Of a DNA stretch of 64,000 nt, positions 1 to 64,000 are shown one piece after another (position 1 is the stretch's first letter; each line of letters begins with the position of its first letter). The notes beneath the pieces were generated by a model. That model was not told where the DNA came from, searched no databases, and saw nothing but the letters and a program-made list of their open reading frames with translations. The position numbers and the translations under genes are program-made. The stretch spans positions 149,817-213,816 of the forward strand of contig LN908985.1 in assembly GCA_001486445.1 (NCBI GenBank), in the 5' to 3' direction. The DNA is from Hugonella massiliensis (GTDB taxonomy: Bacteria; Actinomycetota; Coriobacteriia; Coriobacteriales; Eggerthellaceae).

Positions 1-519
1 GCTGCGGCCTTCCGATTCGTAGAGGCTCGAGTCGCTCACGCGGCCGAACAGCCCGAACGACATGCCCACGACGATCAATCCCACGCCGCCGGCGTAGGCC
101 GCCGCGAACCTCCACATGTTGTCGGCGATCGACAGGTGGTCGGGGTCGGACATGATCGAAAGGCCGGTGGTGGTGAACAGGGCGATCGAATCGAAGAGGG
201 CGTCACCGTAGGACGCGTAATGGTTCGTGAGCGAAAGGGGTACGGCCGCCACGCTGGCGACCACGATCCAGGCGAACACGGTGACGGCAATGGCCTGCTG
301 GCGATTCAGGCGGCCCGACTCGATGCGGAGCATGCGCAGCGCCGAACCCAGGCACAGGGCCAAGCCGATGGAGACCAGATAGCGCGACGCCGGTTCCCAT
401 TCGCTGAAGACCAAAGCCGTCACGAAGGGGATGATCATCGCCAAACCGGTGTACTGGATGAGCACGCCCAGGTAATGGCAGATGACGCGCACGTCATAGA
501 GTGTGTAGCGCTGCCACAT
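1..519 (-). CDS. trkH: Potassium uptake protein TrkH, N-terminal part (cut by window edge)
   Basis: Membrane subunit of a Trk/Ktr-type K+ transporter, which moves potassium inward with a cytoplasmic TrkA partner. About 173 residues are visible and the C-terminus lies beyond the left edge. The start is an ATG at 519. Seen: an N-terminal hydrophobic segment (YLGVLIQYTGLAMIIPF), further membrane segments, and the first selectivity-filter-like loop with FTTTGLS, typical of TrkH. The ATG lies 4 bases after the stop of a small membrane-protein gene, so the two are probably co-transcribed. Family assignment is confident. Whether TrkA is adjacent cannot be seen. Confidence 0.85.
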   Translation of the reverse strand, partial: MWQRYTLYDVRVICHYLGVLIQYTGLAMIIPFVTALVFSEWEPASRYLVSIGLALCLGSALRMLRIESGRLNRQQAIAVTVFAWIVVASVAAVPLSLTNHYASYGDALFDSIALFTTTGLSIMSDPDHLSIADNMWRFAAAYAGGVGLIVVGMSFGLFGRVSDSSLYESEGRS

Positions 520-523
520 ACGC

Positions 524-673
524 CTACCCGATCGCGAACCGCACGAGCACGACGATCATGCCGAGCCCCGCAAGGAAGCACAGGATGCCGAGCAGCAGGG
601 TCGTGAGTCCCAACAGGGATTCGGATTTCCTGCGGCGACGGTCGCGCTTCGATATGACTGCCATTTTTTGCAT
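524..673 (-). CDS. Small single-span membrane protein upstream of trkH (49 aa)
   Basis: A 49-residue open frame begins with ATG at 673 (an alternative ATG is at 664) and ends 4 bases before the trkH start. The N-terminus is very basic (SKRDRRRRKS). It is followed by one hydrophobic helix from about residue 20 to 47 (LGLTTLLLGILCFLAGLG). The positive-inside rule predicts a cytoplasmic N-terminus. I do not recognise a family. The tight spacing to trkH and clean TM architecture make it a plausible real small protein, possibly a transporter accessory, but this is inference. Confidence 0.5.
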   Translation of the reverse strand: MQKMAVISKRDRRRRKSESLLGLTTLLLGILCFLAGLGMIVVLVRFAIG

Positions 674-766
674 GGCTGCATTCTAGTACACGAATGCAAA
701 ATGCACGAGCTACCAGGAGTTCCCCGCAGTTAGGCGGGACGAAAGCCGCCCTTCGAAGCGTAAGGC

Positions 767-804
767 GAAAAAGGGAGGCAACCCCTGCGGGGGCCGCCTC
801 CCTT
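767..804 (-). terminator. Rho-independent terminator of the dnaK-clpB operon
   Basis: A 9-bp perfect stem (AAGGGAGGC at 771-779 with GCCTCCCTT at 796-804) lies just beyond the clpB stop codon. Read on the minus strand it is followed by a T-run (767-772), the classic intrinsic terminator form. Confidence 0.85.
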
Positions 805-817
805 GAATCGGCCGGGA

Positions 818-3448
<2,631 letters not shown>

Positions 3449-3493
3449 GTGGTCTCCTATCCTTGGATTCCGATTGGTTCCCTGCCGCCTGCC

Positions 3494-3877
3494 CTAGGGC
3501 AAACGGCGCAGCGCGTTGGTCTGGGCGACCACGAGCGAGGTCACGCTTTCGCGCGTTTCCAGCTCGCAGACGCGGTCGGCCAAGCGCCTGATCTTCTTAT
3601 GAAGGCTGTCGAGCTCCCGATCGCGATCTTCGATGCGTCCCTGCAGATCGAGGATGCGAATCACGCCGGCCAGGTTGATGCCCTCGCCGGTGAGCTCGTT
3701 AATAAGTTCGAGCCGGTCGATATCGGCCTTCGAATACATGCGCGTATTGCCGCTCGTGCGCTGGGGCGACACCAGGCCCTTTTGCTCGTAGGAGCGCAGG
3801 GTCTGCGGGTGCACGCCCGCCAGCTTCGCGGCGACGCTGATCATGTAGAGCGGCTCGTTGTATGCGTCGTCGTCCAT
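3494..3877 (-). CDS. hspR: Heat-shock repressor HspR (MerR family)
   Basis: MerR-type transcription factor that represses the dnaK operon in actinobacteria, using DnaK as co-repressor and binding HAIR inverted repeats. It has 127 residues. A winged HTH occupies about 10-80 (VAAKLAGVHPQTLRSYEQKGLV, then the wing SGNTRMYSKADIDRL), followed by a coiled-coil dimerisation helix (about 85-115). Its ATG overlaps the dnaJ stop (TAATG), implying translational coupling. The location inside the dnaK operon supports HspR over other MerR proteins. A matching degenerate operator is visible upstream of dnaK at 7605-7624. Confidence 0.9.
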   Translation of the reverse strand: MDDDAYNEPLYMISVAAKLAGVHPQTLRSYEQKGLVSPQRTSGNTRMYSKADIDRLELINELTGEGINLAGVIRILDLQGRIEDRDRELDSLHKKIRRLADRVCELETRESVTSLVVAQTNALRRLP

Positions 3878-4839
3878 TACCAGCTCCTTAGCTCGTCATG
3901 AGACGCAGCCTGGAAGGCCTCGAGCGCCGCACGCTGTTCGTCGTTGAGCTCTTTGGGCACCCGCACGCGCACCTTGGCGAGCAAATCGCCCGTGCCCGCC
4001 CCTTTCACATGGGGCGCGCCGGCGCCGCGCACCTTCATCGTCGCGCCGTCCTGCGTGCCGGCGGGAATTTTCATGCGCACTTTCTTGCCGTCGGGCGTGG
4101 GCACGTCGACGCGCGCCCCCAAGGAGGCTTCCGCGATGCTTACGGGCACGTCGATGAGCACATCGGCCCCGTCGCGCTTGAAATAGGGGTGCGGGGCAAT
4201 CTTGGTCGTAATCAGCAGGTCGCCGCGCGGCCCGCCGTTCTCGCCCAGCCCGCCACGGCCTTTGGCGCGCACACGCCCGCCATCGACGGCGCCTGCCGGG
4301 ATCTTGCAGGAAATGGTTTCCGGTTCGCTCATTCCCGGCACCCGCACGGTCACGCGCTTGGTGCACCCGCGGAAGGCCTCGTCGAAGGACACGGTAAGGG
4401 TCACGTTCATGTCGCTGCCCTTGCGCGGGCGCGGCTGCCCGCCGAAGGGGCCGCCCCCGAAGGGCGAACCTCCGCCGAAGTCCCAGTTGCTGCCGAAAGC
4501 TCCGTCGCCACGGCGTATGCTCTCCAAGATATCCTGCCAGCTGCCAAAGTCGGCGCCGTTCATATTCACGGTGAACCCGCCGCCCCCGAAGGGGTTGCCA
4601 CCGCCCCCGAAGGGAATCTTGCTCGCGTCGCCCGTGCCGTATTGGTCGTAGAGCTTGCGCTTCTTTTCGTCGCCGAGCACTTCGTAGGCTTCGTTGATTT
4701 CCTTGAACTTCTCCTCGTCGCCGCCGGCGTCGGGGTGGTTCTTGCGGGCCAGCTTGCGGAAGGCCTTCTTTATCTCGTCCTGTGTAGCGTTGCGTGGAAC
4801 GCCGAGTGTCTTGTAGTAGTCCGGAGTCGAGCCGGGCAT
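3877..4839 (-). CDS. dnaJ: DnaJ-type J-domain co-chaperone lacking the zinc finger (CbpA-like)
   Basis: Stimulates DnaK ATPase and delivers clients. It has 320 residues. The J-domain is at 7-72 with the HPD motif at 35-37. It is followed by a G/F-rich linker (about 75-135, with repeats such as [12 protein letters not shown]) and the two C-terminal beta-barrel client domains (about 140-305). The four CxxCxGxG zinc-binding repeats of canonical DnaJ are absent, so this is a class-B (CbpA/DnaJ2-like) J-protein standing in the usual dnaJ place of the operon. Good Shine-Dalgarno (AAGGAAGGTGGAG) before the ATG. Confidence 0.92.
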
Positions 4840-4898
4840 GACGCTCCACCTTCCTTTCGTCTTGTCGCGTTTCCGCGTATCTATCGTCTATGAAGCAA

Positions 4899-4928
4899 CG
4901 GGCGGGCTCGCTGTCGCTCACCCGCCCG
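4899..4928 (-). promoter_or_regulatory. Intercistronic hairpin between grpE and dnaJ
   Basis: CGGGCGGG (4899-4906) pairs with CCCGCCCG (4921-4928), and the loop can extend the stem. It lies in the roughly 98-bp gap between grpE and dnaJ. There is no T-run, so a stability or attenuation element is more likely than a full terminator. Function is inferred. Confidence 0.5.
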
Positions 4929-4937
4929 CTCCGCTTG

Positions 4938-5588
4938 CTATTCGGCCTTGTCGGCCTCTTCCTTCTTTTCCCGTTTGGGGCCGCCCGATGTGACGGTGAC
5001 CATTGCGGGCCTGATGACCTTTTTGCCCATCTTGTAGCCCTTTTGGTACACGTCCTGCACCGTTTCGTCGGGGACCTGGGTGTTGTCCACCTTGGCCACC
5101 GCCTGCGCTTCGAGCGCATCGAACGGTTGTCCGGCCGGGTCGATGACCTCGACGCCCGATTTCACGAGCACGTCGACCAGCTTGGTGTGCACCTTTTGCA
5201 CCCCATCGAGCAAGTCGCCCTCGCCGTTCTTCACGGCGTACTCGATGCTGCGCTCGAAATCGTCGAGCACGGGGAGCAGGTTGCCCACCAGCTTTTCGTT
5301 GGCGCGCTTGCGCTCTTCCTCGCGCTGATCGTTCGTGCGGCGGCGGTAGGTGTCCCATTCGGCGTGCAGCCTCATGAAACGGTCCTGCCATTCGGCTGCT
5401 TCGGCCTTGGCCGCAGCGAGCGCGTCGTCTGCCGAAGGAGCCGCCGCATCGTCGGCGGTTGCAGCATCGGCTGCCGCTTGGGCGGGCTGGTCGGCGGCGG
5501 GTGCTTCTTGCGCGCCCGCCGCGGCCTCTACCGTGGAATCCTCAGCCGCATCGGTCGCCTGTTCGGTGTGATCCTGATGCTCTTCCAT
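4938..5588 (-). CDS. grpE: Nucleotide exchange factor GrpE
   Basis: Releases ADP from DnaK. It has 216 residues. The first 60 or so are Ala/Asp/Glu-rich and low complexity. Then comes the long dimeric coiled-coil helix (AEWDTYRRRTNDQREEERKRAN) and the C-terminal beta domain with the signature (DFTKSGVEVI-like VKSGVEVIDPAGQPFD ... GYKMGKKVIRPAMVTV). It starts five bases after the dnaK stop with GGGGAAGTAGGA as a ribosome site, so the two are tightly coupled. Confidence 0.95.
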   Translation of the reverse strand: MEEHQDHTEQATDAAEDSTVEAAAGAQEAPAADQPAQAAADAATADDAAAPSADDALAAAKAEAAEWQDRFMRLHAEWDTYRRRTNDQREEERKRANEKLVGNLLPVLDDFERSIEYAVKNGEGDLLDGVQKVHTKLVDVLVKSGVEVIDPAGQPFDALEAQAVAKVDNTQVPDETVQDVYQKGYKMGKKVIRPAMVTVTSGGPKREKKEEADKAE

Positions 5589-5593
5589 GATTC

Positions 5594-7525
<1,932 letters not shown>

Positions 7526-7594
7526 TCAGTTGCCTGCTAATGCCTTGGTTGGGTGAGGGGGGAATTCCAGGTTCAGAATTTCTTCACGATTGGG

Positions 7595-7624
7595 AATATA
7601 AAATCTTAGTGTTCACCTGTCAAG
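7595..7624 (-). promoter_or_regulatory. dnaK operon promoter with overlapping HAIR-like HspR operator
   Basis: On the minus strand TTGACA (7618-7623) and TATATT (7595-7600) are separated by exactly 17 bp, a near-consensus sigma-70-type promoter about 80 bp before dnaK. Overlapping the -35 is CTTGACA-N7-ACTAAG (7605-7624). It resembles the HAIR operator (CTTGAGT-N7-ACTCAAG) with a few mismatches and one missing base. Binding by the HspR encoded in this operon is inferred. Confidence 0.75.
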
Positions 7625-7782
7625 TTTTCTGCCTTACATGCAGTAAACGCTCTTATGAGGCGTTGACCTGGTCTTTCGTCCGCAACTGCGGGCCGAACCG
7701 TCCGTTTGCATCGGTCTGCATCTGTTCCGTAACGCGCCCGTTACCCTCGGAAGCCCCGCCAAAGCACTCCTCTCTACATAGA

Positions 7783-7813
7783 AAAAGCCCTGGCCACACG
7801 GGCCAGGGCTTTT
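7783..7813 (-). terminator. Terminator after ferredoxin gene
   Basis: Perfect 13-bp stem AAAAGCCCTGGCC / GGCCAGGGCTTTT with a 5-nt loop, followed on the minus strand by a T-run (7782-7786). The symmetric A/T tails would also let it work in the other direction. Confidence 0.88.
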
Positions 7814-7837
7814 CGGGTGCGCTGCTCTGCGGATACC

Positions 7838-8026
7838 TTAGTCCTCTTGGATTTCGGTGATGGCGCCCATGGGGCACTCTTCCAGGCAATCGCCGCAGGC
7901 GATGCAGGATTCCTCGTTGGCGACCACGCAAACGCCGCCGTCGACTTCCAGAACTTCCTGAGGGCAGGCGTCGACGCAAATGCCGCAACCGATGCAATCA
8001 TCCGTGCTGATAAGAGGCTTGGACAT
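7838..8026 (-). CDS. 2x[4Fe-4S] ferredoxin
   Basis: A 62-residue electron carrier with two classic clusters: CIGCGICVDACP (about 11-22) and CIACGDCLEECP (about 41-52). The start is the ATG at 8026, preceded by GAAGGAGAA, which rules out the longer in-frame extension upstream. It has its own terminator. Such small clostridial-type ferredoxins serve anaerobic oxidoreductases; the partner cannot be named from the neighbours. Confidence 0.93.
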   Translation of the reverse strand: MSKPLISTDDCIGCGICVDACPQEVLEVDGGVCVVANEESCIACGDCLEECPMGAITEIQED

Positions 8027-8222
8027 AGTGTTCTCCTTCTCGTATCGTCTACCCGTTTCGCAACGGGAGCGCTGGTATGTAGCGCAAGATACCATCTTCG
8101 TCAGGCATTGCAAGATGACACGCTCGAAATGCCGTTCATCGATGGTAAGCGGAGCCCTGCTTCCCCGAAGGCAACGCGTGGCGCAACTATAGCGCACCGA
8201 CGCGGTAACGTTAGGGGGCAAA

Positions 8223-9248
8223 TTAGCAAATGCGGGGAAGTTGCTGACCGACGAGCATATCGAGGATGCGGGTACTCCCAAAGCCCGTGCGCACGGTCAC
8301 GCGGCTAGGCCGGCCCGCTTCCGTTGCCGTTACCTCGCCGATAATCGCCGCGTCCGCCCCGTATTTGTGGGCGCGCATGGCCGCCAGCGCCGCGTCCGCC
8401 TCACAGGCGGGCACCACGCAGACCATCTTGCCTTCGTTGGCCACCTGCATGATGTCGTAACCCAGCATGTCGCAGGCGCCACGCACGGCGTCCTTCACCG
8501 GGACCGCATCCTCATCGATCACCATATCGACGCCCGACTGCTCGGCGAGCTCGTTCAAGGTCGACGCGATCCCGCCGCGGGTGGGGTCGCGGAAGCAGTG
8601 CACATGCGGAGCTGCGGCGATGACGTCGGCGATCAGACCGTTGAGCGGGGCGGCGTCGCTGGCCAGGTCGGCATGGAAGCTCAGCTCCTCACGCAGGCTC
8701 ATGATCGTGATGCCGTGGTCGCCCAAGGTGCCGCTCACCAAGATCTTGTCACCCGGCGCGCAGAGCTCGCCGCCCAGATGGCGGCCTTCGGGAAGGAAAC
8801 CCACGCCCGCCGTGTTGATGTAGATGCCGTCGCCGTGGCCGCGATTGACCACCTTGGTATCGCCCGTGACGATGCGCACACCGGCTTCCTTGGCCGTGGC
8901 CGCCATCGAAGCGCAGATGCGCCTCAGGTCTTCCATTGGGAAGCCCTCTTCCAGGATCATGCCGCAACTGAGGTACTGGGGCACCGCGCCGCTCGTGGCC
9001 ACGTCGTTGACCGTGCCGCAAATCGCCAAATGCCCGATGTCGCCGCCGGGGAAGAAATGCGGCGTCACCACGAAGCTGTCGGTCGAAAAGGCCAGGCGCT
9101 CGCCCGCTGCCGGCACCGGCAGCACGGCGGCGTCGTTACCCTGGTTGAGTTCGTCGTTTCCGTAGGCTTCCATGAACACGTCGTCGATGATGCGGCACAT
9201 CATCGTGCCGCCGCTCCCGTGTCCGAGCAGTACCGTTTCGTCCATCAT
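8223..9248 (-). CDS. hypE: Hydrogenase maturation protein HypE
   Basis: Makes the cyanide ligands of [NiFe]-hydrogenase: HypE takes a carbamoyl group on its C-terminal cysteine and dehydrates it to a thiocyanate. 341 residues, normal length. Seen: AIRS/PurM-type N-terminal ATP domain (GHGSGGTMMCRIIDDVF, GNDAAVLP) and the diagnostic C-terminal end PRIC, whose last Cys is the reactive residue. RBS AAGGA stands before a double ATG. It follows nikR by about 42 bp, so a nickel-responsive link is plausible. Other hyp genes are not in the window. Confidence 0.95.
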   Translation of the reverse strand: MMDETVLLGHGSGGTMMCRIIDDVFMEAYGNDELNQGNDAAVLPVPAAGERLAFSTDSFVVTPHFFPGGDIGHLAICGTVNDVATSGAVPQYLSCGMILEEGFPMEDLRRICASMAATAKEAGVRIVTGDTKVVNRGHGDGIYINTAGVGFLPEGRHLGGELCAPGDKILVSGTLGDHGITIMSLREELSFHADLASDAAPLNGLIADVIAAAPHVHCFRDPTRGGIASTLNELAEQSGVDMVIDEDAVPVKDAVRGACDMLGYDIMQVANEGKMVCVVPACEADAALAAMRAHKYGADAAIIGEVTATEAGRPSRVTVRTGFGSTRILDMLVGQQLPRIC

Positions 9249-9290
9249 GCGTCCTTTTCTCCGTATACCGATTGGCCCATCCTAGAGCCT

Positions 9291-9713
9291 TTAGAAGTAT
9301 TTTCCCGTTGTCGTGAGAACCAGTTTGCCGGTCTTCACGCCCTTGGTGCCTAAGATGAGGTCGGCCAGCCCCTGAATCTCGCCGGTCTCGCCCTTCATGA
9401 TGATGACCTCCAAACACCATTCCTCGTTCATGTGGATATGCGTGGTCGACACGATGCTCTCATAGTACTGGTGCTGAATAGCGTCGAGCTTGTCGCGCAA
9501 GACGCTCGCGTGATGGTCGAAGACGATGGTAAGGGTGCCCATGACTTCGGTGCCGGGGCGGGCGCATTCGTCTTCCACGAGCGCTTCGCGCACGAGATCG
9601 CGCACAACCTCGCTTCGGTTTTTAGCCAAGCCGCGGCGGGCCACCAACTGGTCGAATTCCACGAGCAGGTTTTCGGGCATTGCCACCGAAAACCGCATCA
9701 AATCGTTTGCCAT
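9291..9713 (-). CDS. nikR: Nickel-responsive regulator NikR
   Basis: Ribbon-helix-helix repressor/sensor that binds DNA when Ni(II) fills its ACT-like C-terminal domain. 140 residues from the ATG at 9713, chosen because AGGAG stands six bases upstream. An earlier in-frame ATG adds five residues without a ribosome site. RHH domain at about 5-45 (MRFSVAMPENLLVEFDQLV). Ni ligands match the known spacing exactly: H81, H92, H94 and C100 (E. coli H76/H87/H89/C95). Next gene is hypE. Confidence 0.93.
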   Translation of the reverse strand: MANDLMRFSVAMPENLLVEFDQLVARRGLAKNRSEVVRDLVREALVEDECARPGTEVMGTLTIVFDHHASVLRDKLDAIQHQYYESIVSTTHIHMNEEWCLEVIIMKGETGEIQGLADLILGTKGVKTGKLVLTTTGKYF

Positions 9714-9730
9714 GCGAGCTCCTGACATGA

Positions 9731-9759
9731 AAAATCCCCCGCAGGGCGCACTGCAGGGG
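9731..9759 (-). terminator. Terminator before nikR
   Basis: On the minus strand CCCCTGCAG...CTGCGGGGG (one G-T wobble) is followed by ATTTTT. It ends the small gene at 9784-10038 and separates it from nikR. Confidence 0.75.
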
Positions 9760-9783
9760 AACGAAAGCGGGCGGGACGAATCG

Positions 9784-10038
9784 CTATACCAACTTCACTT
9801 GCACGTTGGCCAAACGCTCGGCGTCGTCTTCCAAGGCGTCCTGGGCGTCGGTCATAAGCGCGCGGGCGTCGTCGAGCAGAGCCTGGGCCTGATGCATGAT
9901 CTCGTTGGTCTTGTCGTAGCCGTTGTCTCCGGCGAGGTGGGCCAGCTTATGCATCCAGCGGCGATTCACTGCCAGCTGGTCGTCCATCTGTTCGAGCATC
10001 ATCTTGTACTGGCCGGTATTCACTCCGTTTGAGCACAT
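9784..10038 (-). CDS. Small helical protein of unknown function (84 aa)
   Basis: Hydrophilic 84-residue protein, almost certainly all helical (for example NEIMHQAQALLDDARALMTDAQDALED), with no membrane segment and only one cysteine, near the N-terminus. It has its own terminator. I do not recognise a family. Clean flanks and a plausible RBS (AAGGAGTGC) support a real gene. Confidence 0.65.
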   Translation of the reverse strand: MCSNGVNTGQYKMMLEQMDDQLAVNRRWMHKLAHLAGDNGYDKTNEIMHQAQALLDDARALMTDAQDALEDDAERLANVQVKLV

Positions 10039-10283
10039 AGCAAAGCACTCCTTCGATTGCGCAATCTTCGTATGACCGCATTATCGTGCGCGGCAGGGGA
10101 GCGCACAACCGATAAAGACGAAATTGTGTGAAGAATTCTTCCTCGAGTAACAATCGACCGGCGGGACCGTCTGTTTTCGCTGCGCCTCGATTATCTCGCC
10201 CGCGATGTTGGGGGCAAGGTCGCAGGCCCCGAAAGGTGAACACGATACGCCACGCCTACGCAGGCGGCCGCAGATGCACCTAA

Positions 10284-10319
10284 TAAGAAAGCCGCACCTC
10301 TCTTGGTGCGGCTTTCTTA
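10284..10319 (-). terminator. Terminator after typA
   Basis: Perfect 15-bp stem TAAGAAAGCCGCACC (10284-10298) with its complement at 10305-10319 and a 6-nt loop, directly beyond the typA stop. The rest of the 289-bp gap from 10039 shows nothing recognisable. Confidence 0.85.
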
Positions 10320-10327
10320 CAACGGGG

Positions 10328-12142
10328 CTATTTGCCCTTGTTGGCCTTCTTGCGGGCCACCGTGTCCAAAATGCGCTTGCGCAGGCGGATATTCTTCGGT
10401 GTCACTTCCACCAGCTCGTCGTCCTGGATGTACTCCAGTGCCTCTTCGAGGGTGAACTTCACCGGCGGGGTGAGCTGAATGGCCTTGTCGGCCGTCGACG
10501 AACGCTGGTTGCCCAGGTTCTTGGTCTTCGACACGTTGACGACCATGTCGCCTTCCTTGGCGGACTCGCCCACGATCATGCCTTCGTAGCATTCGTCGCC
10601 CGGGGACACGAACAGGCGGCCGCGCTCCTGCAGGGTATCGAGCGCGTAAGCCACGGCCTTGTCGGTCGACATGGAAATCATCGATCCGTTGCGGCGGCCG
10701 GCGTATTCGCCGCGGTAGGGGCCGTACTCGCTGAAGCGATGGAACATGTTCGCCTCGCCGCGCGTGGCGTTGAGCAGGCGCGTGCGCAGACCCATCGTGC
10801 CGCGCGTGGGGATTTTGAAGACGAGCTGGGTCTGGTCGCCCTTGGTGACCATGTCGAGCATTTCGCCGCCGGCAGTACCGAAGACTTCGATGCACTTGCC
10901 CGCGTATTCGCTCGGCGTTTCAACCGTAGCTTCCTCGATGGGCTCCAGCATCTTGCCGTTCTCGTCCTTCTTCATGATGACGCGCGGGCGGCCCACCTGG
11001 AGCTCGAAGCCCTCGCGGCGCATCGTTTCGATAAGCACCGAAATCTGCAGAATGCCACGACCGGACACCTCGATGCCCGACTTGTCCTCGAGTTGGGCGA
11101 TCTTCATCGTCACGTTCGATTCGGCTTCGGCGAAGAGGCGCTCGTTGAGCTGGCGGGCGCCGACGATTTCACCGTCGTTGCCCACGAGCGGGCTGTCGTT
11201 GGGCTGGAACACGACGGCCATCGTGGGCTCGTCGATCTTGATCGGGTCGAGCTCGACCGGATGATCGATGCTCGTCACCATGTCGCCGATGTCGGCGTCT
11301 TCCACGCCCACGACGGCGATGATATCGCCGGCCGTCGCCTGGTCTTCTTCCTTCTTACCAAGCTTGTCGAAGGTGAAAACCTGTTTGATGGTCGTGTTGT
11401 AGCGAGTACCGTCGCGCTTGATCACGAGCACCTGCTCGTTCTTGTGCAGGGTGCCGGAATAGAGACGGCCGACACCGATGCGGCCCACGAAACTCGAATG
11501 GTCGACCGTGCAAATCTGCAGGGCCACCGGGCCGTCGGGCTGGACGTCAGGAGCGGGAATCTCCTTCAGGATGGTATCGAGCAGGGGAATCATGTCCATG
11601 TTGCCGTCGTCGGCCTCATAGCGGGCATAGCCGTTCATCGCGCTCGCGTAGACCACGGGGAAGTCGAGCTGTTCGTCGGAAGCGTTCAGTTCGACCATGA
11701 GGTCGAAGACTTCGTCGAGCACCTCTTCGGGGCGGGCGCCCGGTCGGTCGATCTTGTTGATGACGACGACGATGCGCAGGCCCAAGTCGAGCGCATGGCG
11801 CAGCACGAAACGCGTCTGGGGCATGGGCCCTTCGAAGGCGTCGACAATCAGCAGAGCACCGTCGGCCATATTGAGCACGCGCTCAACTTCGCCACCGAAG
11901 TCAGCGTGACCCGGCGTGTCGATGACGTTGATCTTGACGTCCTTGTAGGTGATGGAAATGTTCTTCGACAAGATGGTGATGCCGCGTTCGCGCTCCTGGT
12001 CGTTGCTGTCGAGCACGCGGTCTTCCACCTGCTGGTTAGCGCGGAACACGTTGGTGGTCTTCATTAGCTGGTCGACCAGGGTGGTTTTGCCATGGTCGAC
12101 GTGGGCGATGATGGCCACGTTGCGAAGGTTGTCCTGTTTCAT
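10328..12142 (-). CDS. typA: Translational GTPase TypA/BipA
   Basis: Ribosome-binding GTPase of the EF-G/LepA group that helps 50S assembly and stress adaptation. 604 residues, full length. G1 AHVDHGKT at 13-20; G2/G3 with [16 protein letters not shown] near 75-90; G4 NKID near 130; then domains II, III, V and the BipA-specific C-terminal domain (ending [10 protein letters not shown]). Its ATG overlaps the stop of the upstream J-protein gene by one base (TAATG), suggesting coupled translation. Confidence 0.97.
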
Positions 12143-12687
12143 TACCCCAATTCCTCTATCTCTTGAAGGATTCTCTTCTTCTCTTTGGTCAACTCATCAA
12201 GCCTATCACTCAGAGAGTTGATGTTTTGCGTGGTGGAAACTACTTCGATTAACCCCCATACCGCCGCCGTGCCGGCGATACCCGCCAGCCAGACAATGCG
12301 GCGCATAAAAATCGCGATCAGAGCGCCTACCACGAGCATCGTAAGCCCGTTGCGCCGAGAATCGAGCAGGGCGTCGCGTTGGGCCACCAGCTGGGCGCGA
12401 GCCGCTTGGATGCCGGCAAGGCGAGCTTCCAGCTCGTCCTCGCGCGACGAAGCGGAGCGTGCGCGCCCGGTGTGCGATCCGCCCCCTTTCGCACCGTGGT
12501 CCCTCAGATAGGAATAGGCTTCCTGAAGGTTCTTGAATTGCTCGGTCGCTCGTTTTTGCAGCTTGGGCTTACCGGCAAACCGGTCGGGATGCATGATCTG
12601 GGCCGATTCCTTATAGGCGATGACGATGTCCTCGTCCGTCGCATCCTCGTCAAGGCCGAGCGTGCGCAAAGCTTCTTGTCGGTTCAC
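12142..12687 (-). CDS. Membrane-anchored J-domain protein
   Basis: 181 residues. J-domain at about 4-65 with HPD at 33-35 and the following helix (LQKRATEQFKNLQEAYSYL). Then a basic/Gly-Ser linker, a short coiled coil (about 85-108), a hydrophobic hairpin (about 112-150) and a C-terminal coiled coil (SDRLDELTKEKKRILQEIEEL). It probably recruits DnaK to the membrane; client unknown. One-base overlap with typA. The family (J-domain) is certain, the role is not. Confidence 0.85.
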   Translation of the reverse strand: MNRQEALRTLGLDEDATDEDIVIAYKESAQIMHPDRFAGKPKLQKRATEQFKNLQEAYSYLRDHGAKGGGSHTGRARSASSREDELEARLAGIQAARAQLVAQRDALLDSRRNGLTMLVVGALIAIFMRRIVWLAGIAGTAAVWGLIEVVSTTQNINSLSDRLDELTKEKKRILQEIEELG

Positions 12688-12827
12688 GGCAACCCCTCGC
12701 TTCGTTCAAGCATATCCTGCGGTGTGTAACGTGAGAATCGCATTGGATTCTAGCGGCGACGCGCGCCCGATGCCAGCATCCCAAGGCCAAAAGTGGTCTG
12801 CGTGCAAAGCCTCACGGCTGTACGCAT

Positions 12828-12850
12828 AAAAAAATCCGCCCTGAGGCGGA
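12828..12850 (-). terminator. Terminator after tRNA-Ala
   Basis: TCCGCC-CTGA-GGCGGA hairpin followed on the minus strand by seven T residues. Confidence 0.88.
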
Positions 12851-12865
12851 AAACAACCAAGAAAA

Positions 12866-12941
12866 TGGTGGAGCATAGGGGGATCGAACCCCTGACCTCA
12901 GGCTTGCAAAGCCCGCGCTCTCCCAGCTGAGCTAATGCCCC
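12866..12941 (-). tRNA. tRNA-Ala (TGC)
   Basis: 76 nt including encoded CCA. The acceptor stem GGGGCAT pairs with ATGCTCC and contains G3-U70, the alanine identity element. Anticodon TGC sits in CTTTGCAAG, with T-loop TTCGATC. Confidence 0.97.
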
Positions 12942-12973
12942 ACGTTGCCGCGCGCAGCTCGTTTAGATATAAA

Positions 12974-13015
12974 TAAACGCTCCACCGGCAAACTCGGCTC
13001 ACGGTGGAGCGTTTA
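12974..13015 (-). terminator. Terminator between tRNA-Ile and tRNA-Ala
   Basis: A perfect 14-bp stem TAAACGCTCCACCG (12974-12987) / CGGTGGAGCGTTTA (13002-13015), followed on the minus strand by TTTAT. It lies between two tRNA genes on the same strand, so tRNA-Ala probably has its own promoter or depends on readthrough. Confidence 0.75.
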
Positions 13016-13025
13016 TCAGTAAAAA

Positions 13026-13102
<77 letters not shown>

Positions 13103-13121
13103 GCGAAAAACGCGCTTAATT

Positions 13122-13150
13122 AAAATACCAACCGCCTAGAGGAGTGTCAA
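13122..13150 (-). promoter_or_regulatory. tRNA-Ile promoter
   Basis: Minus strand TTGACA (13145-13150), 17-bp spacer, TATTTT (13122-13127), about 20 bp before the tRNA 5' end. Confidence 0.8.
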
Positions 13151-13289
13151 ATTAAATCTTGAGTTATGAAGTTTCTCCACAACTTCAGTTCCTTCACCTT
13201 ATCCTGCATGCGGAATGACTCTTTAAGGAACCGTCGTTTCGCCCCATTCACCACACAGCGTGCTTTATCCTACAAGAGGAGGTGGTCCC

Positions 13290-13796
13290 ATGCTTATTCC
13301 CGTCGCGATTCAGACCCTCGTGGCTACCGAGCCGCCCAATCCCTCGGTTCTCGTCCTGTGCCCGGCCAACGACTTAACCGTGTCGCGCACCCGGCGCATC
13401 GTCCCCATTTGGGTCGGAGCCCACGAAGCCGCGCAAATCAGCGCAGCCATCCAACACCTCTCATTTAAACGGCCCATGACGCACACCCTTATGCTCGACG
13501 CGCTTGCGACGCTCGATGCCACCGTCGAAGAAGTGCAGATTGTCGACGTGCAGGACGTCACGTTTTTCGCCCACGTCATATTGAAGCACGAAGGAGACAT
13601 CATCACACTCGATGCCCGACCGAGCGACGCCGTCGTTCTTGCGCTTCGTTCGAACGCCCCGCTCTACATGGCCGATACCGTGTTCGAGCGCGCATCGTAT
13701 CCCTTCATATTCAAAGAAGAACCGACGAACGAAGACGAGCTCAAAGAATTCGAAGCGTGGATTCAGGATATCTCGCCCGATGACTTCGCCCAGTAG
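13290..13796 (+). CDS. Bifunctional nuclease domain protein (DUF151/BFN)
   Basis: 168 residues of the BFN/DUF151 family; plant and bacterial members have been reported with DNase and RNase activity. The start is ATG 13290, seven bases after GAGGAGG; an in-frame ATG 30 bases earlier lacks a ribosome site. Seen: family blocks PIWVGAHEAAQISAAI (about 45-60), THTLMLDALATL and ITLDARPSDAVVLALRSNAPLY (about 107-130). Acidic C-terminus. Faces the gyrA operon convergently. Cellular role in this organism unknown. Confidence 0.9.
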   Translation: MLIPVAIQTLVATEPPNPSVLVLCPANDLTVSRTRRIVPIWVGAHEAAQISAAIQHLSFKRPMTHTLMLDALATLDATVEEVQIVDVQDVTFFAHVILKHEGDIITLDARPSDAVVLALRSNAPLYMADTVFERASYPFIFKEEPTNEDELKEFEAWIQDISPDDFAQ

Positions 13797-13862
13797 GCGA
13801 TCGACTCGGTCTTTTCCCTTTCTGCCGTCGACCTACTGGTCCTTCCATGAAGCGCCCTACGC

Positions 13863-13897
13863 AGAGGGCCGGCATGCTTCACGCATGCCGGCCCTCT
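13863..13897. terminator. Bidirectional terminator hairpin between BFN gene and gyrA
   Basis: 15-bp perfect stem AGAGGGCCGGCATGC / GCATGCCGGCCCTCT with a 5-nt loop, between convergent genes. Confidence 0.7.
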
Positions 13898-13903
13898 CTT
13901 CGT

Positions 13904-13919
13904 TGTTTCACGTGAAACA
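13904..13919. other. parS centromere site 1
   Basis: Perfect 16-bp palindrome TGTTTCACGTGAAACA, the ParB-binding site. It is followed at once by a shorter related palindrome TGTTTCATGAAACA (13920-13933). Intergenic, about 30 bp beyond the gyrA stop. Confidence 0.97.
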
Positions 13920-13948
13920 TGTTTCATGAAACAAGGCGTTATGGCCTG

Positions 13949-16510
13949 TTATTCCTCGTCGACATCCACATCCAAGTCGTCGACCGAGCTGCCCACGCGC
14001 TTATGGCGTTTGCCCTTGCTGTCATCGGCAATGCCGACGGCAACCACCTTGTCCTTGGCTTCCACATTCATGATGCGAACGCCCTGAGTCGAGCGGCCCA
14101 GTTCCGACACGCCCTTCACCGGGGTGCGCACGACCACGCCCTCCTCGGTGATGATGATGAGCTCGTCATCTTCGGCCACGATCTTGGCAGCCGCCAGGTC
14201 GCCCTTCTTCTTGGTCATCGTGATCGTATAGACACCCTGACCGCCACGGTGATGTAGGGGATACTCGTAGACCGACGTGCGTTTGCCGTAACCCTTTTCG
14301 GTAATCACGAAGAGGTCGGTATCGGGCTTGCCGATCGACATGTCGAGCACGCGCTCATCTTCGGGCAGTTTCATACCGCGGACGCCCTTGGTATCGCGTC
14401 CCATAGCACGGGCTTCCGATTCATCCCACACGATGGCCTTGCCGGCGTTCGACACCATGAAGACCTTCTCGCCTTCCGACACACGCTTGACGCTGATGAG
14501 TTCGTCGCCCTCGTTGAGGTTGATGGCGATCAGACCGTCCTTGCGGGTGCGGTCGTAGAGGCTCATCGAAGTCTTCTTCACCATGCCCTGGGCCGTCGCG
14601 AACATAAGGAACTCGTCTTCGGGGAAGTCCTTGGTCGCAATAACGGCTCGGACCGTTTCGCCGTCCGACTTGCGCAGGTTGAGCAAGTTGATGATGGCGG
14701 TGCCGCGGGCGTGGCGGCCGGCTTCGGGAATCTCGTAGACCTTCAGGCGATACACCTTTCCCTTACTCGTGAAGAAGAGCATATAGGCATGGGTCGACGC
14801 GATGAAGAGGTGCTCAACGAAGTCGTTCTCCTTCAGGCTCACACCCTGCATGCCCTTACCGCCGCGCTTTTGCTGACGGTACGTCGCGAGCGGAAGGCGT
14901 TTGATGTACCCGCTCTTGGTGACCGTTACGACCATGTCCTCGTCGGCGATGAGGTCTTCCACTTCGATGTCGGTCGTCGAAGAGGCTGTGATGGTCGTAC
15001 GGCGCGGGGTGTCGAACTTCTTCTTGATCTCGAGCAGCTCGTCTTTGATGATCTGCTTCACCAGATTCTCGTCGGCAAGCACGCGCTTGTAGTAATCGAT
15101 TTTCTCTTCAAGCTCCTTCAATTCTGCAACGAGCTTGTCGTATTCCAGGCCAGTCAGACGGCGCAGGCGCATTTCCAGAATGGCGTTGGCTTGGATCTCG
15201 TCGAGGTTGAAGTTGGCGATCAAGCGCTCGCGCGCTTCCTTGTCGGTCTTCGAAGACCGAATCGTATGGATGACCGCATCGATGTTGTCCAAGGCGATGA
15301 GCAAGCCGCGCACGATATGGGCGCGCTCTTCTGCCTTCTGCAGGTCGTAACGCGTACGACGGACGATGACGTCTTCCTGATGCTTGATGTAGTAGAAGAG
15401 AATCTCTTTGAGCGACAGGGTATGCGGCACCCCGTCGACCAGGGCAAGCATGTTGCAGCCGAAGGTGGTCTGCAGCTGCGTGTGCTTGTAGAGCTTGTTG
15501 AGCACGACCTGCGGAAGGGCGTTCTGCTTGAGCTCGATGATGATGTCGATGCCATGGCGGTCGGCGCCGTCGTGCACGTTCGAAATCTCGGGCAGCTGCT
15601 TCTCGCGAATGAGCTCGCCGATTTTCTCAAGCAGGCGCGTACGGTTCACCATGTAAGGGATTTCCTTCACGGTGATAATCGAACGGCCGCGCTTGGTTTC
15701 CGAAATCTCGCAGCGCGCACGCAAGGTGAGCGACCCGCGCCCCGTTTCGTAGGCGTCGACGATGCCTTTCTTGCCGCAGATGATGGCGCCCGTGGGGAAG
15801 TCGGGGCCCGGCAAGACCTTCATGAGGTCCTGCGTGGTGCAGTCGGGGTTTTCCATCATGAGAATCGTGGCGTCGATAGTCTCGCCTAGGTTGTGGGTGG
15901 GAATGTTGGTCGCCATACCCACGGCGATGCCCTGGCTGCCGTTAACGAGCAGGTTGGGGAAACGGGCCGGCAGGACCACCGGTTCACGCAGGCTCTCATC
16001 GTAGTTAGGCTGCCAATCGACCGTTTCCTTGTCGAGGTCGCGCAGCATTTCCATGGCCGGACGGGCAAGACGGGCTTCGGTATAACGCATAGCAGCGGCA
16101 CTGTCGCCGTCGATCGAACCAAAGTTGCCGTGGCCGTCGACCAGAGGCACGCGCATCGAGAAGGGCTGAGCGAGGCGCACCATGGTCTCGTACACGGCCG
16201 AGTCGCCATGCGGATGGTACTTACCAATAACGTCGCCGACGGTACGAGCCGACTTCGAATGGGGACGGTTGGGCAGGATACCGCTTTCGTACATAGCGTA
16301 GAGAATGCGGCGATGGACGGGCTTCAGGCCGTCGCGTACGTCGGGGAGGGCGCGCGCCACGATAACGCTCATCGAGTATTCGATGAAGGACTGGCGCATC
16401 TGGTAGCCCAGTTCGGCCGGTTCCACGTGGGCGGAGTTCGCAATCTCCTCCGGCGTGGCTTCCGCGCCCTCCTCGGGCTCCTGACCCGTATCTTTAGGAT
16501 CGTCTGCCAA
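13949..16510 (-). CDS. gyrA: DNA gyrase subunit A
   Basis: Breakage-reunion subunit of gyrase. 853 residues. Catalytic tyrosine at about 143 in AMRYTEARL. The quinolone-determining region reads [25 protein letters not shown]. The GyrA-box in the C-terminal beta-pinwheel appears as QKRGGKG. Acidic N- and C-terminal tails ([21 protein letters not shown]). It lies 33 bp downstream of gyrB on the same strand. Confidence 0.98.
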
Positions 16511-16543
16511 CTTGTAACTCCTTTATCTTCGTTTGAGCTGCGA

Positions 16544-18568
<2,025 letters not shown>

Positions 18569-18642
18569 TCATGGCGCAAATATGACGCTGAAAACGCCAA
18601 ATAGGCCTGAGAGCTATTCTCGCGCTTTCTGAGACGTATTTG

Positions 18643-19167
18643 CTAACTTTCTGCAGGAGGATGAGGGGAGTTGCCCTTCTTCCACTCCAAATCACGAATC
18701 ATGGCTTCTTTAAAATGCTCTCTTAGCCGCGAATCGGGTATTTTCGATACAGAGTCCTCTACAGACTGTAATTCGGCCTGTGAGAGCGGCACAGCGGGGT
18801 GTGCATCGATTTCGGGCTTTTTCGTCTGAGCGTAGGGATGCTCGAGCTTTCGCTGACCGCGCGAGATGTGGATAGAGAACTCATCGATGTGCTCGCCGAA
18901 CTGTTCGGCGCACATGAGCTTGAGGAGCTCGCGCCGATTGTTGAGCTCGGCCGCGTAAATGCTCTCGTCCACGTACACGTGCATCTGCCGCTTGCCGTCT
19001 TTGGTGAACACGTACACGCCGTTGGTATGGGCAAGAATCGCCGGTTCCACCAGTTGCGCCCACATGTCGCGCACCTGCTTCACGCGGGCCGCCTTGCGAA
19101 TGGCGCCTGCGTCCATGCCCGGTATCTTGTCGAGTGCGGAATAGACGGTGTCGGAAAACTTTTTCAT
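18643..19167 (-). CDS. DciA-like protein (DUF721), replicative helicase loader
   Basis: 174 residues with the DUF721/DciA domain at about 15-105 (VRDMWAQLVEPAILAHTNGVYVF ... VYVDESIYAAELNNRRELL), then a basic/Pro-rich and helical C-terminus. DciA helps load the replicative helicase DnaB in bacteria that lack DnaC. The ATG overlaps the recF stop (ATGA), so the two are co-translated. Position next to recF/gyrB is the usual one in actinobacteria. Confidence 0.88.
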   Translation of the reverse strand: MKKFSDTVYSALDKIPGMDAGAIRKAARVKQVRDMWAQLVEPAILAHTNGVYVFTKDGKRQMHVYVDESIYAAELNNRRELLKLMCAEQFGEHIDEFSIHISRGQRKLEHPYAQTKKPEIDAHPAVPLSQAELQSVEDSVSKIPDSRLREHFKEAMIRDLEWKKGNSPHPPAES

Positions 19168-20297
19168 GCGGGGCCCTCCCCGAGCCTCACGATCCGAGCG
19201 CGCCGTTTCATCGCATCGGTGAAATAGGCGGCGTTCGTGGTGGTAATGAACGTTTGGATGTCGTCGGCCACGAACTCCATGAAGTAGGCCCGGCGTCGCT
19301 CGTCGAGTTCGCTCATCACGTCGTCGAGGAGGAGGAGCGGTTTGCGCCCCATCGCGTCTTCGATTGCCGCCGCTTCGGCTAGCTTGTAGGCGAGCACGAT
19401 GCAACGCTGCTGGCCCTGGCTGGCGAAATGCACGGCATTGCGGCCGTCGAGCAGAAAGAGCACGTCGTCGGCATGGGGGCCCGCGACGGTCCGCCGACGG
19501 GCGCGTTCGACCGGCCGCATGGCACGACCGTAGGATTCCAGGCTCGAGAGGGCCTCGTCGCGGTCGAACGCGTAGCGCGCGAGCTCATCGTCGTCGCCGC
19601 GCAGCCAACAGGGCACGTAGTTGAGGGCAACCCGCTCGTCGCCGCCTGAAATCTCCTTATAGAACCGCTGGAAGTAGGGCTGCACGCGTTCCACGATCGT
19701 CATACGATGCGAAAGCACCTGCACGCCCACCCGTACGAGCACGTCGTCTATCGAGGACAGATAGGTATCGGATTCCTCGGCCTTGAGCGCCCGGTTCTTC
19801 TGCTTCACGAGTTTCGCATAGTCGCTGCGCACGGCAGCGAAGTTCTTCGAGATCTGCGCGCCCAAGGCGTCGAGCGCGTCCCGGCGGGCGGCGGCCGCCC
19901 CCTTAACCAGGTGCAGGTCGTCGGGAGTGAAGGTCACCGCCGGTAAGAGGCCTGCCAGGTCGGCAACCCGTTTGGTCTTGCCGTTGAGCTTGTAGCTGCG
20001 CGAAGAGCCTTTGATATCGAGCTCGACACTCAGGTCACGCGCCTCGCCGATCAGACGCGCGCCCACATGGGCCCGCGTCTCGCCCCACTTCACCAGCCGA
20101 GACGCCTTCGACGTGCGAAATGATTCCAGGGCCGTGACGAGTTGAATCGCCTCGACGACGGTCGTCTTTCCCACCGCGTTGGGCCCTACGAGAATCGTGA
20201 GGTAGCCCAACTCGTCGAGGCGGAAGGAATCATAGTTGCGAAAGTGCACGAGGTCGAGCGATGCAAGGTGAAGCTCGTCGGCGGTGTCAAAGGCCAT
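19164..20297 (-). CDS. recF: DNA replication and repair protein RecF
   Basis: SMC-like ATPase that helps RecA load at gaps. 377 residues. Walker A GPNAVGKTT near 38-46; signature FASQGQQRCIVLAYKLAEA near 310; Walker B LLLLDDVMSELD near 340. Ten bases after dnaN. Confidence 0.95.
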   Translation of the reverse strand: MAFDTADELHLASLDLVHFRNYDSFRLDELGYLTILVGPNAVGKTTVVEAIQLVTALESFRTSKASRLVKWGETRAHVGARLIGEARDLSVELDIKGSSRSYKLNGKTKRVADLAGLLPAVTFTPDDLHLVKGAAAARRDALDALGAQISKNFAAVRSDYAKLVKQKNRALKAEESDTYLSSIDDVLVRVGVQVLSHRMTIVERVQPYFQRFYKEISGGDERVALNYVPCWLRGDDDELARYAFDRDEALSSLESYGRAMRPVERARRRTVAGPHADDVLFLLDGRNAVHFASQGQQRCIVLAYKLAEAAAIEDAMGRKPLLLLDDVMSELDERRRAYFMEFVADDIQTFITTTNAAYFTDAMKRRARIVRLGEGPA

Positions 20298-20306
20298 GGA
20301 GCGCCC

Positions 20307-21404
20307 TTAGCTCACGCGCATCGGCATGACCAGGTAGAGGTAGCGTTCCTCTTCTTCCGATTTGAAGATGCCCTGGCGCATGGGCCCCTGCAGTTCCAGG
20401 TAGACGGCATCGGTTTCCACCGACGACAGGCCGTCGAGCACGTAGGAGAAGTTGAAGGAGATGTCGGTATCCTCGCCTTCGATTTCACTCGCGATCGTTT
20501 CGCGGGCTTCGCCGATGTCTTGGCTCACGGTGGAAACCTGCGTGGTATTCGAGGCGCTATTAAGGTCGAACTTCACCGGAGCCGTGCGATTGCTCAGAAG
20601 CGACGTGCGCTTGACGGCTTCGGTCAGCTGCTTGGTATCGAATTTCGCGCGCGTCTTGTATTGGTCGGGGATGAGCTGCTGATAGCGCGGATAGGTGCCT
20701 TCGATCTTGCGGTTGACGAAGGTGGTGCCGCTGTAGGTGGCCACGATCTGGTTTTCGGCAAGCGACAGGGTGATGTTGTCCTCGTTGGGCGCGAGGGCCG
20801 CCAAATCGGACAGGAAGGTTCCCGCGATAACGGCTTTGAAGCCTTCCGAATCGGCGGTGAAATCGGTATCGGTGACCGCCAGGCGGTAGGAGTCGGTCGC
20901 GACCATGCGCAGCACGCCGTCTTCGGCCTCCACGAGCACACCGGTGAGAATCGGCCGCGACTCGTCGCGCGAGACTACGCGGGCGACGCGCTTGACCATG
21001 CGGGAGAAAGTGGCGAAGGGAATGGAAATCGACGATTCGGGGTCGACGTCGGGGAATCCGGGGAAGTCTTCCGCATTGAGTGATTTCAGAGAGAAGGCCG
21101 ACGTCTCGCAGAGTATTTTTGCCGATTCGTCGTTTGCATCCACGTGCACCGCAGCATCGGGCAGGCTCTTCACCACGTCGGTGATGAGCTTGGAGGGAAT
21201 GACGGTTTGTCCCTCTTCTTCGATGAAGGCAGGAAGAGCGCAGCGGATGGAAAGGTTGAGATCGGTTGCTTCGAGCGTGAGCGTATCGTGAGAGGCCTTC
21301 AAGAGAATGCCCGAAAGAATGGGGAGCGTCGAACGGGAGGCTGCGCCTTTGGCTACTACGCCTAAGGCGGTCTGCAACTCCGTGCGGTTAATGCTGAATT
21401 TCAT
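20307..21404 (-). CDS. dnaN: DNA polymerase III sliding clamp (beta subunit)
   Basis: Ring-shaped processivity clamp, three structural repeats, 365 residues. Start ATG at 21404 (MKFSINRTELQ) with AAAGGGG upstream; a TTG two codons earlier is less likely. The C-terminus YLYLVMPMRVS matches the family end. Downstream of dnaA across the AT-rich origin segment. Confidence 0.97.
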   Translation of the reverse strand: MKFSINRTELQTALGVVAKGAASRSTLPILSGILLKASHDTLTLEATDLNLSIRCALPAFIEEEGQTVIPSKLITDVVKSLPDAAVHVDANDESAKILCETSAFSLKSLNAEDFPGFPDVDPESSISIPFATFSRMVKRVARVVSRDESRPILTGVLVEAEDGVLRMVATDSYRLAVTDTDFTADSEGFKAVIAGTFLSDLAALAPNEDNITLSLAENQIVATYSGTTFVNRKIEGTYPRYQQLIPDQYKTRAKFDTKQLTEAVKRTSLLSNRTAPVKFDLNSASNTTQVSTVSQDIGEARETIASEIEGEDTDISFNFSYVLDGLSSVETDAVYLELQGPMRQGIFKSEEEERYLYLVMPMRVS

Positions 21405-21631
21405 GAACAACCCCTTTAATTAAATACTAAAAATAATAGTAATAATAAGCTCTGTGGAATGGTGGATAACTTTTGTTTCCCCAGTTCAAACCCATTATGT
21501 GTGCAGTGGAATCCTGTTGATTGACCGCGCAGGCTTTCCCCAAGAATTATTGCTTTTATTATCTCTCCTCCATTGCGTTCGGTTTTCCACCGTTCCTCCC
21601 AACGTTGTGGGAGACGTTTTCCACAACTCCC
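21405..21631. other. oriC unwinding segment between dnaA and dnaN
   Basis: Gene-free 227 bp. Read on the minus strand it has a DnaA box GTTATCCACC (21461-21470), a short GC-containing spacer, then an AT-only run made of TTA/CTA triplets (about 21421-21449). This is the layout of a DnaA-box plus DnaA-trio unwinding element. More box-like sites: TTTTCCACC (21593-21601) and TTTTCCACA (21617-21625). Assignment as origin is inferred from this and from the divergent gene order. Confidence 0.75.
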
Positions 21632-23098
21632 CTATTGGTCGAGAATCATCTGCCGCAGAATCTCGAGCTCTTCGTTGACCTCGCGGCTTTCCTTCACCTT
21701 TTCTTCCACCGACCGATAGGAGTACATGATTGTCGAGTGGTCGCGGTTGAATTCGCTTCCGATGCTGTTGAAGGGAATGTCGATCATCGTGCGGCAGAGG
21801 TAGATAGCGATTTGCCGGGCGTAGGTGATGTTGGCCGACCGTTTGCGGCCCACCAGTTCTGCGTGGCTCACATTGTAGTAGCGCTCGACCGCCGATTGGA
21901 TGTCGGCGATGGAGAGCTTTTTCATCGCCCCGCCGCTGAAGTGGTCGGCGAGCAGTTTCGAGGCTTCGTTGACGGTGATGTCGTTCTTCTCGCCGTTGCG
22001 GAGCGTGAAAATGACCTTGGTGACGGCACTTTTCAGCTCGCGAATGTTCGAGCTCGAGTTTTGGGCGATGTATTCCTGCACTTCGGGGGAAATCGTGAAG
22101 TCGTCGCTGCCCGTGCGCTTGCATTCTTCGATGTAGCTGCGGATGATGCCGATTTTCGTCTCGAGTTCGGGCGGCTGGATGTCGCAGGTGCCGCCCATGT
22201 TGAATCGACTTTTGTATCGTTCGTCGATGTCGATGTGCTTGGGGGCGCGGTCGGCCGAAAGCACGACCTGCTTGCCTTGGTCGATCATGCGGTTGAGGAT
22301 CTGGAATACCATGTTCAGGGTCTCTTTTTTGTTCTGAAGGCCCTGCACGTCGTCGATCAGGAGCACGTCGGCCGTTTCGTAGCGCTGCTTGAACTGGGCA
22401 AACGATTTGTTGCTCTTGCTCATGGCTGCGTCGGTGTAGTCGTTGACCAGCTCCATCGTGTCCACGTAGACCGTGGAAAGGTTGGGGTAGCTATGGTGCA
22501 CGTAGTTTTGAATCGACCGCAGCAAATGGGTTTTGCCCAAGCCGCTTTTCCCGTAGATGAACAGGGGGTTGAGGTGGGGCTGACCGGGCGTTTCGGCCAC
22601 AGCGACGGCCATGCTGTAGGCCATGCGGTTCGACGTGCCGATGACGAAGTTCTCGAAGGTGTAGCCGCTTGCCACGGTGTCCATGAAGTCCCCGTCGCCG
22701 TTGGGCTTTGCGGGCGCGGCAGCCGGAGCCGCCGCGGGAGCGGGCACGGGTCGGGGCTGGGGCTGCGGCGCGGGCGCCGGTTGGGGCGCTGCGGGAGCGG
22801 GCGCAGACGGCGCAGGCGCTGCGGCGATCTGACTCTGGGATGTGGGGTCGACCTCTATCGCGATGTTGAAGGGCACATGATAGAGCTCTTCAAGGGCGCG
22901 TTTGATGACCGTCATGTAGTGAGATTCGATCCACTTCTTGATGAATTCGGTATCGGCCGTGAGCATGAGAAAGCCCTCGCTGAAGGCCTGGACTTGCAGG
23001 CGCGAGAAAAACGCGTCGATTTGCGAGGCGTCTATGTTGTCGTACGTCTTTATCTGCGCGACGACGTTCTGCCAAAGCGTGTCGTACTTGTCGCCCAT
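21632..23098 (-). CDS. dnaA: Chromosomal replication initiator DnaA
   Basis: 488 residues. Domain I (1-85); a Pro/Ala/Gln-rich linker (about 92-135, repeated PAPQP units); AAA+ domain with YGKSGLGKTHLL (Walker A) and LLIDDVQGL (Walker B); domain IV DNA-binding HTH with the signature EFNRDHSTIMYSYRSVEEK near the C-terminus. Promoter with a DnaA box upstream at 23145-23187 suggests autoregulation. Confidence 0.98.
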   Translation of the reverse strand: MGDKYDTLWQNVVAQIKTYDNIDASQIDAFFSRLQVQAFSEGFLMLTADTEFIKKWIESHYMTVIKRALEELYHVPFNIAIEVDPTSQSQIAAAPAPSAPAPAAPQPAPAPQPQPRPVPAPAAAPAAAPAKPNGDGDFMDTVASGYTFENFVIGTSNRMAYSMAVAVAETPGQPHLNPLFIYGKSGLGKTHLLRSIQNYVHHSYPNLSTVYVDTMELVNDYTDAAMSKSNKSFAQFKQRYETADVLLIDDVQGLQNKKETLNMVFQILNRMIDQGKQVVLSADRAPKHIDIDERYKSRFNMGGTCDIQPPELETKIGIIRSYIEECKRTGSDDFTISPEVQEYIAQNSSSNIRELKSAVTKVIFTLRNGEKNDITVNEASKLLADHFSGGAMKKLSIADIQSAVERYYNVSHAELVGRKRSANITYARQIAIYLCRTMIDIPFNSIGSEFNRDHSTIMYSYRSVEEKVKESREVNEELEILRQMILDQ

Positions 23099-23144
23099 GT
23101 CGGCATCCCTTTGCTACTACGTGTGAGCTGCTTGCAAGGGTTCA

Positions 23145-23187
23145 AGTGTAGCAAGAGTGGCCCTTGCGGTGCAAAAAATGTGGAAAA
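23145..23187 (-). promoter_or_regulatory. dnaA promoter with DnaA box
   Basis: Minus strand TTGCAC (23169-23174), 18-bp spacer, TACACT (23145-23150). Just upstream is a DnaA box TTTTCCACA (23179-23187), as expected for autoregulation by DnaA. Confidence 0.6.
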
Positions 23188-23232
23188 CCATGCCCAGGTG
23201 TGGGAAAGCTAACGAAGCTGCAGGTCGAAGCC

Positions 23233-24339
23233 TTATTCCATGCCCTTGATCTGTTGATAGATCGCATCACCGTAGTCGGTGAGGATGCGCTTCTTGTTCT
23301 TGGTTTTCTCGATGAGGGCGCTTTCCTCCATCTTGTCCATGAGGGCGTAGGTGCTCGACATAGCAAGTCCCATGATGTTGGACAGCTCGGTGACGCCCAG
23401 GGCACCTTCGTGCGCGAACACGGTGAGGGCGGTTTTCTCTCGGTCGGAGAGGAGGGGCAAGGGCATGGGAGGAACGGCGGCCTGCTGGGGCGGCACGGCG
23501 GCGTAAGCCGGCATGGCCGGGTAGGCGGGCATGTTCTGATAGGCCCGAGGTGCCTGCTGGTAGGCTTGCGGTGCTCCGGGTTGGTAGGCGCCCCACACGT
23601 GCTGCTGCGCTCGGGCGGGGGCCGCGGGTACCGACCCGCTTTGCGGGATGACGGGCGCCGGGGTCGTTGCTGTCCCGGGGACAAGGGGCGCAGCCTGAGC
23701 TGCTTGGCCCATTGCGCTCATGACCTGCGCTTCGGCGGTCTCCGAAGGAGGCTGGAGTGCAGGTCCGCCCGATTCTGCCGGAGGCTCGGATGGATGGTCC
23801 TTCAAACTGAGGGTGACGACGGCTCCGGAATTGAGATTGTCTTCGATCGTGATGTTGCCATGGGAAAGGTCGAGGTACTCCTTGACGAGCGGCAGACCCG
23901 ATCCCACACCGCGAATGTAGTGCTTCATCGGTTCGGTGGCGGACGTGAAGCCGGGCAGCGTGGCCTTGTCCTTGTTGTGAATGCCCGGTCCTTGATCGCA
24001 GAAGCGAATCGTGTTTCCGCCGTCGAGTATCGATACGACCACTTCGGTGAAGCGAGCGTGGATGAAGTTTTCCGATACCTCTCGGATAGCGGAATAGGGG
24101 ATGGTCCCGCCCAGGCGGCGTTTCTGCTCGTCGATGACATCGGCCAGCCGTTCGATGTACTCGGCCGTGGGGGCGGGCTGGATCTCGATCACACGCGGCG
24201 CCATCTTCATATCGTCGTAGACGGCTATGCGCGCAACGGTGGGGACGTAGGTGTAGTTGTACGCCTCGATCGATGCGCTCTCTTCGACGGGTTTGTTTTC
24301 CCCGTCTTCGGTATGTTGCTGTTCCGCCTGTTCAGACAC
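23233..24339 (-). CDS. GHKL ATPase fused to MarR-like winged helix, next to oriC
   Basis: 368 residues, GTG start at 24339 with AAGGA upstream. Residues about 55-185 form a GHKL/HATPase domain: N-box REVSENFIHA (86-95), G1 DQGPGI (115-120), G2 GVGSGLPLVKEY (144-155). There is no phospho-accepting histidine domain or membrane segment, so it resembles anti-sigma or switch kinases more than sensor kinases. A 100-residue Pro/Ala/Gln/Tyr linker (about 190-295) leads to a MarR-type winged helix (298-365: LSDREKTALTVFAH...ILTDYGDAIYQ). The gene sits between the DnaA-box region and dnaA. It may couple a phosphorylation or nucleotide signal to DNA binding at or near the origin; that role is inference. 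I do not recognise a named homologue. Confidence 0.8.
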   Translation of the reverse strand: MSEQAEQQHTEDGENKPVEESASIEAYNYTYVPTVARIAVYDDMKMAPRVIEIQPAPTAEYIERLADVIDEQKRRLGGTIPYSAIREVSENFIHARFTEVVVSILDGGNTIRFCDQGPGIHNKDKATLPGFTSATEPMKHYIRGVGSGLPLVKEYLDLSHGNITIEDNLNSGAVVTLSLKDHPSEPPAESGGPALQPPSETAEAQVMSAMGQAAQAAPLVPGTATTPAPVIPQSGSVPAAPARAQQHVWGAYQPGAPQAYQQAPRAYQNMPAYPAMPAYAAVPPQQAAVPPMPLPLLSDREKTALTVFAHEGALGVTELSNIMGLAMSSTYALMDKMEESALIEKTKNKKRILTDYGDAIYQQIKGME

Positions 24340-24352
24340 GGTATTCCTTGGT

Positions 24353-24506
24353 ATTCAGCGCATTCAGCGGTGGAATTCGGGAAGATTCACCGCTATTCAG
24401 CGTCGTTTTGTGCTAGCTGGCCTATTGTACGCGCAATTCAGGGAGGAATTCAGCCGGAATTCAGTTTTCAATGAAGGGGAATACGTTTTCCACCTGGGGT
24501 ATTCAG
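24353..24506 (+). repeat. Array of seven ATTCAG direct repeats at the origin
   Basis: ATTCAG starts at 24353, 24362, 24395, 24436, 24448, 24459 and 24501, all in one orientation. Intervals are 9, 33, 41, 12, 11 and 42 bp, close to whole helical turns. Several copies continue as ATTCAGCG. The array begins 14 bp upstream of the GHKL-winged-helix start codon. Confidence 0.8.
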
Positions 24507-25014
24507 AGTTATCCACATTTTGTTCAACGAAAGTGGAAAACGTTGAAGAAAACTGAATCCCGGTATTCCCATGCGTTGAAAACTCGAGTGGAATTCCGCT
24601 TCTGGGAAGTGAAATTCACGCGCAGCGGAGGCGTTTTCGATCGGGGAGCGAAGACTCATGGGAATACGTGTGTTGCAGGCCGTCAGGTGGTTTTCCGCAA
24701 TCTGAATCGTTATTAAAATGCCTGGTCAATAGGTGTTTTTGCAATCAGTTGCCACCTGGGGTGCTGCGTATCCTTGCCGTTTTCGGCCATATTACATCGG
24801 CGGCAAGGGCGTTCTGAACACGGTTTTCCACATCGATTTCCTGGGCTTATAAGAGTTTTCAACGTTTTCCACATTATTCAGCGTGGAATTCACTATCTGA
24901 AAGGTGGAATGAATCTCATTGAATGCCGTTGAATGCTTCTGGAATCCTCCATGAATGCCGTTTTCCCCCGCGGGAGAGAGCAAAAGAGAGGTGGCCTCCT
25001 CGACTCGATCGTCT

Positions 25015-25119
25015 GTGACGACGGGGACGGAGGATGTCGTCCCACTCTCGACGTGACGACGGGGACGGAGGATGTCGTCCCACTCTCGACGTGACGACGG
25101 GGACGGAGGATGTCGTCCC
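25015..25119. repeat. Three tandem 38-bp repeats
   Basis: Units begin at 25015, 25053 and 25091. The third is cut after about 29 bp. The unit contains GACGACGGGGACGGAGG followed by TCGTCCCAC, and matches the arm of the inverted repeat at 54454-54523 at about 27 of 29 positions. Confidence 0.9.
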
Positions 25120-25187
25120 TCGTTGTAAGTTCGCGCGCCCGCGCGTATAGTTCATGTGAATCGTTCTGCCAAGCGGAATGTTGCTTC

Positions 25188-25216
25188 TTGACCTTTTGGG
25201 GAGAGATTCGTATATT
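25188..25216 (+). promoter_or_regulatory. rpmH promoter
   Basis: TTGACC (25188-25193), 17-bp spacer, TATATT (25211-25216), about 36 bp before the rpmH ATG. Confidence 0.8.
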
Positions 25217-25252
25217 TTGGAAGTTACTCTGTAGGTAAGAAAGGGAACAGAT

Positions 25253-25387
25253 ATGAAACGCACCTACCAGCCGAACAAACATAAGCGTGTGACTACCCAT
25301 GGCTTCCGCGCTCGCATGGCCACCAAGGGCGGCCGTAAGGTTCTCGCCGCTCGTCGCGCTAAGGGCCGCAAGCGCCTTACCGTGTAG
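25253..25387 (+). CDS. rpmH: 50S ribosomal protein L34
   Basis: 44-residue, very basic ribosomal protein ([18 protein letters not shown] ... KGRKRLTV), a complete match to L34 architecture. RBS AAGGGAAC before the ATG. First gene of the rpmH-rnpA-yidD-yidC-jag-rsmG cluster that runs away from the origin. Confidence 0.98.
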
Positions 25388-25397
25388 GAATCGCGTA

Positions 25398-25733
25398 GTG
25401 GAAATCATCAAGTCGAGCACCGAGATTTCCCACGTATTCGCACAGGGGAAGCGATTCGGCGCTTCCGCCATCACACTTCTGGTTGTCCAGAACAATGCGC
25501 AGCACGGTTCGCAAGGCCGTGCTGCTTTTGTTGCGGGCAAGAAGTTGGGCAACGCCGTCTGGCGCAACCGGGCGAAGCGCAGGATGCGCGCCGTCTGCCG
25601 CGATGTCGGCGGTCCGTGGCCTGGATACGATGTTGTTTTTCTCGCTAAACGGGCAACGACCGAACAGGAATATAGTAAAGTCGTGCGCGCTTGCAGAAAG
25701 CTCGTGACGCGCTTTCTCGAGGAAAGCCGGTAA
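25398..25733 (+). CDS. rnpA: Ribonuclease P protein component
   Basis: Protein subunit of RNase P, which matures tRNA 5' ends. 111 residues from GTG 25398 ([20 protein letters not shown], the usual family N-terminus); an earlier in-frame start would overlap all of rpmH. RNR signature [16 protein letters not shown] near 55-70. Ten bases after rpmH. Confidence 0.95.
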
Positions 25734-25735
25734 TC

Positions 25736-25978
25736 GTGCGCAAAGTTCTGAACATTGTGACGCAGCTGCCCTGCAAAGCGGCTATCATGCTCATTCTGTT
25801 CTACCGCTCGTGCCTCTCTCCCCTTTTCCCCGGTTGCTGTCGCTTCGAACCGACCTGCTCGCAGTACGGGCTGATCGCCTTTAGGAAATACGGATTCTGC
25901 AAAGGCTTCGTGCTCACGGCAAAACGTATCCTGAAATGCCATCCCGGTGGTCCCCATGGATACGATCCCGTACCGTAA
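25736..25978 (+). CDS. yidD: Membrane protein insertion efficiency factor YidD
   Basis: 80 residues from GTG 25736, two bases after the rnpA stop. Family motif [23 protein letters not shown] with conserved cysteines and the end [12 protein letters not shown]. It helps YidC-dependent insertion; yidC follows. Confidence 0.94.
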
Positions 25979-26018
25979 CTATCGGAACCTGATTACTCCC
26001 CTGAAAGGATAATCACCC

Positions 26019-26792
26019 ATGTGGGACGCATTTAAAGACTTTATCTTCTGGTGCATCAGCTCGGTGTACAGCTTCGCGGGCGACTGGGGCATGGCGATTC
26101 TCGTTATCACCCTCATTTTCCGCGTCATCCTGATGCCGCTCATGCGCAAGCAGATCAAATCTTCCTATCAGATGCAAAAAGTGCAGCCTCTGATGCAGGA
26201 GATTCAGCAGAAGTACGCCGACGATCAGCCGCGCATGCAGGAAGAGATGCAGAAGCTCTATGCCGAGGCGAAGTTCAACCCTCTGGCCGGCTGCCTGCCC
26301 ATCCTCCTTCAGATGCCTATCTTCATCGCCCTGTTCCAGGTACTGCAGGAAATGGGCTCGCGTACGCAGGGCTCGAGCTACCAGTTCTACCATCTGGTCC
26401 CCGACCTGACCCTTACCCCGGCTTCGAGCCTCGGCCAGGGGTTCCTCACTTTCCTGCCCTACCTGATCCTGCTGCTCGTGTTCGCCGGCGCGACGTTCGC
26501 CCCTATGGTGCTGCAGCAGCGCAACACGGCAGACGCCAACCAGCGCCGTCAGACCCTGATCATGAGCGCCTTCATGACCGTGTTCATGCTTTGGATCGGT
26601 TGGGGCTCTCCTGCGGGCGTGCTTCTGTTCTGGGGCGTATCCTCCCTCTTCGGCGTCTTCCAGCAGCAGATTACGATGCGCGCGCTGAAGGCTGAAGACG
26701 AAAAGAAAGAAGCCGAAATCGTCGACGTAAAACCTGTTAAGGTGGAAGTCGAACGCAAGGTCAAGAAAAAGCGCCCCCACAAGAGCCGCTAA
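26019..26792 (+). CDS. yidC: Membrane protein insertase YidC
   Basis: 257 residues, the short Gram-positive/actinobacterial form without a large periplasmic domain. First membrane segment about 20-45 (GMAILVITLIFRVILMPLM) carrying the conserved hydrophilic-groove Arg. Cytoplasmic coiled loop QMQKVQPLMQEIQQKY. CLPILLQMPIFIALFQVL near 92-108. Basic C-tail KVKKKRPHKSR that can contact ribosomes. RBS GAAAGGA. Confidence 0.96.
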   Translation: MWDAFKDFIFWCISSVYSFAGDWGMAILVITLIFRVILMPLMRKQIKSSYQMQKVQPLMQEIQQKYADDQPRMQEEMQKLYAEAKFNPLAGCLPILLQMPIFIALFQVLQEMGSRTQGSSYQFYHLVPDLTLTPASSLGQGFLTFLPYLILLLVFAGATFAPMVLQQRNTADANQRRQTLIMSAFMTVFMLWIGWGSPAGVLLFWGVSSLFGVFQQQITMRALKAEDEKKEAEIVDVKPVKVEVERKVKKKRPHKSR

Positions 26793-26810
26793 CGTTTTTT
26801 GTGAATGCTG

Positions 26811-26841
26811 CAAACCCGCCCTGCTTTCCAGGGCGGGTTTG
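26811..26841 (+). terminator. Terminator after yidC
   Basis: 13-bp perfect stem CAAACCCGCCCTG / CAGGGCGGGTTTG with a CTTTC loop and a T-containing tail, just before jag. Partial readthrough is likely because jag follows closely. Confidence 0.7.
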
Positions 26842-26881
26842 TTGGTATAAGAGCCTGGTCAATTGTGATAAAGGAGTACCT

Positions 26882-27466
26882 ATGGCGGAAGAAACGAACG
26901 AACCGATCGAAGCCGAGGCCACGGAAGAGGTATCCGAAACCGTTGCCGACGAGCCTTCGGGAGAAGCCCCCGAAGAAGAGGCCAACGAATACGGCTTGAC
27001 TGACGAAGAGCTCGACCGCATTGCCGACACGGCGATTGCCGCTCTCGACGATATCCTGAAGTATTTCGAGGTAGGAGAAGTAACCTACGATGAATACGAT
27101 GGTGACGAGGGCGAGCTCATCATCGATATCACGGGCGACGACCTGGCCGTCCTCATCGGCCGTCACGGCAAGACCCTCGATGCCCTCCAGTTCCTCGTTT
27201 CCACGATCGTAGCCCGCAGCCTGGGCAAGCGGTATCCCGTTGTGATCGATGTGGAAGGCTACAAGGGTCGCCAGCGCGAAAAGCTCGAACAGATTGCAGA
27301 ATCGGCTGCTTCCCGTGCTCTTTCCCAGAACCGTTCGGTCAAGCTTCGTCCGATGACGCCTTACGAGCGCCGTATCGTCCATATCGCCCTTCGCGACTAC
27401 GAGGGCGTCGATACGCATTCCGAAGGCGAAGGCGCTGCTCGTCACGTCGTGGTCCGACCGCTCTAA
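26882..27466 (+). CDS. jag: RNA-binding protein Jag/KhpB (KH-R3H)
   Basis: 194 residues from ATG 26882 (AAAGGAG upstream). Acidic disordered N-terminus (about 1-35), KH domain with IGRHGKTLDALQFLVS (about 90-105), R3H domain at the C-terminus (RPMTPYERRIVHIALRDY). KhpB binds many small and messenger RNAs with KhpA. Usual place after yidC. Confidence 0.95.
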   Translation: MAEETNEPIEAEATEEVSETVADEPSGEAPEEEANEYGLTDEELDRIADTAIAALDDILKYFEVGEVTYDEYDGDEGELIIDITGDDLAVLIGRHGKTLDALQFLVSTIVARSLGKRYPVVIDVEGYKGRQREKLEQIAESAASRALSQNRSVKLRPMTPYERRIVHIALRDYEGVDTHSEGEGAARHVVVRPL

Positions 27467-27488
27467 CCGCTACCGCACATACCTTTGC

Positions 27489-27504
27489 TGTTTCACGTGA
27501 AACA
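27489..27504. other. parS centromere site 2
   Basis: Perfect TGTTTCACGTGAAACA in the gap between jag and rsmG. Confidence 0.97.
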
Positions 27505-27507
27505 GGG

Positions 27508-27535
27508 AACGGGAGGCTTCGGTCTCCCGTTTTTT
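27508..27535 (+). terminator. Terminator after jag
   Basis: AACGGGAG / CTCCCGTT stem followed by TTTT, four bases after parS site 2. Confidence 0.82.
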
Positions 27536-27591
27536 ATGGCTTTCGCACGGTATGATGCGATCGACGTCGAAATACACAGGAAGGCAAGGGC

Positions 27592-28263
27592 ATGGAGCTT
27601 ACCCGCGAGCAGCACGAGCTGCTTCTTAAACATTTGAGCCTCGTGATTGAGGAAAACAAGGTCACGAATCTTACGCGCATCGATTCGGTGGAAAGTGGCA
27701 GGCTCTTGCATATCGAAGATTCGCTTGCGGCCGTGCCCGAATGCCTCGACGCTCCCCAGGGTCCCGTAGCCGATTTGGGTACGGGCGGGGGGTTCCCCGG
27801 TATCCCCCTCGCCGTTGCGACCGGCAGGAGCGTCGACTTGGTTGATTCGGTGGGCAAGAAGACCAAGGCGCTCGACCGCATCATCGAGAAACTCGGCCTT
27901 TCCGCCACTGTGCGCACCTACAACGGGCGTATCGAGGAATTGGCGCTCGATCGACCCGAACACTACGCCCTCGTGACGGCGCGTGCCTTGACGGCACTTC
28001 CTTCGCTTATCGAACTTGCGAGTCCGCTATTGATGCCGGGTGGCCGCCTCGTCGCGCTCAAGTCTGCCGACATCGGCGACGAGCGGTCCTGGGCGCGCGC
28101 TATTGAGGAGAAAGTGGGTATGAGGGAAGTGTCCCTGCGCACCTTCACCTTGAGCGACGGTGCGACCGAGCGGTCGATCATCGTATACGAAAAAGTGGGA
28201 ACCCCGTCCGTGAAACTCCCGCGCCGACCCGGCATGGCCCAGAAGAGACCCTATAAGAAATAG
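27592..28263 (+). CDS. rsmG: 16S rRNA (guanine-N7) methyltransferase RsmG
   Basis: SAM-dependent methylation of G527 in 16S rRNA. 223 residues. Motif I VADLGTGGGFPGIPLA near 60-75; KVTNLTRI N-terminal block; VTARALTALPSL and MPGGRLVALK later motifs. Basic C-tail. Usual place upstream of parA. Confidence 0.95.
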   Translation: MELTREQHELLLKHLSLVIEENKVTNLTRIDSVESGRLLHIEDSLAAVPECLDAPQGPVADLGTGGGFPGIPLAVATGRSVDLVDSVGKKTKALDRIIEKLGLSATVRTYNGRIEELALDRPEHYALVTARALTALPSLIELASPLLMPGGRLVALKSADIGDERSWARAIEEKVGMREVSLRTFTLSDGATERSIIVYEKVGTPSVKLPRRPGMAQKRPYKK

Positions 28264-28300
28264 GTATAATCGAGCCTGCCGACCATGAAAGGGGGTCCAC

Positions 28301-29383
28301 GTGGGTTTATTTGACACCTTTAAACGCGATAGAAAAACTCACACCACGTTGAACCAAAAAGAAGATTCCGCACCGTCGGACGCCGAAGCTCCCAACGTGC
28401 TCGTTGCGGACGAAACGGCTGAGTTTTCCGCGGATGCCGCCAAAGATTCAGCTCCGGAAGAGTCTGCACCCACTGGTGCCGCAGAGTCCGAGCCCGTTTC
28501 TACGGAAACGGAGTCGCAGGAGGCTGCTGAATCCGCAGAGAGCGAAGAGGAGTCCGCTGAGCCTGGGTATCGCCCTATTAAAACCATGGCCGACAAAAAG
28601 CCCGTTACCCATGTGATCGGGCAGACGAAGATCATCGCCATCATCAACCAGAAGGGCGGCGTGGGGAAATCGACGACCGCCGTGAACCTGTCGGCGGCCT
28701 TGGGCTGCAACGACAAGCAGGTCCTCCTTGTCGACCTCGATCCTCAGGGCAACGCCACGAGCGGCTTGGGCATCGACAAGAGCCAGATTCACCGCGACGT
28801 GTACGATGTCCTCCTGTCCGACACGCCCGTGAATGAAGCCATCATTCCCGATGTGTGCAAGGGGCTCGACCTTCTGCCTGCGACGATCAATCTGGCAGGC
28901 GCCGAAGTCGAGCTCGTCAACGAGATTGCCCGAGAAAACCGTTTGAAGTCAGAAATCGGCCAGCTGCGCGGAACATACGATTACATCTTTATCGATTGCC
29001 CTCCCTCGCTTGGCCTTCTGACCATCAACGCCTTGGTTGCCGCTGACAAGTTGCTCATTCCCATCCAGTGCGAGTTCTACGCCTTGGAAGGTGTGACAAA
29101 ACTTCTCGATTCAATGAAACGTGTCAAAAGTCTGCTCAATCCCACGCTCGATATATTCGGCGTCCTGCTCACCATGTACGATTCCCGCACGACCCTTTCC
29201 AAGCAGGTGGCCGAAGAAGTGCGCCGATTCTTCGGGAAGAGCGTGTTCGACACGATGATTCCCCGCACGGTGAAGCTGTCCGAAGCGCCCAGCTACGGGC
29301 AGCCCATTACCGAATACGATCCTTCGGGCAAAGGCGGTCAAGCCTATTTCTCCCTTGCGAAAGAAGTGATTTCCCGTGGCTAA
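28301..29383 (+). CDS. parA: Chromosome partitioning ATPase ParA/Soj with long acidic N-terminal extension
   Basis: Deviant Walker ATPase that moves ParB-parS complexes. 360 residues from GTG 28301 (AAGGGGG upstream). The ParA fold starts near residue 107: IIAIINQKGGVGKSTTAVNL, LLVDLDPQGNATSG, FIDCPPSLGLLTINAL. The first 100 or so residues are disordered and Glu/Ser/Ala-rich. An internal ATG at 28586 (MADKKPV) would give a normal-length ParA but has no ribosome site, so the long form is preferred. A TATAAT lies upstream at 28265-28270. Confidence 0.93.
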   Translation: MGLFDTFKRDRKTHTTLNQKEDSAPSDAEAPNVLVADETAEFSADAAKDSAPEESAPTGAAESEPVSTETESQEAAESAESEEESAEPGYRPIKTMADKKPVTHVIGQTKIIAIINQKGGVGKSTTAVNLSAALGCNDKQVLLVDLDPQGNATSGLGIDKSQIHRDVYDVLLSDTPVNEAIIPDVCKGLDLLPATINLAGAEVELVNEIARENRLKSEIGQLRGTYDYIFIDCPPSLGLLTINALVAADKLLIPIQCEFYALEGVTKLLDSMKRVKSLLNPTLDIFGVLLTMYDSRTTLSKQVAEEVRRFFGKSVFDTMIPRTVKLSEAPSYGQPITEYDPSGKGGQAYFSLAKEVISRG

Positions 29384-30680
29384 GCAACGGAAGAGCGGCT
29401 TGGGCCGCGGATTGAATTCCCTCTGGGGCGAAAGCGTTGGCGAGATCAGCCAGAGCCACACCAACGAGAATTCCGAGCGTGCAGAAGAAAAAGCGGCGGA
29501 ACAGGCCGCCAAGGCCGCCGAAGAGGCGAAGGCTGCCGAGCCTAAGGAACGCACCGATACGGCCGTCAGCCAGCAGTCCGATCAAGCCGCCGCTCCCTCG
29601 CGCGTGCCTATCAGCACGACGTTTTCGGAGGAAGAGGCCGAAAAGGCCACGATTAAGGAGCGCACGGCGTCCGACCGTTCCCTGTCGTCTGCCGCTGTGC
29701 GCGCGATCGAGAGCGAACAGGCTCTCCAGCGCGCCACCTTGCGTGAGGCTGATGCCAAAAAGCCCGTGCCCTATATCGAAGAAGATGACCACGTGACCAT
29801 CAAGGGCGTCGTCGCCCGCGAAGCGCGCCCGCATGTTTCACGTGAAACAAAACAGACTGACCTCGTCGATATCGATTTGGTGGCACCCAACCCCGATCAG
29901 CCGCGCACCAATTTCGATCGGGAGGAACTTGCCGAACTTTCAAAGTCCATTGAAAAGGAAGGCTTGCTGCAGCCGATTCTCGTGCGCAAGATGGACAGCG
30001 GCACCTATCAAATCATCGCCGGCGAACGCCGTTGGCAGGCCTGCAAGCTCGCTGGTCTGAAACAGGTCCCCGTGCGCGTGAAAGACGTCGAGGACGATAA
30101 GGCGCTCGAGCTCGCCCTGATCGAAAACATCCAGCGTTCCGACCTTAACCCCATCGAAGAGGCTTACGGGTACAAGCGCCTTATGGAACGCCAGCATCTC
30201 ACTCAGGCAGAAGTGGCGCGCGCCGTTTCTAAGGGCCGTTCGACGATTGCGAACGCCCTGCGCTTGCTTGAGTTGCCTGAAGACGCCCAGCAGATGCTCT
30301 ATGAAGGGAAGATTACAGCCGGCCACGCCCGCGCTATTCTTTCGGTGCCTACTCCGGAAGGGCGCGAAAAGCTTACCAACAAGCTGCGCGAAGAGAAGCT
30401 TTCGGTGCGTCAGACCGAGAATCTTGCGCGTTTGCTTGCAGGGCAGGCTGCCGCGAAGACGGAAGAGCGCGTCCGCCCGGTAACGCCTCCCGTCTTCAAG
30501 AAGGCCGCTCGAGAGCTGCGCCAGCATTTCAATACGGGTGTGCGCATCAAATCGGTGCGTGGCAAGAACAAGATCGAAATCGAATTCAAAGACGAGGCCG
30601 ATCTGGAGCGTTTGTTCCAGCAGCTTATGGACCGGCCCGCTGCTCCGACCGAAGATGCCGGCCAAGAGGCATCCCTCTAA
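29376..30680 (+). CDS. parB: Chromosome partitioning protein ParB/Spo0J, with a parS site inside the gene
   Basis: CTP-dependent clamp that loads at parS and spreads. 434 residues, longer than usual. Start GTG 29376 overlaps the parA stop by 8 bases. After the usual opening KSGLGRGLNSLW comes a disordered stretch (about 25-150). The ParB/Srx CTPase domain starts near 163 and includes GERRWQACKLAGL; then HTH TQAEVARAVSKGRSTIANALRLL and a C-terminal dimerisation domain. parS site 3 lies inside, encoding VSRET in the linker. Confidence 0.96.
   Translation: MAKQRKSGLGRGLNSLWGESVGEISQSHTNENSERAEEKAAEQAAKAAEEAKAAEPKERTDTAVSQQSDQAAAPSRVPISTTFSEEEAEKATIKERTASDRSLSSAAVRAIESEQALQRATLREADAKKPVPYIEEDDHVTIKGVVAREARPHVSRETKQTDLVDIDLVAPNPDQPRTNFDREELAELSKSIEKEGLLQPILVRKMDSGTYQIIAGERRWQACKLAGLKQVPVRVKDVEDDKALELALIENIQRSDLNPIEEAYGYKRLMERQHLTQAEVARAVSKGRSTIANALRLLELPEDAQQMLYEGKITAGHARAILSVPTPEGREKLTNKLREEKLSVRQTENLARLLAGQAAAKTEERVRPVTPPVFKKAARELRQHFNTGVRIKSVRGKNKIEIEFKDEADLERLFQQLMDRPAAPTEDAGQEASL
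29834..29849. other. parS centromere site 3, within parB
   Basis: Perfect 16-bp parS palindrome in frame in the parB linker, read as HVSRETK at about residues 153-159. Confidence 0.97.
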
Positions 30681-30715
30681 ACGCCGTCCCAGGAACGAAC
30701 GCATGCCTATAACGC

Positions 30716-30750
30716 AAGCGCCCCCTTTCTCATGGAGAAAGGGGGCGCTT
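30716..30750. terminator. Hairpin between convergent parB and rlmN
   Basis: 16-bp perfect stem AAGCGCCCCCTTTCTC / GAGAAAGGGGGCGCTT with a 3-nt loop. No strong T-run, but position between convergent genes fits a bidirectional terminator. Confidence 0.7.
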
Positions 30751-30781
30751 CGTATAAACCGATGGGATGGAACCGCGCGTG

Positions 30782-31828
30782 CTAGCCGATACGGTTCTTA
30801 AGCTGTCCGCAGGCGCCGTCGATATCGCTTCCGCGGGAGTCGCGCACGTTGGCTTCGATCCCGTTGCGGTTGAGCGTGCGAATCCAGTGGTCGACTACCG
30901 CTGGGCGCGAAGGGTGAAAGGGGCTGCCCTCGATTTCGTTCATGGGAAGCAGGTTGACATGAACGAAGAGGCCGTCGCAAAAATCGAGCAGGGCCTTGAG
31001 GTCGTGTTCGCCATCGTTGATATCGCGCATCATGAGGTACTCGATGCTTGGTCGTCGCGTGCTGACGCGGTAGTAGGAATCGAGCGCCTGCTTCAAATCG
31101 GCAAGGGGCGTTCCCACGCATTTTGGCATGATTCGGTCGCGTGTGGCCTGGATGGCGGAATGCAGCGAGAGCGCGAGCGTGAATTGTTCGGGTTCGTGGG
31201 CGAAGGCGTCGATTCCCCTGATGATGCCGCACGTGGAAACGGTGACATGCCGGGCCCCGATGCCCAGGGCGAGGTCGCTGTTCATGATGCGCAGGGCCTT
31301 CACGACGTTGTCATAGTTGAGAAAGGGCTCGCCCTGGCCCATGGCCACCACGTTGCTTACGCGGGCACCGAAATCTCGCTGCACGGTAAGCACCTGCTGG
31401 ACCATTTCGCCGGGCAGAAGGTTGCGCGTGAATCCTTCCTTCCCCGTAGCACAGAAGGAACAGGCCATGGGACAGCCGACCTGCGTGGAAAAACAGACGG
31501 TCAAACGGCGGGGCGCGCCATCGCTTGCGGTATCCCGCGAGGGGATCCCCACCGTTTCCACGCGGGCGCCATCGGCTAACGAGAGCACGTATTTGCGCGC
31601 TCCGTCGACAGAGACCTGCTTATCGATGATTTCAGGGATATGCAAAGGCGCATGTTCTGCAAGCGCTTCTCGCAAGACGCGCGGTACGTTCGACATGTCG
31701 TCGAACGACGTGACGCCCTTGTTGTAGACCCAGCCGATGACTTGTTTGGCACGGAAGGCTGGCTGGGAAAGCTCGCCGATGAGCGAGCGGATTTCACCGA
31801 TTCCGTACGTTTCGAATGCTGTGTTCAT
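30782..31828 (-). CDS. rlmN: 23S rRNA/tRNA (adenine-C2) methyltransferase RlmN
   Basis: Radical-SAM enzyme that methylates A2503 of 23S rRNA and A37 of tRNAs. 348 residues from ATG 31828 (MNTAFETYG). Cluster motif CPMACSFCATG; the two catalytic cysteines are the CGI one near the C-terminal half (VSTCGII) and one near the end (DGACGQL). A TATAAT box (31837-31842, minus) is only 7-8 bases from this ATG, so the message may be leaderless. Confidence 0.95.
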   Translation of the reverse strand: MNTAFETYGIGEIRSLIGELSQPAFRAKQVIGWVYNKGVTSFDDMSNVPRVLREALAEHAPLHIPEIIDKQVSVDGARKYVLSLADGARVETVGIPSRDTASDGAPRRLTVCFSTQVGCPMACSFCATGKEGFTRNLLPGEMVQQVLTVQRDFGARVSNVVAMGQGEPFLNYDNVVKALRIMNSDLALGIGARHVTVSTCGIIRGIDAFAHEPEQFTLALSLHSAIQATRDRIMPKCVGTPLADLKQALDSYYRVSTRRPSIEYLMMRDINDGEHDLKALLDFCDGLFVHVNLLPMNEIEGSPFHPSRPAVVDHWIRTLNRNGIEANVRDSRGSDIDGACGQLKNRIG

Positions 31829-31836
31829 GCCCAGCA

Positions 31837-31842
31837 TTATAC
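31837..31842 (-). promoter_or_regulatory. rlmN -10 element
   Basis: TATAAT on the minus strand 8 bp from the ATG. The -35 is weak. The plus strand has a TATACT (31865-31870) that may serve ddl, making this a compact divergent promoter region. Confidence 0.45.
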
Positions 31843-31924
31843 GGAAGCCATTTGCTCGCTTTGGTATACTCAGCGCGGAATTCAGACAGATGGAACAGCC
31901 GGTCATTCGATAGAAGAAGGAATC

Positions 31925-32866
31925 ATGAGCATCAATCCAGCGGAAACCAAGGTCGCCCTGCTGTACGGCGGTACGAGCGGTGAGCGCGCTATATCGATTC
32001 AGTCTGGCCAGGGAGCCGCCGGCGCCTTGCGCGAGGCAGGGTATCAGGTGACGATGCTCGACCCGGCCAACAAAGAAGACTTGGTCAAACTGGTCAAGGA
32101 GCCCTTCGACGTGGCGTTCCTCTGCCTGCACGGCAAGGGCGGCGAAGACGGCACGATGCAGGGCATGCTTGAAATTCTGGGCATTCCCTACACCGGTCCG
32201 GGCGTGTGGTCGAGTGCGACGGCCATGGATAAGGCGAAATCGAAGGTGCATTATCTGGAAAAGGGTATTTCGACGCCCCGGTCGGTGACCTTACATGCCG
32301 CCGACCAGATGACTCCGGCCGAACTCGAGCAGAAGCTCGGCCGCAAGATCGTGGTGAAGCCCGCCAGCTCCGGTTCGGCTTTGGGCGTATCTATCGTCGA
32401 GGGAACGGCCGACGTTCAGAAAGCGCTCGACGATGCCTTCGCTCTCGACGACGAAGTGGTGGTCGAAACGTTCGTGTCGGGAACCGAGCTCACGGTGGCC
32501 GTGCTGGGCAACGACGATCCCACTGCACTTCCCGTTATCGAAATCGTCCCCCAGATAGGAGACTTCTACGATTACGAATCGAAGTATGCTGCCGGTGGGT
32601 CCCAGCACATCTGCCCCGCCCGCCTGAGTGAAAAAGATACCCAGCATGTGCAGGCGCTCGCCGTAGCCGCCCACAAGGCGCTCGAATGCCAGGGCGTGTC
32701 GCGCACCGACATCATTCTCGATGAGAACGGTACCGGTTGGGTGCTCGAAACCAACACGATTCCGGGCATGACCGCCACGTCGCTTTTGCCCGATGCGGGC
32801 CGAGCAGCCGGCATGAGCTTCCCCGAACTCTGCACCAAGCTCATCGAGTACGCTCTGGAAAAATAA
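31925..32866 (+). CDS. ddl: D-alanine--D-alanine ligase
   Basis: ATP-grasp ligase making D-Ala-D-Ala for peptidoglycan. 313 residues from ATG 31925 (AGAAGGAATC upstream). Motifs: LYGGTSGERAISIQSG, GKGGEDGTMQGMLE, KPASSGSALGVS (ATP-grasp loop), ETNTIPGMTATSLLPD near the end with the metal-binding E/N. Length is normal. Confidence 0.95.
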   Translation: MSINPAETKVALLYGGTSGERAISIQSGQGAAGALREAGYQVTMLDPANKEDLVKLVKEPFDVAFLCLHGKGGEDGTMQGMLEILGIPYTGPGVWSSATAMDKAKSKVHYLEKGISTPRSVTLHAADQMTPAELEQKLGRKIVVKPASSGSALGVSIVEGTADVQKALDDAFALDDEVVVETFVSGTELTVAVLGNDDPTALPVIEIVPQIGDFYDYESKYAAGGSQHICPARLSEKDTQHVQALAVAAHKALECQGVSRTDIILDENGTGWVLETNTIPGMTATSLLPDAGRAAGMSFPELCTKLIEYALEK

Positions 32867-32901
32867 GTCGCTTGCGACTGTTGCGGAAAGGTCTCTACGA
32901 A

Positions 32902-32938
32902 TACGGGCCCAGCGTGCATCGATGACGCTGGGCCCGTA
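32902..32938. terminator. Hairpin after ddl
   Basis: 13-bp perfect stem TACGGGCCCAGCG / CGCTGGGCCCGTA between convergent ddl and the next gene. No T-run. Confidence 0.55.
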
Positions 32939-32965
32939 GCATCGATGTTGGTTGGCGGGTGGTGG

Positions 32966-33616
32966 CTACGCCCCCGTGCATGAGCGAACGACGGCGACGA
33001 CCAGCACGGCCATGACAATGAGAAAGGCCCAACCGCCAATGAAACAGCCGACGTTTTTGTTTCGGCTTCCCTCAACGAGTTTTTCCGACAAGGTAATCGA
33101 ATCCTTCAGCATGACCGTTCCCGGTTCGAGCTGGGGTTTGGGCTGGCGCGTGTTGGGAATCCATGAGCCATGGGATTCAATGACCTGGTCGATGCCCTGG
33201 GCGCCCAAATCAACGCTTATGCGCGCGCCGTTGGCGATCTTTTTTCCTACATGGGTGCGGAAGGCGTCGAAATCGCTTGCATGGGCATCGTCGTAGGCCA
33301 TAATGGCCACTTCGCCCCAATAATTACCTGGTTTAGGCTGGTCGGAATAGTACACGGCGACGAGTAACGCAGAGATATGGAACTTGCGCGCCCTGCAAAG
33401 GAGAAGCTGCTCGACGGTCGAGGGGTCGTCGATCGTCCCTACCCGGCGCCCGAAGCGGTTCGACACCCAGGGAAGGGTGCGCCCTTCGTCGTCGGTGGTG
33501 AATTCGATGTCGAATCGGTCCCCTACGATGCAGTCGGCCCCAAGCAAAAAGCCGCCTTCCGATTTGTTCTCGGCGGTGAAACGACTGTAGGTCCCGAAAT
33601 ACGGCAGAGCGGGCAT
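32966..33616 (-). CDS. Hypothetical tail-anchored membrane protein (216 aa)
   Basis: 216 residues. A soluble N-terminal part (about 1-185) and a single hydrophobic helix near the C-terminus (GCFIGGWAFLIVMAVLVVAVV) with a short end, so probably tail-anchored with the bulk in the cytoplasm. No motif I recognise; features include DRFDIEFTTDDEGRTLPWVSNRFG and two Trp-Gly pairs. RBS AGGAG upstream of the ATG. Neighbours give no clue. Confidence 0.7.
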   Translation of the reverse strand: MPALPYFGTYSRFTAENKSEGGFLLGADCIVGDRFDIEFTTDDEGRTLPWVSNRFGRRVGTIDDPSTVEQLLLCRARKFHISALLVAVYYSDQPKPGNYWGEVAIMAYDDAHASDFDAFRTHVGKKIANGARISVDLGAQGIDQVIESHGSWIPNTRQPKPQLEPGTVMLKDSITLSEKLVEGSRNKNVGCFIGGWAFLIVMAVLVVAVVRSCTGA

Positions 33617-33698
33617 GTTTTCTCCTTACAGGAAAATCTCGCGAAAGCTGAGCACGGCGCGATTCATGATAGGCTGAATCAGATTTGAAGGCAGGCTG

Positions 33699-36600
33699 AT
33701 GACTACGCACGCGATAGAAAACTACATTATGGAAACCACGCCTCAGCGTGTGGTCGACCGTTACGCACAGCTCAAGGAGTATGCGCGCACCCACGATTTC
33801 GGCGCTCTCGATGAAGACGTGGTGGTAATCGACACCGAAACGACCGGCGTGTCGTTCAAGCACGACGAGCTCACCCAGATTGCCGCCGCTCGCATGGTGC
33901 GAGGCGAAATAAAAGAATGGTTCGTCAGCTTCGTGAACCCGGGCAAGCCCATTCCCGAAGACATCGTGCATCTCACCAACATCCACGATAGCGACGTGGC
34001 CGGCGCGCCCGACCCGGAAGAGGCGGTCGCCCGCCTCGTCGAGTTTGTGGGCTCGAGCTATCTGGTGGCCCACAATGCGGCCTTTGACCGGCATTTTTGC
34101 ACCAAGCCCGCATCGGGGGCGGCCCTGAAAAACAACGTATGGGTCGACTCGCTCGATCTGGCCCGCATCGCCGTGCCGCGGCTGAAATCCCACCGTCTTA
34201 CCGACCTGGTGCGCACGTTCGACACGCCTGTGTCGACGCATCGGGCGGATGCCGACGTCGAAGCGACGTGTGCGGTCTACCGCATTCTGCTCGCGGCTGT
34301 GGCGACGATGCCCAACGACCTGGTGTCTGCCATCGCCCAGTTCGACGACGGCGAGCAATGGCCTACGGTCATGGTGTTCAAGCACTTCGCCGAAAGCGAC
34401 GGGTCATCCTTTAATTTGCGGTCGCTGCGTTATCAGACCGTGGGTCGCAACGATCATCGCCCCCGCGTCGATGCCAACAACCTGATCGGCGACCCCGCGC
34501 GCGGCGTGCGGTTCGCAACTGAAGACGAGGTGCGCGAGGCTTTTTCTCCCGCGGGCGTCGTCGGGCGCATGTACGACCGTTTTGAGGCCCGCGACGAGCA
34601 GGTAGAGATGGCCGAAGCGGTAAACGCCGCCTTCGCTGATTCGGTCAACCTGGCAATCGAAGCGGGGACGGGCGTCGGCAAGTCGATGGCCTATCTGATC
34701 CCTTCGGTGATCGCCGCCCGGAAAAACGACATTACCGTGGGCATCGCGACGAAAACGAACGCCCTTCTCGACCAGTTGGTCAACCATGAGCTCCCGCTTC
34801 TTTCGGAATCGTGCGACGGCGTGTCTTTTTGCAGCTTGAAGGGTTTTTCTCACTATCCCTGCCTCCGGTCTATCGAGCGCGTGCTTAAAGCGGGGCCCGG
34901 CATGCGCCAGGTGCAGGACGGCTTCGTCTCGCAGGCGCCTGCCCTCGCCGGACTGCTCTCTTTCATCGAGCAGTCCGAATACGACGATATCGATACGCTT
35001 AAAATCGACTATCGCGCCCTGCCCCGTTACGAGATCACTACGACAAGCAACGACTGCTTGCGCCGCAAATGCCCCTATTTCGGCCAGAAGTGCTATGTGC
35101 ATGGGGCGCGTTTGCGGGCTGAATGCTCGGATATCGTGGTGACCAACCAGTCCCTGCTCTTCTGCGACGTTGCCGCAGAAGGCGGCTTGCTGCCCCCAAT
35201 CCGCTACTGGGTGGTCGATGAGGCACATGGCGCCGAAAACGAGGCACGGCGTGCCTTCAGCACGAAAATCGATGCCGACGAGATCAAACGCGTTATCGGG
35301 AAGGTCGACTCGTCGAACGCGGCACGCAACGTGTTCATACGTGCGGAGCGCCGTCTGTCCGGCGAAATCGACGTTTCCGACGAGCGCGTGCGCGATTCCC
35401 TCACCGATGAAGAGCGGGCCCTGGCCGAAGGGACGGGGTTGAGCGGCGGCGATACCCTGCTGTTTGCCCTGAGCGGCCGCGCCAAGCGGGCGGGCGATAT
35501 CTTCGGCACCGCGGCGACGGAATTCTGCGCGCATCTATCCGACCTGCTCGCGTTCGACGTGCCCACGAAAGGGCGCAGCTACGACCAGGTCGATATTTGG
35601 ATCAACGACGAGGTGCGGGCGAGCGATGCCTTCAAGAACCTTGTCGAGCTTGGCCATGTGATGTACGAATCGGCCGAAAAGCTCATCAAGGCTTGCACCG
35701 AGCTTGTGGGGGTGATGGAAGACGTCAAGGGCGCGGCTTCCGTGCAGGGCGAAATCGCATCGACCGCCCTTGCGCTCAAGGATCTCTTGCTCGCGTGCGA
35801 GATCATTTTGTTCGACGGGCCCGACACCTATGCGTACGCGGCTCATTTGTTCAAGCGAAAGAACGTGCCTCACCGCGGATCGGAATATCTCGAAGCGCTC
35901 ATGATGAACGTGGGCGACACGATGAACGAAACCCTCTATGCGCGTACGCAAAGCGTGGTGTTCACGTCCGCAACGATGACGGTGGCCGATTCTTTCGGGA
36001 ACTTCAACGCCGCGATGGGTTTGGGTACGGACGAACAATCGGCAGTGCGCACCGCAAAGCTCGATTCGAGCTACGATTTCGACACCCATATGACGGTGTA
36101 TGTGGTGAAGGACATGCCCGAACCCAACAACCAACGCTATCTCGACGAGCTTGAGAAACTGCTCATCGGCGTGCATAAAGCCCAACAGGGCTCAACCCTT
36201 TCCCTCTTTACCAACCGTCGCGAAATGGAAAAGGCTTTCGAAGTTGTGCGCGACGCCCTCCATGAAGATGACCTGCGCGTGGTCTGCCAGAAATGGGGCG
36301 TGTCGGTAAAGGGTCTACGCGACGATTTCATCGCCGACGAGCACCTATCCCTGTTTGCCTTGAAGAGCTTTTGGGAAGGGTTCGACGCGCCGGGTGCGAC
36401 GCTGAAGACGGTGGTCATCCCCAAACTGCCCTTCACCAAGCCGAGCGACCCGCTTTCATGCGCGCGCGCCCAGATTGATTCGTCGGCATGGTCTCATTAC
36501 GTGCTCCCTCAGGCCGTGCTTGAAATACGCCAGGCGGCCGGCCGCCTTATCCGCTCATCGACCGACACGGGTAACCTGGTGCTCGCCGATCACCGACTGG

Positions 36601-36710
36601 TGAGCAAGGGCTACGGAAAGGTTTTCCTCAAGTCGCTGCCAAGTTCAAATATCAAAGTGCTTCCTGCCAAGGACATCATCGAAGACATTCGCGCCTCGCG
36701 CGATGCCTAG
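33699..36710 (+). CDS. DnaQ-type exonuclease fused to DinG-family helicase
   Basis: 1003 residues. N-terminal 3'-5' exonuclease domain (about 38-205): VVVIDTETTG (ExoI), VAHNAAFDRHF (ExoII), HRADADVEAT (ExoIII), so all catalytic acids are present. C-terminal XPD/DinG helicase: Walker A EAGTGVGKS near 322, four cysteines for a 4Fe-4S cluster (HYPC, then CLRRKC...KC near 390-465), VVDEAHGAE near 506 (DEAH), and motif VI QAAGRLIRSSTD near 950. The layout matches DinG of Bacillus, though the protein is longer. Probable role: processing of stalled forks or R-loops. Start ATG 33699; a second ATG at 33729 is possible. Confidence 0.92.
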   Translation: MTTHAIENYIMETTPQRVVDRYAQLKEYARTHDFGALDEDVVVIDTETTGVSFKHDELTQIAAARMVRGEIKEWFVSFVNPGKPIPEDIVHLTNIHDSDVAGAPDPEEAVARLVEFVGSSYLVAHNAAFDRHFCTKPASGAALKNNVWVDSLDLARIAVPRLKSHRLTDLVRTFDTPVSTHRADADVEATCAVYRILLAAVATMPNDLVSAIAQFDDGEQWPTVMVFKHFAESDGSSFNLRSLRYQTVGRNDHRPRVDANNLIGDPARGVRFATEDEVREAFSPAGVVGRMYDRFEARDEQVEMAEAVNAAFADSVNLAIEAGTGVGKSMAYLIPSVIAARKNDITVGIATKTNALLDQLVNHELPLLSESCDGVSFCSLKGFSHYPCLRSIERVLKAGPGMRQVQDGFVSQAPALAGLLSFIEQSEYDDIDTLKIDYRALPRYEITTTSNDCLRRKCPYFGQKCYVHGARLRAECSDIVVTNQSLLFCDVAAEGGLLPPIRYWVVDEAHGAENEARRAFSTKIDADEIKRVIGKVDSSNAARNVFIRAERRLSGEIDVSDERVRDSLTDEERALAEGTGLSGGDTLLFALSGRAKRAGDIFGTAATEFCAHLSDLLAFDVPTKGRSYDQVDIWINDEVRASDAFKNLVELGHVMYESAEKLIKACTELVGVMEDVKGAASVQGEIASTALALKDLLLACEIILFDGPDTYAYAAHLFKRKNVPHRGSEYLEALMMNVGDTMNETLYARTQSVVFTSATMTVADSFGNFNAAMGLGTDEQSAVRTAKLDSSYDFDTHMTVYVVKDMPEPNNQRYLDELEKLLIGVHKAQQGSTLSLFTNRREMEKAFEVVRDALHEDDLRVVCQKWGVSVKGLRDDFIADEHLSLFALKSFWEGFDAPGATLKTVVIPKLPFTKPSDPLSCARAQIDSSAWSHYVLPQAVLEIRQAAGRLIRSSTDTGNLVLADHRLVSKGYGKVFLKSLPSSNIKVLPAKDIIEDIRASRDA

Positions 36711-36734
36711 GAGATGCCTTGCGGCATGAGCCAT

Positions 36735-36779
36735 GCGGGGCGCCGTCAGTATCCTTTCGGGATGCGGACGGTGCCCCGC
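36735..36779 (+). terminator. Hairpin after the exonuclease-helicase gene
   Basis: GCGGGGCGCCGTC / GACGGTGCCCCGC, 13 bp with one wobble and a 19-nt loop. No clear T-run. Confidence 0.45.
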
Positions 36780-36827
36780 CGCGCGTTTCAGGGCGGCTAT
36801 CGGCTCGTGTGAAGCCCCTGTATTCTT

Positions 36828-36855
36828 TTGGACGCATCTTTAAGTGGCGTATAAT
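36828..36855 (+). promoter_or_regulatory. Promoter of the giant M28-like gene
   Basis: TTGGAC (36828-36833), 16-bp spacer, perfect TATAAT (36850-36855), about 50 bp before the ATG. Confidence 0.65.
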
Positions 36856-36905
36856 TTCGAGGATGTACCACTAGGGTCGGTTACGACACATTGAAAGGCG
36901 CACGC

Positions 36906-39900
36906 ATGTCCGACATGACTGACGATATCGGGTATCTTTCGCAAGAAATAGGCCCGCGACCTGCGGGAACGGAAGAGGAACAAAAGGCGAGCGAATACAT
37001 CGCGAAACGCTTTCGCTCTACGACGGGCCTGAAAACCGAAATCGAAGAATTCTCTTGCAACTCTCAGCCCGGTGTCGTTGAGGCGATCTGCTTCGGCCTC
37101 TCCATCCTGTTCACCATCATCGGCATGCTGGCTCCGCAGGTCTCGGTGCTCGCGTTCGCGATTACCACCGTGTGCTGCGCCCTCTACCTGTGCGAGGTCT
37201 TCGACAAGCCGGTGCTGTCCCGCCTGTTCACGCGCGGCATCAGTCAGAACGTGATCGCGCGCTACAAGCCGGTGAGCAAGGGCGGGTCCCGCCCGCGCAA
37301 GGTCATCATCGTGGCGAACTACGACAGTGATAAGGTGCGCAACGAGCTGTCGCCCGGCCTTATGGGCGCCTACCCCCTCCTGGTGAAAGCTTCCACGGCG
37401 GCAATCGTCGCCCTTCCCGTACTGTGGCTCATTCGCGCCGTTGCCGCAGTGACTACGGGTACCGCCGCCCTCGTCTTCAATGTGATCTTCATTGTTCTCT
37501 GCCTTGTAGCGGTTCTGCCGGTCGTAGCCTTTGCGATGCACCGTACCGCGACCTTCAACGAAGGCGCCAACTCCAACGCATCGGGCGTTGCGGCGATGAT
37601 GGAAATCGCCCGCCGCGTGGCCGACGCTCAAACCATTAAAGAGCCCGACCTCGAAGGCGAAGAGCCTGTCATCCATGGCGAGGAAGAGGCCTATGAAACG
37701 GGCGCCGTCCCCGAAGGCGTGCCCGTCACCTACGAGGTCGAAGCCAACGTTCCCACCGACGATGACGGTTCGTATGAGCCTGCCCTTGGCGAGGTGGTTC
37801 CCCGCGAGGTAAGCCAGCAACCTGTGGACGCCCCTGTTTCACGTGAAACAGGACGCAACGGGGCTGCAGGGGAACCCGTGCGTTTGGCCCAAGCCAGGCC
37901 GGCTGCGGCCGGGCAGCCCACTCCCGAACAGGTGGCCGCTCAGCGTGCGGAAACCACCAATGTGTTCACGGGCGAAGCGCCGCTCGAACCTCAAAGTGGC
38001 TTGCAACAGTCGCAAGAGCGCCTCGAAGAGCGCGAGCCGGTCGAAACGCAACAAGCGGAACCTGCTGTGCCTGATTGGTACAAGGCCGCGCAAGAGCGTG
38101 CCAAAGCCAAGAAGGGCAACATGCGCCCCGTGCATCCGGTGCGTCGCTCGCGCTACGCCGATGCGCTTGATGCCGCTGTACGCGAGAGCCATGCGCATTT
38201 CGAAGAGGCGAACAGGGCCGTCCAGCGTGAGGCCCAGCAGTATCGCGAAACCTTCCAGCAAGGTATTCGCGAAGTTGCGGCGCCCGAACATGCCGAACAG
38301 CTTCCTCCTGCTCAGCCGCGAGAGCCGAAGCCTATCGTGCGCCCGGTAGAAACGCCGGTTGCGCCTGTGCGCGAATCGGCGGCGGCAGCCCAGTCGGTGG
38401 CTGTTGAATCGACGCCGCAAGCCGTTGCGCCGATGGAAGCTCCTGAAAACCGCTTCGAGCGCGTTGCGCAGCAGCAGGCACCGGCGGCCCCCGCCTACAC
38501 GAATCACACCGCCCCTGCGGCGCAATCGCCGGCGGTAGCCCCCGCGGTCGCAGCGGTCCCCCAGGAATCGCCGGCTCCCGCGCCGGCTTCTTCCGCGCAC
38601 CCGCAGCAACCTATCGAGCCTGCTGCCGACACGCCGCGTAGTGAAGGGCAGTCCGCTTCTACCGCCCCGTCCCGCGCAGCGGCTACCGAAGAGCCGGTAG
38701 TAGAAACCTTTATCGAAGATGTTTCACGTGAAACAGCCGATCGACAGGGGCTGCCCCAGCTGGAGCCTTATGTCGAAACCTTCGACCAGGCCGGTATCGC
38801 TGAGCTTGAATCGGCCGAAGCCGCTCAGGTAATCGAGCGTCCAGCTCGCCAGGCAAACGCTTCTGCTGTGCGGCCTGCGGCCCCGCAGGCTCCCGTGGCG
38901 GCCCCGGCTGCTTCAGCAGACCAGAAACAGGGCTCGCTCCCTGCGCAGGCAATGCCTGCTCCCGCGCAGAACGTACCCGCCGCCGCCCCAGAAGAAACGG
39001 CCCCCCTTGCCTCGGTCGTTCCCGAAGAATCTACGCGTACCGCTGTTGCGACGGCCGTGATCAACGATGGGCGTGTGATGGTGGACGGTCCTCATGAGAT
39101 GGACCAGTTCGTCCAGACGAGCGACGAAGGGACGTCACCGAGTGCGCCCGATCAGTACCAAGATGTCGACGCTGGTTTCGACGACTATTATCAGGACGAA
39201 GAGCCGGAAGAAAGTCGCTTCCATGAAACGACGCAGCGTTGGAAGAAACGTGCAAGCGGCGCGTTCTCTTCTTTGCGCACCCGCGTGAAGAACCTGCGGG
39301 ATGAGCGCAAACAGCTGCCCGAAGCCTATCCCGATTACGAGGAAGATTTCACGACGGCGCAAATCGGTGAGGTAACCGAGCGCGCAGTCGACCATTCGAG
39401 CAATGCAAGCACGGAATCTCAGGCCACGTCGCCGTTCAATGCGGTCATGGTGGACGATGCACGCCCGCAGGGGTCTGCTGAATCTAAGGACGTCGATCGC
39501 GACCAGGCGGACCAGCCTCGCACAACCAACCGTATCGATGTGACGGTTCCACGTGAAACGCCCCAGCAGTCACCGGTCGCACAGCGCGTTCGGCAAGAGC
39601 GTCAGGCAGAGCCTGCTATTGCCACGCCCTCAGACAATCGGACTGCTGATATGCCGGCGGCCCCAGCGTCGCAGGCGGAAAAGAAACAACCAGCAGCGGA
39701 ACGCGTGATTGTAACGGCGACCGAGGCGGACCAGCCTCAACGACAGTCGCGCGAATCAACTATTTCCATGCCGCCAATCGATGTGTCCCAGCTGCGCGAG
39801 CAGGTGCAGACGGGGGCTCTCGATGTCATGGGCAATGATTCGGGAGACGTTGATGGCCAAACCGACGTGCAGGTACCTGCGTTGGACAACGAGGATGCTC

Positions 39901-41915
39901 CTGTATACGACGAAAACGAGTATGCAGGTTACGACGATTCCACGTACGGCGATTACGACTACTACGAGGACCAGCCATCTCGATTCGATGATTTGAAACA
40001 TCGTGCAGGTGGCTTCTTCCACCGTATGCGCGATTCCTTCGATAATGCGCGCGAACAGATTTCCGACCGGGTTTCTGCTCGCGAAGCAGATCATCAAGCT
40101 GACAACGCAGATCGAGCGTATGTGGATGGTGCCTCTGCCGAATCGGCGAACGCCCCCGAAAGCTTCGGCACGTACGAGAATGGAGAAGATTCCTACGGTG
40201 ACGCACCGGCATCGGTTGCTTACGCAGAAGGCTATGCCGTTACGCAAGACGATACCTTCGATCAAGCATTTGCCGAAGAAGCGCCCGTTCAGCCTATCGA
40301 CGAAGAACCCATCGCAGTCGAAAACGAGTACGCAGAGCCTGCTGCATCGGTGTCGTCTGTGGAAGATGAGCGCTCTGATGCTTCAACTTCTACGGTTGCG
40401 CCCGTGTCTGAAACTGAGAGCGAAGCTCCTGCTCAGCGTGCTGAGCGTCCGAAGCCGACCTATCGATCGAACCCGAATCGTGCGCGTATCGATGTGCCGT
40501 CGGTTATTACCATCCCCGACCCCGCTGACGACGCGAGCGCTTTGAACAAGCAGCCTGCTCCCCTTGCAGCCGAAACCGACCGCGATGGCCAGACGGCGGC
40601 GAAGACCCTCCTGCGTCAGCAGATTCCACGCGTCGCGCTCGACGGCACCGGCCCGATGAGCAACGACAAGATCGAAATGGACAACAAGAAGGCTGCCCTG
40701 CGCAACACGCTTCCCTCAATGAGCGGGTCGATCACGGCGGCGCCTGTTGCCGATCCCTATGAGAACAACCAGCGTGTGAGCCTTTCCGGGTCTTTCTCTG
40801 CTGTAGGCAACACGGGGTCGTTCAAGCCGGTGGGGGACGAACTGGTAGAAGGCATGTCGCCTGACGAAATGTATATCGACGACGCCGATGATTCCGCCTA
40901 TGCAGCGTCTTCTCCCGAAACGGGAGCCTATACGCCGAGTCAGGTGGTAGATATGCCGAAGAAACATCGCGGCCTGTTCGGCCGCCGTCATGCGGGCAAG
41001 CATTCGGGCAAGCGCGCGGAAGAGCAGAGCGCTTCCGAATGGTTGCACGTCGATGAGAATTTCAACCCCACCGAAGTGGGTAAGGCACGCGGCGGTTGGG
41101 AGAGCTTCCAGGAGGACAGCGCCTACGAACAGCAGGTGCGGGCGAGTCAGCAGGAGGGTGCGCCTGCGCCCGCTTCTGATGCCTGGGAGGAAAACGAAGA
41201 CGCATGGAAGCGCCAAGAACGTTGGAACGGCGGTGCGTTCAGCCGCGCCCGCGCTGCGGCAACCGATCAAGCTGCACGACTGGTCAATCGAGGGTCGAGC
41301 GAGGCAAGCGGTGCCGGGGCAGAAGAACCCGTGCGTCGTCCTCGCACTGCGGAAGAACTTCCTCCCGAGTTTTCGGAAGTTGCGAAGCTTGCCAATCGGA
41401 TGGCGCGCGACGACGGGTCGCAGCGTGCCGATTTGGCGCGCGAGGAGCAGCAGATTTACGAATTCCGCGCTGCTGACGTCAATGTCGAGGTGTGGTTCGT
41501 CGCGCTCGGATCCGAATGCTCGGGTGATGCGGGCATGAAGACCTTCCTTCAGACCCATGCCGACGAGCTTCGCGGTTCGATCGTCATCAATCTCGATTCG
41601 GTGGGCGCCGGCCGTTTGTCTTACCTCGAGCATGAAGGCAAGGTGCGCAAGACCAAGATCTCTACGCGCATGAAGCGATATCTGCGCATGGCTGTTCAGG
41701 CAACGGGCATCGAAGTGGCGGCAAGCGCGGCCGATTGGCGCGACACTCCCGCCTCGGTAGCTGCGCGTCACGGCTTGCAGGCGGTAACGATCGCCGGTAT
41801 GGATGGAGTCAAGCCCGCCTACATGGGCCAAGGCGACGACGTCCTCGAAAATATCGACGAAGGCAATTTGGAGCGTACCGTCGATTACGTGATGAACGTC
41901 GTGAAGAATATTTAG
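36906..41915 (+). CDS. Giant membrane M28-like peptidase with a 1,250-residue disordered insertion
   Basis: 1669 residues from ATG 36906 (AAAGG upstream). The ends resemble the two halves of an M28 aminopeptidase: N-lobe residues 1-240 (EIGPRPAGTEEEQKASEYIAKRF; VIIVANYDSDKV; GANSNASGVAAMMEIARRV), and C-lobe about 1519-1669 (FVALGSECSGDAGM; IVINLDSVGAGRLSYLE). Two hydrophobic blocks at about 57-98 and 155-210 give perhaps four membrane spans. Between lies about 1,250 residues of Pro/Ala/Glu/Gln-rich low complexity with Tyr-Asp repeats. Several zinc ligands look replaced (HxD as NYD, GANDN as GANSN, SDH as DWRD), so it may be a pseudo-enzyme. Two perfect parS sites and one degenerate site lie inside the insertion. 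Confidence 0.8.
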   Translation: MSDMTDDIGYLSQEIGPRPAGTEEEQKASEYIAKRFRSTTGLKTEIEEFSCNSQPGVVEAICFGLSILFTIIGMLAPQVSVLAFAITTVCCALYLCEVFDKPVLSRLFTRGISQNVIARYKPVSKGGSRPRKVIIVANYDSDKVRNELSPGLMGAYPLLVKASTAAIVALPVLWLIRAVAAVTTGTAALVFNVIFIVLCLVAVLPVVAFAMHRTATFNEGANSNASGVAAMMEIARRVADAQTIKEPDLEGEEPVIHGEEEAYETGAVPEGVPVTYEVEANVPTDDDGSYEPALGEVVPREVSQQPVDAPVSRETGRNGAAGEPVRLAQARPAAAGQPTPEQVAAQRAETTNVFTGEAPLEPQSGLQQSQERLEEREPVETQQAEPAVPDWYKAAQERAKAKKGNMRPVHPVRRSRYADALDAAVRESHAHFEEANRAVQREAQQYRETFQQGIREVAAPEHAEQLPPAQPREPKPIVRPVETPVAPVRESAAAAQSVAVESTPQAVAPMEAPENRFERVAQQQAPAAPAYTNHTAPAAQSPAVAPAVAAVPQESPAPAPASSAHPQQPIEPAADTPRSEGQSASTAPSRAAATEEPVVETFIEDVSRETADRQGLPQLEPYVETFDQAGIAELESAEAAQVIERPARQANASAVRPAAPQAPVAAPAASADQKQGSLPAQAMPAPAQNVPAAAPEETAPLASVVPEESTRTAVATAVINDGRVMVDGPHEMDQFVQTSDEGTSPSAPDQYQDVDAGFDDYYQDEEPEESRFHETTQRWKKRASGAFSSLRTRVKNLRDERKQLPEAYPDYEEDFTTAQIGEVTERAVDHSSNASTESQATSPFNAVMVDDARPQGSAESKDVDRDQADQPRTTNRIDVTVPRETPQQSPVAQRVRQERQAEPAIATPSDNRTADMPAAPASQAEKKQPAAERVIVTATEADQPQRQSRESTISMPPIDVSQLREQVQTGALDVMGNDSGDVDGQTDVQVPALDNEDAPVYDENEYAGYDDSTYGDYDYYEDQPSRFDDLKHRAGGFFHRMRDSFDNAREQISDRVSAREADHQADNADRAYVDGASAESANAPESFGTYENGEDSYGDAPASVAYAEGYAVTQDDTFDQAFAEEAPVQPIDEEPIAVENEYAEPAASVSSVEDERSDASTSTVAPVSETESEAPAQRAERPKPTYRSNPNRARIDVPSVITIPDPADDASALNKQPAPLAAETDRDGQTAAKTLLRQQIPRVALDGTGPMSNDKIEMDNKKAALRNTLPSMSGSITAAPVADPYENNQRVSLSGSFSAVGNTGSFKPVGDELVEGMSPDEMYIDDADDSAYAASSPETGAYTPSQVVDMPKKHRGLFGRRHAGKHSGKRAEEQSASEWLHVDENFNPTEVGKARGGWESFQEDSAYEQQVRASQQEGAPAPASDAWEENEDAWKRQERWNGGAFSRARAAATDQAARLVNRGSSEASGAGAEEPVRRPRTAEELPPEFSEVAKLANRMARDDGSQRADLAREEQQIYEFRAADVNVEVWFVALGSECSGDAGMKTFLQTHADELRGSIVINLDSVGAGRLSYLEHEGKVRKTKISTRMKRYLRMAVQATGIEVAASAADWRDTPASVAARHGLQAVTIAGMDGVKPAYMGQGDDVLENIDEGNLERTVDYVMNVVKNI
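37835..37850. other. parS centromere site 4, within the M28-like gene
   Basis: Perfect parS in the disordered region, read as PVSRETG near residue 310. Confidence 0.97.
38720..38735. other. parS centromere site 5, within the M28-like gene
   Basis: Perfect parS, read as DVSRETA near residue 606. Confidence 0.97.
39545..39560. other. Degenerate parS-like site in the M28-like gene
   Basis: GGTTCCACGTGAAACG differs from parS at three positions, in the same coding frame (VPRET). Confidence 0.5.
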
Positions 41916-41979
41916 CATGTGGACGGCGCAGTGACAATTTCGGTTGCTGCGCCGTTCTTTTGCTATAATCAGTCGACAC

Positions 41980-42054
41980 GCGGGTGTCGCCAAGTGGTAA
42001 GGCACAAGCTTCCCAAGCTTGTATGCGCGGGTTCGAATCCCGTCACCCGCTCCA
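41980..42054 (+). tRNA. tRNA-Gly (CCC)
   Basis: 75 nt including encoded CCA. Acceptor GCGGGTG pairs with CACCCGC. Anticodon CCC is in CTTCCCAAG. A TATAAT stands 11 bases upstream (41964-41969). Confidence 0.97.
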
Positions 42055-42062
42055 TGAGAAGT

Positions 42063-42088
42063 AAAGCCCCGCACTGCGGGGCTTTTTT
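42063..42088 (+). terminator. Terminator after tRNA-Gly
   Basis: AAAGCCCCGC-ACT-GCGGGGCTTT stem followed by six T residues. Confidence 0.92.
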
Positions 42089-42162
42089 ACTGCTTGGCCT
42101 TCAAGGTCCGAGCTCACGGTACAAACCTTTGTAGTGCAGTTGGAATAGCGGAAGGGGCTCAT

Positions 42163-42825
42163 ATGCTTCATGGAATGATTTTCGATTGCGACGGCACCTT
42201 GCTCGACACCATGCCCGACTTGGCGGCAGTCACCAATCAGACCTTGCGGGATTTCGGGTTCCCAACGCATACGTTTGAAGAGATCCAATCGTACGTGGGG
42301 GATGGAGGCCGCCGATTGATTTCCCTGGCCGTACCGGCCGGCACGTCGGCGGAGGTGTGCGAAGCCGCCTTTCAACATTGGTGCGCGCTGTATCCGCAGA
42401 TCGGTTTCAAGCTGACCAAGCATTACGAGGGTATGGAAGCCGCGATTGCGGACTTGCAGAAGCGCGGATGCAAGCTCGCGGTACTCTCGAACAAATACAA
42501 CGAAGCGACCAAGCTCGTCATCGATCGCAATTTTCCCGCCCATACCTTCGACCCGGTGTACGGCGAACGGAAGGGCGTTCCTCGCAAGCCTGATCCTACG
42601 GGGTTGAAGGGGGTCATCGAAGAGATGGGGCTTACTCCCGCGGAATGCGCCTATGTGGGCGACGCTCCCACCGATATAGAAGTGGCTCTGCGCGCAGGAG
42701 CCTACGCGGTAGGTGTGAGCTGGGGTTATCGCGACGTGGCTGATTTGCGGGAGGCGGGGGCCCAATCGATCGTCTCTACGCCCTCAGAGTTCGTTCGCCT
42801 CTTTGAATCGCTTCAGCACGCGTAA
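42163..42825 (+). CDS. HAD-family hydrolase, phosphoglycolate phosphatase-like
   Basis: 220 residues from ATG 42163 (GGAAGGGG upstream). HAD motif I IFDCDGTLLDT (nucleophile Asp), helical cap domain, motif II LAVLSNK, motif III lysine in GVPRKPDP, motif IV YVGDAPTDIEVALRAG. Most like phosphoglycolate phosphatases (Gph), but substrates of this family are hard to predict. Confidence 0.88.
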   Translation: MLHGMIFDCDGTLLDTMPDLAAVTNQTLRDFGFPTHTFEEIQSYVGDGGRRLISLAVPAGTSAEVCEAAFQHWCALYPQIGFKLTKHYEGMEAAIADLQKRGCKLAVLSNKYNEATKLVIDRNFPAHTFDPVYGERKGVPRKPDPTGLKGVIEEMGLTPAECAYVGDAPTDIEVALRAGAYAVGVSWGYRDVADLREAGAQSIVSTPSEFVRLFESLQHA

Positions 42826-42922
42826 GAGCGCCCGCCCAGGCAACCTGTTCGGTTGCGCTTCACGGGTCTTAGGCTACTGGTAGAATGGGGCAGCAAGAGC
42901 TCGAGTGAGGATTTGCCAGCCA

Positions 42923-44290
42923 ATGCCCAAGATATTCACCTATACCGAACCGCTGCATGCCGATATGATCGATGCCTTCTGCGTACTGCAAAAGGAATTC
43001 ACCGATCAATTCGTCTACTACGAAAAGGGATCTTTCGCTTCAACGACGAACCATGCAACCGAAGACCCTCAAGAGACCGATAGGGCCAACGACGGCTCAT
43101 CTTCAGCGGAAGCGGAGGAAGGCGGCACGGAAGGCCAGCGATTCCCCGCCCGGTTGATGGGTCTGGGCCGCTGCATCGCCGTGCGCGACGCAGACGACAT
43201 CGAGGCCGTCTACCAGGGGCCCTGCTCCGCATCGCCGGTACTCTTTTCCTTCAACCGTTTCGATGCTGAAAACCCGCGCCCGGCCGACGAGCTCTTTCAG
43301 GCTTTCCCCAAGCTTTCGATGCTCCTGCCTGAAGTCGTCTTGGTCGACAGCCCCCAGGGCCCCTTGCTTCAGGTGAACAGCTTGGGCCCCGTCTACGCAG
43401 GTCGCGTGGAGCGTTTCGCCCGCCGCGCCCGCCAGGCAAAGGGCCGCACGCGGGTGACCGTTCCCTATTCGATCGAGCGCGACGACCCGGCGGAATGGCA
43501 ACGCGAAGTCGAGGGCGTCCTTTCCGCCATAGACAGTGGCCGCGTGAGCAAAACGGTTCTTTCGCGCCGCGTGAAACTGAAGGCTCAGCAGGTGTTTTCA
43601 AGCAAAGATCTGCTCGTGAACCTTATCGACGGCCCCTCGAAGGGAACCGTCTTCCTCTATAGATACGGCGACGTGTTCTTCTGCGGATGCACGCCGGAGC
43701 TTCTTGTGCGCAAGCGCGGGCTCGCTATCGAGAGCGAATGTTTGGCCGGCACCACCGGTGTGGGGTCGACGGAAGAGGAAACCGCTCGACTTGCTCGTGA
43801 ATTGCTTGCCGACGACAAGAACCGACGCGAACATGCGTTCGTGGTCGATTTCATCCGATCGGTAGTCGACCGCAACTGCCACGCGGTGCGCATTCCCTCC
43901 GCGCCCGTCATCAAGCGCTTGCAGCATGTGCAGCACCTGCAGACGCCTGTACGTGCCAAGGTGATGGAAGGCCGCAGCGTGGAAAACCTGGCGGGGCAAC
44001 TCATGCCCACGCCGGCCCTCGCCGGCATGCCCGTTGGTGAGTCGCTTATGCTCCTGCGCGAAACCGAGCCCTACAACCGTGGCTTTTTCGGCGGATCGGT
44101 GGGGTATCGCACGGCTGACGGTGATGGGGCCTTTTCGGTGGCCATTCGCTGCGGCGTCTTCGACGGCGAAATCGGCTGGCTTTACGCAGGTTGTGGAATA
44201 GTCGCGGGGAGCGATGCCTCGTCCGAGTACGATGAGATCGATATGAAATTGCAGACGATTCTTTCGGCTTTCGAAGGGAAAGAACGGTAA
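42923..44290 (+). CDS. menF: Isochorismate synthase MenF
   Basis: Converts chorismate to isochorismate, first step of menaquinone synthesis. About 455 residues. Start ATG 42923 (MPKIFTYTEP); a GTG 18 bases earlier is an alternative and neither has a strong RBS. The chorismate-binding domain fills the C-terminal half: SAIDSGRVSKTVLSRRVKLKA, SECLAGTTGVGSTEEET, RREHAFVVDFIRSVV, YAGCGIVAGSDASSEYDE. The stop touches the menD start (TAAATG). The lysine used by synthases rather than lyases fits MenF over anthranilate synthase, supported by the operon. Confidence 0.93.
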   Translation: MPKIFTYTEPLHADMIDAFCVLQKEFTDQFVYYEKGSFASTTNHATEDPQETDRANDGSSSAEAEEGGTEGQRFPARLMGLGRCIAVRDADDIEAVYQGPCSASPVLFSFNRFDAENPRPADELFQAFPKLSMLLPEVVLVDSPQGPLLQVNSLGPVYAGRVERFARRARQAKGRTRVTVPYSIERDDPAEWQREVEGVLSAIDSGRVSKTVLSRRVKLKAQQVFSSKDLLVNLIDGPSKGTVFLYRYGDVFFCGCTPELLVRKRGLAIESECLAGTTGVGSTEEETARLARELLADDKNRREHAFVVDFIRSVVDRNCHAVRIPSAPVIKRLQHVQHLQTPVRAKVMEGRSVENLAGQLMPTPALAGMPVGESLMLLRETEPYNRGFFGGSVGYRTADGDGAFSVAIRCGVFDGEIGWLYAGCGIVAGSDASSEYDEIDMKLQTILSAFEGKER

Positions 44291-46726
44291 ATGGAGAACG
44301 AAGAGGAAACCCGGCCCATGCCGCCCAAGCTGTCGTCCATCGACCAGCACATCATCGAAGCGGCCGAGCGCGCTATTGCGCGCGAGCGCGCCAAGCAACG
44401 CGCCGAAGCCGAAGACGCAACCCCTTCGTCGAAGGAAGAGGGTGCGATTGCCCATTCTCGTGCGGTCATGGAAAGCTGGGAGAAGCGGAGCTCTCACGAG
44501 GAGCCGGGGGCTTACTCGTCGGACGAGCCTTTAGCGCAGGCCGAAGAGGGGCCCGTGCGCCCGCTTGCGGTAGAGCATGAAGAGCCCCTGCGCGCCGAGC
44601 CCCCCGCCTTCGTGGGCGACGAGGAAGACGTGGTTCTCGACGAAAGAGACCAGAACCACTACGCGGCCCATGCGCCGAAGGCGAGCGAAACCCCTGAGAC
44701 CGAAGAAACGACCATGGCGAACGAGGACGAAGCGCAGGCAATGACAGAGGCGCACGAACAACCAGATACCCCAAACGAAGACGCCCCCCTGAAGGCGCAG
44801 AGCCCTATGGCCATCACCAACGACATCGAAGCCGACAAATATGCGGCGATCAACAGCCTGCACGAGGGAGACGATCGCAACCAACATCCCAGCCGCAAGG
44901 TCGACGCCCCCGAAATGCCCGAGGAAGAAATCGACGAAGAGAACGACCGCGAAATCGAGCCTAAAGAGCGTGCGCCCCGTGTGAAGGTACCCGCCGATCC
45001 CGCTTCGGTGGCTTCGGCTTATCTCGATGCCTTCTTCAGTGAGCTGCAACGTTGCGGCGTCACCGATTTCGTCATCAGTCCTGGCTCCCGTTCGACCGGT
45101 TTGGCCATGAAGGCCTTCGAACGTTTCAAGAGCGTCTATGTCGACGTCGACGAACGCGGCGCGGCCTTTTTGGCGCTTGGCATCGCAAAGGCGAAGCGCC
45201 GTCCGGTGGGCGTGATCTGCACGAGTGGTACGGCTGTGGGCAACTGGATGCCGGCGGTGCTCGAAGCGGAATCGAGCCGCGTGCCCCTGCTACTCCTTTC
45301 GTCCGACCGCCCGCCCCGCCTGCAGGGCGTGGGTGCTCCGCAGACCTGCGACCAGCTGAAGATGTTCGGCGACCACGTGAAGAAGTTCGTGCAGATGCCG
45401 CTCCCCGCGGGGGACGGCGCCACGCTCGACTTCGTCCACCAGACGGCGCTCGATGCCTGCATCGCCGCCCATGGTATGGTGCCCGGTGCCGCAAGCTGCG
45501 ACGGCGGCCCCGTGCATATCAACTTCCCCTTCGACGAGCCGCTCGTGCCTGCGCGCAAGGTCGTACCCGACCGCGTGAGCCCGCTGCCGCCGACCGTCGT
45601 ACCCGGCCAGGGTCTTCTGTCGCGCGACGCCAAGGGCATTTTCGGAGTGTTTCACGGGAAACATACGGTGGCGGTATGCGGCGAAGGCACCTGCAACAGC
45701 GACGAAGACGTCGCCATCATGCTGCAGTTCGCCCATACGCGTCACATTCCCCTGCTCGCCGACCCCCTGTCGGGTTTGCGCGGCGTGAAGGACCCCTACG
45801 TCATCGACAACTACGACACGGTCTGCGGGGGTTCCGACATCCCGCAGGTCGACGTGGTCATCCGCTTCGGCCGCTGGCCCGTGTCGAAGCGCCTTTTCCA
45901 GGCCCTGCAGAAGGCCGAGCCCACGCAGATTGTGGTGGATGTGCGCGACCCGCGCGACTACTCGGCGTCGACCGACCTCTTCGTGCATACGCTGCCCGTA
46001 GTGTTTGCCCAGGCCATGATCGACCTGCCCACCGCTCAGGGCGCTTCGCGCGCCCATGTGGAAGAATGGCTCACGGCCAACGCCCAGGCCTCCGACCACA
46101 TCGACATGGTCTATCGCCTGCCGGGCGCCGACCAGTTCGAGGGCGCCTACATCGACAAGATGTTCGAGCTCATCCCCGACGATTCGCTTCTCTTCTGCGC
46201 GAGCAGCATGAGCATCCGCGCGGTCGACACCTTCTACCGCAAGAACGGCAAACGTCTGCGCGTCTTGTGCAATCGAGGCCTCAACGGCATTGACGGCACG
46301 ATTTCAACGGCCGTGGGGGCTGCGCAGGAGTACGACCAGACCACGCTGCTCATCGGCGATTTGGCCTTCTTGCATGACGTGAACGCCCTGAGCTTGCAGA
46401 ACGAGATGCATATTCGCCTGTCGCGCGGCGACGGCCCTATGCCTGCGATCGTCATCGTGCTGCTCAACAACAACGGTGGGGCCATCTTTGATATGCTCCC
46501 CCAGAAGTCGACCGACGACTACTTCGGCCGCCTCTTCCTTACCCCGCAGAACATCGACGTGAAGCACCTGGCCCAAGGCTTCGGTATCACCTATCGTCGC
46601 GTGGAAACCGTGCACGACTTCCGCCGCAACTACGAGCAGCTGCTGGGGAACCCTGGCATCTCCATCATCGACGTGAGCCTTCCGCTGGCAGGCGTGAAGG
46701 ACCGTTACAGCGTCTATTGGCGGTAA
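44291..46726 (+). CDS. menD: MenD (SEPHCHC synthase) with a 230-residue acidic N-terminal extension
   Basis: ThDP-dependent enzyme joining 2-oxoglutarate to isochorismate. 811 residues, against about 560-580 for typical MenD. The enzyme begins near residue 235 (PADPASVASAYLDAFFSELQRCGVTDFVISPGSRSTGLAMKA) and is complete: CTSGTAVGNWMPAVLEA, SDRPPRLQGVGAPQTCDQ, GLNGIDGTISTAVGAAQ and the ThDP/Mg motif GDLAFLHDVNAL ... NNNGGAIFD. The extension is Glu/Asp/Ala-rich and disordered apart from a basic helix (about 18-42, EAAERAIARERAKQRAEAED). Read directly after menF. A parS-like site (one mismatch) lies at 45648-45663. Confidence 0.95.
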   Translation: MENEEETRPMPPKLSSIDQHIIEAAERAIARERAKQRAEAEDATPSSKEEGAIAHSRAVMESWEKRSSHEEPGAYSSDEPLAQAEEGPVRPLAVEHEEPLRAEPPAFVGDEEDVVLDERDQNHYAAHAPKASETPETEETTMANEDEAQAMTEAHEQPDTPNEDAPLKAQSPMAITNDIEADKYAAINSLHEGDDRNQHPSRKVDAPEMPEEEIDEENDREIEPKERAPRVKVPADPASVASAYLDAFFSELQRCGVTDFVISPGSRSTGLAMKAFERFKSVYVDVDERGAAFLALGIAKAKRRPVGVICTSGTAVGNWMPAVLEAESSRVPLLLLSSDRPPRLQGVGAPQTCDQLKMFGDHVKKFVQMPLPAGDGATLDFVHQTALDACIAAHGMVPGAASCDGGPVHINFPFDEPLVPARKVVPDRVSPLPPTVVPGQGLLSRDAKGIFGVFHGKHTVAVCGEGTCNSDEDVAIMLQFAHTRHIPLLADPLSGLRGVKDPYVIDNYDTVCGGSDIPQVDVVIRFGRWPVSKRLFQALQKAEPTQIVVDVRDPRDYSASTDLFVHTLPVVFAQAMIDLPTAQGASRAHVEEWLTANAQASDHIDMVYRLPGADQFEGAYIDKMFELIPDDSLLFCASSMSIRAVDTFYRKNGKRLRVLCNRGLNGIDGTISTAVGAAQEYDQTTLLIGDLAFLHDVNALSLQNEMHIRLSRGDGPMPAIVIVLLNNNGGAIFDMLPQKSTDDYFGRLFLTPQNIDVKHLAQGFGITYRRVETVHDFRRNYEQLLGNPGISIIDVSLPLAGVKDRYSVYWR
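45648..45663. other. parS-like site with one mismatch, in menD
   Basis: TGTTTCACGGGAAACA, 15 of 16 matching, read as VFHGKH in a different frame from the other sites. Could be chance or a weak ParB site. Confidence 0.4.
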
Positions 46727-46728
46727 CC

Positions 46729-47595
46729 GTGGGCGTTGCAGGCCACCCCTTCTTTCCGGGAGGGAATGCCGCCAAAGGTGATTCTGCGGCGCCTTTGCGG
46801 CCGCTCGTGCTGCTGCATGGCTTCATGCAGAACGGCCATGCCTGGGATGACGTGGCGCCCTTGCTTTCGGATGCGGGACCGGTATGCGCGCCGACGCTTG
46901 CGCCCGTCGACAAGGACCATGCGACGCTCGACGATCTGGCCGATCAGGCGCATGTGGCGATCAGGCGCGCCTGCGCCGAAGCCGCAACGTCGGCCGCCGT
47001 GGTGGTGGGTTACTCGATGGGCGGCCGCGTCGCCTTGTCCCTCGCCCGCCGCTATCCCCTCGACATCGGCCTGCTCGTTTTGGAAAGTGCTGGGTTGGGA
47101 CCGCGTACCGAAGACGACCGTGCGCAATGGGCCCGGCGCAACCGTGCCTGGGCGGCCCACATCGACGCGTTGCCCACCATGGAAGCCGTGGTAGATTGGT
47201 GGGAAGAGATTCCGCTGTTCGCAAGCCAGAGGAACGCAAGCGCCGAAGCGCAAAAGAAGCAGCGCCGTATGCGCCTTTCATGCGACAAGCAGGCGCTTGC
47301 CTGGACCATGGAAGCGGCGGGGGCGCACACCATGCGCCTCGAGAGCGAGACGGTTACCTTGCTTGCGCGCTCGCCCTTCCCCGTTCACTACGTGGTGGGC
47401 GAAGACGATGCGAAGTACGGCAGGGTGGCGCGCCTTTTGGGCGAAGCCGGCGTGCGCGTGCATATGCTGCCCGGTGGCCACAACGTGCATATGGAGCACC
47501 CGGAAGCGTACGCATCGTGCGTGAAGGCTTGCATTGCCCAAGGTGCGCAGGCCAGCGGGCGCGCCGATGGCGACTTCTCTAGGATATTTCGGTAA
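46729..47595 (+). CDS. menH: MenH-type alpha/beta hydrolase (SHCHC synthase)
   Basis: About 288 residues; start taken as GTG 46729, two bases after the menD stop, with a TTG 12 bases earlier as alternative. Alpha/beta hydrolase: [17 protein letters not shown] (oxyanion loop), nucleophile Ser in [12 protein letters not shown], acid in [10 protein letters not shown], His in [13 protein letters not shown]. In MenH the enzyme removes pyruvate from SEPHCHC. Assignment rests on fold plus position between menD and menB. Confidence 0.88.
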
Positions 47596-47620
47596 CGAGT
47601 GCAAAGGAAACGGGAGGACT

Positions 47621-48463
47621 ATGAGCGACATCACCTGGGTGCGTAGCGAAACGCCCTACCAGGAAATCTTCTACGATACCTACGAGGGCATCGCGAAGAT
47701 CACCATCAATCGACCCGAACGCCGCAACGCGTTCACGCCCCTTACCGTGAGGGAGATGTACGACGCGTTCAGCGTGGCGCGCGAAGACCCGAGCATCGGG
47801 GTCATCATCCTCACCGGCCAGAATCACGGCGGCCGTCACGAAGACGAGGCCTTCTGCAGCGGCGGCGACCAGAAGGTGCGTGGCAACGGCGGCTATGTGG
47901 GCTCCGACGGCATTCCGCGCCTCAACGTGCTCGACCTGCAGCATCTGATCCGCGTGATCCCCAAGCCGATCATCGCGATGGTGAACGGCTACGCGATCGG
48001 CGGCGGCCATATCCTGCACCTGCTCTGCGACCTTTCGATCGCCGCGGAAACCGCCAAGTTCGGCCAGACGGGTCCCAAGGTGGGCAGCTTCGACGCCGGC
48101 TACGGCGCCGCCTACCTGGCGGCCTGCGTGGGCCAGAAGAAGGCGCGCGAGATTTGGTACCTGTGCCGCCAGTACACGGCGCAGGAGGCTATGGACATGG
48201 GCATGGTCAACAAGGTGGTGCCCTTCGACCAGCTGGAAGACGAATGCGTGGCCTGGGCCAAGGAAATGATGCAGTGGAGCCCCACGGCCCTGCGCTTCAT
48301 GAAGGCGAGCTTCAACGCCACGACCGACGGCTTTGCGGGCCTGGCTCAGCTGGGCGGCGACGCTACCCTGCTCTACTACACGACCGACGAGGCTAAGGAA
48401 GGCCGCGACGCCTTCAAGGAAAAGCGCAAGCCCGACTTCACCCAGTTCCCCAAGTTCCCCTGA
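47621..48463 (+). CDS. menB: 1,4-dihydroxy-2-naphthoyl-CoA synthase MenB
   Basis: Crotonase-fold enzyme that closes the naphthoate ring. 280 residues from ATG 47621 (GGGAGGAC upstream). Motifs: [89 protein letters not shown] end, all characteristic of MenB rather than other crotonases. Confidence 0.97.
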
Positions 48464-48484
48464 TGGGAGAGCAGGCGATTTGAA

Positions 48485-48566
48485 AAGGGGCCGAACGCTG
48501 CCGGCAACAGGCGAAGGGCCGCTTCGCAAGCGGTTCGACGTGTGCGCCCGGCGGCATTCGGCCCTT
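48485..48566 (+). promoter_or_regulatory. Structured intercistronic RNA between menB and menE/menC
   Basis: A long stem GGGCCGAACGCTGCCGG (48488-48504) pairs with CCGGCGGCATTCGGCCC (48548-48564) with two G-U wobbles. It encloses a second hairpin CCGCTT-CGC-AAGCGG (48519-48533). No T-run follows. Probably an RNA stability or attenuation structure inside the operon. Confidence 0.6.
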
Positions 48567-48589
48567 GGTGCGTGAAGGAGCGGGGAAAG

Positions 48590-51241
48590 ATGGCTTCGAA
48601 CATTCTGCAGATTCTCAACGAGCATGCCTTTCGGGCGCCCGACGACGTGGCCGTTATCGATGCGACGCGCGGCAACGCGGGGATAACGTATGCGATGCTG
48701 CGCGACGGCGCGGTGCGTCTGGCCGAAAGCCTACGGAAGCAGGGCGTGGCCCGCGGCGGCTGGGTGGCCACCGACATGGCCAATTGCGTGGAGTTCCTCG
48801 CCTTGCTGCTCGCCTGCGCAATCGACGGGGCGACCCTCGTTACCTTGAACGCCCGCCTTACCGAAAGGGAAAAGGTCGAACGTCTTCATGAGGTCGAGCG
48901 GAGCAAAAACATCGCGGCAATCCCCCGCTTCGACGCGCAAAAGGTGCGCGAGATGGGCGCGTCGGTTGACGCTCCCGCGGAAGAAGAGGCCCGCGCCTCC
49001 GTCGATGCGGCAGCCCAATCCCTCGACGAGGGGTCTATCGCCGTCGTGATGTTCACGTCGGGGACGTCGGGCCGCCCCAAGGCGGCCGCCCTTTCCTGGG
49101 GCAACCTGCAGGGGGCCGCCCGCGCGAGCAACGAAGCGCTGTGCGCGCCGGGGGTGGGGCTCTGGCAGCTCACCTTGCCCATGTACCATGTGGGCGGTCT
49201 CGAAATCTTCTTCCGCTCCCTTTTGAACGACACTCCCTTCGTCCTTTACGACCACGTCGACCCGGCTGCGCTTCTGGCCGATGCGGCCCGTTACGGATGC
49301 ACGCATGTGTCGGTGGTCGACAAGATGCTGCAAGATCTGCTCGCCGTGCCCGAGGGGCAAGAAGCGCTCGCTTCGTACGAGTGCGTGCTCTTGGGCGGCG
49401 CGGCTCCCAACATCAACACGCTCGCCGTCGCCAAAAACCGCGGCGTGCGCGTGTTCGTGAGCTACGGCATGACGGAAACCTGCAGCCATATCGCCGAAGC
49501 GCCCCTGGTCGACTACGACGGCACCCTGGTGCCCATGCCCGCTTACGAAGTGATGGTGGTCGACCCTGACGATGCGGGATTCGGCCAGTTGGGCGTGCGC
49601 GGCCCGGGCGTGTTCGGCGGCTACCTGAACGCCGCTGCCGCCTTCACGGCCGATGGCTTCTTTTTGACCGGCGACAGAGTGCGCGTGCGTAACGGCCGCG
49701 TGCAGGTGGCCGAACGGACGACCGACATGTTCGTGTCGGGCGGCGAGAACATATACCCCGAAGAGATTCGCTCGAAGATCCTTGCGCTCGACGGCGTGAC
49801 CGATGCCTATGTATTCGGCGCGCCCAACGACCAGTGGGGCCGCCGACCCGTGGCCTTCGTGGAAGAGCGCGAGCGGGCGGCGGCTCCCGATGCCGACCTC
49901 GTGGCGCTCGCCCACGAGATTCGACTGTCCCTTAACGCCCGCCTGGCCAAGATCTACCAGCCAGACGCGATCATCGTGCTGCCGGAATTCCCCCGTTCGG
50001 GTATTGGAAAGACCGATCGCGCCGCCTTGCGCCAGGTCTATGACGAGCGCTGCTGTGCCGTGCGGCTTGAGCTGTGGAAGATTCGCCAGCCCCTGGTGGG
50101 CGGTATGCGCACCGCGAAGGCCACGGTGAGGGACCGCGCCTCGCTCATTGTGCGCGTAACCGACGCGCAGGGTCGTACGGGCATCGGCGAGGACGTGGCC
50201 TTCGAAACCGATTGGTACCTTCCCGAAACCATCCCCCAAGACGAGCCCTTCATCCGCGAAAAGCTCGCGCCGGCGGTGTGCGACCTCCCCTTCATCCATC
50301 CCCTGCAGGTTTCGCAGCGCTTGGCACACGTCGAGGGTGCCGCCGACCACCCCCTTGCTTGCGCCGCTGTGGAAAACGCCTTCTGGGACCTGTACGGCAA
50401 AACGACAGGCGCAAGCATCCGCGCTCTTATCGACGGGCGCGCCCAGGTGAGCGAAGCGGGCAGCCCCAATCCCGTGCGTCGCGGCTGTGCGAGGGGCGGC
50501 GCCGTAGTGGGCATCGGCAGTCTGCGCGACACGCTCGAAGCGGTGGCCCATGCCGTCGCCGAAGGCTACACGCGCGTGAAGTTGAAGATCAAGCCCGGCC
50601 ATGACGTGCGTATCGTGCAGACGGTGCGCGAGCAGTTCCCCCATCTCACGATCATGCTCGACGCCAATCAGAGCTACCACGAAAGCGACCTGGCCGACCT
50701 GCGGGCGCTCGACAGTCTGAACATCGCCTGTTTGGAAGAGCCCCTCGACCCCGCTCGCAAGCCCAAGGTGGGCCCGCAGAACCTCTTCGAGCGGCTTTCG
50801 CGCCTGCAGCGCGAACTTTCTACGCCCCTTGCGCTCGACGAAAGCTGGACCAACGGGGTGCAACTGCGCGAGATTCTGGAGGACAACCCCGATTTGCGCT
50901 GCGTGGTGGTGAAACTGGGCAAGTTCGGAGGTCTGCAACCGGCGCTCGACTTCTACAAATGGGCGCGCAGCCGCGGTATCGCCCTGTGGGTGGGCGGCAT
51001 GTACGACACGGGCGTCTCGAAGCGCCTGCATGCGGCTTTTTCCACCCTGCCCGGCATCAACCTTCCCGGCGACATCAACGATTCGGGCCGCTATTTCACC
51101 ACCGACATCTGCGATCCGCCCTTCGTGCTTGGGGGCGGGCAACTCGAAATCAACCCCATGGGCCACGAAGCGGGCCTGGGCTGCGACCTCGACGAGGAAG
51201 CGATAGCTAAAGTTTCCGTATCGCACTGGAAATCTGAATAA
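48590..51241 (+). CDS. menE/menC: Fused MenE-MenC (o-succinylbenzoate-CoA ligase + o-succinylbenzoate synthase)
   Basis: 883 residues from ATG 48590 (AAGGAG upstream). Residues 1 to about 490 are an ANL-family acyl-CoA ligase: P-loop VMFTSGTSGRPKAA near 153, FVSYGMTETC, FFLTGDRVRVRNGR, VSGGENIYPEEI, and the C-terminal lysine in SGIGKTDRAALRQ. Residues about 495-883 are an enolase-superfamily synthase: KLKIKPG near 663 (acid/base Lys), LDANQSY near 689, LEEPLDP, ALDESW near 749, VVKLGKFGGL near 772 (second Lys). It thus performs both the dehydration to o-succinylbenzoate and its CoA activation. Last gene of the men operon; menA and the methyltransferase are elsewhere. Confidence 0.95.
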   Translation: MASNILQILNEHAFRAPDDVAVIDATRGNAGITYAMLRDGAVRLAESLRKQGVARGGWVATDMANCVEFLALLLACAIDGATLVTLNARLTEREKVERLHEVERSKNIAAIPRFDAQKVREMGASVDAPAEEEARASVDAAAQSLDEGSIAVVMFTSGTSGRPKAAALSWGNLQGAARASNEALCAPGVGLWQLTLPMYHVGGLEIFFRSLLNDTPFVLYDHVDPAALLADAARYGCTHVSVVDKMLQDLLAVPEGQEALASYECVLLGGAAPNINTLAVAKNRGVRVFVSYGMTETCSHIAEAPLVDYDGTLVPMPAYEVMVVDPDDAGFGQLGVRGPGVFGGYLNAAAAFTADGFFLTGDRVRVRNGRVQVAERTTDMFVSGGENIYPEEIRSKILALDGVTDAYVFGAPNDQWGRRPVAFVEERERAAAPDADLVALAHEIRLSLNARLAKIYQPDAIIVLPEFPRSGIGKTDRAALRQVYDERCCAVRLELWKIRQPLVGGMRTAKATVRDRASLIVRVTDAQGRTGIGEDVAFETDWYLPETIPQDEPFIREKLAPAVCDLPFIHPLQVSQRLAHVEGAADHPLACAAVENAFWDLYGKTTGASIRALIDGRAQVSEAGSPNPVRRGCARGGAVVGIGSLRDTLEAVAHAVAEGYTRVKLKIKPGHDVRIVQTVREQFPHLTIMLDANQSYHESDLADLRALDSLNIACLEEPLDPARKPKVGPQNLFERLSRLQRELSTPLALDESWTNGVQLREILEDNPDLRCVVVKLGKFGGLQPALDFYKWARSRGIALWVGGMYDTGVSKRLHAAFSTLPGINLPGDINDSGRYFTTDICDPPFVLGGGQLEINPMGHEAGLGCDLDEEAIAKVSVSHWKSE

Positions 51242-51357
51242 GGGCTGCGTTTCCCCAGAACCTCGTTCGTCCTGAATGCATACTATGCAGGCCAATCGCA
51301 TATAAAATCGCATATTGTAGCGAAACTGGAGTAAGATACGGGCATATGGTTCCAGGA

Positions 51358-51378
51358 AGACGGGCGCTTCACCCGTCT
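51358..51378 (+). promoter_or_regulatory. Hairpin in the 5' leader of the transporter gene
   Basis: AGACGGG / CCCGTCT with a 7-nt loop, about 33 bases before the start codon and away from the RBS. The 170-bp gap otherwise shows only AT-rich promoter-like sequence. Confidence 0.35.
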
Positions 51379-51411
51379 CCGCTTGTCAAGACAACCGAAG
51401 GGATGTGCATA

Positions 51412-52902
51412 ATGGCCGACAACGGTACTGCTGCCACATCGGCAGCAACTCCCAAGAAGATGGGGTTCTTCCCCCTCGTGTTCACTGTAATCACGCTCAT
51501 CGTGGGCGGCGGCGTCTTCTCGCTCTGCAGCGACATGGTCGCCAGCGGCGCCGACGGCCAGTCGGTGATCAACGCGTGGGTCATTTCCGGCATCGGCGTG
51601 TTCTGCCTGATGTTCACCTTCTTCACCTTGTCGCGCGTGAAGCCCGAACTGAAGGGCGGCATCTATGCCTACGCGACCGAAGGCTTCGGCCAGTTCTCCG
51701 GTTTCACGAGCGCCTGGGGCTACTGGATTTCGGCGGCCTTCTGCATCATCAGCTATTGCCCCTTGCTGTTCAGCGCCTTGGGCTACTTCTTTCCCGTTTT
51801 CGGCGACGGCACCAATATGGCGTCGGTCATCGGCGCATCCGTTGTGGTGTGGTTCTACGTGTTCGTCGTCTCGCGCGGCGTGACCGAAGCGGCCATCGTG
51901 AACGTGGTCGTTACGCTTGCCAAACTCATCCCCATCTTCACGGCCATCCTGGCAATCATCTTCCTGCAGAGCTTCGATCCCAGCGTGTTCATGGCCAACC
52001 TGCATGCGACCACCGTCGACCCCGACACGGGTGCGATTCTTACCGATTCCGACAAGGTGCTCGCGGCTCTGACGACCACCATCTGGGTCTTCATCGGTAT
52101 CGAAGGCGCCGTGGCCATTTCGGGTCGCGCCCAGGACGACCATGATGTGGGACGCGCCACCATCGTCGCCTTCGTCTGCGTACTCGTCATCTACCTGCTC
52201 ATCAGCTTGCTCGGCCTGGGCGTCATGCCCATCGAGGACCTCGCCGCCCTGGACAACCCGCCGCTGGCGGGCCTTATGGAAGCGGCCGTAGGTCCGTGGG
52301 GCGCGACCCTGATCAACTTCGGCGTCGTGCTCTCCCTGGTGGGTTCGATGCTCGGCTACACGGTGCTCACGAGCGAGGTGCCCTTTGAAGCCGCCCAGAC
52401 GGGTGCCGGCTTCCCCAAGGCCTTCGCAAAGTCGAACGAAAAGGGCGCTCCGATCGTCACGCTCATCGTGTCGGGTCTCATCGTGGAAATCTTCCTGTTC
52501 GTCATGACGGTGAGCAGCAACACCTACCAGTTCTTCTACACCATTTCGACGGGCCTCATCCTGCTGCCCTACCTGTTCTCGGCCGCCTATCTCATCAAGG
52601 TTGCCTTCAGCGAGTCGAGCGGGTTTGCCGGCAAGGTGCGCGGCCACGTGGGTCTCTACCGCGTGCTGTCGATTGCGGGCTTGGTGTACGCCGTCCTGCT
52701 CATCTACGCGACCGGTACCACGGGCATTGCCATCACGAGTCTTCTGTACGCTCCCGGCGTGCTTGTCTACCTGTATTCCAAGCACGAGCGCGGCGAGAAG
52801 GACCTGTTCAACACGCCGGTCGACAAGATCGTGCTCGCGGCCACCCTGTTCATGCTGGTGCTTTCGATCTTCTGGATCGCAACCGGCCAGGTGGCTTTCT
52901 AA
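51412..52902 (+). CDS. APC-family basic amino acid transporter (arginine/ornithine antiporter-like)
   Basis: 496 residues from ATG 51412 (GAAGGGATG upstream; the in-frame upstream ATGs lack a good site). About 12-13 membrane helices. APC-family motifs: VFTVITLIVGGGVFSLCSDM at the first helix, GGIYAYATEGFGQFSGFTSAWGYW, VFIGIEGAVAISGRAQ. This pattern is close to the ArcD/LysP-like antiporters used in arginine and lysine catabolism. The next gene is a dimethylargininase, so import of (methyl)arginine in exchange for ornithine or citrulline is a reasonable inference. Confidence 0.88.
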   Translation: MADNGTAATSAATPKKMGFFPLVFTVITLIVGGGVFSLCSDMVASGADGQSVINAWVISGIGVFCLMFTFFTLSRVKPELKGGIYAYATEGFGQFSGFTSAWGYWISAAFCIISYCPLLFSALGYFFPVFGDGTNMASVIGASVVVWFYVFVVSRGVTEAAIVNVVVTLAKLIPIFTAILAIIFLQSFDPSVFMANLHATTVDPDTGAILTDSDKVLAALTTTIWVFIGIEGAVAISGRAQDDHDVGRATIVAFVCVLVIYLLISLLGLGVMPIEDLAALDNPPLAGLMEAAVGPWGATLINFGVVLSLVGSMLGYTVLTSEVPFEAAQTGAGFPKAFAKSNEKGAPIVTLIVSGLIVEIFLFVMTVSSNTYQFFYTISTGLILLPYLFSAAYLIKVAFSESSGFAGKVRGHVGLYRVLSIAGLVYAVLLIYATGTTGIAITSLLYAPGVLVYLYSKHERGEKDLFNTPVDKIVLAATLFMLVLSIFWIATGQVAF

Positions 52903-52917
52903 CGCAAACGGTTAGGC

Positions 52918-52943
52918 AAGCGGGTCGCACGGGCGGCCCGTTT
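52918..52943 (+). terminator. Weak hairpin after the transporter gene
   Basis: AAGCGGGTCGC pairs with GCGGCCCGTTT through wobbles, loop ACGG. It may reduce readthrough into the next gene. Confidence 0.4.
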
Positions 52944-52992
52944 GTAGATTGGGAGTGCGGTGCAAGGAGCGCCGCGAAGAAAGAGAGGGATT

Positions 52993-53784
52993 ATGTCTTT
53001 CAAGAACATCATCGTTCGTCGTCCGTGCGAAAAGGTCTGCGACGGTATCACGTCGGCGCCCGAACTGGGCAAGCCCGATTACCAGCATGCCCTCGAGCAG
53101 CATACCGACTACATCAACGCCCTCATCAGCCTGGGCCTGGAAGTCGACGTGCTCCCCGCGCTCGACGAGTACCCCGACAGCTGCTTCGTGGAAGACACCT
53201 GCGTGCTCACGCGCGAATGCGCCATCATCGATAACCCGGGTGCCGGCACGCGCAACGGCGAGGCTGCTCTGATGGAGCCGATTATCCGCCGCTACTACCC
53301 CGAAGACCGCATCGAGCACATCACGGCGCCGGGCACGCTCGAAGGCGGCGACGTCATGATGGTGGGCGACACCTTCTACGTGGGTCGTTCCGCCCGTACC
53401 AATGAAGAGGGCATCCGCCAGTTCTGCGCGATTCTCGAAAAGTACGGCCTGAAGGGCGTGGAAGTGCCGCTGGAAAAGGTCCTGCACCTGAAGACCGGCG
53501 TGAACTACCTGGAAGATAACAACATGCTCGTGTCGGGCGAGTTCGTGGACAAGCCCGAGTTCGCGAAATACAACAAGATCGTTATTCCCGAAGACGAAGC
53601 CTACGCGGCCAACTGCATCTGGATCAACGGCACCGTGATTGTGCCCGAAGGCTATCCGCACGTGCTGCAGGCCGTGAAGGACTTTGGCTACAAGACCCTC
53701 ACCGTGGACACGAGCGAGTTCCGCAAGATCGACGGCGGTCTGTCCTGCCTGTCTCTGCGTTTCACCGCGCTGCAGAACTTCTAA
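52993..53784 (+). CDS. Dimethylarginine dimethylaminohydrolase (DDAH)
   Basis: 263 residues from ATG 52993 (GAGAGGGATT upstream). Guanidino-group-modifying fold: EDTCVLTRECAIIDNPGA, LEGGDVMMVGDTFYVGRSARTNEEG, HLKTGVNYLEDNNMLV (catalytic His near 165), and the C-terminal nucleophile Cys near 252 in GGLSCLSLRF. Length and this ending fit DDAH rather than arginine deiminase (about 400 residues). Expected reaction: N-omega-methylated arginine to citrulline and methylamine. Transporter upstream suggests a two-gene uptake-and-use unit. Confidence 0.9.
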   Translation: MSFKNIIVRRPCEKVCDGITSAPELGKPDYQHALEQHTDYINALISLGLEVDVLPALDEYPDSCFVEDTCVLTRECAIIDNPGAGTRNGEAALMEPIIRRYYPEDRIEHITAPGTLEGGDVMMVGDTFYVGRSARTNEEGIRQFCAILEKYGLKGVEVPLEKVLHLKTGVNYLEDNNMLVSGEFVDKPEFAKYNKIVIPEDEAYAANCIWINGTVIVPEGYPHVLQAVKDFGYKTLTVDTSEFRKIDGGLSCLSLRFTALQNF

Positions 53785-53805
53785 CCATCGCTTACTTCCT
53801 TTCCG

Positions 53806-53831
53806 CCCCGGGTCGCTTATGCGGCTCGGGG
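53806..53831 (+). terminator. Terminator after DDAH gene
   Basis: 11-bp stem CCCCGGGTCGC / GCGGCTCGGGG (two wobbles), TTAT loop, then TTCTTT. Confidence 0.7.
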
Positions 53832-53911
53832 TTCTTTGCGTTTGGGGGCAGGTTGCCGGGCGGGGCGCTTACAATAGGCGCTGGAACATTCGAGCGTGGG
53901 GAGGAACGCGC

Positions 53912-54451
53912 ATGAAGCTGGTTATCGCATCCGATATTCACGGGTCGGCCTACTGGTGCGGCAAGTTGATGGACGAAATCGAACGCGAGGCGCCCGACAC
54001 GGTGGTGCTTCTGGGCGATTTGCTCTATCACGGCCCGCGCAACGACCTGCCGCGCGGCTACGCGCCCAAGCAGGTGCTCGCCATGCTCAACACGCTTGCC
54101 GACCATGTGGTGGCCGTGCGGGGGAACTGCGATGCGGAAGTCGACCAGATGGTGCTCGACTTCCCCATGATGGCCGATTACGCCGTGATAGCCGACGGCG
54201 GTTTTCAAATGCTGTGCACGCACGGGCACCTGCCCTCGCCCGACCGCGTGCCCGCGCCGCCGCAGGGCGGAGCGCTTCTGTACGGGCATACGCACGTGAA
54301 GATGAACGAGCCGTTGGATGTGCGTATGCCCGACGGGTCGGTCGTACCCACCGTGCGGATGCTCAACCCGGGCAGCGTGAGCATTCCCAAAGACGGCAGC
54401 AACAGCTTCGCCGTCTACCAGGATGGGGAATTCGAGCTGCGCAACTTGTAG
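53912..54451 (+). CDS. YfcE-type metallophosphoesterase
   Basis: 179 residues from ATG 53912 (GGGGAGGAAC upstream). Calcineurin-like di-metal phosphodiesterase: DIHG near 8, LLGDLLYHG near 38, VRGNCDAEVD near 75, LCTHGHL near 105, LYGHTHV near 127, LNPGSVSIPKDGS. Closest architecture is YfcE; natural substrate unknown. Confidence 0.9.
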   Translation: MKLVIASDIHGSAYWCGKLMDEIEREAPDTVVLLGDLLYHGPRNDLPRGYAPKQVLAMLNTLADHVVAVRGNCDAEVDQMVLDFPMMADYAVIADGGFQMLCTHGHLPSPDRVPAPPQGGALLYGHTHVKMNEPLDVRMPDGSVVPTVRMLNPGSVSIPKDGSNSFAVYQDGEFELRNL

Positions 54452-54453
54452 CG

Positions 54454-54523
54454 TGGGACGACGGGGACGGAGGGTTTCGTCCCACTTTTGTGGGACGAAA
54501 CCCTCCGTCCCCGTCGTCCCACC
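54454..54523. repeat. Perfect 33-bp inverted repeat between convergent genes
   Basis: Arms 54454-54486 and 54491-54523 are exact complements around a TTTT loop, and each arm is itself bounded by GTGGGACGA and its complement. The core GACGACGGGGACGGAGG recurs in the 38-bp repeats at the origin. It probably ends transcription from both sides and belongs to a REP-like family. Confidence 0.9.
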
Positions 54524-54525
54524 CG

Positions 54526-56070
54526 TTAACCGTTCAGCGATTTGAGCGTGCGGAAGGCTTCGGCCAGGTCGTGCTTCACGAGCTTTTCGCGCAGGGCGTA
54601 CTGCGATTCGTAGAAGCGGTGCACGCTTTCGTGGGGCTCGAAGGCCTGCTTGACGTGCAGGTTGTCTTCCAGGGCGCCGCGGATATCGGCAAGCGCGCCG
54701 GTGGCGTAGGCGGCGAAAAGGCAGTCGGTGCGCACGGCGCTGCCCGCTTCGGCCAGGGTGACGGCGCGGGCGTTGAGCATGTCGGCCTTCATCTGGTTCC
54801 AGATGTCGCTGCGGCTGCCGCCTTCAGTGATCGTGAGGCGGCTCATGTCGACGCCGGCGGAGGCGTAGAGCTTGGCGATTTCCATGTAGTCGTAGCCGAT
54901 CGCTTCGAGCACGGCGTGCCAGAGCAGGGCTTGGTCGGTGTCCATAGTGAGGTTGAGGAAGCAGCCCGTGGCGTCTTGGATGTCGTCGGTGCCGCCGGTG
55001 AGATAGGGCAGGAAGAGGACGCCATTGCTGCCGGGCGCGATGCCTGCGGCGCGGCGGTTGAGCTCGTCGAAGTAGCCTCCGTCTTCCGCTTGGTCGCACA
55101 CGTTGTCCTTGAACCAGCGCAGGGCCAGGCCGCCCGTGCGAATGTATCCCCAGTAGAAGTAGGTGTCGGGCAGGGTGCCGCTGTTGAAGATGAGCCCGTT
55201 GCCCGGCTGCGAGAGTTCGGGGACGATGCCGCTGGTCGACACGCAGAACATGCTGCAGGTGCCCGCCACGTCCACGGCGCTGCCCGGCTGCATCACGCCG
55301 GAGCCGATCATCGACTGCATCGTGTCGCCCGCGCCGCCGCAGATGGGCGTGCCGGCGGCGAAACCGGTGAGACGGGCCATTTCAGGCGTGAGGGCTCCCA
55401 CGATGTCCCAGGGGCGTACGATGCGCGGCATCATGCGTTCGGGGATGCCGAGCAGGCGAAGCTGTTCGGGCGACCAGCGCTTTTCCTGCACGTTGTAGCC
55501 CAGGCCCCAACCGCTCATGGCGCCCCAATCGACGAACATGTCGCTTGCGGGCAGGCCGGCCAGGTGGGCCAAGACGTAAGGGGCGTTGTGCACGAATTTG
55601 GCGCCGCGTTCGCGGAAGCCGGGGACGTGTTCCATGAACCAGCGGGCGAACAGGGCGGGGAACATGCACTTGGCGGCGGGGTTGCCTGTTTCGCGGCCCC
55701 AGATGTCGAGACCCCAGCTGTTGATGAGGGCCTCGTCTTCGGCGGTGCGCGAATCGAGGTAGTTCACGTAAGGGGTGATCGCGTTGCCTTGGGCGTCGAC
55801 GCCCGCGATGCCGCAGATGATGCCGTCTCCCATGATGGCGCGCACGTCGGCGGGGTCGAGGCCCGCTTCGCGCATCTGGGCGCTGCAGTCGGCCATGCCC
55901 TGGATGGTGAGGGCCAGGTATTCGTCGACGTCCATGTCGACCCAACCGGGGTGCGGATAGGTGAGCGTGGTGGGGTGGGCGCTGCTGGCGACGCAGTGCA
56001 TGCGGTCGTCGTGCACGGCGACTTTCACGCTTTGGGTGCCGGCGTCGAAGCCAAGGTAGTAATTGGGCAT
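54526..56070 (-). CDS. FGGY-family carbohydrate kinase (xylulokinase-like)
   Basis: 514 residues from ATG 56070 (GGAGG upstream). FGGY fold: N-terminal phosphate loop YLGFDAGTQSVKVAVHD, GDGIICGIAGVDAQG, GGAGDTMQSMIGSG, second signature VLFLPYLTGG and ITEGGSRSDIWNQMKADML near the C-terminus. Family signatures are clear. Xylulose is the most common substrate for this subgroup, but sugar specificity cannot be settled here. Confidence 0.85.
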   Translation of the reverse strand: MPNYYLGFDAGTQSVKVAVHDDRMHCVASSAHPTTLTYPHPGWVDMDVDEYLALTIQGMADCSAQMREAGLDPADVRAIMGDGIICGIAGVDAQGNAITPYVNYLDSRTAEDEALINSWGLDIWGRETGNPAAKCMFPALFARWFMEHVPGFRERGAKFVHNAPYVLAHLAGLPASDMFVDWGAMSGWGLGYNVQEKRWSPEQLRLLGIPERMMPRIVRPWDIVGALTPEMARLTGFAAGTPICGGAGDTMQSMIGSGVMQPGSAVDVAGTCSMFCVSTSGIVPELSQPGNGLIFNSGTLPDTYFYWGYIRTGGLALRWFKDNVCDQAEDGGYFDELNRRAAGIAPGSNGVLFLPYLTGGTDDIQDATGCFLNLTMDTDQALLWHAVLEAIGYDYMEIAKLYASAGVDMSRLTITEGGSRSDIWNQMKADMLNARAVTLAEAGSAVRTDCLFAAYATGALADIRGALEDNLHVKQAFEPHESVHRFYESQYALREKLVKHDLAEAFRTLKSLNG

Positions 56071-56261
56071 GGGTCCTCCGTTCGAACTGGGTTCAGTATG
56101 GTGAGCGAACGGTAAGCTGTAAACCGCGCTTAGGGCGCAACGTCTAATTCTGATGGATGCTGAACAATCGTTGTTGAATATTCTATGGACGGTAAAGTTT
56201 TGCTTGCAAACGGCGTAAAGGGAGCATATAGTAAATAACTGTAGCAAGACACCAGACATAG

Positions 56262-56338
56262 TGCGGGGTGGAGCAGTCTGGTAGCTCGCCGGGCTCATAA
56301 CCCGGAGGTCGTTGGTTCAAATCCAGCCCCCGCGACCA
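56262..56338 (+). tRNA. Initiator tRNA-Met (CAT)
   Basis: 77 nt including encoded CCA. Anticodon CAT in CTCATAA, flanked by three G-C pairs (GGG/CCC) in the anticodon stem, and no Watson-Crick pair at 1:72 (T1, G72). Both are initiator hallmarks. The ICE begins just beyond its 3' end. Confidence 0.9.
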
Positions 56339-56346
56339 AAACGCCC

Positions 56347-56375
56347 AGGTCAGGACATGTGTCCTGACCTTTTTT
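56347..56375 (+). terminator. Terminator after initiator tRNA
   Basis: AGGTCAGGAC-ATGT-GTCCTGACCT with a following T-run. Confidence 0.9.
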
Positions 56376-56413
56376 GTTGGTCTGACCAACATCTGACCAA
56401 CATTCTACCAACA
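56375..56413. repeat. Palindrome plus 11-bp-phased GACCAACA half-sites next to the tRNA
   Basis: TGTTGGTC-T-GACCAACA (56375-56391) is a perfect 8+8 palindrome. Its right half recurs at 56395 (GACCAACA) and 56406 (TACCAACA), each exactly 11 bp further. Likely a protein-binding array at the end of the element, for example integrase or excisionase arm sites. Confidence 0.6.
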
Positions 56414-56874
56414 ATCCGTTTCGGAACCCACGCAAAAATCCGCCCGAAAATCCCTGTTGCCGACGCCCTGCCGACACCTGAGAGACGTTGGCGTCGCCCT
56501 GCCGTCCGATATGGTTGCGCCCTGGCGACACCTATGGAATCGCCTCGGCGACGGCAACTCCCCCGTTGCCGTCTCTCTGCCGACCCCTATATATCTAATA
56601 GACTTTTTTTAAATAAACAACTCGTAGGGAGCCCTGCTTTCGACAGGGTTATCAACAGAGCGCAGCCTCGACGGCCGGCTTCCCGTTCCCCCACAAATCC
56701 ATGATGTTCCATTCGGCACCGAATGATGCGCAAGGCAGAGGGCGAGGCGCTGCCAGTGCGGGGAAAGCCGCGGATATGGCGGCATGTCCGGCGAATCGCC
56801 CGCAAAGCGCCCACGAGCGCCTCGAACCCGCTTAACCTCTCATCACCGTGCAAGCAGGGAATGGAGGGAAAGCA

Positions 56875-57114
56875 ATGGAGACCACGGAAACATCCGGCAG
56901 GCGCGCCGACGAGGGCAGGGTCATCACCTTCACCGAGGCGGCCAAGATACTGGGCACCTCGTACACCACCGTCTACCGCCTTGCGGAGAGCGGCGCCCTC
57001 CGTGCCTTCCGCATCAGGCATTCATGGCGCACCAGCACGGGCGCCTGCGAGGACTACATAGCGGAGCAGTTCCGGAAGCAGGCCTCGATATGCCAGTCGA
57101 CCGAGAGCGACTGA
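56875..57114 (+). CDS. Excisionase-like HTH protein
   Basis: 79 residues from ATG 56875 (GGAGGG upstream). A MerR/Xis-type winged HTH: ITFTEAAKILGTSYTTVYRLAESGALRAFRIRHSWR, then a short helical tail. In such elements this protein bends the attachment site DNA for excision. It ends inside the next gene (25-bp overlap). Confidence 0.8.
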   Translation: METTETSGRRADEGRVITFTEAAKILGTSYTTVYRLAESGALRAFRIRHSWRTSTGACEDYIAEQFRKQASICQSTESD

Positions 57115-57506
57115 GGCGGGGCGAGGTTTTCGCGCGATACCCCAGGCTCACCTATTCGACCATCCAGGAGGGGCTTGTGGCTCTGCTCGTGAGCAAGCGA
57201 ACGGGCCGTAACGGCTGGGCCGTGATCGTGACGCTGTGCCGCAGGGTGTATGCCGACGGCAGGCTCGGTCTCATGTCGGCGGCGGAGATCTGCAAAGCGA
57301 CCGGCATGACCGCCGAGCAGGTCCATCGGGGCATGGGCGAGCTCAGGAACAAGGGAATCATCGTGCCCGTCTACCGCACGAACGCAGAGGGGTTCAAGAA
57401 CCTCGACCGGTCCTGCTTCGGCCATGTCGCCCAGTACTGCTTCACGAAGGAAGCATGGTCGATGATAGCGACAGTCGATAGCGCCGGCGATAGTTCGCAG
57501 AATTGA
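57090..57506 (+). CDS. Winged-helix protein of the ICE
   Basis: 138 residues from ATG 57090, overlapping the excisionase gene. Middle part looks like a winged helix (MSAAEICKATGMTAEQVHRGMGELRNKGIIVPVY), preceded by a helical block YSTIQEGLVALLVSKRTGRNGWAVIVTLCRRVYADGR. Resembles small plasmid/ICE replication or regulatory proteins; I cannot say which. Confidence 0.65.
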   Translation: MPVDRERLRRGEVFARYPRLTYSTIQEGLVALLVSKRTGRNGWAVIVTLCRRVYADGRLGLMSAAEICKATGMTAEQVHRGMGELRNKGIIVPVYRTNAEGFKNLDRSCFGHVAQYCFTKEAWSMIATVDSAGDSSQN

Positions 57507-57807
57507 CTCTCAGAGCATTGAGATAATCCTTCAAGCCTCCCGAACGGCAGGCATGCCTCCTGCGGCAGATTCCATTCGGGCTGCGGAAGACGGGTCGAAG
57601 CAAGAGCACGAAGGTGGCAACGCATCTGCGCGCACCGCGCGAAGCGCGGGGATATCCGCGAATCCGGCGCCGCATCCCGCGAATGAAGGGGAATGTCCCC
57701 CTGCACGCCGCCCGCGTTGGTATCTTTGCCTGGCCTTACAACGGGTTTCGACTCGACTCCTACCGCGGCCGATCGGAGCAATCCGATGTCGCAGGCAAGG
57801 AGGACGC
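57507..57807. other. Gene-free gap of 301 bp in the ICE
   Basis: Contains a small hairpin CCGCGC-GAA-GCGCGG (57635-57649) and no credible gene. No clear promoter found. Confidence 0.4.
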
Positions 57808-58107
57808 ATGGAACACTCCCAGTTCATCGTGAAAGTCTTGGAAGAAGCCCGTGAAGAGCGCGGGATCTCGATCGCCGAGCTCGCCCGCCGCACCAACATG
57901 TCCGATGACTCGTTGGGCAATTTGCTACGCGGGAAGAGGTCTCTGTACGGCGAGGAGCTCATCGTTCTGGCGATTGAGCTCGAGGTCCCCATTTGGAAAA
58001 TCATCCCGCCGGAGCTGTGGGATCTGAAGGGCGACAAGGTCAAGCGCGTGCTTGAGCCACGCGGCCAGCGATACATGCCGCAGGGCTCTGGAAGGTCTGC
58101 GAGGTAG
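57808..58107 (+). CDS. XRE-family HTH regulator
   Basis: 99 residues from ATG 57808 (AAGGAGG upstream). HTH_3-type fold about 5-60: EEARERGISIAELARRTNMSDDSLGNLLRGKRSLYGEELIVLAIELEVPIWKII. Likely an immunity- or transfer-control repressor of the ICE. Confidence 0.82.
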   Translation: MEHSQFIVKVLEEAREERGISIAELARRTNMSDDSLGNLLRGKRSLYGEELIVLAIELEVPIWKIIPPELWDLKGDKVKRVLEPRGQRYMPQGSGRSAR

Positions 58108-58147
58108 AGCGCCTCGCAGCATCCGTCAGAAAGGGTGGGTGCCGAAA

Positions 58148-58723
58148 ATGGCTGAGGACTTCGGCGACGACTCCGGCGAGAAGATGCTGGACAACTTCTC
58201 GCGGTTCGCCGAGCGAGCCGGCGTGGAGGCCATGAAGGCCCGGGCCGACGCGATATCGCGGGCGTGCGAGCACGCGAAGGCGAGTGCATCGGAGAAGGGC
58301 GCACCCTGGAACGAGCCCACGGAGTGGGCGAAGCTCGACATGCACGAGTTCCGGGAGATCGAGGGCTACGACGAGTTGAAGCCCATCATCGACGCCATGC
58401 TCGACGCGCACGGGGCCGACCACGCTTGGTTCCAAGACGAGAAGGCGGGCAAGGAGTACCTGCTCTTCAGGATCAAGGACGCCCAGGAGGTGTGGGACTC
58501 CTTCGACGAGCTTTCGCGCGAGAGCTCCAAGGCCAAGGAGCGCGCGAGCGAGGCCGCCAAGCGCGACATAGACCGCAGCCGCGCCAAGAGGCGCGACGAG
58601 CGTCCGCTCGACGAGCGCGCGGACGCGGCACGGTGCGCCTCGAAGGAGCTCGAGCGCGAGGGCGGAGCCCGTGCGCGCGAGCATGCGCACGGGCACAGGG
58701 CGCGAAAGGACCGCTCAAGATGA
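58148..58723 (+). CDS. PcfB/DUF3801-like conjugation accessory protein
   Basis: 191 residues from ATG 58148 (a GTG nine bases earlier is possible). Helical N-terminus, then a compact region KPIIDAMLDAHGADHAWFQDEKAGKEYLLFRIKDAQEVWDSFDEL that resembles the PcfB core, then a very basic, repetitive tail (SRAKRRDERPLDERAD...). Its stop overlaps the next start (ATGA), and in related elements pcfB directly precedes the coupling-protein gene. Assignment by position and resemblance. Confidence 0.6.
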   Translation: MAEDFGDDSGEKMLDNFSRFAERAGVEAMKARADAISRACEHAKASASEKGAPWNEPTEWAKLDMHEFREIEGYDELKPIIDAMLDAHGADHAWFQDEKAGKEYLLFRIKDAQEVWDSFDELSRESSKAKERASEAAKRDIDRSRAKRRDERPLDERADAARCASKELEREGGARAREHAHGHRARKDRSR

Positions 58724-60579
58724 GCGGCGCGTACAAGAAGAGCGCGATCATCGCCGCCGCGGCCCTCTCCGCGGCGGCATTCGCCGCAGCGGACGGGTTC
58801 GCGGCATGCCTTGCGTCCCTTCCGGGGAACCCGGTGCTCAACCTCGGCACCGCCGCAGAGGGCTTTCTCCCCTTCATGGCGGAGAACGGGATCCTGAGCA
58901 CGGAGCCCGCCGCCCTGGCCACCGGGCTCGCCGCGACGTGCGCCATATGGGCCGCATGGGCCTGGTCGCTCACACACGGCGCGGGCGACAGGCACGGCGA
59001 GGAGCACGGAAGCGCCCGCTGGGGCACCGTCCGGGAGGGGCGGAAGTTCATGGACACGGCCGACCCCGACAACAACATCATCCTCACGAGGCGCTTCGGC
59101 CTCGCCATGTCGCGCCCCGACCACGACCCCCGCTACGAGCGCAACCGCAACGTGCTCGTGGTCGGCGGCTCGGGGTCCGGCAAGACGCGCAGCGTGCTCG
59201 AGCCGAACATCATGCAGATGAACGCGGACTTCCTGGTGACCGACCCCAAGGGCGAGACGCTGCCGCGCGTGGGCCAGATGCTCGAGGACCACGGCTACGA
59301 CGTGCGCTCGTTCAACACGGTCGACTTCTCCAAGTCGCTCCACTACAACCCGATCGCCTACGTGCGCGACGAGGCGGACATCCTGGAGTTCGTCTCCTGC
59401 CTCATCGAGAACACCACGGGCGACGAGGGGCATGCCGGCGACCCCTTCTGGGAGAAGGCGGAGCGGCTGCTCTACGTCGCGCTCGTCGGCTACCTCGTCG
59501 CGCACTGCCCAGCGGAGGACCGGTCGCTGTCAGGGCTCGTCACTCTGCTCGCGCTCGCGAAGGCCAAGGAGGACGACGAGGACTACCTGAGCCCGCTCGA
59601 CCTGCTCTTCTACGAGATCGAGTCGGGGATGAGCTACGTGGACGCGGGCGAAGCCGACGGCGGGGCCGACATCCTCGCGAGAGGGGCGAAGGGCACGCCA
59701 TCGCGCTTCAGGTGGGTCGAGACCGGCGAGCCCGTCAGGGTCGAGGACGACTTCTGCCTGCTTCACTACAAGATGTTCAAGGACGCCGCCGGCAAGACCA
59801 TGAAGTCGATCCTCGTGTCGTGCAACACCCGCATGGAGCCCTTCGCCATACCGCAGGTGCGCCGCCTCGTCGCCGACGACGAGATGGGGCTCGACCAGCT
59901 GGGCGAGGCAGGCGGGAAGCGGGCCGTGTTCGCGATCATGAGCGACACGAGCCCGCTGTACTCGTTCCTCTTCGCGATCATGATGTGGCAGACCGTGAAC
60001 ATCCTCTGCAGGAAGGCGCTCGTCGAGCACGGGGGCGCACTGCCGCGCCCGGTGAGCATGCTCCTCGACGAGTTCGCCAACATCGGCAAGGTGCCCGACA
60101 TCGAGAAGTCGATCGCGGTGGTGCGCAGCCGCAACATCTCGATAGCGCTGTTCCTGCAGTCCCTCTCGCAGCTCAAGGGCCCCTACAAGGACAACGCGGC
60201 GACGATCGTGGACTGCTGCGACACCCTGCTCTTCCTGGGCGGAAAGTCGTCCGAGACGACCAGGCAGGTGTCGGAGTCCGTCGGCAAGGAGACGCTGTCA
60301 ACCGTCACGTGGAACGAGAGCCGCGGGGCCCAAGCGTCATCCACGAGGAACTGGACCACGCTCGAGCGCGACCTCGTCCAGGCATCCGAGGTGGCCAAGC
60401 TCCCCCGCGACGAGGCGATCGTCCTCATTGCCGGCGCGGACCCCCTGAAAGACGAGAAGTTCCGAATCGAGGGGCACCGCCGCTGGCCCGAGGTCCACCC
60501 GGGGCACAAGGGCAGCATCTACGACGAGCCCTACGACTTCGCAAGACGCATCGAGGACCTGAGGGGAGGGGCGCGGTGA
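58720..60579 (+). CDS. Type IV coupling protein VirD4/TraG/PcfC
   Basis: 619 residues from ATG 58720. Two N-terminal membrane helices (about 7-30 and 62-88), then the AAA+ core: Walker A VVGGSGSGKTRSVLEPN near 150-166, DFLVTDPKGETL, Walker B SMLLDEFANIGKV near 447, and the family stretch ALFLQSLSQLKGPYKDNAATIVDCCDTLLFLGG. It feeds the relaxase-DNA complex to the secretion channel. Relaxase gene not seen. Confidence 0.95.
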   Translation: MSGAYKKSAIIAAAALSAAAFAAADGFAACLASLPGNPVLNLGTAAEGFLPFMAENGILSTEPAALATGLAATCAIWAAWAWSLTHGAGDRHGEEHGSARWGTVREGRKFMDTADPDNNIILTRRFGLAMSRPDHDPRYERNRNVLVVGGSGSGKTRSVLEPNIMQMNADFLVTDPKGETLPRVGQMLEDHGYDVRSFNTVDFSKSLHYNPIAYVRDEADILEFVSCLIENTTGDEGHAGDPFWEKAERLLYVALVGYLVAHCPAEDRSLSGLVTLLALAKAKEDDEDYLSPLDLLFYEIESGMSYVDAGEADGGADILARGAKGTPSRFRWVETGEPVRVEDDFCLLHYKMFKDAAGKTMKSILVSCNTRMEPFAIPQVRRLVADDEMGLDQLGEAGGKRAVFAIMSDTSPLYSFLFAIMMWQTVNILCRKALVEHGGALPRPVSMLLDEFANIGKVPDIEKSIAVVRSRNISIALFLQSLSQLKGPYKDNAATIVDCCDTLLFLGGKSSETTRQVSESVGKETLSTVTWNESRGAQASSTRNWTTLERDLVQASEVAKLPRDEAIVLIAGADPLKDEKFRIEGHRRWPEVHPGHKGSIYDEPYDFARRIEDLRGGAR

Positions 60580-60680
60580 GTAAAGGAAGACGGGGGCCGG
60601 GAAACCGGCAATGCCGCGTCCCTTCCCGCGGGCCCTTGCGGGCGGCCGGGCCCCGAAGGGTATAGGAGGAGGAACGGGAC

Positions 60681-60896
60681 ATGCTTCAGCAAATCATCCA
60701 GCTGGTATCGGGGTGCGTCACCTTCCTGGGCGGCTTCCTCGTCGTCTGGGGCGCGGTGTCGCTGGGGCTCGCCATACGCGAGCAGCAGGGCGGGGCCCAG
60801 ATAGCGAGCGCGATCTCGACGATAGCGGGCGGCGCGATCATCATCGCGGCCGCCGTGTACTTCGGCATGCTCGACACCTCGTGGATGCCGAGCTAG
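60681..60896 (+). CDS. Maff2/VirB2-like small membrane protein (pilin-like)
   Basis: 71 residues with two hydrophobic helices (about 8-32 and 46-66) separated by a short polar loop REQQGGAQIA, matching the VirB2/Maff2 layout. RBS AGGAGGAACG. Lies between the coupling protein and PrgI, the place where Gram-positive conjugation clusters carry the pilin-like subunit. Confidence 0.75.
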   Translation: MLQQIIQLVSGCVTFLGGFLVVWGAVSLGLAIREQQGGAQIASAISTIAGGAIIIAAAVYFGMLDTSWMPS

Positions 60897-60906
60897 GGGG
60901 CGCCGG

Positions 60907-61326
60907 ATGCTCAGCGTGACCGTCCACAAGGACATCGGCGAATACAAAGAGAAGGTCGTCGGCAAGATGTCGGCGCGCACGCTCGCGTGCACCGCTGGGG
61001 CGATCGCCGCGTCGTTCGCGGCGGCGGCGATCGCCCACTTTGCCTTCGGCGTACCCGTGTCCGATGCGGCGTTCCCCGTCACCGCGGCGTCGATGCCCTT
61101 CTGGCTGCTGGGCTTCTGGCGGCCGAAGGGCCTTGCCCCCGAGGCGTTCGTGCCGCTGTGGGCCTCGCACGTCCTGGGCGACGGGAAGCTGCCCTACCTG
61201 AACGCGGGCAGGATCCCCGTCTTTCCCGTGGCGTGCCAAAAGCCCGACAGGAAGGCGGGCCGCAAAGCGTGGAAGAGAGGTGCCGAGAAGCGTGATCTGG
61301 AAGAAGCACAAGAAAGCGGGCGATGA
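60907..61326 (+). CDS. PrgI-family conjugal transfer protein (VirB3-like)
   Basis: 139 residues. A short cytoplasmic N-terminus with the PrgI opening SVTVHKDIGEYKEKVVGKMSARTLA, two membrane helices (about 22-72) and a soluble tail rich in Lys/Arg. Eleven bases after the pilin-like gene. PrgI/VirB3 proteins anchor VirB4 at the inner membrane; virB4 overlaps its 3' end by 47 bases. Confidence 0.85.
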   Translation: MLSVTVHKDIGEYKEKVVGKMSARTLACTAGAIAASFAAAAIAHFAFGVPVSDAAFPVTAASMPFWLLGFWRPKGLAPEAFVPLWASHVLGDGKLPYLNAGRIPVFPVACQKPDRKAGRKAWKRGAEKRDLEEAQESGR

Positions 61327-63793
61327 AGGGTCCGCTGAAGGGGCCGTCCGGAGCCGCAAGTCGGTGGAGCGGCTCGCGCGGGAGCGCGAGCAGAAGCTCA
61401 CCGACAAGACCAGGGATCAGCGCAGGCGGCGCCGCGCCGCCAAGGACGTCTACGGGGCCATCGGCTTCGACCTCATGTACGCCGACGGCACCTGCCAGGT
61501 CGAGGAGGGGCTCTTCAGCGAGAGCATCGCATTCGACGACATCAGCTACCAGTCGGCCACCGACGAGACCAAGAAGGCCGTGTTCACGGCCTGGTGCGAC
61601 CTGTTCGACTACTTCGGCGCGGATAGCGCCGTGCAGCTCACCGTCGCGAACACCCCCATTCCCGCCGCCGAAATCGGCAACCGCACGTTCTTCGACGAGG
61701 GGGACGGCGTGACGGCGGCCTACGCCCGGGAGTACAACCGGATCCTCAACGACAAGATGCGCGAGGGCGTCTCCAACCTGACGCGCGAGCGCTATCTCAC
61801 CTTCGCCACCGGGGCGGCCTCGGTGGACGAGGCGGTGCCGAAGCTCGCACGCATGCGCACCGACGCCGAGCAGACGCTCGCGCGGATGCGGAGCGCGTCG
61901 CGCAGGCTCGACGGCAGGGAGCGGCTCGCGGCGATGAACCGTATCCTGCGCCCCGGTGAGCCGTTCCTGTTCGACTGGGAATCGGTCGGGGCCATGTCCA
62001 ACCTCACCGCCAAGGACTTCGTGTGCCCGCCGTCCCTCGACTTCAAGCCGGACGGGATGGCGGGCTGCTACAGAAGCGGCGGCACCTGGTGCCAGGTGCT
62101 CTCCATGCACCGGTTCGGCAGCGAGCTCGAGGACAAGTGCCTGGCGGACATCATCGACCTGCCGATCCCGCTCGTGGCCACCATCCACCTGCAGCCGCTC
62201 GACAAGGCGGCATCGGTCGCATTCGTGAAGAGGCGCATCGCGTGGATGGACAAGGAGATCATCGACGAGCAGATGGCGGCGGTGAAGAAGGGCTACGACT
62301 TCCAGATCCTGCCCTCGGAGCTCAAGTACTCCAAGGAGGAGGCCGAGGACCTGCTCGACCACCTGCAGAACAAGAACCAGAGGCTCTACTCCTACACTGG
62401 CCTCGTCTACACCTACGCGGACACCTACGACGAGCTGCAGCGCCGGGTCATGCGCATCGCGTCGACCGCGCGGCAGAACTCGATCGAGCTCGACTCGCTC
62501 GACTACCGCCAGCGCGAGGGCATGAACTCGACGATACCCGCGGGCGAGAACCACGTCGAGGTCTCGCGGATGATGACGACGGCGCAGGTGGCCATCCAGC
62601 TGCCCTTCGCTACCCAGGAGCTCATGCAGGAGGGCGGCGGCTACTACGGGCAGAACAAGCAGAGCAGCAACCTCGTGCTCTGCAACCGCAAGCTGCTGGC
62701 GAGTCCCATGGGGTTCGTGGCGGGAAAGCCCGGGTCCGGCAAGTCGTTCTCGGTCAAGCGCGAGATCGTGAACACGGTGCTCGCGTACCCCGACGACGAG
62801 ATCATCGTGCTCGACCCAGCCGGCGAGTACAGCCCGGTCGTGGAGGGGTGCGGCGGCGAGTGCATCCGCTTCGCGCCGGACTCGGACACGCACCTCAACC
62901 CCTTCGACCTCTCCGACGTGGCCCACCAGTCCACGGCGGCCCAGATGGCGTTCAAGATAGACGCCTTCCTCGCGCTGTCGTCGGCGACGATGGCAGAGGG
63001 CAGCCAGGGGCTCCCCGAGGCGGACAAGTCGATCATCGGGCGCTGCGTCGAGCTCGCCTACGATCGGTGCGCGGACGAGGGGCGCCTGCCGCTTTTGGGC
63101 GACTTCCACCGACTGCTCGCCGCCCAGCCCGAGGCCGAGGCCCAGAGGATCGCCCTTCGCTACGAGCGCTACGTGAGGGGCGCGCTGTCCTTCTTCAACC
63201 ACGAGAGCAACGTCACCTTCGAGAAGCGCATCACCAACGTGGACTTCAAGGACCTCTCCGAGAACATGCGGGCGTTCGGCATCATCGCGGTGCTGGAGTC
63301 CGTGCGCAACCGCATGTACCGAAACTACGAGCGCGGCGTGACGACCTGGCTCTACATCGACGAGGTGCAGAGCCTCTTCGGGCACCCGGCCATCATCAGC
63401 TACTTCTCGAAGTTCTGGGCGGAAGGCCGCAAGTTCAACCTCATCTGCACGGGCATCAGCCAGAACAGCGTCTACATGCTCGAGCACGAGGAGGCGCGCA
63501 ACATGGTGCTCAACTCGGACTTCATCCTGCTGCACAAGCAGTCGCCGCTCGACCGCAAGGCGTGGACGGAGCTCCTGGACCTCTCCGCCCAGGAGGCGGA
63601 CTACATCGCCGAGTCGGTTCGCGCCGGCGAGGGGCTGCTCGTCGCCGGCGGCGCCCGCGTGCCCATAAAGGACGACTTCCCCAAGGGGGCGCTCTACGAC
63701 CTGTTCAACACCAAGCCCGAGGAGATCGCCGCGCTCAAGCGCGCGCGGCGCTTCACGTTTGGGGGCGGGGCCCGAGAGGAGCCTCTCGATTGA
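61280..63793 (+). CDS. VirB4/TraE-type conjugative ATPase
   Basis: 837 residues from GTG 61280, overlapping prgI by 47 bases. Walker A FVAGKPGSGKSFSVKREI near 481, Walker B VTTWLYIDEVQSLFGHP near 690, and QNSVYMLEHEEARNMVLNSDFILLHKQ typical of VirB4 C-termini. Basic N-terminus (KKHKKAGD...). It energises pilus assembly and substrate transfer. The gene is complete and stops before the library artefact. Confidence 0.95.
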   Translation: MPRSVIWKKHKKAGDEGSAEGAVRSRKSVERLAREREQKLTDKTRDQRRRRRAAKDVYGAIGFDLMYADGTCQVEEGLFSESIAFDDISYQSATDETKKAVFTAWCDLFDYFGADSAVQLTVANTPIPAAEIGNRTFFDEGDGVTAAYAREYNRILNDKMREGVSNLTRERYLTFATGAASVDEAVPKLARMRTDAEQTLARMRSASRRLDGRERLAAMNRILRPGEPFLFDWESVGAMSNLTAKDFVCPPSLDFKPDGMAGCYRSGGTWCQVLSMHRFGSELEDKCLADIIDLPIPLVATIHLQPLDKAASVAFVKRRIAWMDKEIIDEQMAAVKKGYDFQILPSELKYSKEEAEDLLDHLQNKNQRLYSYTGLVYTYADTYDELQRRVMRIASTARQNSIELDSLDYRQREGMNSTIPAGENHVEVSRMMTTAQVAIQLPFATQELMQEGGGYYGQNKQSSNLVLCNRKLLASPMGFVAGKPGSGKSFSVKREIVNTVLAYPDDEIIVLDPAGEYSPVVEGCGGECIRFAPDSDTHLNPFDLSDVAHQSTAAQMAFKIDAFLALSSATMAEGSQGLPEADKSIIGRCVELAYDRCADEGRLPLLGDFHRLLAAQPEAEAQRIALRYERYVRGALSFFNHESNVTFEKRITNVDFKDLSENMRAFGIIAVLESVRNRMYRNYERGVTTWLYIDEVQSLFGHPAIISYFSKFWAEGRKFNLICTGISQNSVYMLEHEEARNMVLNSDFILLHKQSPLDRKAWTELLDLSAQEADYIAESVRAGEGLLVAGGARVPIKDDFPKGALYDLFNTKPEEIAALKRARRFTFGGGAREEPLD

Positions 63794-63926
63794 GCGGAGG
63801 GCAAGAGAGCATAGAGGCCCCAGCGGGTGCGAAGGTCGTCGGGAAGGCGTCCGAGGCGGCGTCCACGGAGCGGACCGATGCCGTCACCGGCGGCATCGCG
63901 CGGACCGTGCAGGGCGTCGCCAAGGA
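63790..63926 (+). CDS. Start of the next ICE gene, truncated by a library artefact
   Basis: Open frame from TTG 63790 overlapping the virB4 stop (residues SGGQESIEAPAGAKVV...). It is rich in Gly/Ala/Thr, and is broken at 63926 where adapter sequence begins. Which gene it is cannot be judged; transfer proteins of this position are often large membrane or cell-wall hydrolase genes. Confidence 0.35.
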
Positions 63927-63963
63927 TGTCTCTTATACACATCTAGATGTGTATAAGAGACAG
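63927..63963. other. Tn5/Nextera mosaic-end palindrome (sequencing artefact)
   Basis: The 19-base mosaic end AGATGTGTATAAGAGACAG (63945-63963) is preceded by 18 of its 19 complementary bases (63927-63944). This palindrome is the transposase adapter, not chromosomal. Everything after 63963 comes from a different fragment. Confidence 0.97.
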
Positions 63964-64000
63964 ACGTGGAGAAGCGGGGTCTGGAAGAAGCAGAAGAAAG

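Follow-up and report, generated by a model that had tools for sequence, protein, structure and literature searches.

The DNA analysed here, referred to as the window, is a stretch of 64,000 nucleotides from Hugonella massiliensis, a member of the Eggerthellaceae. Base 64000 is the final base of contig C8 (213,816 bases), and the false stretch described below is therefore the end of that contig. The following features were assigned, with all coordinates given in the window:

58264..60579, + strand: open frame with a type IV coupling protein (VirD4/TraG), domains at 58822-60576
60907..61326, + strand: PrgI-family conjugation gene, 139 amino acids, upstream of virB4
61278..61316, + strand: overlap between the final part of the PrgI-family gene and the virB4 start, the probable genomic source of the tail by ungapped and gapped alignments
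61280..63793, + strand: virB4-type ATPase gene, 837 amino acids in a single open frame; no other virB4 was found in the genome
63790..63925, + strand: first part of the lysozyme/NlpC-P60 gene, the conjugation gene that follows virB4, cut by the junction; C-terminal part on the reverse strand of contig C2, starting from the end of that contig
63926..63963, no strand: very probable junction adapter of a Nextera Mate Pair library, made up of two head-to-head Tn5 mosaic ends (37/38 bases), one of 17 such palindromes in the genome
63964..64000, + strand: tail, very probably a noisy reread of the virB4 start from the other end of a circularised molecule (29/32 to 61285-61316, same strand, upstream)

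The VirB4 product scored above the Pfam cut-off for DUF87/HerA and below the cut-off for TraC_F_IV, and many of its closest relatives were labelled Eggerthellaceae. Proteins encoded after virB4 in relatives (lysozyme/NlpC-P60, an unnamed protein and a VirB6-like protein) matched contig C2 (3388 bases) on the reverse strand; the VirB6-like match exceeded 24 bits but fell below the Pfam cut-off. The gap between C8 and C2 was 499-732 bp by 10 of 13 relatives, giving an estimate of about 0.6 kb, after the remaining three (L059, L064 and L074) were dropped for values of 54 bp or less than zero that came from misplaced matches. The element most likely continues on contig C2, the contig having broken inside the lysozyme/NlpC-P60 gene. 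Positions 1-164 of C2 contain a junction adapter, on the same contig as the NlpC-P60 and VirB6-like genes.

A Tn5 mosaic-end palindrome had been reported by the first-pass annotation at 63927-63963. It is present, and the full unit is 38 bp and begins at 63926: the left half (63926-63944) departs from the 19-bp mosaic end at a single base, 63926, where A replaces C, whereas the right half (63945-63963) matches it exactly. No other mosaic end was found in the 64-kb window with up to 5 mismatches allowed per half. The contaminant peptides named in the same annotation were recovered as SYTHLDVYKRQ and LLYTSRCV in open frames spanning the junction; a literature search for them returned, as far as the partial texts extend, only papers on unrelated subjects. 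The 38-bp head-to-head unit is one that we take to be the junction sequence of the Nextera Mate Pair kit, in whose design the junctions are mosaic ends and the outer adapters are TruSeq. The steps of a mate-pair library include junction adapters, circularisation and biotin capture, as described in the available part of PMC6298255.

The genome consists of nine contigs with a total of 2,090,771 bases, the smallest of which has 850 bases; this contig, C1, is all N. Exact 19-base mosaic ends were found 10 times in the genome, in every case in head-to-head pairs. Palindromes numbered 13 when mismatches were allowed and 17 after a search with a 22-base core in a single 2.09-Mb genome, and each of the 17, once written out, agreed with the 38-bp unit at 34-38 positions; reversed control patterns gave no match in these searches. 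When a 32-base core was searched across the family, 1 of 137 genomes matched, that of H. massiliensis itself, and none of the 136 others. Contig C6 (128 kb) carries 6 of the 17 junction adapters (at 55146, 60420, 60587, 70337, 101619 and 112435), so its gene calls are especially unsafe. Two TruSeq adapters were assembled into C9, the largest contig, one within C9:189180-189271, where it begins 41 bases after a degraded palindrome, and one at C9:217996; these read-throughs are long and include poly-A, and the second contains the index GCCAAT. The earlier view that the end of the window is a transposase-adapter artefact with a false join, and that genes called across it are false, is upheld. The junction stretch is most likely an ordinary library artefact with no real biological feature.

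In a circularised molecule, the sequence to the left of the junction is the end of the molecule and the sequence to the right is its start, on the same strand. Fourteen of the 17 junctions were tested for this geometry using 40, 80 and 120 bases of each flank against 10 kb on each side where available, on both strands, with 20 shuffles as the null; the other three (C6:70337, C9:1189492 and C9:1192181) were written out and stood outside the flank test. A clear second copy of a flank was found at six of the 14 junctions:

C5:34334: right flank copy upstream, 86/111 identical, 2.2 kb
C9:189180: right flank copy upstream, first 41/41 identical and then adapter, 3.1 kb
C9:1159328: right flank copy upstream, 47/49 identical, 2.2 kb
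Window junction: right flank copy upstream, 29/32 identical from base 6, 2.6 kb
C6:55146: left flank copy downstream, 116/120 identical, 4.1 kb
C6:60587: left flank copy downstream, 53/59 identical, 4.1 kb

All six copies were on the same strand, with the right flank upstream or the left flank downstream at 2.2-4.2 kb, giving molecules of about 2.2, 2.2, 2.6, 3.1, 4.1 and 4.1 kb. If four arrangements are equally likely, the mate-pair arrangement would occur in six of six cases by chance about once in 4,000. At the other eight junctions no copy was clear within 10 kb, which counts against the mate-pair reading.

Several weaker or ambiguous matches were treated as follows. The match of C6:60420 at width 120 is a segment shared with C6:60587 and was counted once. 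The right flank of C9:283937 is weakly matched 9.3 kb upstream (55/76; score 28 versus a best null of 23 at width 80, and 28 versus 25 at width 120), and this match was not counted. Also left uncounted was the left flank of the window junction, which scored 25 versus a best null of 21 at width 80 but 28 versus 33 at width 120. In the left flank of C6:101619, 65 bases recur exactly 2.5 kb upstream; they do not extend up to the junction and belong to a plain 126-base repeat. The flank of the C2 junction (126 bases) is identical to C9:1127033-1127158, and in the 20 kb around that site no match was found to the VirB4, PrgI or VirD4 proteins of the element or to the post-virB4 proteins of five relatives. 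A chimeric circle or some other placement would have to be assumed for the C2 junction, which counts against the mate-pair reading.

The tail following the window junction (63964-64000) is identical to the virB4 start (61280-61316) at 30 of 37 bases, the figure given in the first-pass annotation. From its base 6 on, the tail matches 61285-61316 at 29 of 32 bases, and the second-best site in the window, on either strand, reaches 20 of 32, which excludes a chance match. The source lies 2.64 kb upstream on the same strand. A gapped alignment places the beginning of the tail at 61278 and requires a 2-base deletion as well as 4 mismatches; unless this 2-base gap is allowed, the first five bases mismatch 61280-61284, which counts against a reread of the same molecule. 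The three mismatches in the core of the tail (T>G, A>G and C>G) are all towards G.

The adapter copies served as an error yardstick because their true sequence is known. Fourteen copies contained 29 errors in 532 bases, of which 27 were towards G or C. The copied flanks vary in noise, from 41/41 down to 86/111 identical. In the copied flank on C5 the bias was weaker than in the adapters, with 14 of 19 substitutions towards G or C and 5 of 19 towards A or T; pooled substitution counts are inflated by the C9:189180 alignment, which enters the TruSeq adapter past its 41 bases. The core mismatches of the tail resemble the errors inside the adapter copies, and no second gene is needed to account for them.

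The palindrome and the 17 copies of it in the genome, together with the read-through into TruSeq adapters, the geometry at six junctions, the match of the tail and the presence of a single virB4, point to an untrimmed Nextera Mate Pair junction adapter followed by a reread of the same virB4 molecule, a reading to which we assign a probability of about 95%. A genomic molecule of about 2.65 kb, with its ends near 61278 and 63925, would have been cut and tagged by Tn5 transposase, with a mosaic end added at each side, and its circularisation would have brought the two mosaic ends head to head. After shearing and sequencing of the circle, a read that left virB4 behind and crossed the junction would come back into the same molecule at its beginning. 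Probably lacking good reads at this place, the assembler would then have extended the contig end along such a read, keeping 37 low-quality bases. That the tail stems from a single poor read, that good reads were scarce and how exactly the assembler proceeded are what we infer.

The published genome of H. massiliensis AT8 was sequenced on a MiSeq at 2x251 from a Nextera Mate Pair library, the only library that section 2.7 of PMC5552949 mentions, with molecules of 1.5-11 kb and no size selection; trimmed and untrimmed data were used for assembly, GapCloser was run and scaffolds under 800 bp were removed, giving nine scaffolds, 2,091,845 bp and 63.46% G+C according to the same part of the paper. 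The genome analysed here, with 63.5% G+C in the 283 kb sampled, is in all likelihood that of strain AT8. The molecule sizes of 2.2-4.2 kb at the six junctions fall inside the published range. The same text states that reads were trimmed before assembly, which counts against a surviving junction adapter, and names no mate-pair junction trimmer in the part available (PMC5552949). The junctions inside contigs would be accounted for if gaps had been filled with reads from which junctions had not been removed.

The first-pass annotation had assigned the tail to a related conjugative element of the same sample and had seen in it a hint that more than one such element was present. Under this explanation a closely related second element would be joined to the first, with an adapter dimer or a chimeric circle as the link, which we regard as very improbable. 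The tail does differ from 61280-61316 at 7 of 37 bases and its in-frame translation, TWRSGVWKKQKK, is plausible for a variant, and chimeric joins may occur, given that the C2 junction connects to a distant part of C9. Against this, the genome has one virB4 both by DNA and by protein (one match at E 1e-50 or better), and at the DNA level nothing of virB4 was recovered beyond the complete gene and 32 bases of the tail. A 35-mer of the tail, with up to 3 mismatches, was found in none of the 137 other genomes in a set of 138 family genomes that included our own, a result that excludes a near-exact match only, since the search also missed the virB4 start of this genome. The last 32 bases of the tail had no exact match in any stretch of the species-genome collection. 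The tail was also compared with 107 related virB4 loci (29 and 78 from two relative searches, some genomes being in both), of which 103 reach the virB4 start; the comparison was run on the + strand and then on both strands, with the same outcome. The best locus reached 21/32, which is background level, versus 29/32 for the virB4 of the window. Because several of these loci encode proteins 77-84% identical to the VirB4 of the window, such background-level matches indicate that the stretch at the virB4 start changes fast between elements, and the 29/32 match therefore points to the window's own virB4. The estimate of genome contamination was 0.1, and the position, strand and 2.64-kb distance of the tail are those of a self-circle and are expected for the same virB4 molecule; a second element is not supported. 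A near-identical second element carried by a minor variant in the culture, with 37 of its virB4 bases caught by a chimeric circle, is similarly hard to credit.

Ordinary Nextera paired-end adapter read-through, fusing two unrelated tagmentation fragments, uses the same 19-bp mosaic end. The first-pass annotation had postulated a join of two tagmentation fragments. In ordinary libraries other sequence continues beyond the mosaic end, according to the available part of PMC11575248, and continuations of this kind from the outer adapters were not found in the stretches of the genome examined. All 10 exact mosaic ends lie in head-to-head pairs, and the outer adapters present are TruSeq adapters. 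Unrelated fragments would not yield the same geometry at six of six junctions; that geometry is the one of single circularised molecules, and two independent fragments are accordingly not supported. The naming of the Nextera Mate Pair kit in section 2.7 of PMC5552949 likewise argues against ordinary read-through, which we consider very improbable.

A natural origin, with the palindrome serving in regulation or as the end of a Tn5-like transposon, for example, has the inverted-repeat form as its sole support and was rejected with negligible probability, since 17 scattered copies occur in one genome and none in 136 other family genomes, and since the exact 38-bp palindrome is sporadic elsewhere (7 viral-contig stretches, 5 of 72,556 plasmids and 0 of 50,697 phages). 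The plasmid records with the exact palindrome are NZ_CP032357.1, NZ_MT039157.1, NZ_KY978628.1, NZ_MF589339.1 and NZ_MF918372.1. In the seven IMG/VR stretches (L195-L201), the palindrome lies 10 bases or fewer from an end of the stretch in 4 of 7.

The mate-pair reading carries a warning about data quality: 17 junction adapters and two TruSeq adapters are present in this assembly, most of them inside contigs, and some junction adapters adjoin short false duplicates of neighbouring sequence. Genes, duplications and apparent second elements called at any of these adapters are suspect. The 38-bp palindrome is easily searched for, and an exact copy is also present in some viral and plasmid records.

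VirD4, PrgI, VirB4 and NlpC-P60 genes are shared between the window's element and conjugative elements of other Eggerthellaceae and Coriobacteriia; here the order is coupling protein, PrgI, VirB4, lysozyme/NlpC-P60 and VirB6-like, with the continuation on contig C2. The element lies outside the artefact, and a second copy of it was not found. Compared with the Nextera Mate Pair junction adapter, the palindrome shares the two 19-bp mosaic ends placed head to head, with TruSeq adapters present, and its flanks, where a copy is clear, are the two ends of one molecule of a few kb. Most copies in this genome carry errors, and nothing essential differs.
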